DNA of 64,000 nt, from positions 21,440 through 85,439 of the forward strand of contig JALIBN010000026.1 of NCBI GenBank assembly GCA_030576275.1, read 5' to 3'. Below the pieces are notes generated by a model that saw only the letters and a program-made list of their open reading frames with translations, searched no databases and was not told where the DNA came from. The stretch is from Pseudomonadota bacterium (GTDB lineage Bacteria; Pseudomonadota; Gammaproteobacteria; Nitrosococcales; Methylophagaceae). Position 1 is the stretch's first letter. Every line of letters starts with the position of its first letter. Positions 1-64,000 of this stretch are shown here, piece after piece. A program made the translations under genes and the position numbers.

Positions 1-60
1 AGCTCCAGCTCCAGCTCCAGCTCCAGCTCCAGCTCCAGCTCCAGCTCCAGCTCCAGCTCC
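1..60. repeat. Hexanucleotide AGCTCC tandem repeat (Ala-Pro repeat in SPOR protein)
   Basis: Ten uninterrupted copies of agctcc, in frame encoding (AP)n. Confidence 0.95.
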
Positions 61-316
61 AAAAGAGACTCAGGCTCAACCAACAGCAACTTGGGTTATA
101 CAGCTTGCGAGCTTTTCAGTTAAAGCTAATGCAGAAGCACTAAGTTTACAAGCTAAACAAATGGGCTATAAATCAGTTATTGAAACTAGTGAGGGCTCCA
201 ATGGCAAGATTTACAGAGTTCGCCTTAAACCTATCGCGGATAAACTAATAGCACAGGCTGTCGCAAGTGAACTCAATAAAAAATTGAAGCTGTCTACACA
301 GGTATTACAGGAATAG
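2..316 (+). CDS. SPOR-domain protein (DedD-like), 3' part, truncated by window start
   Basis: Frame 2 reads (AP)n...TWVIQLASFSVKANAEALSLQAKQMGYKSVIETSEGSNGKIYRVRLKPIADKLIAQAVASELNKKL..VLQE*, a typical SPOR domain; located just upstream of cvpA-purF as dedD commonly is. Confidence 0.8.
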   Translation, partial: APAPAPAPAPAPAPAPAPAPKETQAQPTATWVIQLASFSVKANAEALSLQAKQMGYKSVIETSEGSNGKIYRVRLKPIADKLIAQAVASELNKKLKLSTQVLQE

Positions 317-409
317 ACTTGAACATATCTAAACAATAATTCTGGGTTGATGCCTGTCAATCTGCTAAAATTCTTGGTTTAGTAGCAAAGCACCAATTCA
401 GGGGCGTAT

Positions 410-901
410 ATGGTTTGGGTTGACTATCTGATTATCGGAATAATTCTAGTTTCTTCTGGAATCAGTATCGTTCGAGGGTTTATCAAAGAGGTGTTATCTC
501 TAGTCAGTTGGTCTCTGTCTTTTTGGGTTGCTCTGACATTCCATCCACAATTATCGAACTTACTTATTGATTATATTGCCACACCTTCCATTCGTCTGTT
601 CACTGCTTTTTTTAGCTTATTCATCGTTACATTAATTCTAAGCGCCTTAGTGAACCACATGATTTCTTCACTGGTTGAAAAAACGGGCTTAACCGGTACA
701 GATCGCTCTCTGGGTATTATTTTTGGTCTTGTTCGAGGTGTCGCAATTGTCACTTTGCTGGTTCTAATTGCCGGAGCAACACCAATGCCTGAAGACAGTT
801 GGTGGCAGTCATCATTATTACTCGAACATTTTGAAAAAATGGCAATTTGGTTGCAAACCTTATTGCCGGCAGATATTGCAGAATATATTCACTTTAGCTA
901 A
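410..901 (+). CDS. cvpA: CvpA family membrane protein (colicin V production)
   Basis: 163 aa, N-term VDYLIIGIILVSSGISIVRGFIKEVLSLVSW; directly upstream of purF. Confidence 0.92.
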   Translation: MVWVDYLIIGIILVSSGISIVRGFIKEVLSLVSWSLSFWVALTFHPQLSNLLIDYIATPSIRLFTAFFSLFIVTLILSALVNHMISSLVEKTGLTGTDRSLGIIFGLVRGVAIVTLLVLIAGATPMPEDSWWQSSLLLEHFEKMAIWLQTLLPADIAEYIHFS

Positions 902-916
902 ATTATAGGGCTTGTT

Positions 917-2425
917 ATGTGCGGAATCATTGGTATTGTTAGTCAGTCAGAAGTTAATCAGTCTTTATATGACGGTTTGACTGTTTTACAACATCGTGGC
1001 CAAGATGCCGCAGGTATTGTTACATGTGATGGTAATAGCCAACTATTTTTACGAAAAGATAATGGTTTGGTTAAAGACGTATTCCATACCCGTCACATGC
1101 TTCGATTAAAAGGAAATATGGGGATTGGGCATGTTCGCTATCCTACAGCTGGTTGCTCTACATCTGCTGAAGCTCAACCATTTTATGTTAACTCTCCTTT
1201 TGGTATTTCCTTAGCTCATAATGGCAATTTAACTAATACAAAAGTCTTAAAAGATGAGTTATTTCAAAGTGATCGTCGTCACCTAAATACTAATTCAGAT
1301 TCTGAAGTATTATTGAACGTTCTAGCCCACGAATTACAAAAAACAAGTAAATTAACCCCAGGTCCAGAAGATATTTTTGAAGCCGTCTCGCAAGTACACA
1401 AACGCTGCCGTGGTGCTTATGCTGTTGTTGCTTTGATTGCAGGTGTCGGCATTTTAGCTTTCCGCGATCCTTACGCCATTCGCCCAGTTGTTATTGGCAA
1501 GAGAACAACAGCGCTGGGTGACGAATATATGGTCGCTTCAGAGAGTGTAGCTATTGATTCATTAGGTTTTAAATTAGAGCGTGATGTTGAACCCGGTGAA
1601 TGCATCTTTATAGATACAGCAGGTAACTTTCACTCGCAGCAATGTGCTGAAAATCCAGTTAAAATACCGTGCATTTTTGAGTATGTTTATTTTGCAAGAC
1701 CAGATTCCATGATTGATGGTATTTCTGTGCATAAAAGTCGGATGCGAATGGGCACCAAACTAGCAGAAAAGATCAAGCGTGAATTTGCTGATCACGATAT
1801 TGATGTGGTCATTCCTATTCCTGATACAAGCCGAACAGCTGCATTACAATTAGCTTATGATTTAGGAGTCGTATATCGTGAAGGTTTTATTAAAAATCGC
1901 TATATTGGCCGCACATTTATTATGCCTGGACAATCAGAACGTAAAAAATCAGTTCGTCAAAAATTAAACCCGATTGGTTTAGAGTTTGAAGGTAAAAATG
2001 TTCTGTTAGTGGATGATTCGATAGTCCGGGGCACAACATCACAACAAATTGTACAAATGGCTCGAGATGCTGGTGCTCGTAAAGTGTATTTTGCTTCAGC
2101 AGCTCCCCCTGTTAGATATCCGAACGTATACGGCATTGATATGCCATCTCCCCATGAGTTCGTTGCTCACGAGCGTAACGTGGAGCAGATTGGCGCAGAA
2201 CTGGGTGTAGATTGGCTGGTATATCAAGATTTAGATGATCTTATTGCGGCAGTTAATAAAAGATCTGATATAGATCGCTTCGATACTTCATGTTTTAATG
2301 GCGAGTATATCACCGGTGATATCGATGCTTCTTATCTTTATTATATCGACGCACTCCGTAATGATTCCTCTAAAACTGAATCAGAAAATAGCAGTGCTTT
2401 TATGGAGTTACATAATGACGATTAA
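917..2425 (+). CDS. purF: Amidophosphoribosyltransferase
   Basis: MCGIIGIV N-terminal Cys nucleophile, [25 protein letters not shown] motif. Confidence 0.97.
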
Positions 2426-2563
2426 TGTTAATTCTAGATAGTTTTTTTTAAAAGGTCATCACTAATCTTACTACAATAATGAGCATTGACTGAACAAGCT
2501 CATCGACACTTATGTAGTTAGGTTTTGCGGTACAGTTAGTTTTCTTATATAATTCCGGCGGAT

Positions 2564-3088
2564 ATGCATCAGAAATTACCAAAAGATATAGACCCATTTA
2601 GATTGGCTCAAAATGGCTTGAGGTTGGAGGGAACACTTCCTGTTTCAACTATGAAGCGTCTTGGTGGCTCGCTCTCAGATTCTGAGGGTGAAGTGGCCGT
2701 AAAGATGAACTTTGATGTCGATGAAACGGGTCTGCCATATATGTATGGCAAATTCAGTTCTAAATTATCAATGATTTGTGAGCGATGCATGACACCGATG
2801 TCGGTAGATGTTGATGTGGAATGTCATCTTGCGATTCTTAAGAATGAAAGAAAAGTTGAAGGGTTGGCTGAGCTTTATGACCCATGGATTGTTGAAAACA
2901 ATGATCCTATCTTATTGAGTTCAGTAGTAGAAGATGAATTGATTTTAGGTTTACCCTTGGTACCCAGACATGAACATGCCTGTTTGCCTAAAGAAGCGTG
3001 GTATCGAGGGGACGATATAGATGAAGGTGAAAAAGAAAAGAAAGTGTCACCATTTGAAGTTCTGGCATCACTAAAATTAAAAAAGTAA
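2564..3088 (+). CDS. yceD: YceD family protein (DUF177), 23S rRNA accumulation protein
   Basis: 174 aa with ERCMTP motif; immediately upstream of rpmF. Confidence 0.88.
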   Translation: MHQKLPKDIDPFRLAQNGLRLEGTLPVSTMKRLGGSLSDSEGEVAVKMNFDVDETGLPYMYGKFSSKLSMICERCMTPMSVDVDVECHLAILKNERKVEGLAELYDPWIVENNDPILLSSVVEDELILGLPLVPRHEHACLPKEAWYRGDDIDEGEKEKKVSPFEVLASLKLKK

Positions 3089-3162
3089 GCGTTTGTTTTG
3101 ATTCTAATTGTAAGAATCAGCAGGTCAAGTATAGTATTTATTAGAAGTTAGGAGTTTATAAA

Positions 3163-3342
3163 ATGGCAGTTCAAAAAAGTAAAAAGAGTCCATCACGACG
3201 TGGTATGCGCCGTTCACACGATGCATTAACTGAAGCAACATTATCTGTTGATTCAACATCAGGTGAATTACATCGCCGTCATCATATTACCGCTGACGGT
3301 TTTTACCGTGGCCGTAAAGTGATTACTGCTACAGGTGAGTAA
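3163..3342 (+). CDS. rpmF: 50S ribosomal protein L32
   Basis: 59 aa ORF missing from supplied track: [62 protein letters not shown]-like gttaggag upstream. Confidence 0.96.
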
Positions 3343-3354
3343 GGCTGAATTCTA

Positions 3355-4374
3355 TTGAGTCTTACATTATCTATTGATGTCATGGGCGGGGATCACGGTC
3401 CAAGTGTCGTGATCCCCGCTGTAGTTCGGGCATTAAAGTTATATCCTAAAACTCACTTTATATTAGTGGGTGATAAAGATGTAATTAATTCATCTTTAAA
3501 TGAACACAATGCACAAGATGATGAGCGCTTGACTATTCATCATGCTTCGCAACAAGTCACAATGGGCGAATCAGCCGCAGTAGCATTGCGGACTAAAAAA
3601 GACTCTTCCATGCGTGTTGCATTGAATCTTGTCAAAGATGGCTCTGCGGCCGCTTGTGTCAGCGCTGGTAACACGGGAGCCTTAATGGCAACTGCTCGCT
3701 TTGTGTTGAAGACGATTCCAGGTATCGAACGTCCAGCTATTGTATCAGCACTTCCTACGATGAAAGGACATACCTATGTTCTTGATCTCGGGGCGAATGT
3801 GGATTCGAGTGCTGAACACTTAGTTCAGTTTGCTGTTATGGGCTCAGTTTTAGCTGAGTTGGTAGATGGCAAAAAAAATCCTACCATTGGTCTGCTCAAC
3901 ATCGGCTCGGAAGAGATTAAAGGTAATGAACGAGTTAAAGAAGCTGCTCGCTTATTAATGGACACAGATTTGAATTATTATGGTTTCGTGGAAGGTGATG
4001 GTTTGTATCGTGGTGATGTAGATGTCGTCGTTTGTGATGGTTTTGTAGGTAATGTCGCATTGAAAGCCAGTGAAGGTGTCATTCATATGATTAGACATTT
4101 TTTACGCCAATCATTTGGCCGAAATATTTTCACTAAAATAGCAGGGTTAATTGCCTCGCCAGTACTAAAACACTTCCGTGAAGAGTTAGACCCTAGAGCT
4201 TATAATGGCGCTAACCTAATCGGTTTACAGGGTATTGTGATTAAAAGCCATGGTGGTACTGATGAAATTGGTTTTGCTAATGCGATCAAAATTGCCATTA
4301 TCGAAGCTGAACAAGATATCCCTAAACATATCAGCAGGCATTTAGAAATGTTACTAGAAGGGCATACGGCTTGA
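3355..4374 (+). CDS. plsX: Phosphate acyltransferase PlsX (TTG start)
   Basis: [47 protein letters not shown]. Confidence 0.95.
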
Positions 4375-5333
4375 TCTATTCAAGAATAGTAGGAACTGGA
4401 AGTTATTTGCCTGAAAAAGTGCTATCTAATCATGATCTGGAAAAAATGGTTGAAACGTCAGATCAATGGATCCAAGATCGAACTGGTATTAAAAAACGTC
4501 ATATTGTTGCTGAAGATGAAACAACTACTGACTTGGCTTTTTTTGCTGCACAAAAGGCAATTGAAGCGGCGGGTATTAGTAACGACGATATTGATTTAAT
4601 CATTGTCGCCACAACAACGCCAACACGAATTTTTCCTAGTACAGCATCCTTAGTACAAGAAAAATTAAACATTAGTGGCTGTCCTGCCTTCGATTTACAA
4701 GCCGTCTGCACAGGTTTTATCTATGCGCTGACCGTTGCTGATAAATTTATTAAATCTGGGTCGGTAAAAAATGCATTAATTATCGGCGCTGAATCTATGT
4801 CACGTATTGTTGATTGGACAGATCGCGATACTTGTGTTTTATTCGGTGACGGTTCTGGTGCCGTAATACTTCAGGCATCGGAAGAAACTGGGATTTTGTC
4901 CACTCATATTCATTGTGATGGTCAATATAATGCCTTGCTAACGGTACCTAAAGGTCCAGGTTCAGCCATAAATGATGAAATATTACCGTATATTGAAATG
5001 CAAGGTAATGATGTATTCAAAGTCGCTGTTCGTACTTTAAGTAATATTGTTGATGAAACTTTAGCTGCTAATGATTTTAGTAAACAGGATGTCGATTGGT
5101 TAATTCCTCATCAAGCAAATATACGTATTATTGCAGCAACAGCTAAAAAACTTAACATGTCTATGGATCAAGTTGTAGTAACTGTTCATGAACATGGTAA
5201 TACCTCGGCGGCATCAATACCATTAGCATTAGATGTCGCAGTACGCGATGGTCGAATTAAGCGTGGCGATACATTACTTTTAGAAGCTTTCGGTGGTGGA
5301 TTCACTTGGGGCTCAACACTTTTAAAATTTTAG
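4371..5333 (+). CDS. fabH: 3-oxoacyl-ACP synthase III (TTG start overlapping plsX stop)
   Basis: [39 protein letters not shown] active Cys; PHQANIRII. Confidence 0.96.
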
Positions 5334-5412
5334 AAATACATTAATGCGAATGAGTTTATTCTCAGCGTCATTTATATTCAGTATTAATTATTATCTTCTT
5401 GAGGTTTAAAGC

Positions 5413-6351
5413 ATGAGTCTAGCTTTTGTATTCCCTGGTCAGGGCTCGCAATCTGTAGGCATGTTGTCACAGTTAGCAACACAATTCCCACACGTTCAAG
5501 ACACCTTCTCCGAAGCATCTGAAGTCCTCGGCTATGATCTCTGGCGCTTGGTTTCTGAAGGCCCAGTAGAATCACTTAATCAAACTGATCGTACCCAACC
5601 TGCGATGTTGGCTGCCGGCATTGCTGTTTGGCGCAGCTGGCAATCAGTAACTGATATTACACCTAGCTTTTTAGCGGGGCATAGTCTCGGAGAATATACT
5701 GCCTTAGTTGCTGCTGGTGCCATGGCATTTGCAGATGCTATTAAATTGGTTGAACAGCGCGGACTATTCATGCAGCAAGCAGTACCAGTAGGTACCGGTG
5801 CAATGGCCGCCATATTAGGCTTAGATGACGATATTGTTAGAGCTATTTGCTCGCAAGCTTCGGCCAACGGCATTGTAGATGCGGTTAACTTTAACTCTCC
5901 AGGTCAGGTTGTTATAGCCGGTCAAGCCGAAGCTGTTAATGTTGCGATAATACTAGCAAAAGAACAGGGTGCAAAACGTGCTTTATTGTTGCCAGTTAGT
6001 GTGCCTTCACATTGTGCCTTGATGAAACCTGCCGCAAAACAATTAGAGTTTGTTCTTGCTGATATCACTATTCAAGTACCGACTATTCCTGTTATTCATA
6101 ACGTGAGTGTCACTAACGAAAATAATAGCGAAGATATTAAACGCTTATTAACTGAACAATTATATAGTCCAGTTCGTTGGGTTGAAACAGTACAATCATT
6201 TGCAACTCAAGGTGTCGATACACTTATTGAATGTGGGCCGGGAAAAGTATTAGCAGGCTTAACTAAACGTATTGATAAATCTTTAGTTGGCTTAGCAGTG
6301 TTTGATCAAACATCACTAGATAAAGCTATTCAAACATTAGGAGAAGTATAA
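5413..6351 (+). CDS. fabD: Malonyl-CoA-ACP transacylase
   Basis: FVFPGQGSQSVGML; GHSLGEYTALVAAGAM. Confidence 0.96.
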   Translation: MSLAFVFPGQGSQSVGMLSQLATQFPHVQDTFSEASEVLGYDLWRLVSEGPVESLNQTDRTQPAMLAAGIAVWRSWQSVTDITPSFLAGHSLGEYTALVAAGAMAFADAIKLVEQRGLFMQQAVPVGTGAMAAILGLDDDIVRAICSQASANGIVDAVNFNSPGQVVIAGQAEAVNVAIILAKEQGAKRALLLPVSVPSHCALMKPAAKQLEFVLADITIQVPTIPVIHNVSVTNENNSEDIKRLLTEQLYSPVRWVETVQSFATQGVDTLIECGPGKVLAGLTKRIDKSLVGLAVFDQTSLDKAIQTLGEV

Positions 6352-7094
6352 TGAGTCTTGAAGGTAAAATTGCATTAGTAACAGGTGCCACTAGAGGTAT
6401 TGGAAGAGCGATAGCATTACGTTTAGGTCAACAAGGTGCTACTGTTGTAGGCACTGCCACTTCTGAAGCTGGTGCTCAAGTCATTACTGATTTCCTCAAA
6501 GGAGCAAATATTTCAGGCACAGGAATGTTACTCAATGTGACAGATGCTAGCTCCATTGAAGTCGTTGTAAGTGAAATTGAAACGACATTTGGTGCGCCCA
6601 GTATTTTGGTCAATAACGCAGGAATTACGCGTGATAATTTATTGATGCGTATGAAAGATGATGAATGGAATGACATCATTGAAACCAACTTGACGCCTAT
6701 ATTTAAATTGAGTAAACGCTGCTTACGTGCCATGACCAAGGCACGTTGGGGGCGAATTATTACTATCACATCTGTAGTGGGTGTAATGGGTAATGCTGGC
6801 CAAACAAATTATGCGGCTGCTAAAGCCGGAGTGATTGGTTTCAGTAAATCATTAGCGCGCGAAGTCGGTGCTCGTGGTATTACAGTAAACACTGTTGCCC
6901 CTGGTTTTATTGATACTGATATGACGAATACTTTAGCGGAAGCACATAAGGTTGCTTTATTGGAACAAGTTCCTGTTAAACGATTAGGTCAGCCAGAAGA
7001 AATTGCTGCGGCAGTTAGCTATTTAGCGAGCCTTGATGCTGCTTATGTCACAGGTGAAACTATTCACGTTAATGGCGGTATGTATATGAATTAA
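6351..7094 (+). CDS. fabG: 3-oxoacyl-ACP reductase
   Basis: SDR: ALVTGATRGIGRAIA, YAAAKAGVIGFSKSLA, VNTVAPGFIDTDM. Confidence 0.96.
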   Translation: MSLEGKIALVTGATRGIGRAIALRLGQQGATVVGTATSEAGAQVITDFLKGANISGTGMLLNVTDASSIEVVVSEIETTFGAPSILVNNAGITRDNLLMRMKDDEWNDIIETNLTPIFKLSKRCLRAMTKARWGRIITITSVVGVMGNAGQTNYAAAKAGVIGFSKSLAREVGARGITVNTVAPGFIDTDMTNTLAEAHKVALLEQVPVKRLGQPEEIAAAVSYLASLDAAYVTGETIHVNGGMYMN

Positions 7095-7232
7095 ATACTT
7101 AAATTTTAATGTATTTAAGTATTGTAGTGTTCTACTTAACCCCGTAAAATCAATATGGCTTGTTTATAAGGTGCTTGCACTATAAAATGCGAGCAGATTT
7201 TGAGTAACAAACCACCAAAGGAAAGATAAAAA

Positions 7233-7469
7233 ATGAGTGATATCGAAGCTAGAGTAAGAGACATTGTTGTTGAACAATTGGGCGTAAATGCTGAAGAAGT
7301 AACAGCTGAAGCATCATTTATTGATGACTTAGGTGCTGATTCTTTAGATACAGTAGAATTAGTAATGGCACTTGAAGAAGCATTCGAGTGTGAAATCCCA
7401 GATGATAAAGCTGAGACTATCACTACTGTTCAAAAAGCGATTGATTATATTAATTCTGTCCAGTCTTAA
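7233..7469 (+). CDS. acpP: Acyl carrier protein
   Basis: 78 aa, [29 protein letters not shown]. Confidence 0.98.
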
Positions 7470-7489
7470 TATTACTAATTGTTTTAACA

Positions 7490-7526
7490 CTAGCCGCCTA
7501 GTTGTGCTTGAACTCTAGGCGGCTAG
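7490..7526 (+). terminator. Perfect 12-bp inverted repeat between acpP and fabF (attenuator/terminator-like)
   Basis: ctagccgcctag (7490-7501) / ctaggcggctag (7515-7526) followed by tttgtgttt. Confidence 0.65.
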
Positions 7527-7564
7527 TTTGTGTTTAATAGTAGTCAATTCGAAGAGGATGCCTC

Positions 7565-8806
7565 ATGTCTAAACGACGAGTTGTGATAACCGGCCTTGGT
7601 GCAGTGACACCCGTTGGATTATCCGTCAAAGAAAGTTGGGAAAATATACTTGCAGGTAAAAGTGGTATCGCTCCGCTTACTTTGTTTGATGTGTCTGAAT
7701 TTCCCGTAAGATTTGGTGGTAGCGTCAAAGACTTTGATATCACCACTATTATTCCGCGCAAAGAAGCCAAAAAAATGGATACTTTTATTCATTATGGTAT
7801 TGCGGCGGGTAAAGAAGCTATTGAAGATTCAGGGCTTGTTGTTACTGAAGAGAATGCGGAACGAATTGGCGTAGCGATCGGTGCCGGTATCGGTGGCCTG
7901 CCAGGAATTGAGGTAGGATATGATGCCTATTTGAAAGGCGGACCCCGAAAAATGTCTCCGTTTTTTGTACCAAGTAATATTATCAATATGGTTGCTGGTA
8001 ACCTGTCGATCATGTATGGCTTAAAAGGTCCGAATGTTGCGATAGCAACAGCATGTTCCAGTGGTACCCACAATATTTCATCGGCAGGCCGAATGATTCA
8101 ATACGGCGATGCGGATGTAATGATTGCCGGTGGCGCTGAGATGTCGACATGTAAAACAGGTTTAGGTGGTTTTGCAGCCGCAAGAGCCTTATCAACGCGA
8201 AATGATGATCCACAAGCTGCAAGTCGACCATGGGATAAAGACCGTGATGGTTTTGTCTTGGGTGATGGTGCTGGCATAATAGTTTTAGAAGAATACGAGC
8301 ATGCAGTAAAACGCGGCGCTAAAATATATGCTGAGTTGGTCGGTTCAGGGATGAGTTCTGATGCCTACCACATGACTTTACCCTCCATAGGCGGCGAAGG
8401 TGCGGCCCGTTGCATGAAGAATGCGATGGCTGATGCAGGCTTATCAGCAGAGCAGATTGATTATGTTAATGCTCATGGTACCTCGACACCAGCGGGAGAT
8501 GCGGGAGAGACACAAGCAATTAAGTCTGCATTTGGTAGTGCGGCTCATAATATTGCAGTAAGTTCAACAAAATCAATGATTGGTCATTTATTGGGTGCAG
8601 CAGGTGGTGTTGAAGCTATCTTTAGTATTTTAGCTATCCGTGATCAAGTCGCGCCGCCAACGATTAATCTAGACAACCCAGACTCAGAATGTGACTTAGA
8701 TTATGTGCCTCATACTGCAAGGCAAATGCCTATTGAAGTCACCATGTCCAACTCGTTTGGTTTTGGTGGTACAAACGGCACTGTTATCTTCAAAAAGTTA
8801 AGTTAA
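7565..8806 (+). CDS. fabF: 3-oxoacyl-ACP synthase II
   Basis: [48 protein letters not shown]. Confidence 0.97.
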
Positions 8807-8819
8807 ATTCGGATTTAAT

Positions 8820-9638
8820 ATGGTTCTTATTAACGGTCTGCCCGATGACAAAATAGCCATCTCAGACCGTGGCCTACAGTATGGTGACGGTTTATTTGAA
8901 ACCATGGTGTATCGAGACGGAACGATTGAATTCATTGATGCACATTTTGCACGATTAATTGACGGTTGTAGACGGCTTAATATTGAGTTCGCAGAAGCTG
9001 AAAAATTAAGCAGTGAACTCAGTATAGTCTGTCAAAGCTTGACCGATAATGACGCTATAATTAAAGTTATCATTACCCGTGGTCGCGGTGGTCGCGGTTA
9101 TTTAGCTACTAGTGGCGTAGAACCGACTCGTATTATTTCAACCTATCCACTACCCACCTATCCCGACCATTATAGTCAAACCGGTATTAAAGTTAGACTG
9201 TGCACGCACACCTTGTCTGAAAATGTTGCCCTAGCTGGCATTAAACATCTTAATCGACTAGATCAAGTTATCGCTCGCAGCGAATGGCATGATTCTGATA
9301 TTGCTGAAGGTATTATGCTCGATTGTGCTGGGAATGTTATTGAAGGCACTATGAGCAATGTATTTATAGTTAAAGCAGGTAAACTGTTTACACCTATGCT
9401 CGACAAGTCTGGTGTTGCTGGTGTTATGCGTGCTCAAATTATATCACTTGCCGCTGAATTAAATATTTCTGTGTTTGAAACTAATGTTCATCTTGAAGAT
9501 TTTATGGCTGCAGATGAGATTTTTATCACAAATAGTGTCATAGGACTCTGGCCTGTCTATGAAATTGATAATACGGTATATGTTGTTGGTCCAGTGACAC
9601 AGAATCTTCAAGATGTTTTACAGCAGGCAAAAAAATAA
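8820..9638 (+). CDS. pabC: Aminodeoxychorismate lyase (class IV aminotransferase)
   Basis: Class IV PLP fold (SDRGLQYGDGLFETM, EGTMSNVFIV); fabF-pabC-mltG-tmk context. Confidence 0.85.
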   Translation: MVLINGLPDDKIAISDRGLQYGDGLFETMVYRDGTIEFIDAHFARLIDGCRRLNIEFAEAEKLSSELSIVCQSLTDNDAIIKVIITRGRGGRGYLATSGVEPTRIISTYPLPTYPDHYSQTGIKVRLCTHTLSENVALAGIKHLNRLDQVIARSEWHDSDIAEGIMLDCAGNVIEGTMSNVFIVKAGKLFTPMLDKSGVAGVMRAQIISLAAELNISVFETNVHLEDFMAADEIFITNSVIGLWPVYEIDNTVYVVGPVTQNLQDVLQQAKK

Positions 9639-9639
9639 G

Positions 9640-10650
9640 ATGCGTTTATTTATGAAACTAGTTTTAAGTCTTATTGTAGTCTTGGTGATTGCCTCAGCGA
9701 TTACTTGGGATCAATACCAAAAATTTATAACTATGCCATTAAAAATTCCTGAGCAGGGTTATGTATACACCGTAACTAGTGGTAGTAATTTACAACAAAT
9801 AAGTCGTGACTTACACGATGCCAAACTTACCAGTCTACCTGCAGAATATTTGCACATTTATGGTCGTCTTACCAACAAAGCCCACTTAATTAAGGCTGGT
9901 GAATACCGTATCGAACCTCAAACAACGTTGCCTCAATTACTTGATCTGTTGATTGCTGGTGAGGTTATTCAATATGCTTTCACCATAGTCGAGGGCATTA
10001 CGGCACAACAGTTAATTAATATGGTTGCTACTGATGAACGTTTTAATAAAACGTTAACTGATACTTCGTTACCGGCAGTGATGGCGGCTTTAGAACTGCC
10101 ATCCAATCATGGGGAGGGTGAGTTTGCTCCAGAAACTTATCATTTCACATCTGGCACCTCAGATAGGCAAATATTAAGTAGGGCGCATAGTCTAATGACA
10201 AGTACCCTTGAAGAGGCGTGGAAAAATAAAGCTGAAAATTTACCTTATAAGACACCTTATGAAGCGTTAATTATGGCTTCTATTATCGAAAAAGAAACCG
10301 GCATTGCTGAAGAAAGAGCACAAATTGCAGGCGTTTTTGTTAGGCGCTTAAAAATGGGGATGCGACTGCAGACAGATCCCACGGTAATTTACGGCTTAGG
10401 TGCCAACTTTGATGGTAATATACGCCGCAAAGATTTAACAACCGACACCATTTACAATACGTATACTCGAAATGGTCTACCGCCAACACCTATTGCATTG
10501 CCTAGCAAGGAATCAATAGAAGCAGCATTGCATCCAAAAACGGGTGAAAGTTTATTTTTTGTTGCTACTGGACATGAAGGCCGACATATCTTTTCCGCCA
10601 ACTTAGCAGACCATAATAAGGCTGTTAGACAATATCAGTTGAAACAATAA
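9640..10650 (+). CDS. mltG: Endolytic murein transglycosylase MltG (YceG)
   Basis: IIEKETGIAEERAQIAGVFVRRLKMGMRLQTDPTVIYGLG; start placed at ATG 9640 just after pabC stop rather than ORF-track 9613. Confidence 0.94.
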   Translation: MRLFMKLVLSLIVVLVIASAITWDQYQKFITMPLKIPEQGYVYTVTSGSNLQQISRDLHDAKLTSLPAEYLHIYGRLTNKAHLIKAGEYRIEPQTTLPQLLDLLIAGEVIQYAFTIVEGITAQQLINMVATDERFNKTLTDTSLPAVMAALELPSNHGEGEFAPETYHFTSGTSDRQILSRAHSLMTSTLEEAWKNKAENLPYKTPYEALIMASIIEKETGIAEERAQIAGVFVRRLKMGMRLQTDPTVIYGLGANFDGNIRRKDLTTDTIYNTYTRNGLPPTPIALPSKESIEAALHPKTGESLFFVATGHEGRHIFSANLADHNKAVRQYQLKQ

Positions 10651-11276
10651 TGACAGGTAAGTTTATCAGCATTGAAGGCATTGAAGGTGCAGGTAAGTCA
10701 ACGCAATTAGCCTTCATTCAACGTTACCTAACCGAGCAAGGTAAACAACTTGTAGTGACTCGTGAACCTGGTGGCACTGAGTTAGGCGAACAAATTCGGA
10801 CACTATTATTGACGCCAACCACCTCGGGAATGGCCAGTGATACCGAGTTGCTGTTAATGTTTGCTGCTCGCGCTGAACATGTTGAACAAATCATTAAGCC
10901 AGCACTTAAACGCGGTGATTGGGTGTTATCCGATCGTTTTGTCGACGCCACATTCGCTTATCAGGGCGGCGGCAGGGGAATTGATCTTCAACGCATATCA
11001 ACCTTATCTGATTGGACATTAAAAGGTCTAAAAACGGACGTGACATTCTTATTTGATTTGCCTGTAGAAATTGGGCAACAACGTGTACTAAGTCGAAATC
11101 AAGGTATTGATCGTTTTGAACAGGAAAAAGTAGATTTCTTCCAACGGATTAGAGAACGTTATTTGAAACGAGCCCAGCAAGAACCTAATCGAATAAAAGT
11201 GATTGATGCCAGTAAATCTATCGTCGAGATTGAATTACAGCTCACTGTACTATTAGACAAATTGCAGACTAATTAA
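10650..11276 (+). CDS. tmk: Thymidylate kinase
   Basis: FISIEGIEGAGKSTQ P-loop; VTREPGGTELGEQIR; LSDRFVDATFAYQG. Confidence 0.97.
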   Translation: MTGKFISIEGIEGAGKSTQLAFIQRYLTEQGKQLVVTREPGGTELGEQIRTLLLTPTTSGMASDTELLLMFAARAEHVEQIIKPALKRGDWVLSDRFVDATFAYQGGGRGIDLQRISTLSDWTLKGLKTDVTFLFDLPVEIGQQRVLSRNQGIDRFEQEKVDFFQRIRERYLKRAQQEPNRIKVIDASKSIVEIELQLTVLLDKLQTN

Positions 11277-11277
11277 C

Positions 11278-12255
11278 ATGTTAACGGTACTTTATCCTTG
11301 GCAGACTAGCTTGTGGCAGCAACTCTGCCAACAACTACAGACCAATCGTTTACCGCATGCCCTACTAGTTTCCGGTGTTAAAGGACTCGCAAAAAATAGT
11401 TTCGCCCAGCATATAGTGGCAAGTGTATTGTGTCTTAATCGCTGTGACGATCAATCTTCTTGTGGTCATTGCCATAGTTGCAAGTTACTTAACGCAGGCA
11501 GTCATCCCGATCATATTGAAATAAGACCTGAAGAAATAGGCAAGCAAATAAAGATCGATCAGATTAGAAACTTGCGAGACAAACAACAACTGACGCCAAG
11601 TGTGTCGAAATGGAAAACAATTATTATCTCACCGGCAGATAATCTGAATGTCAGCTCAAGTAATAGCTTACTCAAATTATTAGAAGAACCTCAGCATAAT
11701 ACGGTTTTGATCTTGATAACTAGCCGTCCTCAAAAGCTACCGATAACCGTTAAAAGTCGCTGTCAAAATTATCATTTAGCGAGCCCTCCGTCTGAGCAAG
11801 CATCCGATTGGTTAGAAAAATATGCTGAAAATAAGGTCGATACTGAAACATTGGCAAAGTTACTACAGCTTGCTAAGGGAGCCCCCCTTGCTGTCGTCGA
11901 CATGTTGAATTGCAACATGGCAGAGCAATATCTACAAGTGGAAGAAGATTTTAAATCAATCTTACAAAATTCGGCAAATCCGATAGCGTTAACGGCAACG
12001 TGGTTAAAGTACGATTTAGTAATGGTTCTGAATCAGCTACAGTATATGATTAGAGACCATATGATAAAATCATTTGAAAATTTGCCGAAAATCCCAGCAG
12101 GCCAAGCTAAAATTAGTTTGTACTGGCAAATATCTGATTGCATAGTGGGGGTAATAAAGCTAGTATCGTCTCAAACTAACATTAACAACACTCTGTTAAT
12201 AGAAGATTTTATCGTATCTGTTATGCGTATCGTGAACAGCAAAACGACTAACTAA
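11278..12255 (+). CDS. holB: DNA polymerase III delta' subunit
   Basis: PWQTSLWQQL..NRLPHALLVSG; Zn-binding C..C..CHSCK; SSNSLLKLLEEP. Confidence 0.93.
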   Translation: MLTVLYPWQTSLWQQLCQQLQTNRLPHALLVSGVKGLAKNSFAQHIVASVLCLNRCDDQSSCGHCHSCKLLNAGSHPDHIEIRPEEIGKQIKIDQIRNLRDKQQLTPSVSKWKTIIISPADNLNVSSSNSLLKLLEEPQHNTVLILITSRPQKLPITVKSRCQNYHLASPPSEQASDWLEKYAENKVDTETLAKLLQLAKGAPLAVVDMLNCNMAEQYLQVEEDFKSILQNSANPIALTATWLKYDLVMVLNQLQYMIRDHMIKSFENLPKIPAGQAKISLYWQISDCIVGVIKLVSSQTNINNTLLIEDFIVSVMRIVNSKTTN

Positions 12256-12273
12256 TAAAAATAGGTCAAGATT

Positions 12274-12624
12274 ATGGCAATGGCTCCTAGTAAAGGCATT
12301 CTGGCATTAAAAATAACGGATCAAAACATGCTCTATCACGCCTTTATGCCTTTTCTAAAAAATGGTGGCTTATTTATCCCCACTAACAAAGTGTATAACT
12401 TAGGTGAAGAGGTTTTTATCGTCCTTAATTTAATGACTGAACCCGATAAAATTCCCGTCGCTGGTACTATTGCATGGATCACTCCTAAAGGCGCACAAGG
12501 TAATCAAGCGGCAGGGATTGGCGTGCATTTTAGTGATTTAGATGGCTCAGGACTAATTTTGAGAGGTAAAATCGAAAATTATCTGGTTGATAAAAAGGCT
12601 GACAAAGCCACTCATACGATGTAA
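12274..12624 (+). CDS. pilZ: PilZ domain protein, type IV pilus biogenesis type
   Basis: Position holB-pilZ-tatD; GILALKITDQNMLYHAFMPFLKNGGLFIPT; lacks an obvious RxxxR motif, as in canonical PilZ. Confidence 0.85.
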   Translation: MAMAPSKGILALKITDQNMLYHAFMPFLKNGGLFIPTNKVYNLGEEVFIVLNLMTEPDKIPVAGTIAWITPKGAQGNQAAGIGVHFSDLDGSGLILRGKIENYLVDKKADKATHTM

Positions 12625-12640
12625 TAAAAGAAGCTCACTG

Positions 12641-13411
12641 ATGTTTATAGATTCACACTGCCATCTTAATTTGTTGGCACAAGAAGAGGGCGGGCTAGAT
12701 GCCGTCATAGCTCAAGCTCGCGATGCTCAAATCGAACATATACTGTGCATTTCTATTGATAAAGATAGTTGCCAGCAAGTACTTGATATTGCAGATAAGT
12801 ACCCAAATATCACCGCAAGTGTAGGAATTCATCCCAATGTAGACAAAGATGAAAACTTCACTGTTGAAGAACTTGTTACACTTGCCCGGCATGATAAGGT
12901 TATTGCCATCGGTGAAACGGGTTTAGATTATTTTCGAAGTGAAGGTGACTTAGAATGGCAACGCGATCGCTTTCGGGTACATATAGAAGCGGCAAAACAA
13001 CTCAAAAAACCCTTGATTATTCATACTCGCGAAGCACGTGAAGACACCATGACCATCTTAGAACAAGAAGATGCTCAACACGCAGGCGGTATTATTCATT
13101 GTTTTACAGAAAATTGGGAAACAGCGCAACGAGCCTTAGATATAGGTTTTTATATTTCGCTGTCAGGTATCGTGACCTTTAAAAGTGCCCGTGAACTACA
13201 AGAAGTCGCTAAAAAATTACCGCTGGATAGGATTTTAATTGAAACGGATGCGCCTTATCTTGCGCCTATGCCGCATCGGGGGAAAACCAATAAACCCGCC
13301 TATGTGGTACATGTAGCAGAATTTGTGGCTCGACTCCGTGGTGATACCGTTGAAAATATAGCTAAACAAACCACGGCTAATTTCAATCGCTTATTTCCAA
13401 GCGCCGCTTAA
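12641..13411 (+). CDS. TatD family hydrolase (YcfH-like)
   Basis: MFIDSHCHLN; SVGIHPN; GETGLDYFRSEG; IHCFTENW; LIETDAPYLAPMPHRGK; start at 12641 rather than 12587. Confidence 0.93.
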   Translation: MFIDSHCHLNLLAQEEGGLDAVIAQARDAQIEHILCISIDKDSCQQVLDIADKYPNITASVGIHPNVDKDENFTVEELVTLARHDKVIAIGETGLDYFRSEGDLEWQRDRFRVHIEAAKQLKKPLIIHTREAREDTMTILEQEDAQHAGGIIHCFTENWETAQRALDIGFYISLSGIVTFKSARELQEVAKKLPLDRILIETDAPYLAPMPHRGKTNKPAYVVHVAEFVARLRGDTVENIAKQTTANFNRLFPSAA

Positions 13412-13419
13412 GTCTTAAG

Positions 13420-14049
13420 ATGAAACAAAGGCAACCAATAAGTTGGGCTATTTTACTTTGGTGTTGTTTTTGCCTGATCAGTTGTTCGGATAGTCTACCA
13501 AGCCTTAGGCCCTTAGCTACTAATGCGGTTATTCTAGCATTTGGAGATAGTTTGACTTTTGGTATCGGTGCAAATAGTCAAACTGAAAGCTATCCTGCAG
13601 TATTACAGCAACTTATTGGGCGTACAGTGATTAATGCAGGTATTCCTGGTGAAATAAGTCAACAAGGCTTATTGCGATTACCAATGATACTTGAACAAAC
13701 TAAGCCAGATTTGGTTGTGTTGTGCCACGGTGGCAATGACCTGATTCGACAATTGGGTAATGAACAGCTTAAAGATAACCTTGAGAAGATGATCCGTTTG
13801 ATACAAAAATCTGGTGCCGAAGTATTGCTTATAGCCGTACCGCGATTTAGTATTACTTTAGCCTTACCAGATTTATATACAGAACTCGCCACGGCGTATC
13901 AACTTCCGATTGAATTAACTATTCTTCCTGAACTCGAACGGACTTCAGCTATGAAGTCGGATACTATTCATCCTAATTCTATGGGCTATAAAGTGCTTGC
14001 AGAACGAATCCATAAACTTATTTTTAGTGCGGGAGGCATTATAAAATAA
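13420..14049 (+). CDS. SGNH/GDSL hydrolase, lipoprotein-like signal (TesA-like esterase)
   Basis: Signal peptide with lipobox-like LISC; AFGDSLTFGIGA block I; GGNDL; DTIHPNSMGY. Confidence 0.85.
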   Translation: MKQRQPISWAILLWCCFCLISCSDSLPSLRPLATNAVILAFGDSLTFGIGANSQTESYPAVLQQLIGRTVINAGIPGEISQQGLLRLPMILEQTKPDLVVLCHGGNDLIRQLGNEQLKDNLEKMIRLIQKSGAEVLLIAVPRFSITLALPDLYTELATAYQLPIELTILPELERTSAMKSDTIHPNSMGYKVLAERIHKLIFSAGGIIK

Positions 14050-14050
14050 T

Positions 14051-14320
14051 ATGACTACTATTAATAATCGTCGTGAACAGCGATTAAAACACTTAGCAAA
14101 AGTTAGGATTTTTGCGTCTCCCAATATTGAAAAGATTTTAGACATGAGAGACTTTTCTGGCAGTGGTTTATTTTTGCTGTGTGCTGATACTAACCACTTT
14201 CATTTAGGTGATGATGTGCAAGTTCAAACGCTAGAAATTGACGATGCTCCCATAGTGCCATCTAAAATTAGACGAATTGAACAGCATGTTGGTTTTGCTA
14301 TTGAGTTTATACTAGATTGA
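14051..14320 (+). CDS. PilZ domain protein with complete c-di-GMP binding signature
   Basis: NNRREQRLKH (RxxxR) and RDFSGSGLFL ([D/N]xSxxG). Confidence 0.85.
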   Translation: MTTINNRREQRLKHLAKVRIFASPNIEKILDMRDFSGSGLFLLCADTNHFHLGDDVQVQTLEIDDAPIVPSKIRRIEQHVGFAIEFILD

Positions 14321-14400
14321 TTTCGTTCATATTTGACCATATGTAGTCATTCAGCTCAACGAAGAAACTTATTTTTTATCAGGGTATGTACTTCACTTAA

Positions 14401-14988
14401 TTAAAAACCAGTAAATTGTTGCTGAATATCAGGTTTTTTATCTGCGGGAAGCTTAATAGTAACCTGCACCCTGTCAGTGAATTGCTGATCAATAATTTCG
14501 CCGTGACATTTACTAAGTTGATATTCCAATGTTTGTAGTTGGGAATATTCAATATCAAGTTGCAATCGTGCCATTTCAACCCATGGGTTTAATGTTGCTC
14601 CATCAATAGCTAGCTTAGCAGTTGTTCCGTAAGCGCGTGTTAAACCACCTGTACCTAGCTTTACCCCTCCGAAGTAGCGAATAACACCGACAACTGCATT
14701 AATTATGGATTTGCCTTCTAGCGGCGCTAGGATGGGCCGTCCGGCGGTACCAGATGGTTCACCAGCATCGTGACAACGTTCATTGATAAAACCATCGGCT
14801 TGTCTAATTCTCCAGGCAAAAGCAAGATGATTGGCGTGAGGATGCTGCGCCGCTAATTTTTGTAAATGCCGTATAGCTTCAGCTGCGTTGATAGAAGGCA
14901 ATATCATGCCAATAAAACGTGATTTTTTAATCTCATATTCTACCGTTATTGGCTGAATAACAATGTATTGTGTAGTTGAATTTGTCAT
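14401..14988 (-). CDS. yigZ: YigZ/IMPACT family protein
   Basis: EIKKSRFIGMILPS; HANHLAFAWRI; DAGEPSGTAGRPIL; VIRYFGGVKLGTGGLTRAYG. Confidence 0.93.
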   Translation of the reverse strand: MTNSTTQYIVIQPITVEYEIKKSRFIGMILPSINAAEAIRHLQKLAAQHPHANHLAFAWRIRQADGFINERCHDAGEPSGTAGRPILAPLEGKSIINAVVGVIRYFGGVKLGTGGLTRAYGTTAKLAIDGATLNPWVEMARLQLDIEYSQLQTLEYQLSKCHGEIIDQQFTDRVQVTIKLPADKKPDIQQQFTGF

Positions 14989-15231
14989 AGTGTGTTGAGC
15001 ATTATAGCAATCGATGTCTTAGTAATATATTTCATAGCGCATGATTACTTTAGTCAGAGCTACTCAGAATAAGAATTCTCTGTGTTATTTGAGGGCTTGA
15101 CTGGCATGAACACTGTTCAGATATGTGAACTTAATTTGTGAAATGTTATGATATCAAATATTTTTTATAATATTAAGAAATGCGTATATCTATTATTAGT
15201 GCGCTTTTGAGGCGATATAAAGGTAGTAATA

Positions 15232-17850
15232 ATGGAGTTAACAGCTATAAAACACACACCAATGATGATGCAGTATTTACGCATCAAAGCTGAAAATCCA
15301 GGGCATCTGTTATTTTATAGGATGGGTGATTTTTATGAGATGTTTTATGATGATGCCCATAAGGCCGCCGAATTATTAGATATTACCTTAACAGCTCGCG
15401 GGAATAGTAATGGTGAGCCTATCTCGATGGCTGGTATTCCTTACCATGCCGCTGACGCCTATTTATCTAGATTGATTAATCTTGGCGTTTCGGTCGCTAT
15501 TTGTGAGCAAATTGGTGATCCGGCTACCAGTAAAGGCCCCGTCGATAGACAAGTTGTGCGTATATTAACACCAGGCACCTTGACTGAAGAAGCCTTACTC
15601 GATAGCCGTAATGAAAATTTATTAGTAGCAATCTCCGAACATAAAGGACGCTATGGTTTAGCTACAGCGGAGTTAAGTAGCGGGCGATTTACTGTCAGTG
15701 AATTGAACTCACTGTCTGAGCTTAAAGCTGAATTAGCGCGTTTACAAGCGGCTGAAATTCTACTAGATGAGTCCTTAGCTCAAGCCTTGTCGACATTTGA
15801 CAAACAAATTCGTCGTCTACCACCGTGGCATTTTGAGTCAGAAACTGCTCGACGTCGTTTATGTGAACATTTTAAAATTCAAGACTTAAAAGGCTTTGGC
15901 TGTGACGAGCTGCCATTAGCCATCACCGCAGCAGGCTGTTTGCTCAATTATGCGCAACAAACTCATCGTACGGCATTGCCGCATATTCGTGGTCTAAAAC
16001 TTGAAAGAACCAGCGATAGTATTCGATTGGATCCACAATCACGACGTAATCTGGAATTGGAAACCAATCTCTCTGGTGGTCGCGAGCACACCTTATTAGC
16101 TATCCTAGATAAAACGGTAACGCCGATGGGTGCAAGATTATTACGCCGTTGGTTATTAAGACCCTTACGCGACCATGAAGTTTTAAAGCAACGTCAGCAA
16201 GCGATTCAACAATTTCTTGATCTGCAATCGACAGATGTATTGCAAGACATGCTAAGCAAATTGGGCGATATTGAGCGCATAGTGGCTCGTATTGGTTTGA
16301 AGTCAGCAAGACCTCGTGATTTTATGCATCTGCGAAATACCTTATTTTCCTTACCAGATTTACATCAAGTTTTAGCGGATTCAACATCAAAACGACTAAT
16401 CCAGCTTGATCGTGAATTAGGAACGTTCCCCGAAGTACTCAGTTTATTGCAATCGGCATTAATCGATGAACCGCCGGTATTAATTCGTGATGGTGGAGTG
16501 ATTGCAGAGGGCTATAATACCGAGTTGGATCACTTACGTACTATTCGAGATCGAGCGAGCCAGTTCTTAAGTGACCTAGAGCAACGTGAACGCCAGCGTA
16601 CCGGTGTTTCGACCTTAAAAGTAGGTTACAACCGTGTACACGGTTATTTCATTGAAATCAGTCGTTCTCACCATATTGATGTGCCGACCGAATATGTACG
16701 CAGACAGACGTTGAAAAATGCCGAGCGGTATATCACGCCTGAATTAAAAGGTTTCGAAGATCAAGTTCTGAGTGCCAATGAACGTGCTTTAGCGTTAGAA
16801 AAAGCATTATATGAAGCGTTATTTGACAAACTCTCACCTGATTTGGCCGCCTTAGAAGTTTCGGCACATGCCTTGGCAGAACTCGATGTATTGGCCAACT
16901 TGGCTGAGCGAGCCGAGTCATTAAATTATGTGGCTCCTGAATTTGCCAAGCAGACTGTTATAAAGATAGTGCAGGGACGTCATCCCGTTGTGGAAGGTGT
17001 CACTGAGCAGACTTTTTGCCCGAATGACCTGGATTTTAGCCATCAACAAAGATTGTTATTGATCACTGGTCCGAATATGGGGGGTAAATCTACCTATATG
17101 CGACAAGCGGCATTAATCGTGTTGATGGCACACATGGGAAGTTTTGTACCGGCTACAAAAGCTGTTATCGGTCCTGTGGATCAGATTTTTACCCGAATAG
17201 GTGCCTCTGATGATTTAGCGTCAGGTCGTTCAACCTTTATGGTTGAAATGAGTGAAGCGGCCAATATTTTGAATAACGGCACTGAACATAGTCTGGTGTT
17301 GATGGATGAAATAGGGCGGGGTACTAGCACCTTTGATGGTTTGTCGTTAGCATGGGCGTGTGCTGAAAAACTAGTCCGTGACCTCGGATCATATACCTTA
17401 TTTGCAACCCATTATTTTGAATTGACTGAAATCCCTCTATTGCACGAAAAAGCCATTAATGTTCATTTAGACGCGATTGAGCATGGCGATGAAATAGTAT
17501 TTATGCATCAATTAAAAAAGGGTGCCGCCAGTAAGAGTTATGGTCTGCAAGTTGCTAAGTTAGCGGGTGTACCAAGTGATGTAATCAAGGCGGCTAAAGA
17601 TAAGTTACAGCAGCTCGAAATATTACAACAACTGGAAATAAAAACGAATAAGACCACTGACGAGCAACAACAAACCGATTTAATTAGTCAGCCTATAGCG
17701 GCTCCATCGATGATAGCAGAGCATTTAGCGGCTCCATCGATGATAGCAGAGCATTTAGCGGGAATAAATCCTGATGAACTCACGCCGAAACAAGCACATG
17801 AAATCATTTATCAATTAGTTAAATTATTAGCACAAAAAAATCTTAGTTAA
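15232..17850 (+). CDS. mutS: DNA mismatch repair protein MutS
   Basis: [70 protein letters not shown]. Confidence 0.98.
17701..17760 (+). repeat. Exact 2 x 30-bp in-frame tandem duplication inside mutS
   Basis: gctccatcgatgatagcagagcatttagcg repeated twice without mismatch, encoding ([10 protein letters not shown])2. Confidence 0.97.
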
Positions 17851-18150
17851 TTTGGATGGGGTTTGTGAATAAGGAACTAATATCTGGTCTATATACTCTT
17901 AAAATAGTTCATTGATAAATTAGCGCTTAAGAAGAGGTTTTATTGTTAGTGGCTCAGACTTAATAGACAGCTTTCGTTCCGATAGTGTCGCCCGATTCTG
18001 ATTTCAGAGGTACTAATCACAACGGGTAGCTAACTGTCGAAGAATTTTTAGATGTAATGTATTATGCCCACCATATAAGTCCGTCTTCGGTGCATAAGTT
18101 AATGAATATACTTAGCTCATAGTTATTAAACATAATAATAGGTAAAAAGA

Positions 18151-19038
18151 ATGAAACGAATAATGTTATTTATTTTGACCAATATCGCCATTATGGTGGT
18201 GTTGAGCATTACTTTGAGATTGTTGGGCGTTGACAGTATATTAGCTGAAAATGGCTCAGACCTTAATATTCAAGCATTGGTTATACTTTCCGGTGTCATC
18301 GGTTTCGGTGGTTCCTTTATTTCATTACTTATTTCAAAATGGATGGCTAAACGTATGACTGGTGCGGTAGTCATTACTAATCCATCGAACAATATTGAAA
18401 AATGGTTACTGAGCACGGTTGAAAAACAGGCAAAAATTGTCGGCATAAAAATGCCAGAAGTTGCAATTTTCCCTTCACCCCAAATGAATGCTTTTGCAAC
18501 TGGTGCCACTAAAAACAAGGCGCTAATGGCGGTGTCCCAGGGGTTATTAGATACAATGACGCAAGGGGAAATTGAAGCAGTAGTCGGGCACGAAATGAGT
18601 CATATTGCCAATGGCGATATGGTGACCTTAGCGCTTATTCAGGGTGTTGTTAATACCTTTGTAGTCTTTTTATCGCGCGTCGTTGGACACGTAGTTGACC
18701 GCGTGATTTTAAAAAACAATCAAGGCCACGGCATAGGCTATTTTGTTACTGTAATCGTGAGTCAGATTGTTTTATCCATACTCGCATCGACTATTGTGAT
18801 GTATTTTTCAAGAAAACGTGAATTTATTGCAGACACCGGTGGCGCTGATTTGGCTGGGCATCAAAATATGATAAATGCACTCAAACGCCTTGGGCAGGTA
18901 GAGCCAGCAGCATTGCCAGAGCAAATGGCCGCTTTTGGCATTAATGACAAAAGTGCAATTATGGCTTTATTTTCATCGCATCCACCTATAGAGGCAAGAA
19001 TAGAGGCTTTAGAAAAGCGAGCTGTGAATCGTTCATAA
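18151..19038 (+). CDS. htpX: Protease HtpX
   Basis: M48 motif [31 protein letters not shown]-term TM helices. Confidence 0.95.
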
Positions 19039-19081
19039 GCTGGGGCCTTATATTTATCAAACTGAGCTGCAGACCTTTCAT

Positions 19082-19128
19082 TCGCCAGCTAACATTATTG
19101 CTTCACTAGCAAATAAGTTAGCTGGCGA
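19082..19128. terminator. Inverted repeat between convergent htpX and ALDH genes
   Basis: tcgccagctaac (19082-19093) / gttagctggcga (19117-19128), perfect 12-bp arms. Confidence 0.55.
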
Positions 19129-19223
19129 GATAAATTACATCCGATTTAAGTACTTAGTTTTCTCAACCACTATTGACAAGCAACATTAGAAATTATCGAT
19201 TTTGAAGCCTGCATGAATGCTAT

Positions 19224-20597
19224 CTAAGACTCGGCAGGCCCTACCCAAACTTGCTGAAAATTCACAAATTCCATGATGCCATGCGGACCTAGTTCACGGC
19301 CATAACCCGACTTTTTAATGCCGCCACTGGGCAACCGTGGGTCGCTTTTCACAATTCCGTTAATAGCAATTTGTCCGGCTTCAATTTCACTGGCCATTCG
19401 ACGTGCTTTTTGAGTATCTGCCGTCCAAATTGAGGCCGCTAAACCATAAGGGGTATCATTCGCGATCGATAATGCTTCCTCTTCAGATGAGGCTTTCATC
19501 ACCACTGCAATCGGACCAAAAGTTTCTTCACAAGCTGCTTGCATCGAAGGTGTGACATCGACCAGCAGGGTTGGTGGATAAAAAAAGCCTTTGCCTTCCG
19601 GTATTTCCCCTCCCAGTAAACAACGTGCACCTTGGGCAATGGTCATTGTCACTTGTCGATCCAGCGTTTCCCGTAAATCGGCTCGTGCAATGGGACCAAT
19701 CTGAGTTTCTTCTGCTGCTGGATCCCCCATTGTTAAGTTCGCCAAATGCGGTTTAAATGCTGCTATAAAATCATCATAAACCGATGAGTCAACAATGATC
19801 CGTTTTGCTGCTATGCACGACTGTCCGGCATTAATGATGCGTGACAAGGCAAGCGTTGAGGCTGCTTTTTCAATATCGGCGTCGGCTAACACTAGGCTGG
19901 GGTCAGACCCACCCAATTCCATAACAGCTGGTTTGATATGTTTTGCAGCCAATGAAGCAACCTGACTACCAGCCCAGCTGGACCCAGTTAAAGACACTGC
20001 ACACACTGCCTCATGCTCTAACACATGAGCAACTTGTTCATTGTGAATGCGCAAGTTTTGCATCACGCTGGGATGTCCCGCTTTTTCGAATAATTTGGCA
20101 ATGGCCTCAGCGCAAGCGGGCACATGAGCATCATGTTTCATCAAACAAGTATTGCCTGCCATCAATGCTGGCGCACAAAAACGAAATGCCAACCAGAACG
20201 GTGCATTCCAGGGCAATATTCCTAAAACCGGCCCCAAAGGCAGGTGTTGCACATAACTTATTGACGCGTCCGACTCCAGGGTTTTTGGCGCTAGATAGGT
20301 CGCGCCATGCTCAGCATAATGCCGAGCGCACAACGCTGCTTTTTGGATCTCAGCTCGTGCTTCTTTAATGGGTTTTCCCATTTCAAGCGTCATTAGCCGA
20401 GCCAAGGCTTCTTGATCTTCAATCATTAAATCCGCGACTTGATTTAATACTGTAGCGCGTTCTTCAAAGCTGGTTTTTCGCCAACTTTTGAAGCTTGTTA
20501 AGGAGTCTTCAATGGCTAGATCCAGCTCTTGTAGTTGCAGGGTTTTATATTGGTGTATTACTTCTCCCGTTGCGGGATTGATTGCTGTAAACATCAT
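19224..20597 (-). CDS. Aldehyde dehydrogenase, succinate/aspartate-semialdehyde dehydrogenase type (DoeC-like)
   Basis: ALDH: PWNAPFWLAFRF, VMELGGSDPSLVLADAD, NAGQSCIAAKR; last gene of a doeBDAC-like cluster. Confidence 0.85.
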   Translation of the reverse strand: MMFTAINPATGEVIHQYKTLQLQELDLAIEDSLTSFKSWRKTSFEERATVLNQVADLMIEDQEALARLMTLEMGKPIKEARAEIQKAALCARHYAEHGATYLAPKTLESDASISYVQHLPLGPVLGILPWNAPFWLAFRFCAPALMAGNTCLMKHDAHVPACAEAIAKLFEKAGHPSVMQNLRIHNEQVAHVLEHEAVCAVSLTGSSWAGSQVASLAAKHIKPAVMELGGSDPSLVLADADIEKAASTLALSRIINAGQSCIAAKRIIVDSSVYDDFIAAFKPHLANLTMGDPAAEETQIGPIARADLRETLDRQVTMTIAQGARCLLGGEIPEGKGFFYPPTLLVDVTPSMQAACEETFGPIAVVMKASSEEEALSIANDTPYGLAASIWTADTQKARRMASEIEAGQIAINGIVKSDPRLPSGGIKKSGYGRELGPHGIMEFVNFQQVWVGPAES

Positions 20598-20615
20598 GAT
20601 TCCTTATAGACGTGT

Positions 20616-21848
20616 CTAATATTTTTGGGTTTTTGGGCTCTGAGATATTGCTTTAATGATTGCTTCATTAGAAGCTAGTTGCGTAGGTTTAATCGTAAAG
20701 TTTTGTTCGACATCTTCAAAAAAGGAACCACAGCCGGTTTCGGTAATATAAAAAGTATCAGAAATGCCGCAGGTTTTATCGCCATCAATGCCCCACATCC
20801 AGGGAATCACATGAAACGTCATTCCTGGTTCTAATACCGAGCTGTTGCCTTGATATAAACTCAAAATATAGCCTTCATCCCAACTTGGCGGAAAAGCAAT
20901 CCCGATGGAATAGCCCGAGCGGGTAATCAGTTTGGCGCCCATGTCATTATCTGAGATGATATTTCGGATCATATTGTCCATATCTGAAACAGTCATCCCC
21001 GGACGCATAATCTCACGTGTACGCGCCAACGCCATTTTCATAATTTCTTGCGCTTTATACATGCTGTTTGATAGTTCCCCACAAATCACGGTACGCATCA
21101 TCGCGGTGTGATAGCGGCGATAACAGCCAGCCACTTCCATAAAAACATGTTCGCCGGCTTGCACTTCACGGCCCTCCCAAGAGGCATGCCCAATCATGGT
21201 TCTTGGGCCAGAAGTCACATATGGCATCACCGCTGGAATTTCTCCGCCAGCTGCAAACATCGCCTGGCTGATGGCTCCGCCAATTTCATTTTCAGTTACG
21301 CCGGGAATACACGCTTCAATACCTGCTTTCATGCCGGCCTTAGTTGCGATAGCTGCCTTTCTCATCGCTTCAATCTCATAACTAGATTTACAAACTCGGC
21401 CTTGTTCGACAATCCCGAAACAATCCATTAAACGGCTTTTGGTAAAGATTGTATGAAAGGTATCTTGGTGATAAGCGGGGAAGAAATAGGAGTTACGTTC
21501 ATAACCGACGGACTTATCCACCAGACCAAACTCCACCAAAGTAGAAACCAGCATTTGAATCGCATCACCAGTATCAGGATAAGGCCGGGTAATTTCTACC
21601 CAGGTGCGCGCTATGACATTCGATTCTTCCAGCTTACGGGTCACCATAAAGGGTTCACTGTCTAACGGCACCACAAGTGCTTGAAAGAACGAATAGCCCG
21701 TTGTTTGATAATCGGTGAGATACATCAAGTTTTCTGGATCGGAAATAATCACTGCATCCAATAACCGTTTTTCCATCCGCTGTCTGAGTTCATAAATTCG
21801 GCGTTCATACTCCGAAAACGGAAAAGTCATATCATCACGATTTATCAT
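20616..21848 (-). CDS. doeA: M24 family Xaa-Pro peptidase-like hydrolase, probable ectoine hydrolase DoeA
   Basis: Creatinase/prolidase fold (ENLMYLTDYQTTGYS, YVTSGPRTMIGHASWEGREVQAGEHVFMEVAGCYRRYHTAMMRT) beside a DABA aminotransferase and an ALDH. Confidence 0.72.
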   Translation of the reverse strand: MINRDDMTFPFSEYERRIYELRQRMEKRLLDAVIISDPENLMYLTDYQTTGYSFFQALVVPLDSEPFMVTRKLEESNVIARTWVEITRPYPDTGDAIQMLVSTLVEFGLVDKSVGYERNSYFFPAYHQDTFHTIFTKSRLMDCFGIVEQGRVCKSSYEIEAMRKAAIATKAGMKAGIEACIPGVTENEIGGAISQAMFAAGGEIPAVMPYVTSGPRTMIGHASWEGREVQAGEHVFMEVAGCYRRYHTAMMRTVICGELSNSMYKAQEIMKMALARTREIMRPGMTVSDMDNMIRNIISDNDMGAKLITRSGYSIGIAFPPSWDEGYILSLYQGNSSVLEPGMTFHVIPWMWGIDGDKTCGISDTFYITETGCGSFFEDVEQNFTIKPTQLASNEAIIKAISQSPKTQKY

Positions 21849-23107
21849 GACCCAGCTCCCAGTTGACGCTGTATCGCCTGCTCTAAAATAACTAGACCTG
21901 CCTGTAATTGATCTTCAGGAATCGTTAAGGGAGGAATTAATTTAATCACCTGTCCGCCGACGCCACAGGGACCAAATAACATGCCGTTATCAAAACAGTC
22001 CCGTGCGACCGCTTTTGCTAGAGCACCATCATTAACATCCAAGGCTTGCATCATGCCTTTACCTCGCACACAAAAACCTTTAGCTGAATAGAGATCGGCT
22101 ATCCTTTGTAGGTGGTGTTGCATGATTTTGCCTTTGGCACGGGTCTGCGACATTAAATCATCATCTTCAAAAAAGCGTAATGCTTCGCGTCCAGCGACAA
22201 ATGAAATATTCTGCCCACGGAAAGTCCCCGTATGCTCACCAGGTTTCCAGTGCTGATCATGTTCGGCTTTAACTAGGTTCATCGCCATCGGTGTTCCTAG
22301 GCCACCAATGCCTTTTGCTAAAGTGACAATATCGGGATCAATACCCATGTTTTCAAAACTAAAATACTGACCTGTTCGCCCACAGCCCGCCTGAATATCA
22401 TCTACAATGAGCAATGCACCTAGATCGCGTGCCAGTGTCTGCAACGCTTGCAACCATTCTGCCGAGGCAACGTTAACACCGCCTTCTGCCTGAATGACTT
22501 CAACAATAAAAGCCGCTGGTTTTTCCACGCCACTGGATGTGTTTTCATACAAAGCTCTTAAAGTATCGAGGCTTTCTAGGCCGCCGCCCTGATTGCTTTC
22601 AAAGGGCCAGTGGGACACCATTGTTAAAGGCACGCCAGCGGCGTTACGAAACACTTCATTGGCGGTACAGGCTAGAGCACCCAAGGTCATACCGTGAAAA
22701 CCTTGACTGAACGCGACCACATTACTGCGACCAGTGACACGGCGAGCCAGCTTGAGCGCTGCCTCAACCGCGTTGGAACCTGTTGGCCCCATAAATTGCA
22801 ACTTATAGTCCATTTTTCGAGGCTGTAGAATTGTTTCCACAAAGCCCTTGATAAACTCACGTTTGGCGGCTGTCATCATATCTAGGCTATGTAACACGCC
22901 ATCATTTTGAATATAATCCATAATGGCCGCTTTTAGTTTGGGATGATTGTGCCCAAAATTAAGTACCCCCGCGCCGGCATAAAAATCGATATATTCTTTA
23001 CCATTCTCGTCCGTTTGTATGGCATTTTGCCCTTTAACAAAAACAGCTGGATAAGATCGTGCATACACACGGATTTCAGATTCGTAACTTTCAAACCAAT
23101 TCATCAA
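21845..23107 (-). CDS. doeD: Class III aminotransferase, diaminobutyrate transaminase (EctB/DoeD-like)
   Basis: Strongly EctB-like: DFYAGAGVLNFGHNHP, FMGPTGSNAVEAALKLARRVTGRSNVVAFSQGFHGMTLGAL, VDDIQAGCGRTG, GEHTGTFRGQN. Confidence 0.78.
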   Translation of the reverse strand: MMNWFESYESEIRVYARSYPAVFVKGQNAIQTDENGKEYIDFYAGAGVLNFGHNHPKLKAAIMDYIQNDGVLHSLDMMTAAKREFIKGFVETILQPRKMDYKLQFMGPTGSNAVEAALKLARRVTGRSNVVAFSQGFHGMTLGALACTANEVFRNAAGVPLTMVSHWPFESNQGGGLESLDTLRALYENTSSGVEKPAAFIVEVIQAEGGVNVASAEWLQALQTLARDLGALLIVDDIQAGCGRTGQYFSFENMGIDPDIVTLAKGIGGLGTPMAMNLVKAEHDQHWKPGEHTGTFRGQNISFVAGREALRFFEDDDLMSQTRAKGKIMQHHLQRIADLYSAKGFCVRGKGMMQALDVNDGALAKAVARDCFDNGMLFGPCGVGGQVIKLIPPLTIPEDQLQAGLVILEQAIQRQLGAGS

Positions 23108-23149
23108 CTCTCTCCTAAGTGATGCAACACTTTAACTTCCTGAGTGAAC

Positions 23150-24322
23150 TTACTCTGGAACAGCTGCACCTGCCAAACGACTAAAAACTTTAACGACTTT
23201 TTCGATCACATCATCATTAAAAACATACCTTGGACTATGGCAAGGCGCTGAAAACTTTTGACCTTCTTCAGAATCCTCTGCCATCCCTACCAACGCAAAA
23301 GCACCAGGAATCTCATTTAAGTAATAACTGAAATCTTCCGACGCCATTAACGGCATTAATAATTTAGATCTTGTGGTGTAATCACTGCCTTCTTCCTGTA
23401 AAGCTACTCGATAATGTCCGGCCGGTTCAGGATGATTAATGGTGGCCTCATAACGCGATCTAATTTCAATATCGGCCTCAACACCATAACTTTTTGCTGT
23501 CGCAGTGGTAATTTCTTCAATCAGTTGATTGATGGGCGCTCGCCATTGCGGTTGAGACAGGCGGATACTGCCCTCAAGTTTCACCTTGTCTGGAATAACG
23601 GTGACATTACTGATGGCGTCTATCGAGGTTACACTCACTACTGCATTGGTTTGGGGCGGTAAACGACGACTCACAATTTGTTGCAAATTCAATGTAACTG
23701 CGGCAGCCGCTAAAATAGGATCATGCGTCATCTCAGGCTGAGATGCGTGCCCGCCTTTACCTTTCAAGGTGATGTGAAATGTGCCATTACCCGACATCAC
23801 CGGTCCATCTGGACAAAGCGCCTCACCATAAGCAAGTGCGGGCCAGTTATGCCAACCATAAATGCAATCAATGCCCTTTAAAGCACCATCTTCAATCATT
23901 TTTTTAGCGCCGTGTCCGCCTTCTTCGGCTGGCTGAAAGAGTAAAGAAATAGGGTGGGGCAATAAAGATTCGTTTTGTCTGAACCATGCAGCAGTCGCTA
24001 GTAACGTGGCGGTGTGTCCATCATGTCCACAAGCATGCATTTTACCTGATTCAATGGAGCAATAATCGACGCCAGAAGTTTCGGTAATTGGCAAAGCATC
24101 CATATCGGCACGAAAAGCAATATGTGGCCCATCCGCCAGTGATGCCAACGTTGCAACCGTTCCATATTGGGCGCAGGCTCGCCAAGTGATGCCCAGCTCA
24201 GTCAACTTCGTACGAATATAATCAGCCGTTTGTGCCTCTTCCCAGGTTAACTCCGGGTGCTGATGAAGCCAGTGGCGACTTGCAATCGCTGATTCCAGAA
24301 TGTCTTGCCAAGACTTAATCAT
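23150..24322 (-). CDS. M20 family amidohydrolase/deacylase in the ectoine-catabolism cluster
   Basis: RHWLHQHPELTWEE; AFRADMDALPI; HACGHDGHTATLL; LFQPAEEGGHGAKKMIEDG. Confidence 0.87.
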   Translation of the reverse strand: MIKSWQDILESAIASRHWLHQHPELTWEEAQTADYIRTKLTELGITWRACAQYGTVATLASLADGPHIAFRADMDALPITETSGVDYCSIESGKMHACGHDGHTATLLATAAWFRQNESLLPHPISLLFQPAEEGGHGAKKMIEDGALKGIDCIYGWHNWPALAYGEALCPDGPVMSGNGTFHITLKGKGGHASQPEMTHDPILAAAAVTLNLQQIVSRRLPPQTNAVVSVTSIDAISNVTVIPDKVKLEGSIRLSQPQWRAPINQLIEEITTATAKSYGVEADIEIRSRYEATINHPEPAGHYRVALQEEGSDYTTRSKLLMPLMASEDFSYYLNEIPGAFALVGMAEDSEEGQKFSAPCHSPRYVFNDDVIEKVVKVFSRLAGAAVPE

Positions 24323-24566
24323 TTTTACTCCTTCAATGGGAAACCGTTTTCGGAGAATCGATGAATTTCATCCCATCCTGCTCTTAAAAAACCTAGGGTA
24401 CAACCTCATGAGCAAGAAACCGTCGAATGTTGTGAAATAACACTAGCAACAATAAAATTGTTATCAGCTATGGGAAGATAATCACATATGTTTCAGAAAA
24501 GGATCATTCCGGAACATTAAAGTTTGCCGAAGTGCACTACAATTAAATATTAAATTAAGTAAGAGA

Positions 24567-24818
24567 TTGGGGGGCATCATCAAAAGGCGATCTCCAGAGA
24601 CCTTGTATAATGCTGGAGACTTCAACCAATCAAAAGATGGATCTAAGGTGTATTTTGCCAATAAAAAAGTAGTCGAAGACTTAATTTTGAAACTAGATAA
24701 ATTAAGCTCGGAATCCAGCACGGGCAGTGCCATTACGGATAGATATTACCCTCAAGACAGGCATGGGGTTTATGCATATTTACGGAACAAAAAATTCTAT
24801 GAACCTACAGCGAGTTGA
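24567..24818 (+). CDS. Small hypothetical protein (possible gene fragment)
   Basis: 83 aa ORF with plausible composition (RYYPQDRHGVYAYLRNKKFYEP); no family recognised. Confidence 0.3.
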   Translation: MGGIIKRRSPETLYNAGDFNQSKDGSKVYFANKKVVEDLILKLDKLSSESSTGSAITDRYYPQDRHGVYAYLRNKKFYEPTAS

Positions 24819-24973
24819 AGTTTGGAAAAGCAGTTATGGAAACAACAATAAATTGATGCCGGAGAAGGATGAGTAAGCACATAAATAAAGTTTTATTTTA
24901 CGGTGATTAGAATTTTGGCTTTATATTTAGCATTTCAATACTTGCCAAACATAGACGTGGTGCTACAATTTAC

Positions 24974-25010
24974 AGACTCTTAACTCAATTGATAAAGTAG
25001 CTGACTCTTA
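24974..25010 (+). pseudogene. 5' fragment of tRNA-Lys
   Basis: agactcttaactcaattgataaagtagctgactctta matches the 5' half of tRNA-Lys at 38855 (ggactcttaactcaattggtagagtagctgactctta) through the anticodon, then diverges. Confidence 0.8.
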
Positions 25011-25101
25011 CAATAGTTACCCCACTTATTTCCTAGAGATACAATATTCCTAATATATCCGCCTTAAAAAGAAGAGCATGAAGCGATGCGAATGTCACAA
25101 T

Positions 25102-25179
25102 GTGCGGACTGTTTAGAAGATATGTAATTAATGTGGCTAGGTGCGGACTGTTTAGAAGATATGTAATTAATGTGGCTAG
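25102..25179. repeat. Exact 2 x 39-bp tandem repeat
   Basis: gtgcggactgtttagaagatatgtaattaatgtggctag at 25102-25140 and 25141-25179. Confidence 0.97.
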
Positions 25180-25295
25180 AAATGTAAATCGCAGAGATTT
25201 TAGTTCATTATTTAATTGCAACTGAAAAATTGAGTTGAAAACATAAGTACCACGCAGTGGGGATTCAGCCCTTCTACAAGGCATGAGGAGCCCAA

Positions 25296-27044
25296 ATGAT
25301 ACATCGACTATTTAAAGAAACAGCACCAACTATTGAGACGCTTGATGAACTCGCAAAGTTGGTAAACTACTCGTTCACGGATAGGCTTAATTGCGATCCT
25401 GACGCGAAAGAAAATGGCGTTGACCACTCGCCGCGTCAAGTATTCACGGGCCACTATGTCCCCGTCAATCCCACGCCAATCAAAGAGCCCGAGTACGTCG
25501 CGCACAGCAAAACTTTTTTTCACGAACTTGGTTTTGCCGACAGCATGGCTAAGTCGGCCGACTTCATCGGGATGTTCTCTGGGGATATTTCTCTCGTACC
25601 TTATCCGATACGTAAGGTGGGCTGGGCATCTGGCTATGCACTGTCCATCTATGGTACCGAATACAACCAACAGTGCCCGTTCCAAACCGGCAATGGATAC
25701 GGCGACGGTCGCGCAGTGTCCGTACTTGAGGCCGTCATCAACGGTCAACGTTGGGAAATGCAACTGAAAGGTGGGGGCCGAACGCCATACTGTCGTGGAG
25801 CCGATGGCCGTGCTGTTCTGCGATCGAGTATTCGAGAGTTTCTGGCACAAGAGCATATGCACGCACTTGGCGTACCTACGTCACGATCTCTGAGCTTATA
25901 CGTTTCAAAAACAGAAAAAGTCAAACGGCCATGGTACTCGGAGGGCTCGCGCTCGACGGATCCAGACATACTTGCATCGGAGGCTGTTGCCATCTCGACG
26001 CGGGTCGCACCGTCATTCATTCGGGTCGGCCAGCTCGAGCTTTTTGGTCGCCGTGCGCGCAATAATGAACACCCGAAAGCAATGGATGAACTCGAAAAAA
26101 TAGTGCTACACGCTATCGATCGTGAGTATGGCGATGTCATCGACAATAAATCAACCACCGCCGAAAAAGTGGTGTCGTTCGCACGTGAGTTTCGCAGCCG
26201 CCTAGCTTCGCTTGTGGCGAACTGGGTCCGCGTCGGTTATTGTCAAGGAAACTTTAATAGTGACAACTGCGCGATTGGTGGCTTCACACTTGACTATGGT
26301 CCTTTCGGATTCTGCGATGTGTTTGATCCGCACTATCAGCCATGGACGGGTGGGGGTCGACACTTTGCATTTTTGAACCAGCCAGAGGCTGCGGAACGCA
26401 ATTTCCACATGTTTTGCACAGCATTACAACCTTTGCTTAAGTCGCATCCGGATGCTCTACTACAGCTCGATGAGATTAGGAGTGGCTTTTCAACAGTGAT
26501 GCAAACGCAAATGGAAAAGATGTGGGCAGCCAAACTTGGGCTGGACACTTTTCACAAGACGTTGTTTAGTGAACTCGAAACACTCATGCTACAAACTGCT
26601 GTTGATTACACCATCTTCTTCCGAGAGCTATCGATGATACCGGGTGATATTAGCTCGCTCAAAAACAGCTTTTACAAGAATGCGACTTATGACAAAGACC
26701 CAGCAGAGATGGACAATCGCTGGTCAGCGTGGCTCACAAAATGGAAATCGATTATCGGTATCGCCAGCAGGACCGACGAGAATGCTCTTTCGTCTCACTC
26801 CCGTGAGGAGATCACTAGACAGATGAAGCTCGTCAACCCAAAATTCACCTTGCGAGAGTGGTTCGTTGTACCTGCTTATCAGCAAGCGCGGGCGGGGAAC
26901 TACAATTTGGTTCGAGAGCTACAAGACGTCATGACGCAGCCATACGCTGAGCAATCGAAGGATGTGGAGGACAAATACTATAGGCTAAAGCCGTTTGAGT
27001 TTTTTGGGACTGCAGGCGTGTCTTACTATAGCTGCTCGTCGTGA
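25296..27044 (+). CDS. selO: SelO/YdiU family protein adenylyltransferase
   Basis: [93 protein letters not shown]-term YYSCSS. Confidence 0.93.
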
Positions 27045-27388
27045 TTATTCGTAAAGTTTTAGAAAGACAATAAAATTTGTGCCCGTTCAAAGCTCATACA
27101 ATAGAAGAAGCAGCCAAATTAGGCCCTGTTGCTGAAGAGATTCAGCTTTGGTTGTAAATTGAAGGTCTACGCCACTAAGTCACCATAACGCTATCAATCT
27201 TTCACGTTTAGGTAGATTGTCTGCAAGTGAAAGAATAGAGATATAACAGCAACGCACTAAGTTTTACCCAAAAATCACGAAGTCTTTCATTTAAAAACAC
27301 TCAACGCTTAACTTTGCACATGACCATATGTGTCTTTTTTACCGATTTATCCATAAAAAGATCACTCATTGGCTGATTAATTTAGTAT

Positions 27389-27409
27389 GATGATGATTCT
27401 CATTTGTAT
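27389..27409. promoter_or_regulatory. Putative Fur box upstream of RND efflux genes
   Basis: gatgatgattctcatttgtat resembles the Fur consensus GATAATGATAATCATTATC; about 30 bp upstream of the adaptor start. Confidence 0.6.
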
Positions 27410-27439
27410 TTAGCCTGAAGTTTAACAAATACACTTACT

Positions 27440-28558
27440 TTGGACATGCTTCATGACAAGGATAGAACTACCGCTATGTTCAGTCGCTATAACCTGCCAC
27501 GACTTTTTTATGTTTTTAGTTTAGTTGCCTTATTAACACTATCTTCTATTAGCCAAGCTCAAGAAAAAATGGTCGTAGATGTCATTAAACCCATTATATC
27601 TTCTAATAGTCAGATTTTGAGACTGTCAGGATCATTAACAGCCGAAAAACACAGTATGCTGTCGCCTAGAGTCGATGGCCTAATTGCTAAGGTTAATGTC
27701 GACGCAGGTAGTCATGTTAAAAAAGGCGATGTATTACTCAACCTTGATCCCACGATGAGTGAATATGAGCTTAAACAAGTAAAAGCTAATGTAGGAAAGG
27801 TCATCGCTGATCGTAATGAGGCCGATAGAATGGTTAAAGAGGCTGAAGGTTTAGTCACTCGTAAAACGCTTCCTCAAAATGAGCTGGCTATACGTAAGGC
27901 AAATTTAGCGTTAAAAAAAGCAGAACTATTATCAGTGAGTGCATCCCAATCCATAATAGAAGAAACAATCCGCCGACATGAACTTATTGCCCCTTTTTCT
28001 GGCGTAATCAGTAATAAAATGACAGAAATGGGTGAGTGGGTTAGTCGTGGTGATCCTGTTCTTGAATTGGTTAACCTTGATGAAATCTGGTTGGATATTA
28101 ATGTTCCGCAAGAACATTTTGCTGATATAAGTAGAGCCGCAAGCGTCACTGTGATCTCTGATACTTACCCTGAACAACGTTTGAAAGGGCAGATTCAATC
28201 GGTGGTGCCAGTCAGTAATAGCCTAGCAAGGGCTTTTTTAGTCAGAGTAACGCTTGATAATAAATCATTATCTCTTCTTCCTGGCACTTCAGCGACAGCG
28301 GAGTTTAATATACAGCTGATGAATGATGTTCCGCTGGTCATTCCGAGAGATGCCTTGCTCATTAACCCTGATAGCAGTCACAGCGTTTTTATTATTGAAG
28401 ATGACAAGGCTTTACGCCGTAAAGTGGAACTGGGCCGCACAACGGCCGATGGCGTTAATATTACGCATGGCTTGAGTGTCGATGATTGGGTTGTCATTCG
28501 TGGTAATGAAGTACTTCATCATGAGCAGCTCGTATCAATCAATCAAGCAAGAGATTAG
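27440..28558 (+). CDS. RND efflux periplasmic adaptor (membrane fusion protein)
   Basis: Signal peptide; VDGLIAKVNVDAGSHVKKGDVLLNLD lipoyl-like hairpin; LIAPFSGVISNKMTEMGEWVSRGDPVLELV. Start uncertain (TTG 27440 or ATG 27476). Confidence 0.9.
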   Translation: MDMLHDKDRTTAMFSRYNLPRLFYVFSLVALLTLSSISQAQEKMVVDVIKPIISSNSQILRLSGSLTAEKHSMLSPRVDGLIAKVNVDAGSHVKKGDVLLNLDPTMSEYELKQVKANVGKVIADRNEADRMVKEAEGLVTRKTLPQNELAIRKANLALKKAELLSVSASQSIIEETIRRHELIAPFSGVISNKMTEMGEWVSRGDPVLELVNLDEIWLDINVPQEHFADISRAASVTVISDTYPEQRLKGQIQSVVPVSNSLARAFLVRVTLDNKSLSLLPGTSATAEFNIQLMNDVPLVIPRDALLINPDSSHSVFIIEDDKALRRKVELGRTTADGVNITHGLSVDDWVVIRGNEVLHHEQLVSINQARD

Positions 28559-28564
28559 ACGGTT

Positions 28565-31500
28565 ATGATTACACGTCCAATCTACCACGGGAAATTATTA
28601 ACCGTTATTGTTCTCATTATTATTGTATTGGGGATCGTTGCAGCCTCTCGTATCCCCGTACAAATGATTCCAGATCTCGATGTGAGAACCATCAGTGTCG
28701 TAACTGGTTGGCCGGGTGCTACACCTCAGGACATTGAAAAAGAAATTCTGCTCGAACAAGAGCGCTATTTGAGTAGTGTGCCGAATTTAGCAAGAATGAA
28801 GTCTGTGGCAGAAAGTTCTCAAGCAAGAGTTGAGCTAGAGTTCTCCTCCGGCATTGATATCAATGAAACCTTAATTGAAGTGACCAATGCATTAAGTCAA
28901 GTCTCGAACTACCCAGAAAATGTAAATCAACCACGAATAATAAGTAGCTCTTTTTCCGAAAATGCATTTATGTACTATGCGGTCACGCCTCTTTCAGGCA
29001 ACCCATTTAATCTTGATATGCAAATGGTGACAGATTTCATTGATGATGAAGTGCGTCCGTTGATGGAGCGTGTACCCGGTGTTTCAAATGTTGATTTACG
29101 CGGTGGTGCTGAACGACAAATTCAAATTCATATTGACCCTGAAAAATTGGCCTATCGCGGTTTATCTCTAAGCGATGTGAGAAATGCCATTCGTGCTCGT
29201 AACCATGATACTTCTGCCGGCGATTTAAACGAAGGAAAGCGACGCTATCTGATCAGAACTACAGGCAGGTTTAAAGATCTTGACGGCTTAAAACGACTTA
29301 TTCTCATCCATCAAAATGATACTTATATCCGCTTAGAAGATGTAGCTGAAGTCAAGCTGGATCACTACGAAATATGGGGTATTTCAGTCGTCAACAATGA
29401 ACGCGCTCTTAGCTTGGCGGTGAGACGTGAGTCAGGTTCGAATGTGATCAATATTAAAAAAGCCATGACTCAGGTGGTCGATGAGATTCGACGTAATGAA
29501 CTAGAACCCAATGGACTTACCATTAACTTAATAGGTGATGATGTACGTTATGTGCAGGCTTCTATTGATAATGTCACGCGTAACCTCATACTCGGTGGTC
29601 TATTAGCCACACTCATTTTATTTTTATTTTTACGCTCCGGTCGTGCCACCTTAATTGGCTTAATTGGTATGCCAATCTGTACCATTGCTGCCTTCATCGG
29701 TCTATTGGCTTTTGATCGTACGATTAACGTGATATCGATGGCGGGAATTGCTTTTGCTATTGGTATGACCGTCGACAATACGATTGTCGTATTAGAAAGT
29801 ATTGAACAAGCTCGTAGACGAGGATTACAACGATTTGAAGCGGCGATATCTGGAATAAAAGATGTCTGGACAGCGGTGCTCGCATCCAGCTTAACCACCG
29901 TCTTGGTGTTTGCGCCAGTGTTATTTGTTACTGAAGAAGCCGGTCAATTATATTCAGATATTGCCATTGCCGTGTCTACCGCTATTATTGCATCGATGTT
30001 GTTTGCCGTTGCCGTTGTGCCTGCTGCATCAGCTCATTTTGGCTTAAACACACAACAAAATACTAAATCCTCGAAATCTTCCCTCTTCTTATTGAATATC
30101 ATTCATTATTTAAACGCCTCATCAATAACTCGATTAGCGTCGATCGCATTAATACCTATCTTAACGCTGGGTATTGCATGGCACTATTTGCCAGCGGCTG
30201 AATATCTACCCGAAGGTGAAGAGCCAAAAGCATTTAGTAGAATGATTGCACCGCCGGGCTATAATTTTGATGAAATGAAAAAAATAGGCGATGAAATAAC
30301 AGGTAAATTAGTCAAAGCCTTACATGCCGATCCTGTCGAGTTTGATCAAGGCAACATTCAAATACCTTCATTAAAATACTATTTCCAACGCATCGGGCCG
30401 GGCTATGTTTGGGTGATGGCAGAGCCAACTCGCCCACAAGATATAGAGCCAATGATGCAAGCTTTTACTCACCTATTTAGAAGCTATCCTGGTATGCGTG
30501 CATTCTCATCGCGTGGCTCTATTATTTCTAGCAATGATGGTGGTTCACGCGCTGTTAACCTTGATATAGCAGGTGCTAATCAAGCTGAGTTATATCAGAC
30601 AACACAACATGTCTTACTCAAAGCTCAGCAAATGTTCAGTGAAGCTCAAATTACCTCAGATCCCAATACATTGTCGCTTGATCAGCCTTTAATTGAAGTT
30701 CATCCGCGATGGGAACGTTTAGCTGAACTAGGTATCGATGCCGATGAATTTGGATACACGGTTGCTGCATTGAGTGACGGTGCTTATGTTGATGAGTTCT
30801 TTTTAGATGATGACAAGGTTGATATCTTCCTATTTAGTAATGCAGGGCAAAACCAAACCTTATCGCAACTCGCTACACAACCAGTCTCCACGCCAATTGG
30901 TACAGTGTTACCGCTCAATGCCTTAGCTGATATTATTGAAACTGTCGATAGTGATGAATTAAGGCGCATTGACGGCCGCCGAACAGTCACGTTATCTATT
31001 ATTCCTCCACGCGGTATCGCACTGGAAACCGCTGTTCAAATGGTACGTGACGAGATGATTCCGGCTATGCGGGCCGACGGTGAAGTTGGTAAAGGTGTAT
31101 CGATTAGTATTTCTGGTGCTGCTGACCAACTTGATGCAACCCGTGATTCATTATCAAGCAACTTCCTCATTGCCCTGATTCTTATCTACCTATTATTAGT
31201 CGCCATTTTTAAGCACTGGTTCTATCCATTTTTAATTCTAGCGACTATCCCATTAGGCATCGCCGGTGGGATTTTAGGTCTAGTCGGGGTTAATGCCTCA
31301 GCAGTATTAATCGCCAGTATAGGTTTCAATCCTATCGTTCAACCTTTTGATATGATAACGATGCTTGGCTTTATCATCTTGCTAGGCACCGTGGTCAATA
31401 ACCCCATACTGATAGTAGAACAAGCTCGTAGAAATTTAGCGAATGACGCTAATACGATCAGAGATGCAGTAAATCAAGCTGTGGCAACTCGACTTCGTCC

Positions 31501-31717
31501 TATTTTAATGTCGACAGCAACGACTATTTGTGGCTTAGCGCCACTAGTTTTTATACCAGGGGCAGGAACTGAGCTTTATCGTGGAGTGGGTATTGTTGTA
31601 TTAAGCGGGCTTTTCTTTTCCACGCTCGTTACCTTATTCTTTCTGCCCAGTTTAATGATTACAGTACTTACATTACTGAGAAAAAATACTAAAATTAGCC
31701 ATGTCACTAAACTTTGA
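28565..31717 (+). CDS. RND family efflux transporter permease (AcrB-type)
   Basis: 1050 aa; GWPGATPQDIEKEI; VPGVSNVDLRGGAERQIQI; AIGMTVDNTIVVLESIE; LGTVVNNPILIVEQARR. Confidence 0.94.
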   Translation: MITRPIYHGKLLTVIVLIIIVLGIVAASRIPVQMIPDLDVRTISVVTGWPGATPQDIEKEILLEQERYLSSVPNLARMKSVAESSQARVELEFSSGIDINETLIEVTNALSQVSNYPENVNQPRIISSSFSENAFMYYAVTPLSGNPFNLDMQMVTDFIDDEVRPLMERVPGVSNVDLRGGAERQIQIHIDPEKLAYRGLSLSDVRNAIRARNHDTSAGDLNEGKRRYLIRTTGRFKDLDGLKRLILIHQNDTYIRLEDVAEVKLDHYEIWGISVVNNERALSLAVRRESGSNVINIKKAMTQVVDEIRRNELEPNGLTINLIGDDVRYVQASIDNVTRNLILGGLLATLILFLFLRSGRATLIGLIGMPICTIAAFIGLLAFDRTINVISMAGIAFAIGMTVDNTIVVLESIEQARRRGLQRFEAAISGIKDVWTAVLASSLTTVLVFAPVLFVTEEAGQLYSDIAIAVSTAIIASMLFAVAVVPAASAHFGLNTQQNTKSSKSSLFLLNIIHYLNASSITRLASIALIPILTLGIAWHYLPAAEYLPEGEEPKAFSRMIAPPGYNFDEMKKIGDEITGKLVKALHADPVEFDQGNIQIPSLKYYFQRIGPGYVWVMAEPTRPQDIEPMMQAFTHLFRSYPGMRAFSSRGSIISSNDGGSRAVNLDIAGANQAELYQTTQHVLLKAQQMFSEAQITSDPNTLSLDQPLIEVHPRWERLAELGIDADEFGYTVAALSDGAYVDEFFLDDDKVDIFLFSNAGQNQTLSQLATQPVSTPIGTVLPLNALADIIETVDSDELRRIDGRRTVTLSIIPPRGIALETAVQMVRDEMIPAMRADGEVGKGVSISISGAADQLDATRDSLSSNFLIALILIYLLLVAIFKHWFYPFLILATIPLGIAGGILGLVGVNASAVLIASIGFNPIVQPFDMITMLGFIILLGTVVNNPILIVEQARRNLANDANTIRDAVNQAVATRLRPILMSTATTICGLAPLVFIPGAGTELYRGVGIVVLSGLFFSTLVTLFFLPSLMITVLTLLRKNTKISHVTKL

Positions 31718-32455
31718 ATGCAGAGCTAATAAAGCAGTAGTGATGTATAAAGAAAATAAATCTATAAAGCCTCCAACTTCCGGACTACAGTGGGAGCTTC
31801 AACGAACAACTACTTTTGACACCATAGCGGCGGATTGTTAAAAGTCCCATCTCGACCCACAGCAGACATTTAGAGTATTAGATTTAAGCAAGAAAGAGCC
31901 ACAATAATAGTTGACTAATTTAGTAGGGTATATTAAAGTTAAAAGCTACTAAATTAGCTAACTATGATATCCATACAAGAGAGAAGTCATTGCCACTGCA
32001 TTAATGGAAAATATTGACATTCGGCAAGAGTGTTGCTTTTTAATACGTGAAAATGACTATATTTACTTGAATTTTTGGTTTTCAAAAAGATTTAAACATA
32101 TTCTTGAACTGTGAAATTGAGAGAATCATATTGAGTGTAGTGGTGCAAAATTTGGCAACACCGAGCAGTGATTCAGGAGCATGTCGTGCTGTCAGAACTA
32201 CATCCGCAATTAAAAAACCTATTTTACCAACATCGTTACCGAAATTCTGTTGGAAGTCATCGCTCACTGACGGAACCCAAAAGACAACTAGAAGCTATTA
32301 AAGCACTCTCTATAGTAAACTGTAAGGCGTGGGGTCTCGTGTTGGGTGCGCATATTTCACGCTATAACTTACACGTGCGGAAAATGTTCGAAAGGAACCG
32401 TTGAGATTGGTTTAGGCCTTGCTTAGCAAATAATAAAAAACATACATAGTTAGCT

Positions 32456-33085
32456 TTGGAGATACTAAAGATGGGTGAATTTGAATATCACAATAAAATT
32501 TCAACAGGAGAAATGAATAAGTCAGAAGAGCCCTTTACCGAGCAGGATTGGCGTCGTTTACTCATCAGTTTGGGGGAGGATCCAGATAGACCTGGCCTAG
32601 TGGAAACACCATCCCGTGTTGCAAAAGCTTGGAAACACTGGACTTCTGGCTATACGAAAGACCCAGCGGAACTACTAAAGGTATTCGAAGATGGTGCGGA
32701 AGGTTACGACGAACTGGTCATCATACGTGGTATTCCTGTCTATAGTCATTGTGAGCACCATCTGGCGCCTTTCTTTGGTAAAGCCACGATCGGCTATGTT
32801 CCCGACGGAAAAGTAGTGGGCTTATCAAAGCTTACTCGCTTAGTTGACTGCTTCGCCAAGAGGTTACAGGGGCAGGAACGTCTTACCGTCCAAATTGCCA
32901 ACGCTCTCATGACCCATCTAGAGCCGAAAGCAGTTGGTGTGATTATTAACTGCCGTCATCTCTGCATGGAGAGCCGCGGCATTCGTACGCAGGGAGAGGA
33001 AACCATAACGTCAACCATGCTGGGTGATCTCTCATCTAACCTGGCCTTGCGTACCGAGTTTCTTACGTTGGCGCAAGAACGGTAA
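32456..33085 (+). CDS. folE: GTP cyclohydrolase I
   Basis: [80 protein letters not shown]. Confidence 0.93.
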
Positions 33086-33126
33086 TCGGAATATGCACAA
33101 GCAAAATAAATGAGGATCTCCGCAAC

Positions 33127-34122
33127 ATGACAACTGAAGGCACTAGCCTTAAAAAAAGGGTATATCCACTGTTACATTCCCCGGCATCGGATCAACGGCA
33201 GGACCAACAAAGAGGCTCCCTCAAGACTAAACGCAACCATCATCCAACGGCAAAGTTACCAAAACCAAGCTGGATTCGCGTAAAGGTACCTTTAACATCA
33301 AGTCGCTTCAGTGAGATCAAAGATATCGTGCGAACCAACCAGTTGGTGACAGTATGTGAAGAAGCATCCTGTCCTAACATCAGTGAATGTTGGAATAAAG
33401 GCGCTGCAACCTTTATGATTATGGGCGATAAATGCACCCGTCGCTGTAGATTCTGCAACGTCAGCACCGGCCGACCTGACTCGTTGGATAGCAATGAACC
33501 AGAACGGCTCGCCCGAACGATTGCATTGATGAATCTAAATTACGTGGTGATTACCTCAGTTGACCGCGATGATTTGCGAGATGGCGGTGCCAGCCATTTC
33601 GTCGCGTGCATCCGTCAGATTCGGACGCAAGCACCTAACACACGCATCGAAATTCTTACCCCAGACTTTGCTGGGCGTCTGGATTTGGCGCTGAAAATTC
33701 TCAGCAGTGCGCCTCCAGACGTGTTGAACCATAATATTGAAACTGTGCCACGTTTATACAAAGAAGCTCGTCCTGGTGCTGATTTTCAAAACTCACTCAA
33801 TCTGTTGAATAATTTTAAGAAAATGCATCCTAAGATATTGACCAAATCCGGTCTGATGGTAGGACTAGGTGAAACCGATGACGAAATTTTGCAAGTCATG
33901 CGTGACCTGCGTGATCACAATGTCAACATGTTGACTATTGGCCAGTACTTACAACCATCCGGCGGTCACATGCCGGTTATGCGTTATCCACACCCTGACA
34001 CTTTCAAGATGTATGAGAAGGAAGCTTACAAAATGGGTTTTGTAAATGCAGCGTCTGGACCAATGGTACGTAGCTCATACTATGCCGATCAGCAGGCACA
34101 TCGAGCAGGACTAAATAATTAA
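33127..34122 (+). CDS. lipA: Lipoyl synthase
   Basis: [41 protein letters not shown] (two Cys clusters incl. CxxxCxxC); [20 protein letters not shown]. Confidence 0.95.
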
Positions 34123-34265
34123 TGTTCATTGTTAACTAGAAAAAATTGAGTAATTGTAATCTCAAATGACGGTTAATCTGCATGTGATTATTATGCATAT
34201 TTGCAAGTTTTTATCATCAATTTTTAAATAGCTAAGATTTTAATAAAAATTTATTGGGAAAATAA

Positions 34266-34514
34266 ATGAATGCCGCTTTACCTAGCATGACCCTACAAGA
34301 AGAAACTTTCTCAGCTATGCGCTTGAGCAAAATATCTTATGACTACACCTCATTTTTTGACCGCCAAATGGTCATTCGGTTTCTTGGTGATGAAATTTTG
34401 GAAAATTCAAATGAATTGCGTGATGAAAATGAATCCCAACGCTCGGTGAGCATGTTGTTTGGTCTGTTAGGTGATTCATGGGTGCTTAGGCGTAATTCTT
34501 TTTTGCACATATGA
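34266..34514 (+). CDS. Hypothetical protein, possibly truncated
   Basis: 82 aa ORF with coding-like composition; no family recognised. Confidence 0.3.
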   Translation: MNAALPSMTLQEETFSAMRLSKISYDYTSFFDRQMVIRFLGDEILENSNELRDENESQRSVSMLFGLLGDSWVLRRNSFLHI

Positions 34515-34747
34515 TTTACTAGAAAATTATATATACCGAAGCCTTAATAGATGGTGCTGTATCACCGCATTACAGCGATTGATGAACATCGAGAGAATAA
34601 CCATAATCATATGGGCCGGTAATGCAAAATTTTTGCGACTAGTTATAGCAATACGTTAAGCCATTACCATATAAATACGCAACAAATCAGATAGCTTATA
34701 TGAGCTAATCATTAAAATAAATTAACTTATCAGGTAGAACATCTTTC

Positions 34748-35977
34748 ATGAAATTACAGGCAAATAAAAAAGCTGACGCCCGCTTTCTCCTATTAGAGGG
34801 CTTACATCAAAATGTAGAAGATACACTTAAAAAAGCAGGCTATGACAATATTGAATATATATCACATGCTTTAGATGAAGACGCTTTAATTGAAAAAATT
34901 AAAGATGCGCGTTTTATTGGTATTCGCTCTAGAACACAGTTAACAAAACAAGTCTTAGACGCTGCTGAAAGACTTGCTGCGATTGGTTGCTTTTGTATTG
35001 GTACAAACCAAGTTGATTTAGACGCTGCGAGAGTAAAAGGGATTCCAGTGTTCAATGCGCCATACTCAAATACACGCTCGGTCGCCGAGTTAGTGATTGG
35101 CCAATTAATTTTATTACTACGTGATATACCAGCTAAGAGCAAACAAGTACATGAAGGCCGCTGGCCTAAAACGACTAAAAATTCTAACGAGGCCCGAGGT
35201 AAAACATTAGGAATTGTTGGTTATGGTAATATTGGTTCTCAGTTATCCGTACTTGCTGAGAGCTTAGGCATGAACGTGATTTATTACGATGTAGTCACTA
35301 AGTTACCGCTTGGTAATGCGAGCCAAGTTGGCTCATTAAAAGAACTATTAAACCAAGCAGACGTAGTGACGTTACATGTCCCTGAAGTACCTTCTACTAA
35401 AAACATGATCACAAAGAAGGAGTTTGCTGAAATGAAAGCAAGTTCAATCTTTATCAATGCTGCTCGCGGCACTTGTGTTGTGCTGGAAGACTTAGCAGAA
35501 GTGATTGAAAACGGAAAACTAAGAGGTGCAGCGATTGACGTGTTCCCTAAAGAGCCAAAATCAAATGAAGAGTCATTAGAATCTGTACTGCGTGGTTTTG
35601 ATAATGTGATTTTAACGCCGCACATTGGCGGCTCAACAGCTGAAGCACAAGCGAACATTGGCTTAGAAGTTGCCCAAAAGTTTGTACAATATGCCAATAA
35701 CGGCACGACAGTTTCTGCTGTTAACTTCCCTGAAATTAGTATGCCACAGCGCCCAGAAACACATCGCTTATTGCATATCCATCATAACCAGCCTGGCGTT
35801 TTATCAAACATCAACTCACTATTTGCTAAAAAAAACATCAACATCTTGGCACAAAGCATGATTACACGAGATGAAATAGGTTATTTGGTCATGGATGTCG
35901 CTGGTATTGATTCACAATCAGCCTTTGAACAGTTGGATACGGTTGATGGCACGATTAGATTGAGATTGCTCTACTAA
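34748..35977 (+). CDS. serA: D-3-phosphoglycerate dehydrogenase with ACT domain
   Basis: LEGLHQNVEDTLKKAGYDNIEYI; GIVGYGNIGSQLSVLAESLGMNVIYYD; NAARGTCVVLEDLAEV; LHIHHNQPGVLSNINSLFAKKNINILAQ. Confidence 0.95.
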   Translation: MKLQANKKADARFLLLEGLHQNVEDTLKKAGYDNIEYISHALDEDALIEKIKDARFIGIRSRTQLTKQVLDAAERLAAIGCFCIGTNQVDLDAARVKGIPVFNAPYSNTRSVAELVIGQLILLLRDIPAKSKQVHEGRWPKTTKNSNEARGKTLGIVGYGNIGSQLSVLAESLGMNVIYYDVVTKLPLGNASQVGSLKELLNQADVVTLHVPEVPSTKNMITKKEFAEMKASSIFINAARGTCVVLEDLAEVIENGKLRGAAIDVFPKEPKSNEESLESVLRGFDNVILTPHIGGSTAEAQANIGLEVAQKFVQYANNGTTVSAVNFPEISMPQRPETHRLLHIHHNQPGVLSNINSLFAKKNINILAQSMITRDEIGYLVMDVAGIDSQSAFEQLDTVDGTIRLRLLY

Positions 35978-36004
35978 TCGACCCAACACTGCCTACCCGT
36001 ATTT

Positions 36005-36036
36005 AAAAAGCCTTGCTACTACTCGCAAGGCTTTTT
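36005..36036. terminator. Bidirectional rho-independent terminator between serA and dld
   Basis: aaaaagccttgc / gcaaggcttttt perfect hairpin with A/T tracts. Confidence 0.9.
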
Positions 36037-36052
36037 AATTGTGCATTAATAC

Positions 36053-37762
36053 TTACTTTTTAACCTCCGCCCAATGCTTCAGCTTACTGGTTTTACCAAT
36101 ACCCGGGTTAAAGGTATTGCTTGGATCCAGCTTACGATAGAAAGTCTTTAATGCTGCTTTAGCCACATATTCATGACCCACATTATGCTCTGCTGGATAC
36201 TCGGCACCACGCGCATCAAAGGAAGTAAGAATCTTTTCTTTTAACTGCTTGGCATCTACGCCTTTTTTTAATACATAATTCTGATGCATCACGTGACAAA
36301 ACAAATGACCGTAATAGAATTTAGCAGCAATCAAGTCATCAATTTCTGCTGGTAGTTGCTCAAACCATTGCCACTCATTACGTCGTAATGCAATATCAAC
36401 CGTCATCATTGCGCCCACTGTCTTACGCTTCATCGCATGATAACGGCCAATTGCTCCACCAGCAACAAATCGATGTAATATCGCCTTTTCCCCCTCTTGA
36501 GGTGTGCACTCAAAATAGTTACCTTCATGCGTTTTAAAAAACGATTGAAGATAAACGCGGGCTTCATCAATGCCATCACTACTCATTTCTAAAATCCAGT
36601 GATGTTGATATTTCTGATGATAGTCATCCATCCGCTTCGGCAAATGGTTAGGCCACAAATAACTCATGGTTTGCATGACACGATCAGACATTTTGGCTGG
36701 TAAAAATGCAAACTTATCAGCAATACGATCAACTTTTCGTTTTAAGTCGAACATTTTAGGAATGTACTTAGATCCTAATTTATCGATCACTAAAAAGGTA
36801 TCTTTACCGTATTTTTTACTCACCGCATAACAATCGCGATGCAAGTACTCACCTGAGACGGGTAAGGTTTTGAATGTCGATAGAATATCGCGCCGTATGA
36901 CTTCAAATACCTGGTCATCATTTGTACCGATGTAAAAAACTTGCTTCTTTTCAGTTGGGTAGGTGTCTAAACGCACTGCAAATACAGCTAACTTTCCAGC
37001 ACAACCTGACGCCTCATGTAAACGTCGACCATCATTATTAAAGCGTGCTGGTGTATCTGCATCAATTTCTCTTACACGCTGATGATAGACGTTATCGGAT
37101 GCAAGCTTGCCTGAATGCTGTATGTCTTGCGGCCTATAGTGCTGTTGCTCTAAATTATTAAGGATTTCTTCTGGCGAAGAACCAAGGTCAATACCTAGAT
37201 TATTCACTAGTTCCACTTCACCATTGACATTAATCTGTGCATAAAGGGCCAACTCAGTATACGCAGGACCGCGTTGCACTAGTGCACCGCCAGAATTATT
37301 ACATATTCCGCCCACAATTGAGGCTCCTATACATGATGATCCAATGACTGAGTGTGGTTCACGACCATAAGCCGCTAAAGTTTCTTCAAGTCCAAACAGG
37401 GTACTACCTGGCAAGCCGATAATCTGTTTAGCATCGCCAATCAATTGAATTTGATTAATACGCATGGTATTGACAATCACAATTGGGCGATCATAATCAT
37501 TGCCATCGGGTGTTGAACCGCCCGTTAAGCCAGTGTTAGCTGCTTGCATAATAATCGCAACATTCGCTTTCGTACAGACTTGCAATACCCGCCATATCTC
37601 GATTAAAGTACCAGGCCGCACCACAGCCATAGCATCGCCAGAGCCGAAACGATAACCCTTGCTGTAAGGCTGTGTCTTAGCGTCACCCGTCAAGGTATGA
37701 GGGGCGCCAACGATGGCTTTTAACGCATCTATCAAATCTAATTTGGCAGTTTGTTCAGACAT
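36053..37762 (-). CDS. dld: FAD-dependent D-lactate dehydrogenase (quinone), Dld type
   Basis: 569 aa; FAD-binding type 4 region (NTGLTGGSTPDGNDYDRPIVIVNTMRI, GICNNSGGALVQRGPAYTELALYAQIN); Dld C-terminal membrane-binding domain. Confidence 0.92.
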   Translation of the reverse strand: MSEQTAKLDLIDALKAIVGAPHTLTGDAKTQPYSKGYRFGSGDAMAVVRPGTLIEIWRVLQVCTKANVAIIMQAANTGLTGGSTPDGNDYDRPIVIVNTMRINQIQLIGDAKQIIGLPGSTLFGLEETLAAYGREPHSVIGSSCIGASIVGGICNNSGGALVQRGPAYTELALYAQINVNGEVELVNNLGIDLGSSPEEILNNLEQQHYRPQDIQHSGKLASDNVYHQRVREIDADTPARFNNDGRRLHEASGCAGKLAVFAVRLDTYPTEKKQVFYIGTNDDQVFEVIRRDILSTFKTLPVSGEYLHRDCYAVSKKYGKDTFLVIDKLGSKYIPKMFDLKRKVDRIADKFAFLPAKMSDRVMQTMSYLWPNHLPKRMDDYHQKYQHHWILEMSSDGIDEARVYLQSFFKTHEGNYFECTPQEGEKAILHRFVAGGAIGRYHAMKRKTVGAMMTVDIALRRNEWQWFEQLPAEIDDLIAAKFYYGHLFCHVMHQNYVLKKGVDAKQLKEKILTSFDARGAEYPAEHNVGHEYVAKAALKTFYRKLDPSNTFNPGIGKTSKLKHWAEVKK

Positions 37763-37946
37763 TTTATCTCGGCTTAAAAATTCACTATTAATAAAAAATG
37801 ATTATATCATGTGACTAGCATACAAAAATAAGACCTGTCAGAACCAATTTTCACAATCCTATTAAAACCAATGGAGCTGTTTGAAACTACTACATTTGAA
37901 GGGTGGCAACACTATGCTTGAAGGCCTATATAAATGAGCACATATA

Positions 37947-38126
37947 AAAAAGCTCTATTGTCCAGCAGGGGTGTATGAAGTTGTGAAGGGGCAGGAATCA
38001 ACTTATTTGCAGAGCAATGCTCAGAATTGCATCCATTGCATAGCCTGTGATATTTAATAACCAACCCGGAACATAGTTGGGATACTACCACAAGGTGGAA
38101 GCGGGCCAAGTTACACTGGAATGTAA
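37947..38126 (+). pseudogene. Remnant of electron-transfer flavoprotein-ubiquinone oxidoreductase (C-terminal 4Fe-4S region)
   Basis: Frame reads LYCPAGVYEVVKGQESTYLQSNAQNCIHCIACDI**PTRNIVGILPQGGSGPSYTGM*, matching the ETF-QO C-terminus (CPAGVYE...[28 protein letters not shown]..M) with two in-frame stops. Confidence 0.85.
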
Positions 38127-38854
38127 TTTGTGAATAATTCACTTTGGACTAGATTCTGACGGTTACCACTACAAGTTGACTGTTAGCCATGGTGATTTAG
38201 CCGTCATGGTTATCTATTGGCGTATGACTTTTGCTGATGAGAAAGCCTATGAAAATCCCTTACAATCAAATATCTTGCTTGCTCATTTAATACATTGATA
38301 TGTTCGTTTTCAGATACTTTAAGGATAAAACATCATGAAACAAATCAGCATTTTATTTTTATCACTTCTCAGTAGTGGTGAAGGCGGCTTCTCAAACAGC
38401 TGAATACTCATGGAGTATGACATGTGTACTAATCGCGTGTGAATAAAGCTGTAGATGTTGATGTGCCACCTAGATGATCTCATGTAGGGTGTGGAGGGAG
38501 CCAATCTGACAGGAAATTTTCTCAAAGAAAACGCACCCTGAATCTTTTCGTGTTCTGAAATTTATTTAGGTAGTTTTAACTATCTTACCAGCCACAATAA
38601 ATCCAGATTGGATAATTGAGTAAGGATTAAGAGTGCTAGACAAATAATATTAATGGTTACTCAAACAGACACGAGTGCAATTAAATACTTTAAGATTGAT
38701 ATTGTATAATTCAAATAATGTAGAATTGCATCTTGTCGCTAAGTTAAGACTAAGTACAAAGCGACAACAAACGCGACTATGAGAATGAATATGTTAAAAT
38801 TACAGTAGTAGCGTTATTGATAAAGCCCTGATTTAAAGGCGCTATTTAGTTTAC

Positions 38855-38930
38855 GGACTCTTAACTCAATTGGTAGAGTAGCTGACTCTTAATCAGTTTG
38901 TTCCGGGTTCGAGTCCCGGAGGGTCCACCA
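38855..38930 (+). tRNA. tRNA-Lys (anticodon CTT), CCA encoded
   Basis: GGACTCT TA ACTC AATTGGTA GAGT A GCTGA CTCTTAA TCAGT TTGTT CCGGG TTCGAGT CCCGG AGGGTCC A CCA; all four stems pair; 76 nt. Confidence 0.96.
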
Positions 38931-39001
38931 TAAACACTACATATAGTGGTCGCTTAGATTTAAAACCACAGAATGTAGTGGTAAGCTGTCTTGGATGACG
39001 C

Positions 39002-39235
39002 TCAAATCGTCCCGTCGTTTTGGTAAGATGTCCCGAATAACTGCTCTGCTTTACTTCCAGAGCTGTTTACTGCTGTCTCAATCCAGCGACCGTGATGCTT
39101 ACTCAACATAGTGAGATCGCTATGACCTAACTGGCTACAGATCCAAGCATGATTATAATTCTTAGCAAGCATCAAACGCCAATCTGCGAAAACAAAGCTA
39201 TTCTGTAGCGTTAACGACCGCCTTTTTCCGGTCAT
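39002..39235 (-). pseudogene. Tyrosine recombinase C-terminal fragment (degenerate)
   Basis: NSFVFADWRLMLAKNYNHAWICSQLGHSDLTMLSKHHGRWIETAV resembles the integrase C-terminus (W.a.QlGHsd.tM..khYGRWI) with the catalytic Tyr position read as His. Confidence 0.7.
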
Positions 39236-39690
39236 AAATTTGCAGCATTTTAGGGCCTTGATGTCCTAAGGCATCCAATTTTTCACCTTGCGTATTACTG
39301 ATTCCTTGTGCTTTTATATCGTGAAAATTAAACAAATCAATAAGCGCTTTAACCGTCTTCTTTTTAAGTCTATTCAACGACGATTTGAACGCTGATTATG
39401 TTATCTGCTGATCGGCTTCATACTGAACTAATTATAAACTGGCAATAATATCATTGGCTTTTACTGCTGCGGTTAATCGGTCTGACCCTCGCGTTATCGT
39501 ATCCCGACCATTAGATCTGTTGGTATCGAGACCCTCGTTTAGTCTTTTCAAGCTCTTAGCATTTATGATTCCGACACGTCTAAATCCTGCATAACTAATG
39601 CAATGCCCTTGATTGCTGAATGTAAAGGGTCGCAATATATTCTTCATAAGTGACATAGCGAGTTCTTGCTTATTCCTTAATTATGCTTGA
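39198..39690 (-). pseudogene. Second, more decayed tyrosine recombinase (phage/ICE integrase) remnant
   Basis: Pieces RYVTYEEYIATLYIQQSRALH* (39601-39660) and KKTVKALIDLFNFHDIKAQGISNTQGEKLDALGHQGPKMLQIYDRKKAVVNATE* (ending 39198), separated by stops and frameshifts. Confidence 0.72.
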
Positions 39691-39760
39691 CAACTCAATC
39701 GGATTAACTTGAGTTTTTGGCCGCGGTCTAAAGCGTATTTCATAACCTGATTTGCGTCTA

Positions 39761-40146
39761 TATAAATTCAAGGTTGCAATTTATCGGTATTCTTTCTGGG
39801 TGACGTTAGAAAGACAGATAAAAAAACAGGAAGGGCAGAGGAAGTATCAACACTTGAGTTGCTTAAATACTTTGAGAGTAGAGCTAAAGCATCACTATTG
39901 GATGATGTGGGATCACAGCAATCTAGTCATGTGTCTTCCCGAAAACTATTACTCAGTCAGATATTCAGTCAGATTGAAGCTAAGAAAAACAAGTTTAAAG
40001 ATGGCGAAGTTCCGCCACCAGATTTTTGAGGTGGCTATTTCATGGTGCTTAAAGGCATAGAATTCTGGCAGGGTAAGGAAAGTCGACTTCATGACAGATT
40101 AATCTATGAAAATATTGATGGTGATTCCATTCTTAATCGTCTATGA
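39761..40146 (+). pseudogene. pdxH: Pyridoxamine-5'-phosphate oxidase (pdxH) remnant
   Basis: YSFWVTLERQIK, then a frameshift at an A7 run (about 39820), then [80 protein letters not shown]. Confidence 0.88.
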
Positions 40147-40729
40147 CGACAGAAACTCTCACAGACATTTAAGCCGTACTCATTGACGGAAGCTGTTCAA
40201 CAAGATTGTTGTAAGCAAAGAAAAGCGGCTTTTTTGTGGCGATTTAAAGCCGTCAGATATAGTCTCATTAGCTAAAAATCATCACCACCACAATATTTAT
40301 AGACTTGAATCTGTGAAACTCGGGTTTTCTACTGAGTGCTGATCAATAGGGGAAAAGAAGTTTCTTTGACCATTTTGTTAATGGCTAAATCATTGATGAT
40401 CGCAAAAGGGCGTTGCATCAATCCTATTCGGTAAGATCTCATAGTCCTTTTATTAACAATCTTGGTACTCAAATAAACTAAAGTTCGGAATCTATTGAGC
40501 GGGCTTTCTAATACTTTGACCCATGTTGTAATAAAGTTATTAACGAACCACGATTCTGCTCCGCATCATTAGCAGAGTAACATTGGCTACCGAGCCAAAC
40601 GCCTTGTTAGAGCCGAATACAAGAACAATCGTCAAGCTCACTAAGCCTAGCATCTTCTTAAATTACAATCTGATTTTGAATAATAATTAGTTACATATTG
40701 TTACCTTGGTGATATCATGGTTAATATTC

Positions 40730-40765
40730 AGAAATAGCAGAAATAGCAGAAATAGCAGAAATAAC
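40730..40765. repeat. 9-bp tandem repeat (agaaatagc) x3 plus one variant
   Basis: agaaatagc at 40730, 40739, 40748, then agaaataac at 40757. Confidence 0.9.
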
Positions 40766-40814
40766 GGAAGCGCCAGAAATACTAAGTTACTTCTATGGAT
40801 AGAAATACAATTAC

Positions 40815-42662
40815 ATGCAGTGGAGAGATGATTTGGGAAATAAACTTACTGATGATTTCGTTGGCTTAATAATGATAGTTGCAGCCTTGCTTGCTATTTT
40901 CATGGTCGTCACCTTTGATACGCTTGATAACTACAACTCGCGAGCAAGTACGATCGATAAGTCCGCTAGAACGATTGTTAGGTTGCTGACCAATATGCCT
41001 ATGGAGCGGTTTATAAAAAACGATGTTTATAGTAATAGCGTATTAGAGCTCTTATCTCGTAATGAACATAATGCCGATTTAGCCTACGTAGCCAAAGTTA
41101 ACTTGTCTGGCGAATCCTTAGCTTCAGTTACAGTAAAAAATATCATCATCCCTGATATGGTCATTGGTTCTTGGCCGAAACAGGGGGTGTCCAAGTACGT
41201 AGCTGAACAAGGATCAAACAAATACATCGAATATCGTGCACCGATAATGTCAGGCAAAGAGTTAGTGGGGTATGAGCGGGTTGGGTACGATAAGCCTAAA
41301 ATCGAACTCCAATTTTCAGATGTATCTTTCTATGCAAAAATGGCGCTACCGGTATTTTTATTGGTACCTGTTTTTTACCTTATGTTCCGGCGAGAAACCC
41401 GTTCCTTAAGGCAGGTGAGTTCTCAAATACTGTCTTTTATGGATGTGCAGAGCGTTAAACTCGACACCGATAGTGATAATAAGGATATTATCGCTAACTT
41501 GCGTCAATTTGTGCTGACAGTGGGTAAGCAGATGGATGCTCTTAAGAATGAGCAAGCCCAAGCACAAGAATCAACATTGATACTAGGCTATCAAAAGAAA
41601 CGCATCGAATCCGTATTACAGTCATTTCCAGATGCGGTTGTGGTCATGGATGAGAATGGTGCTATTACCTACGAGAATGGAAGACTTCAAGCAGTTATGG
41701 GTCTTCAGCCTGAAGGTATTATAGGTTTAATGCCTAATGAGTGGTGTACTGATGAGCAAGTAATCAATTTACTCTCTAGCTACCATAGCAACATCACTTC
41801 CTCAAAGCGAGTGGAAGTGCTGGAGTTTACACCTGAAGCCATTCCAAATAAAACCATATCCGTTAGTGCTTATCCATTATTTTCCCCTACGGGATTAAAT
41901 ACTGTTTTGGGAACCTTAGTGTTGTTTCATGATATTACTAAAAAAGTATTATTAACTAGCAAGCATGAAGACTTTATCAATCATGTTTCTCATGAGATGA
42001 AGTCACCGCTTAATGTTATTCAAATGTGTGCTGAAACGTTATTGGATAATAATGATGACGATAAAGTTGAGCGAACTCAATCACTTAACATGATTATGGA
42101 TGAAGCTGAACGATTGAACATGTTGGTCTCGACCCTACTCAATATTTCAAAAATTGAATCAGGACATCTGACGCTTAATAAACAGCGGGTGAGACTCGGC
42201 GATCTTATTAAAGACACCTTTGAAGATATGGTTAGTACAGCCGAAATAAATCAAGTTAATTTCAAACTTGGATTGCCTAGTACTATAGGTGCTGTATCAA
42301 TAGATAAGGACTTGGTCCGAATTGCGTTAAGAAATTTATTGACTAATGCGCTCAAATACTCTGATATCGGTGGAAATGTCACCCTTCAAGTTGATGACGA
42401 TAGTGATAAGTATGTTCTAAGTGTTATCGATGATGGCATCGGTATAGCTGAAAAAGACCTCTTGCATGTTTTTGATAAGTTTTATCGTGCCGATTCAGAT
42501 AAAGTCAGACAACGAAATGGTCATGGTTTAGGTTTATCATTATCTAAAAATATCATTGAGATGCATCAGGGGAGAATTCTGGTAGAAAGTATACTAGGAC
42601 AAGGTACTACTTTCCGTATTATGCTGCCTAAGCAAGCAGTCTTTATAAATGAGATGGGATAA
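40815..42662 (+). CDS. Membrane sensor histidine kinase with PAS domain (HisKA-HATPase)
   Basis: Two TM segments flanking a periplasmic domain; FPDAVVVMDENGAITYENGRLQAVMGL PAS; HVSHEMKSPLNVI H-box; RIALRNLLTNALKYS N-box; GHGLGLSLSKNI. Confidence 0.93.
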   Translation: MQWRDDLGNKLTDDFVGLIMIVAALLAIFMVVTFDTLDNYNSRASTIDKSARTIVRLLTNMPMERFIKNDVYSNSVLELLSRNEHNADLAYVAKVNLSGESLASVTVKNIIIPDMVIGSWPKQGVSKYVAEQGSNKYIEYRAPIMSGKELVGYERVGYDKPKIELQFSDVSFYAKMALPVFLLVPVFYLMFRRETRSLRQVSSQILSFMDVQSVKLDTDSDNKDIIANLRQFVLTVGKQMDALKNEQAQAQESTLILGYQKKRIESVLQSFPDAVVVMDENGAITYENGRLQAVMGLQPEGIIGLMPNEWCTDEQVINLLSSYHSNITSSKRVEVLEFTPEAIPNKTISVSAYPLFSPTGLNTVLGTLVLFHDITKKVLLTSKHEDFINHVSHEMKSPLNVIQMCAETLLDNNDDDKVERTQSLNMIMDEAERLNMLVSTLLNISKIESGHLTLNKQRVRLGDLIKDTFEDMVSTAEINQVNFKLGLPSTIGAVSIDKDLVRIALRNLLTNALKYSDIGGNVTLQVDDDSDKYVLSVIDDGIGIAEKDLLHVFDKFYRADSDKVRQRNGHGLGLSLSKNIIEMHQGRILVESILGQGTTFRIMLPKQAVFINEMG

Positions 42663-43036
42663 TGACTCAAAGAATATTGATAGTTGATGATGAACCCCAT
42701 GTCATTCACGTACTGAAAACTTTTCTTGAACGCAAGGGCTTTTCTGTTTTCTCGGCGCACAACGGTCAACAGGCTCTAGATGTTTATAAAAAGTCTCAAC
42801 CTCATGTCGTAATCACGGATATACAGATGCCTATTATGAGTGGGCAAGCGCTGTGTGAGCAATTATTACACGACTATACGCATGACACTGCTAAACTAAT
42901 CGTGGTGACATCGCGCACAGATATCGCACTACGGTCTTGGGCCAAGAGCTACCCCATGATTGATTTTATAGAAAAACCCCTGAGCATGAGACGCTTAGTA
43001 TCAAAACTTGACGAATTTTTTGTCTTGGCGGTATAA
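42662..43036 (+). CDS. Stand-alone response regulator receiver domain
   Basis: RILIVDDEPHVIHVLKTFLERKGFSVFSAHNGQQALDVYKKSQPHVVITDIQMPIMSG; about 124 aa with no output domain. Confidence 0.92.
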   Translation: MTQRILIVDDEPHVIHVLKTFLERKGFSVFSAHNGQQALDVYKKSQPHVVITDIQMPIMSGQALCEQLLHDYTHDTAKLIVVTSRTDIALRSWAKSYPMIDFIEKPLSMRRLVSKLDEFFVLAV

Positions 43037-43039
43037 GTT

Positions 43040-45208
43040 ATGCTGGAGATGAAACTTAGTTGTTTAAAATACTATTCGCTAGTTAACCGCGTGTCGGATT
43101 ACCATGTCTACTTAGCTATTCTAGATGTAGGTAGCGGCAAAATTATTGCTCAAGATGATAATATTCAACAACAGTTTGTTGATTTTATAAAGTATATTGA
43201 GCAACCCAATATCGGTTGGACCAGCAAAGAAACCGTACAGGGAAACTACGCAATCTCCCCAGATAGAATGTTAAATCTTACACCGCTCACTATCGGTGTT
43301 GAAGAGCCTCGCTATTGGCTTTGTTCATTGATTTCATCGCCTGATCATACTGAGGTTATTTTGAAAGATGAAATATTACTTCAAACCATAAAAGACGTCG
43401 CTATATTTATACAACATGATTCTGACGCCACCATACTCGCCAGAGGCATGGCCGATGAATTAGCTACGCGCTATGAAGAGCTCAATTTATTATATGGTAT
43501 TGATGTCGACTTCGATTTTTCAGGCAGTGATAGCATCTCCGAAATGTATTACAAGATCATTGAGGACTGTATCGTCTATTTGGGGGTTGATATAGTCTGT
43601 TTATACCTGCCAGATGAAGACGTGTTGGTGGTGAAAAATAACCCTGATATTTCAGCCGGCGATTTGAGTACTGTACTGAATAAATTTCAAGGCTCACTCT
43701 ATTCGCTTATTGCGGAAGATCCAGAAACATACGTAGTTAACAAAGACGAAATTGTAGATTGGACAAATCCTAGGCTCGGGATTGACTATAAATATATCGC
43801 GGTGCCGTTATTTAAATCGATAAAAAGCATGGCGGGCATGCTGGTAATTGCGAATCATGAAACGCAAAATAATTTCACCAATAGTGACAGAAAATTGTGC
43901 GAAGTACTGGGAGCAGAAATATCCAAGTTTATCCAATTACGTCATGATCCTTTAACTGGCTTGCTTAATCGAGTCGGATTAGAACAACAGTTGCGCCAAG
44001 CCATTGCGCAAAATTATGAAAAATCAAAGCGCGGAATGCTACTCTATATAGACATTGATCAGTTCAAGAGTGTAAATGAAGTTTCTGGACACAATGCTGG
44101 TGATATTTTATTAACTCAGTTAGCCTCATTATTACCATATAACATAAGAGCTACTGACTCACTGGCACGGATTGGCGGTGATGATTTTGTAATTATATTA
44201 AACGACTGTCCAGTCAGTAATGGCCTTGCCATAGCAGAAAAAATAATTGAACAGATTAAGTCGTTCCGTTTTGTTTTTCTGGATAAGGTATTTAATATTA
44301 CCGTGAGTATAGGTCTAGTTGTTTTTGGCGATGATGACAAAAATACTGATGATATTATTGGTGCAGCAGAATCGGCCTGTTTTACAGCTAAGGAATTAGG
44401 GCGAAATCAAGTGCGGCTTTATGAAAAAACGGATGTGATTATGACCAAACGTCATGATGACGTCTTATGGGTGGGCAGAATTCATAATGCTATCGAAGAC
44501 AATAGATTTAAACTTTACCGTCAGCGAATCATTTCCATCCAAAATGATACTGTCGAGCTTTCACATTACGAAATCTTGCTAAGGATGATCGATGAAAAGG
44601 GGTCTGTACTTTCACCCTTTACTTTTATTCCTGCTGCAGAGCGATATGAGCAAATGACAAAATTAGATCGGTGGGTGATACTAAAAACACTTGAAACCTT
44701 ATCTTTTCATAATAAGAAAGAAGATGCCGTTGTGCTTCATCTCTCGATTAATTTGTCCGGCCAATCTTTATGTGAAGATGGATTTGCTGAGTTTATAATT
44801 AATAGCATCAATAAATATGAAATCCAGCCGGAATCACTGTGTTTTGAAGTGACTGAAACTGCGGCCATTATCAATTTATCTCATGCACAGAAATTCATGG
44901 CAAAAGTGAAAGCGATTGGTTGTAGCTTCTCCTTAGATGATTTCGGTAGTGGAATGAGTTCTTTTGGTTACTTAAAAAGTCTTCCAGTAGATTATTTGAA
45001 AATTGATGGTCAATTTGTTAAGGGCATGATGTCAGACCCTGTAGATAGAGCTATGGTTGAATCCATTCATCATATAGGTCATGTAATGGGCTTGCAAACG
45101 ATAGCCGAGTTTGTCGAAGATGATGAAATGATCGAACATTTGAGATTAATTGGCATCGACTATGCGCAAGGATACGCATTGGGTAGGCCGGAGCCTTTTG
45201 AGTTATGA
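43040..45208 (+). CDS. GAF-like/GGDEF/EAL c-di-GMP turnover protein
   Basis: DPLTGLLNRVGLEQQL..RIGGDDFVII (GGDDF variant); EAL-like domain YEILLRM..NLSGQSL..FEVTETAAI..LDDFGSGMSSFGYLKSLPVDYLKIDGQFV..QTIAEFVED..GIDYAQGYALGRP. Confidence 0.93.
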   Translation: MLEMKLSCLKYYSLVNRVSDYHVYLAILDVGSGKIIAQDDNIQQQFVDFIKYIEQPNIGWTSKETVQGNYAISPDRMLNLTPLTIGVEEPRYWLCSLISSPDHTEVILKDEILLQTIKDVAIFIQHDSDATILARGMADELATRYEELNLLYGIDVDFDFSGSDSISEMYYKIIEDCIVYLGVDIVCLYLPDEDVLVVKNNPDISAGDLSTVLNKFQGSLYSLIAEDPETYVVNKDEIVDWTNPRLGIDYKYIAVPLFKSIKSMAGMLVIANHETQNNFTNSDRKLCEVLGAEISKFIQLRHDPLTGLLNRVGLEQQLRQAIAQNYEKSKRGMLLYIDIDQFKSVNEVSGHNAGDILLTQLASLLPYNIRATDSLARIGGDDFVIILNDCPVSNGLAIAEKIIEQIKSFRFVFLDKVFNITVSIGLVVFGDDDKNTDDIIGAAESACFTAKELGRNQVRLYEKTDVIMTKRHDDVLWVGRIHNAIEDNRFKLYRQRIISIQNDTVELSHYEILLRMIDEKGSVLSPFTFIPAAERYEQMTKLDRWVILKTLETLSFHNKKEDAVVLHLSINLSGQSLCEDGFAEFIINSINKYEIQPESLCFEVTETAAIINLSHAQKFMAKVKAIGCSFSLDDFGSGMSSFGYLKSLPVDYLKIDGQFVKGMMSDPVDRAMVESIHHIGHVMGLQTIAEFVEDDEMIEHLRLIGIDYAQGYALGRPEPFEL

Positions 45209-45274
45209 AAGTAAATTACATAACAATGAGAGCGCCCTTAATTAACGCTATTCCATACTGGTACGAAGGGTATT

Positions 45275-47329
45275 ATGCTTGACAATCCAGAAATAATTGA
45301 TAAACAGAGGATTGTTTATACTCAGCTAGGTACAGCAAGTTATCTTGCGCCGTTGTCCTCGCTGTCTGACGAGACCATGCAACAGTTATTGCTGCAGAGA
45401 GTTGATGAGTGTATTGCCATTCACGAAATAGAACTCTATATTGATTTCGCTGAAGTACCCTCTGTTAATAGTGGCTCGCTCGAGATCTTGTTGTCATGTT
45501 ATAACAAAATAAAATCTTCTGGTGGTCGGCTGCACTTGATTAATACCAATGCATTGGTTAATGAAGTGTTATTTATGACGGGTTTAAACCATTACATTGA
45601 TGTTGTGGGCAATGACAAACACACTCCTAAACCGCATCTAGGTCAACCCCGCCAACGTCTAGGTGATATGTTAATTGCTGAAGGCTTATTAACTAAGAGT
45701 CAGCTTGAAAATGTGATGACTATGCAGTTAACAACCGGCAAGCGTTTGGGTGCATTGGTTGTTGAAAAGGGCTGGGTATCTGAAAATGATCTGAATCAGC
45801 TTATCAGTCTGCAGCTGGGTATTCATTTTGTTCAGTTGCGGACTGGCATGTTTGATCTTGGGATTCAAAAAATTATTCCGCTTTCTATATTGCAGCGGCT
45901 AAAAATAGTACCGTTATTCAAATTGCAAGGGCAACTTTTTATTGCGACTAGTGAACCGCTGGCCATACCGATTCTTGATGAAATCTATGACCGTACAGGT
46001 TTAAATGTTACGCCAGTTTTAGCTAGTTCTCTGGAAATTTTAGCGCATCTGCAAGCAAATCATCAAGATGATTACGATCTCACATCTTACTTAACGGATA
46101 TGAATAGTGATCTGGAAGTGGTTGAGACCTATGTCAATGATGATTTTAATCTCGTTGATGAAATGGCATCGGGCAGCCCCATTATCAATCTTGTTAATGC
46201 GATTATTCAGCGTGCCATTCGAGATGGTGTCAGTGATGTTCATATCGAACCCTCAAGGACAAAAAGTCGGGTTCGTTTTCGCATTGACGGCATATTATAC
46301 GAATTTATGAGTCAACCGGCAGAAATGCATCCTGCCATTGTGTCACGTCTAAAAGTGATGGCGAATCTCGATATTGCTGAAAGGCGATTACCACAAGATG
46401 GCCGGGTGCAAGTCAATACCCAAGGGCGTTCGATTGATTTACGTTTTAGTTCTTTGCCAGGTATATTTGGCGAAAAAGTCGTTATGCGTGTATTGGATAA
46501 AAATCAAAACATGCTCAATCTTGATAAACTTGACTTAGATGCTAATAACCTTGCGTCTCTGAAAAAATTACTAAGTAATAATCATGGTTTGATTTTAGCT
46601 ACAGGGCCAACAGGTAGTGGTAAAACAACCACTTTATACGCGGCACTTAATCATCTCAATAGTATTGAAAAAAGTATTGTTACCATCGAGGATCCTGTTG
46701 AATATCAGCTCGACATCATTAATCAAAATCAAGTTAATGATAAAATAGGACTAAGTTTTCCCACCGTGTTGCGGCATGTGCTGCGACAAGATCCCGACAT
46801 AATCATGGTTGGTGAAATACGTGACAGACAAACGGCTGAGATTGCCGTTCAAGCTGCGTTAACGGGCCATTTGGTCTTATCAACCCTGCATACAAATGAA
46901 AGTGTCGGCGCTATCACCCGTTTGGTGGAAATGGGCATTGAACCGTATCTGTTGTCATCGGCACTTATTGGTGTAGTGGCGCAGCGCTTGATTCGTACAA
47001 TTTGTCCTGATTGTAAAACCAGCTATACAGCCCCATCAGCAATAATTGAACAGTTTGGTTGGCAAGATAAAGCGCCAGTTCGTTTAAGCTACGGTCGTGG
47101 CTGTTCTAATTGTTATGACTCGGGCTATAAAGGCCGTATGGCGGTTCATGAAATTCTAATATGTAATGCCGAATTACAGCGATTAATGACCACTAATCCA
47201 AGTCGTGATCAACTTGCTGACTACATGAAGGAAGCAAAAGTAAGATCATTGTTTGATGATGGTTTAGAGCGTGTGTTAGCTGGCAAAACGACACTGGATG
47301 AAGTATCTCGTGTGTTGTTGGCTGAATAG
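45275..47329 (+). CDS. GspE/PilB/MshE-type assembly ATPase with N-terminal STAS-like domain and MshEN c-di-GMP-binding domain
   Basis: N-term IELYIDFAEVPSVNSGSLEILLSCYNKIKSSGGRLHLINTNALVNEVLFMTGLNHYIDVV (STAS-like); RLGDMLIAEGLLTKSQLENVMTMQ-LTTGK-RLGALVVEKGWVSENDLNQLISLQ (MshEN motif pair); ATGPTGSGKTTTLYAAL Walker A; zinc CxxC...CxxC. Confidence 0.92.
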   Translation: MLDNPEIIDKQRIVYTQLGTASYLAPLSSLSDETMQQLLLQRVDECIAIHEIELYIDFAEVPSVNSGSLEILLSCYNKIKSSGGRLHLINTNALVNEVLFMTGLNHYIDVVGNDKHTPKPHLGQPRQRLGDMLIAEGLLTKSQLENVMTMQLTTGKRLGALVVEKGWVSENDLNQLISLQLGIHFVQLRTGMFDLGIQKIIPLSILQRLKIVPLFKLQGQLFIATSEPLAIPILDEIYDRTGLNVTPVLASSLEILAHLQANHQDDYDLTSYLTDMNSDLEVVETYVNDDFNLVDEMASGSPIINLVNAIIQRAIRDGVSDVHIEPSRTKSRVRFRIDGILYEFMSQPAEMHPAIVSRLKVMANLDIAERRLPQDGRVQVNTQGRSIDLRFSSLPGIFGEKVVMRVLDKNQNMLNLDKLDLDANNLASLKKLLSNNHGLILATGPTGSGKTTTLYAALNHLNSIEKSIVTIEDPVEYQLDIINQNQVNDKIGLSFPTVLRHVLRQDPDIIMVGEIRDRQTAEIAVQAALTGHLVLSTLHTNESVGAITRLVEMGIEPYLLSSALIGVVAQRLIRTICPDCKTSYTAPSAIIEQFGWQDKAPVRLSYGRGCSNCYDSGYKGRMAVHEILICNAELQRLMTTNPSRDQLADYMKEAKVRSLFDDGLERVLAGKTTLDEVSRVLLAE

Positions 47330-47338
47330 GTTAGCGTT

Positions 47339-48454
47339 ATGGCGATTGAATTTTCCACACCAAAAAATACTGACAAATTAGCTGCCACGCCAAAAGCTTA
47401 TTCATTGTTTGGCCCGAAAGGTGTTGGTAAGCTAGATGTAATGCTGTTCACTGAGCAACTTTCGTTAATGCTTGAAACAGGTAATGACCTGAACAGTAGT
47501 TTGCTCGCTTTAGCGGAGCAAAATGAAAATATTGCTATGAAAACGGTAGTACTTTCTATTGCTAACTCAATCCAAGAAGGCAATACTTTTGCGCAAAGTT
47601 TGGCTGAACACCCCAAGGTATTTCCCTTAACTTATGTGAGCTTAGTACGCGCCAGTGAAGCGGGCGGTTATTTGCATCGAGTATTGGAACATATCTATGA
47701 AATGGACAAGCAACAACAAGAGCTACTTAATACACTAAAGTCCGCCTTCACCTATCCGGCATTTTTACTTTTTTTCTCGTTTTCGGTTGTGGTGTTTGTT
47801 CTGCTGGTAGTGTTTCCTAAATTCAAAGAAATGTTTGTCAATATAGCAGACCAATTGCCTGCCACGACCAAGGTTCTGATGTGGTCTAGCGATATGATGC
47901 TCACTTATTGGTGGGCGATTATTCCTATTTGTATCGCGATATTATCAAGTATTGTGTTCTGGCTTCGTAGCGAACATGGTACGTTATTACTTGATCACTT
48001 TAAGTTAACATTTCCGTTGATACGTGATGTGTTTCAACAAGCCTATTTGATCCAGTGCCTACGTATTCTTGGCCTGTCACTTCAAAATGGTATGCAACTC
48101 ATTGATGCCATCGAATCCGCCAAAGGCGTGGTTAATAATCGTATCTTTACTGAGTTTTTAGACAATTTAAGAGAAAACGTGATTGAAGGACGCACGTTCT
48201 CCAGTGGATTCATCGATGTTGATTTTATTCCCCCCATGCTTAAACAAATGATTGCTACGGGGGAATCAACTGGCAACTTGCCATTAGTAATGAATCGTGT
48301 GGCACAGCAATATCAAAAAGACTTAGCCAATAAGTTAAATACCTTATCTAAAGCCATTGAGCCCATTATGTTGATTGTTATGGGGGTGGTGGTTGGGGTG
48401 TTGGTGAGTTCGTTGATTCTGCCGATCTTCAAATTATCGCGCGCGGTTCATTAA
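47339..48454 (+). CDS. Type II secretion/type IV pilus inner-membrane platform protein (GspF/PilC-like)
   Basis: MLFTEQLSLMLETGNDLNSSLLALAEQ; VSLVRASEAGGYLHRVLEHIYEMDKQQQELLNTLKSAFTYPAFLL; MIATGESTGNLPLVM. Confidence 0.94.
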   Translation: MAIEFSTPKNTDKLAATPKAYSLFGPKGVGKLDVMLFTEQLSLMLETGNDLNSSLLALAEQNENIAMKTVVLSIANSIQEGNTFAQSLAEHPKVFPLTYVSLVRASEAGGYLHRVLEHIYEMDKQQQELLNTLKSAFTYPAFLLFFSFSVVVFVLLVVFPKFKEMFVNIADQLPATTKVLMWSSDMMLTYWWAIIPICIAILSSIVFWLRSEHGTLLLDHFKLTFPLIRDVFQQAYLIQCLRILGLSLQNGMQLIDAIESAKGVVNNRIFTEFLDNLRENVIEGRTFSSGFIDVDFIPPMLKQMIATGESTGNLPLVMNRVAQQYQKDLANKLNTLSKAIEPIMLIVMGVVVGVLVSSLILPIFKLSRAVH

Positions 48455-48467
48455 TGTGATTTAAAGA

Positions 48468-48574
48468 AAGGTTGAGTGGGATTTTATAGCAAGGTGAAGT
48501 AGGTGTTTTAGTAAAATCAAGAAGGTTGAGTAGGATTTTATAGCAAGGTGAAGTAGGTGTTTTAGTAAAATCAA
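48468..48574. repeat. Direct repeat, 2 x 53 bp (54-bp period, one mismatch)
   Basis: aaggttgagt[g/a]ggattttatagcaaggtgaagtaggtgttttagtaaaatcaa at 48468-48520 and 48522-48574. Confidence 0.95.
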
Positions 48575-48600
48575 TAGTGACAAAGTATCTAAATATAATT

Positions 48601-48656
48601 TAGATATATAATTTAGATATATAATTTAGATATATAATTTAGATATATAATTTAGA
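48601..48656. repeat. 14-bp VNTR (tagatatataattt) x4 upstream of the major pilin gene
   Basis: Four perfect copies; each contains TATAAT, with another TATAAT at 48594-48599. Confidence 0.95.
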
Positions 48657-48690
48657 TTCAAATTAATTTTATTCGTTAAATGGGAAATAT

Positions 48691-49230
48691 ATGATGATCA
48701 GAAATATTCAAAAAGGGTTCACACTAGTTGAATTGTTAATCGTTGTTATTATCTTGGCAATTTTAGCTGCCATCGTAGTACCACAGTTTGCAAATACAAC
48801 AATCGACGCTAAAGAGGCGTCACTAGATACAACATTGTCAAATATACGCAGTGTATTGGACTTATATTATCAACAGCACAATAACCAGTATCCGGGAGCT
48901 ATTAATCAAACATCAGGTGCTGCAACTTCTACTGATGTTGATAGGCTTGCAGCCCTGAAAGCTCAGCTAACGCAATATACTGATGCTACAGGTATTACTT
49001 CTACTACAAAGGATGGCACATATAGATATGGTCCTTACTTTAAAGTCACTGATTTCCCAGCAAACCCGATTACATCTAGCAGAGATATAGTCTTTACAAG
49101 CCTTGGTTCATTATCGCTGACTACATCTGACGTAGGTGCTGGTTGGAAATATGATGTGCTTAGCGGCGTACTTATAGCTAATGATGCTAACACTGATTCA
49201 GGTGGTGTTCGTACGTACGCCGATCATTGA
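48691..49230 (+). CDS. Major pilin/pseudopilin, GspG/PilA-like
   Basis: Type III signal peptide KGFTLVELLIVVIILAILAAIVVPQF. Confidence 0.9.
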   Translation: MMIRNIQKGFTLVELLIVVIILAILAAIVVPQFANTTIDAKEASLDTTLSNIRSVLDLYYQQHNNQYPGAINQTSGAATSTDVDRLAALKAQLTQYTDATGITSTTKDGTYRYGPYFKVTDFPANPITSSRDIVFTSLGSLSLTTSDVGAGWKYDVLSGVLIANDANTDSGGVRTYADH

Positions 49231-49260
49231 TAATAGTTAAACGCTCCGCTAGATTCTAAG

Positions 49261-49812
49261 GTGAATTTTGATCATCGTAAGCATGGTTTTTCGCTAATAG
49301 AGTTGATCATTGTAATAAGTATTTTGGGCATTGTTGCAGCTGTAGCAATGCCCAATATGTTTTTAGGTAATAGTCAAAAACTGGATGTAGCTTCAACAGA
49401 ACTTGCCGATGCAATTCGCTTTGCCCGTGCCGAAGCAATACGTACCGGAACACCACACGGTGTTTGGTATTTCCCTTTTCCCACCAAACTCTCTGTTTAC
49501 CGGCTTGTTTATGTGGGAGGGGCTGCCATCCCTACTTATGATGTGCGCCATCCTGTTGATAAAAAACTCTATAGCCTAGATTATTCAAATAATGGTAACC
49601 AAGCCCCCGTAAAAATTGGTGTCGTTACCCTGAATTATGGTGGTTCAGCTATTAATAGAGAATACATTTCATTTGATGACCATGGCGTACCAAATTATTC
49701 TAATGGAGAGACTTATCAAATGCTCGATAACGCGTCTATCGTGCTTGTATACGCAGGTCAGTCAAGTATGGTAAGTATTGCGCCGATGACGGGCAGGGTG
49801 GTGGTGCAATGA
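49261..49812 (+). CDS. Minor pseudopilin, GspH/FimT-like (GTG start)
   Basis: HGFSLIELIIVISILGIVAAVAMPNM; LADAIRFARAEAIRTGTPHGV. Confidence 0.88.
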   Translation: MNFDHRKHGFSLIELIIVISILGIVAAVAMPNMFLGNSQKLDVASTELADAIRFARAEAIRTGTPHGVWYFPFPTKLSVYRLVYVGGAAIPTYDVRHPVDKKLYSLDYSNNGNQAPVKIGVVTLNYGGSAINREYISFDDHGVPNYSNGETYQMLDNASIVLVYAGQSSMVSIAPMTGRVVVQ

Positions 49813-50267
49813 TTCTCCGCACTTGGCATTCTCGGTACTACGGCTTTTCTTATATTGAAGTATTGATTGCCATATTTATCTTAGCCGTTGCAATTGTACC
49901 GGCAATGGAAGCGCTGCAAACGTCTATTCAAGGTGCAGGCGTTCAAGAATCACTTATAGTGCAACATTATACCGTTAACGCCCGAATGGAAACGATGTTG
50001 GCAGAATCGTATAGTTCGTTACTCGCCGGAGCTAAGGTGGCGACTGATGCCTCTACTCCCACCAGTTTTTCAGATAGTGCCGGTGGAGCTGAACGGGTGG
50101 TGGTTTTGTTAGCTTTATATGATGCTGATGCCTTTCCATTTACTATTTCTGATCCTAACAATGATGCGGATAATGATATCTATACTGGTGATACATCAGA
50201 TCTACTGTGGCTTCGAGTTGAAATTGAAAATACAGCCGTTGCCGTCGAAAGTTTGAAATACCGTTGA
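49809..50267 (+). CDS. Minor pseudopilin, GspI/PilV-like
   Basis: YYGFSYIEVLIAIFILAVAIVPAMEALQTSIQGA. Confidence 0.82.
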   Translation: MILRTWHSRYYGFSYIEVLIAIFILAVAIVPAMEALQTSIQGAGVQESLIVQHYTVNARMETMLAESYSSLLAGAKVATDASTPTSFSDSAGGAERVVVLLALYDADAFPFTISDPNNDADNDIYTGDTSDLLWLRVEIENTAVAVESLKYR

Positions 50268-51226
50268 ATCAGCTATCAATGTCAAAATGTCAACAAGGCG
50301 TTACCATGGTCGAATTATTAATTGTGGTCGTTATTTCAGTTATATTGATGGCTGGTATGCAATCTCTTATCGGAACTACACTCAAGATTGAAGCCGATAT
50401 GAGTGAACGTAACGATAGTCTGCAACAAGCTCGTTTTGCGATGCAAACAATGGTTGTCGCGGTGTCGGGGACGCAGAGATTATTGATCCCCTTAGCTGAA
50501 AATCCCTCGACACCTTGGAGTGAATCAGTGCGTGATGTTTTGGCTGTGACCTTAGGTCCTCAAATAGATCGTAACCAAGATGGTTGGGCAGATGCCAATA
50601 ATGATAAGGATTATCTGGATATTAATAATAATGGCGCTCGTGATGTAGGAGAACCTGAGCGGATAAATGAAGACCTAGATGATGACAATACTAATGATGG
50701 CAGACCTGGGATTATTAATATTGATGATGATGGTGATGGCCTTATTGACGAGGGTTCATCCAACGATGACGATGAAGATGACCAGCAAAATGAGGATCCA
50801 CAAGACGGTATTGATAATGATGGTGATGGCAGTATTGATGAGGATGCCTCTAATGATTTATCTAATGATAGGATGCCAGGTAACTTAGGTGTCGATGATG
50901 ATTTAGATGGATTAATCGACGAGGGAGGATCATGGAGGCGAGCAGATGATGATGAAGATAGTGCCAGAGATGAAGACTGGCTAGATCCTATCGTATTTTA
51001 CCTCAATGGCACGACGCTGATGCAACGTATTCCCAATATTGATCCGGCTGATGGTGCTGATTATTCTGAATATCCGATTGCCGAAAATGTCACACAATTA
51101 CAAATCGAACGTTTACTGGGCAATGATGGTGTGACGGTGTTGGTGGATATTACACTGCAAATCAGCCCATCAACTATCGAAGCAATGCTGTTCAATACAC
51201 GCGTGCGAGTAGGCGCTCGTCTATGA
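50264..51226 (+). CDS. Minor pseudopilin, GspJ/PilW-like, with Asp-rich Ca-binding-type repeats
   Basis: QGVTMVELLIVVVISVILMAGMQSLIG prepilin motif; DRNQDGWADANNDKD..NIDDDGDGLIDEG..GIDNDGDGSIDED..GVDDDLDGLIDEG. Start TTG 50264 or ATG 50279. Confidence 0.87.
   Translation: MNQLSMSKCQQGVTMVELLIVVVISVILMAGMQSLIGTTLKIEADMSERNDSLQQARFAMQTMVVAVSGTQRLLIPLAENPSTPWSESVRDVLAVTLGPQIDRNQDGWADANNDKDYLDINNNGARDVGEPERINEDLDDDNTNDGRPGIINIDDDGDGLIDEGSSNDDDEDDQQNEDPQDGIDNDGDGSIDEDASNDLSNDRMPGNLGVDDDLDGLIDEGGSWRRADDDEDSARDEDWLDPIVFYLNGTTLMQRIPNIDPADGADYSEYPIAENVTQLQIERLLGNDGVTVLVDITLQISPSTIEAMLFNTRVRVGARL

Positions 51227-64000: not shown

Follow-up and report, generated by a model that had tools for sequence, protein, structure and literature searches.

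A STAS domain fused to the assembly ATPase of a type IV filament gene cluster in a member of the Methylophagaceae

Does an assembly ATPase encoded beside a set of pilin genes carry a genuine STAS domain ahead of its MshEN and motor domains, and what could such a domain do on a filament motor? The gene lies in a 64,000-nucleotide stretch of DNA (the window; contig JALIBN010000026.1 of assembly GCA_030576275.1) from a gammaproteobacterium of the Methylophagaceae. A preliminary description of the sequence had read the first ~115 residues as STAS-like and proposed that they could couple the motor to a partner-switch or phosphorylation input, perhaps from the adjacent kinase and receiver.

Domain architecture of the motor

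The protein and its parts are placed as follows, in window coordinates:

45275..47329, plus strand, STAS-MshEN-T2SSE assembly ATPase of 684 residues (open reading frame, Pfam, NCBIfam)
45311..45607, plus strand, STAS domain, residues about 13-111 (Pfam STAS, predicted fold, PDB matches)
45470..45472, plus strand, codon of Ser66, at the phospho-acceptor position of SpoIIAA (alignment to 1th8_B; Ser in 21/23 homologs)
45656..45727, plus strand, MshEN c-di-GMP motif I, residues 128-151, RLGDMLIAEGLLTKSQLENVMTMQ (NF053729; consensus PMC5013675)
45743..45814, plus strand, MshEN c-di-GMP motif II, residues 157-180, RLGALVVEKGWVSENDLNQLISLQ (NF053729; consensus PMC5013675)
45863..46060, plus strand, MshEN domain by PF05157, residues 197-262 (Pfam)
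46169..47311, plus strand, T2SSE motor domain, residues 299-679 (Pfam, 449.9 bits)

Based on Pfam, the domains follow in the order STAS, MshEN, and T2SSE. In the whole protein, the STAS family (PF01740) matched residues 39 to 109 with 31.2 bits (E = 1.9e-7); the N terminus alone scored 34.0 bits (E = 2.6e-8). Both scores lie above the cutoff of 22.6 bits. The NCBIfam profile ant_ant_sig scored 38.8 bits, below its cutoff of 53.45. A phmmer search of the PDB placed TM1081 first (E = 3.6e-4) and SpoIIAA-type proteins next. For residues 13 to 111, AlphaFold2 predicted a β-β-α-β-α-β-α-β fold from a two-sequence alignment (pLDDT 75, pTM 0.70). The top PDB matches of this model in Foldseek were the STAS proteins 3f43, 1th8, and 6m36, with TM scores to SpoIIAA, RsbV, and TM1081 of about 0.64 to 0.77 under either normalization. 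We conclude that the N terminus has a predicted STAS fold, as first proposed, extending over about residues 13 to 111; a chance match is ruled out by the predicted fold together with the conservation described below. A model of STAS and MshEN together was poor (pLDDT 56) yet matched both STAS and MshEN structures, and because of its low confidence the arrangement of the domains cannot be read from it.

The possibility that the first ATG is wrong had been raised at the outset. Homologs carry the same STAS domain in frame, aligning from about residue 13, so the annotated start is right; an AAGGG-like ribosome-binding stretch also lies close upstream of the ATG at 45275.

A linker separates the STAS domain from the MshEN motifs, which begin at residue 128. 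The NCBIfam c-di-GMP motif NF053729 matched residues 128 to 180 with 56.6 bits (cutoff, 38), covering two RLGxx..Q motifs with a 5-residue linker between them. These match the published consensus (PMC5013675), and c-di-GMP binding is predicted. The Walker A motif of the translated motor reads GPTGSGKT, and the NCBIfam equivalogs for PilB (TIGR02538; 558.6) and GspE (TIGR02533; 580) both scored below their cutoffs (675.65 and 630.25, respectively).

Genes around the motor

Three signaling genes precede the motor gene:

40815..42662, plus strand, histidine kinase with PAS, HisKA, and HATPase_c domains (Pfam; conserved in the cluster)
42662..43036, plus strand, single-domain receiver (Pfam; phospho-acceptor Asp, Thr, and Lys conserved in 15 loci)
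43040..45208, plus strand, GAF-GGDEF-EAL protein (Pfam; conserved in the cluster)

Filament genes follow it:

47339..48454, plus strand, T2SSF/PilC platform protein (Pfam)
48691..49230, plus strand, probable major pilin, GspG-like (NCBIfam)
49261..49812, plus strand, minor pilin, GspH-like
49809..50267, plus strand, minor pilin, PilV/GspI-like
50264..51226, plus strand, minor pilin with a prepilin methylation motif and an Asp-rich insert
51223..52224, plus strand, probable tip pilin with a DNRLRE domain (homologs carry CBM96 and LamG)
52598..53788, plus strand, GGDEF protein within the cluster
53785..54912, plus strand, PilM
54905..55561, plus strand, PilN
55558..56118, plus strand, PilO
56115..56504, plus strand, PilP position, without a Pfam match (position shared by homologs in other loci)
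56455..57906, plus strand, secretin

The secretin scored 136.7 against MshL (cutoff, 250) and 196 against PilQ (cutoff, 284). The long Asp-rich insert of the minor pilin at 50264-51226 resembles calcium-binding repeats. Past the cluster, a beta-CASP protein is encoded at 58613-60004, followed at 60041-61865 by genes for beta- and epsilon-type ATP synthase subunits, possibly a second ATP synthase operon.

Distribution and descent of the fusion

Whether the STAS-MshEN-T2SSE architecture occurs elsewhere was a question left by the preliminary description. It recurs: we collected 23 STAS-ATPases, almost all of them gammaproteobacterial, with one from a different class of proteobacteria. A first scan of contigs with the STAS part alone as the query gave no match. 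On a contig of a Woeseia metagenome-assembled genome, a protein that is 53% identical over residues 13 to 680 has the same architecture, and the matching platform and pilin genes come after it. The STAS domain of this Woeseia protein matched 14 of 387 Gammaproteobacteria genomes, a lower bound, as the query missed the divergent member in genome G261; the matches lie in open frames of 680 to 786 residues, plus one of 405 residues that ends at a contig end. A phylum-wide profile search added one further STAS-motor (G570, the other proteobacterial class).

Several candidate matches were set aside. Among near-threshold matches that looked like stand-alone STAS proteins, L081/L086 was a piece of the same fusion cut off at a contig end, and L083 was an ordinary STAS protein beside a phosphatase. 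A Thiodictyon plasmid match (H1) was an ordinary stand-alone STAS protein, and an Aeromonas match that aligned from residue 62 (H11) was a motor without STAS.

The platform protein PilC served as a query that does not select for STAS. It listed 15 places with at least 47% identity, then one at 37%, and then others at 33% or less, a sharp gap. The place at 37% (G261) holds a divergent, STAS-bearing motor with a kinase, receiver, and GGDEF-EAL protein. In one genome with a matching PilC (G288), the contig stops short of the motor; where the motor was on the contig, this search found no close relative with a STAS-less motor. No STAS-motor was present in the other 62 genomes of the window's own order. 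The cluster is thus patchy across genomes, and it may have been transferred horizontally. One genome (G341) has two copies (L033 and L035).

In a small T2SSE tree of 21 STAS-motors and nine reference motors, all 21 STAS-motors fell in one clade (support, 0.914), which is consistent with their origin in a single fusion event. A functionless STAS remnant carried along after one ancestral fusion would fit the low identity of this domain to the window protein (25 to 36% among homologs, against 61 to 74% for the motor domain). We nevertheless consider such a remnant highly improbable: across the 23 divergent homologs, G19, L72, and G84 are invariant and Asp57, Val61, Ser66, and Thr102 are near-invariant, and among close relatives with the motor on the contig, the PilC search returned none that had shed the domain.

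The gene neighborhood is conserved with the fusion. Downstream of the motor, other loci encode PilC, pilins, a tip-like pilin, PilM, PilN, PilO, and a secretin. Among loci with upstream sequence, a single-domain receiver lies beside the motor gene in 20 of 21 and a GGDEF-EAL protein lies near it in 19 of 21; a histidine kinase is near the motor in 19 of 20. The His and Asn residues of the kinase are conserved. The EAL catalytic motifs are intact in all 14 aligned GGDEF-EAL proteins, and degeneracy is common at the GGDEF active site (GGDDF in the window protein at 43040..45208). Several homologs (L031, L032, L033, and L039) have a degenerate MshEN motif I, so c-di-GMP binding by the motor may not be universal across the homologs. 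The Woeseia-like motor at L031 (7939-9966) has kept motif II and is missing motif I, which could be a real loss or an assembly error.

The tip-like pilins range from 333 to at least 1,678 residues between genomes (51223-52224 in the window; L031, 1-4110; L032, 834-3392; L033, 11671-16707; L034, 15997-18348) and bear DNRLRE/CBM96 and LamG-type lectin domains. This pattern suggests carbohydrate-binding tips with exchangeable ends.

Position 66 and partner switching

The NSGSL stretch of the window protein aligns with DSSGL of SpoIIAA (1th8_B), which places Ser66 at the phospho-acceptor position, at the start of helix 2. The preliminary description had noted that the SSG core is altered and had left acceptor status uncertain. 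The alteration is real, in that the D-S/T-S/A-G core is absent, being NSGSL here and mostly NSxAL in homologs; the acceptor serine itself is retained. Position 66 is Ser in 21 of the 23 homologs, Gly in one, and Asn in one, and it ranks 8th of 101 STAS columns by conservation; position 67 ranks 99th and is near-random. At position 65, where SpoIIAA has Asp, 17 of the 23 have Asn, and the Ser-Gly that follows the acceptor in SpoIIAA is lost. Conservation at position 66 may be structural, since Ser, Asn, and Gly are all good helix N-caps. Phosphorylation of Ser66 is possible, and the N-cap explanation is equally so.

SpoIIAA, RsbV, and TM1081 share the fold and the acceptor serine position with the window STAS domain. 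They are stand-alone proteins, whereas the window domain is fused to a motor, has NSxAL in place of DSSG, and comes from a genome in which no SpoIIE was found. The working partners of SpoIIAA and RsbV are RsbW/SpoIIAB kinases and PP2C phosphatases. The window's own genome, listed as 99.98% complete, gave no match to SpoIIE-family phosphatases. Its HATPase_c_2 matches lie only in frames of 429 to 1,143 residues, two of which proved on inspection to be membrane histidine kinases, and no small RsbW-type kinase was among them. With no SpoIIE in a near-complete genome and no RsbW-sized kinase among the matches, we rejected a classical SpoIIE/RsbW partner switch, which is unlikely for the STAS-motor. 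The input first proposed thus fares unevenly: its classical partner-switch form falls away, and the linkage to a kinase and receiver is conserved across lineages.

A phospho-switch at Ser66 could also be operated by a Ser/Thr kinase, for example, a moonlighting HATPase or a Hanks-type kinase. The alignment with the SpoIIAA acceptor and the serine in 21 of 23 homologs would suit this idea. The Asn that replaces the preceding Asp, the lost Ser-Gly, the missing SpoIIE, and the size and type of the HATPase_c_2 frames weigh against it, and we regard it as improbable.

Possible roles of the STAS domain

The reading we favor, to which we give about an even chance, is that the protein is the extension ATPase of a type IV filament system whose STAS domain docks, most likely, with the phosphorylated receiver, c-di-GMP being a second condition. 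The STAS domain would act as a protein-docking module through its helical face, at the start of helix 2 and Ser66, in the way that MlaB sits on MlaF. MlaB is a STAS protein that binds and regulates the MlaF ATPase by its helical face, with Thr52, the equivalent of Ser66, at the center of the interface (PMC7367683). We favor the receiver as this partner, since no other neighbor is as constant, and once phosphorylated it would recruit or gate the motor. Binding of c-di-GMP to MshEN would set the second condition, with the neighboring EAL protein as a local sink. The filament probably serves in attachment, with a carbohydrate-binding minor pilin at its end.

Two loci, each a single case, bear on this question. 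At L039, the kinase and receiver lie directly upstream of the motor and the GGDEF-EAL protein is missing, which points to the motor as the target of the receiver. At L038, with no kinase, receiver, or GGDEF-EAL protein nearby, Ser66 has been lost as well (Asn), a further point in favor of docking. The STAS domain itself is kept at L038, which fits a purely structural, MlaB-like role, in which STAS packs on the motor or on PilM/PilC, stabilizes the hexamer or its recruitment, and takes no phospho-input; the target of the kinase and receiver would then be the GGDEF-EAL protein or transcription. MlaB itself stabilizes and activates MlaF, phosphorylation not having been demonstrated (PMC7367683), and position 66 varies among N-cap residues only. 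However, other PilB/GspE motors assemble without STAS, and a structural role leaves the near-constant receiver linkage and L039 unexplained. We rate it as possible but less probable than receiver docking. Receiver docking has its own difficulties: the receiver may instead have the GGDEF-EAL protein or something else as its target, and one locus (L036) has Gly at position 66 though its kinase, receiver, and EAL protein are kept.

More tentatively, the cluster may represent an undescribed type IV filament subtype, with a motor that works as an AND gate (receiver phosphate through STAS, c-di-GMP through MshEN), its own kinase and c-di-GMP enzyme, and a carbohydrate-binding tip.

Relation to known systems

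The closest comparison for the MshEN portion is MshE of the MSHA pilus of Vibrio cholerae, which likewise has tandem 24-residue motifs with a 5-residue linker before T2SSE (PMC5013675). MshE begins at MshEN, with no STAS domain in its solved N terminus (5htl), unlike the window motor. The window cluster is a single locus, as is MSH (PMC6668835). In the MSH model mshM is mandatory; from 40815 to 57906, no MshM-like gene was noticed. The window motor belongs to the same family as the type IVa pilus ATPase PilB and the type II secretion ATPase GspE (best PDB matches, 5zfr, 6olj, and 4pht). Matches to this family begin no earlier than about residue 121, which leaves the STAS domain as an addition. 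MlaB differs in being a separate subunit on an ABC ATPase and in being without strand 5, whereas the window STAS domain is fused and its model has a strand at residues 108 to 111. In Xanthomonas, c-di-GMP and two-component input converge on the extension motor through FimX-PilZ-PilB and PdeK-PdeR (PMC11656802), as proposed here, but those inputs come through separate proteins rather than an extra fused domain.

The motor family, MshEN, and STAS are each known, and what appears new is the fusion of STAS to a PilB/GspE-type motor. We found no described precedent for a STAS-bearing PilB or GspE in the literature searched, which covers few subscription journals, in agreement with the preliminary description. 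A survey of type IV filaments leaves many "generic" systems unassigned (PMC6668835). The fusion marks a filament subtype that current profiles place between PilB, GspE, and MshE.

How quickly signals reach the motor of pilus extension is poorly understood, and the known inputs are mostly separate proteins or c-di-GMP. A STAS-fused motor beside one conserved receiver offers a compact test case for direct control of a pilus by a phospho-signal, and the idea drawn from MlaB, in which a STAS domain acts on an ATPase, would then reach a second ATPase superfamily.
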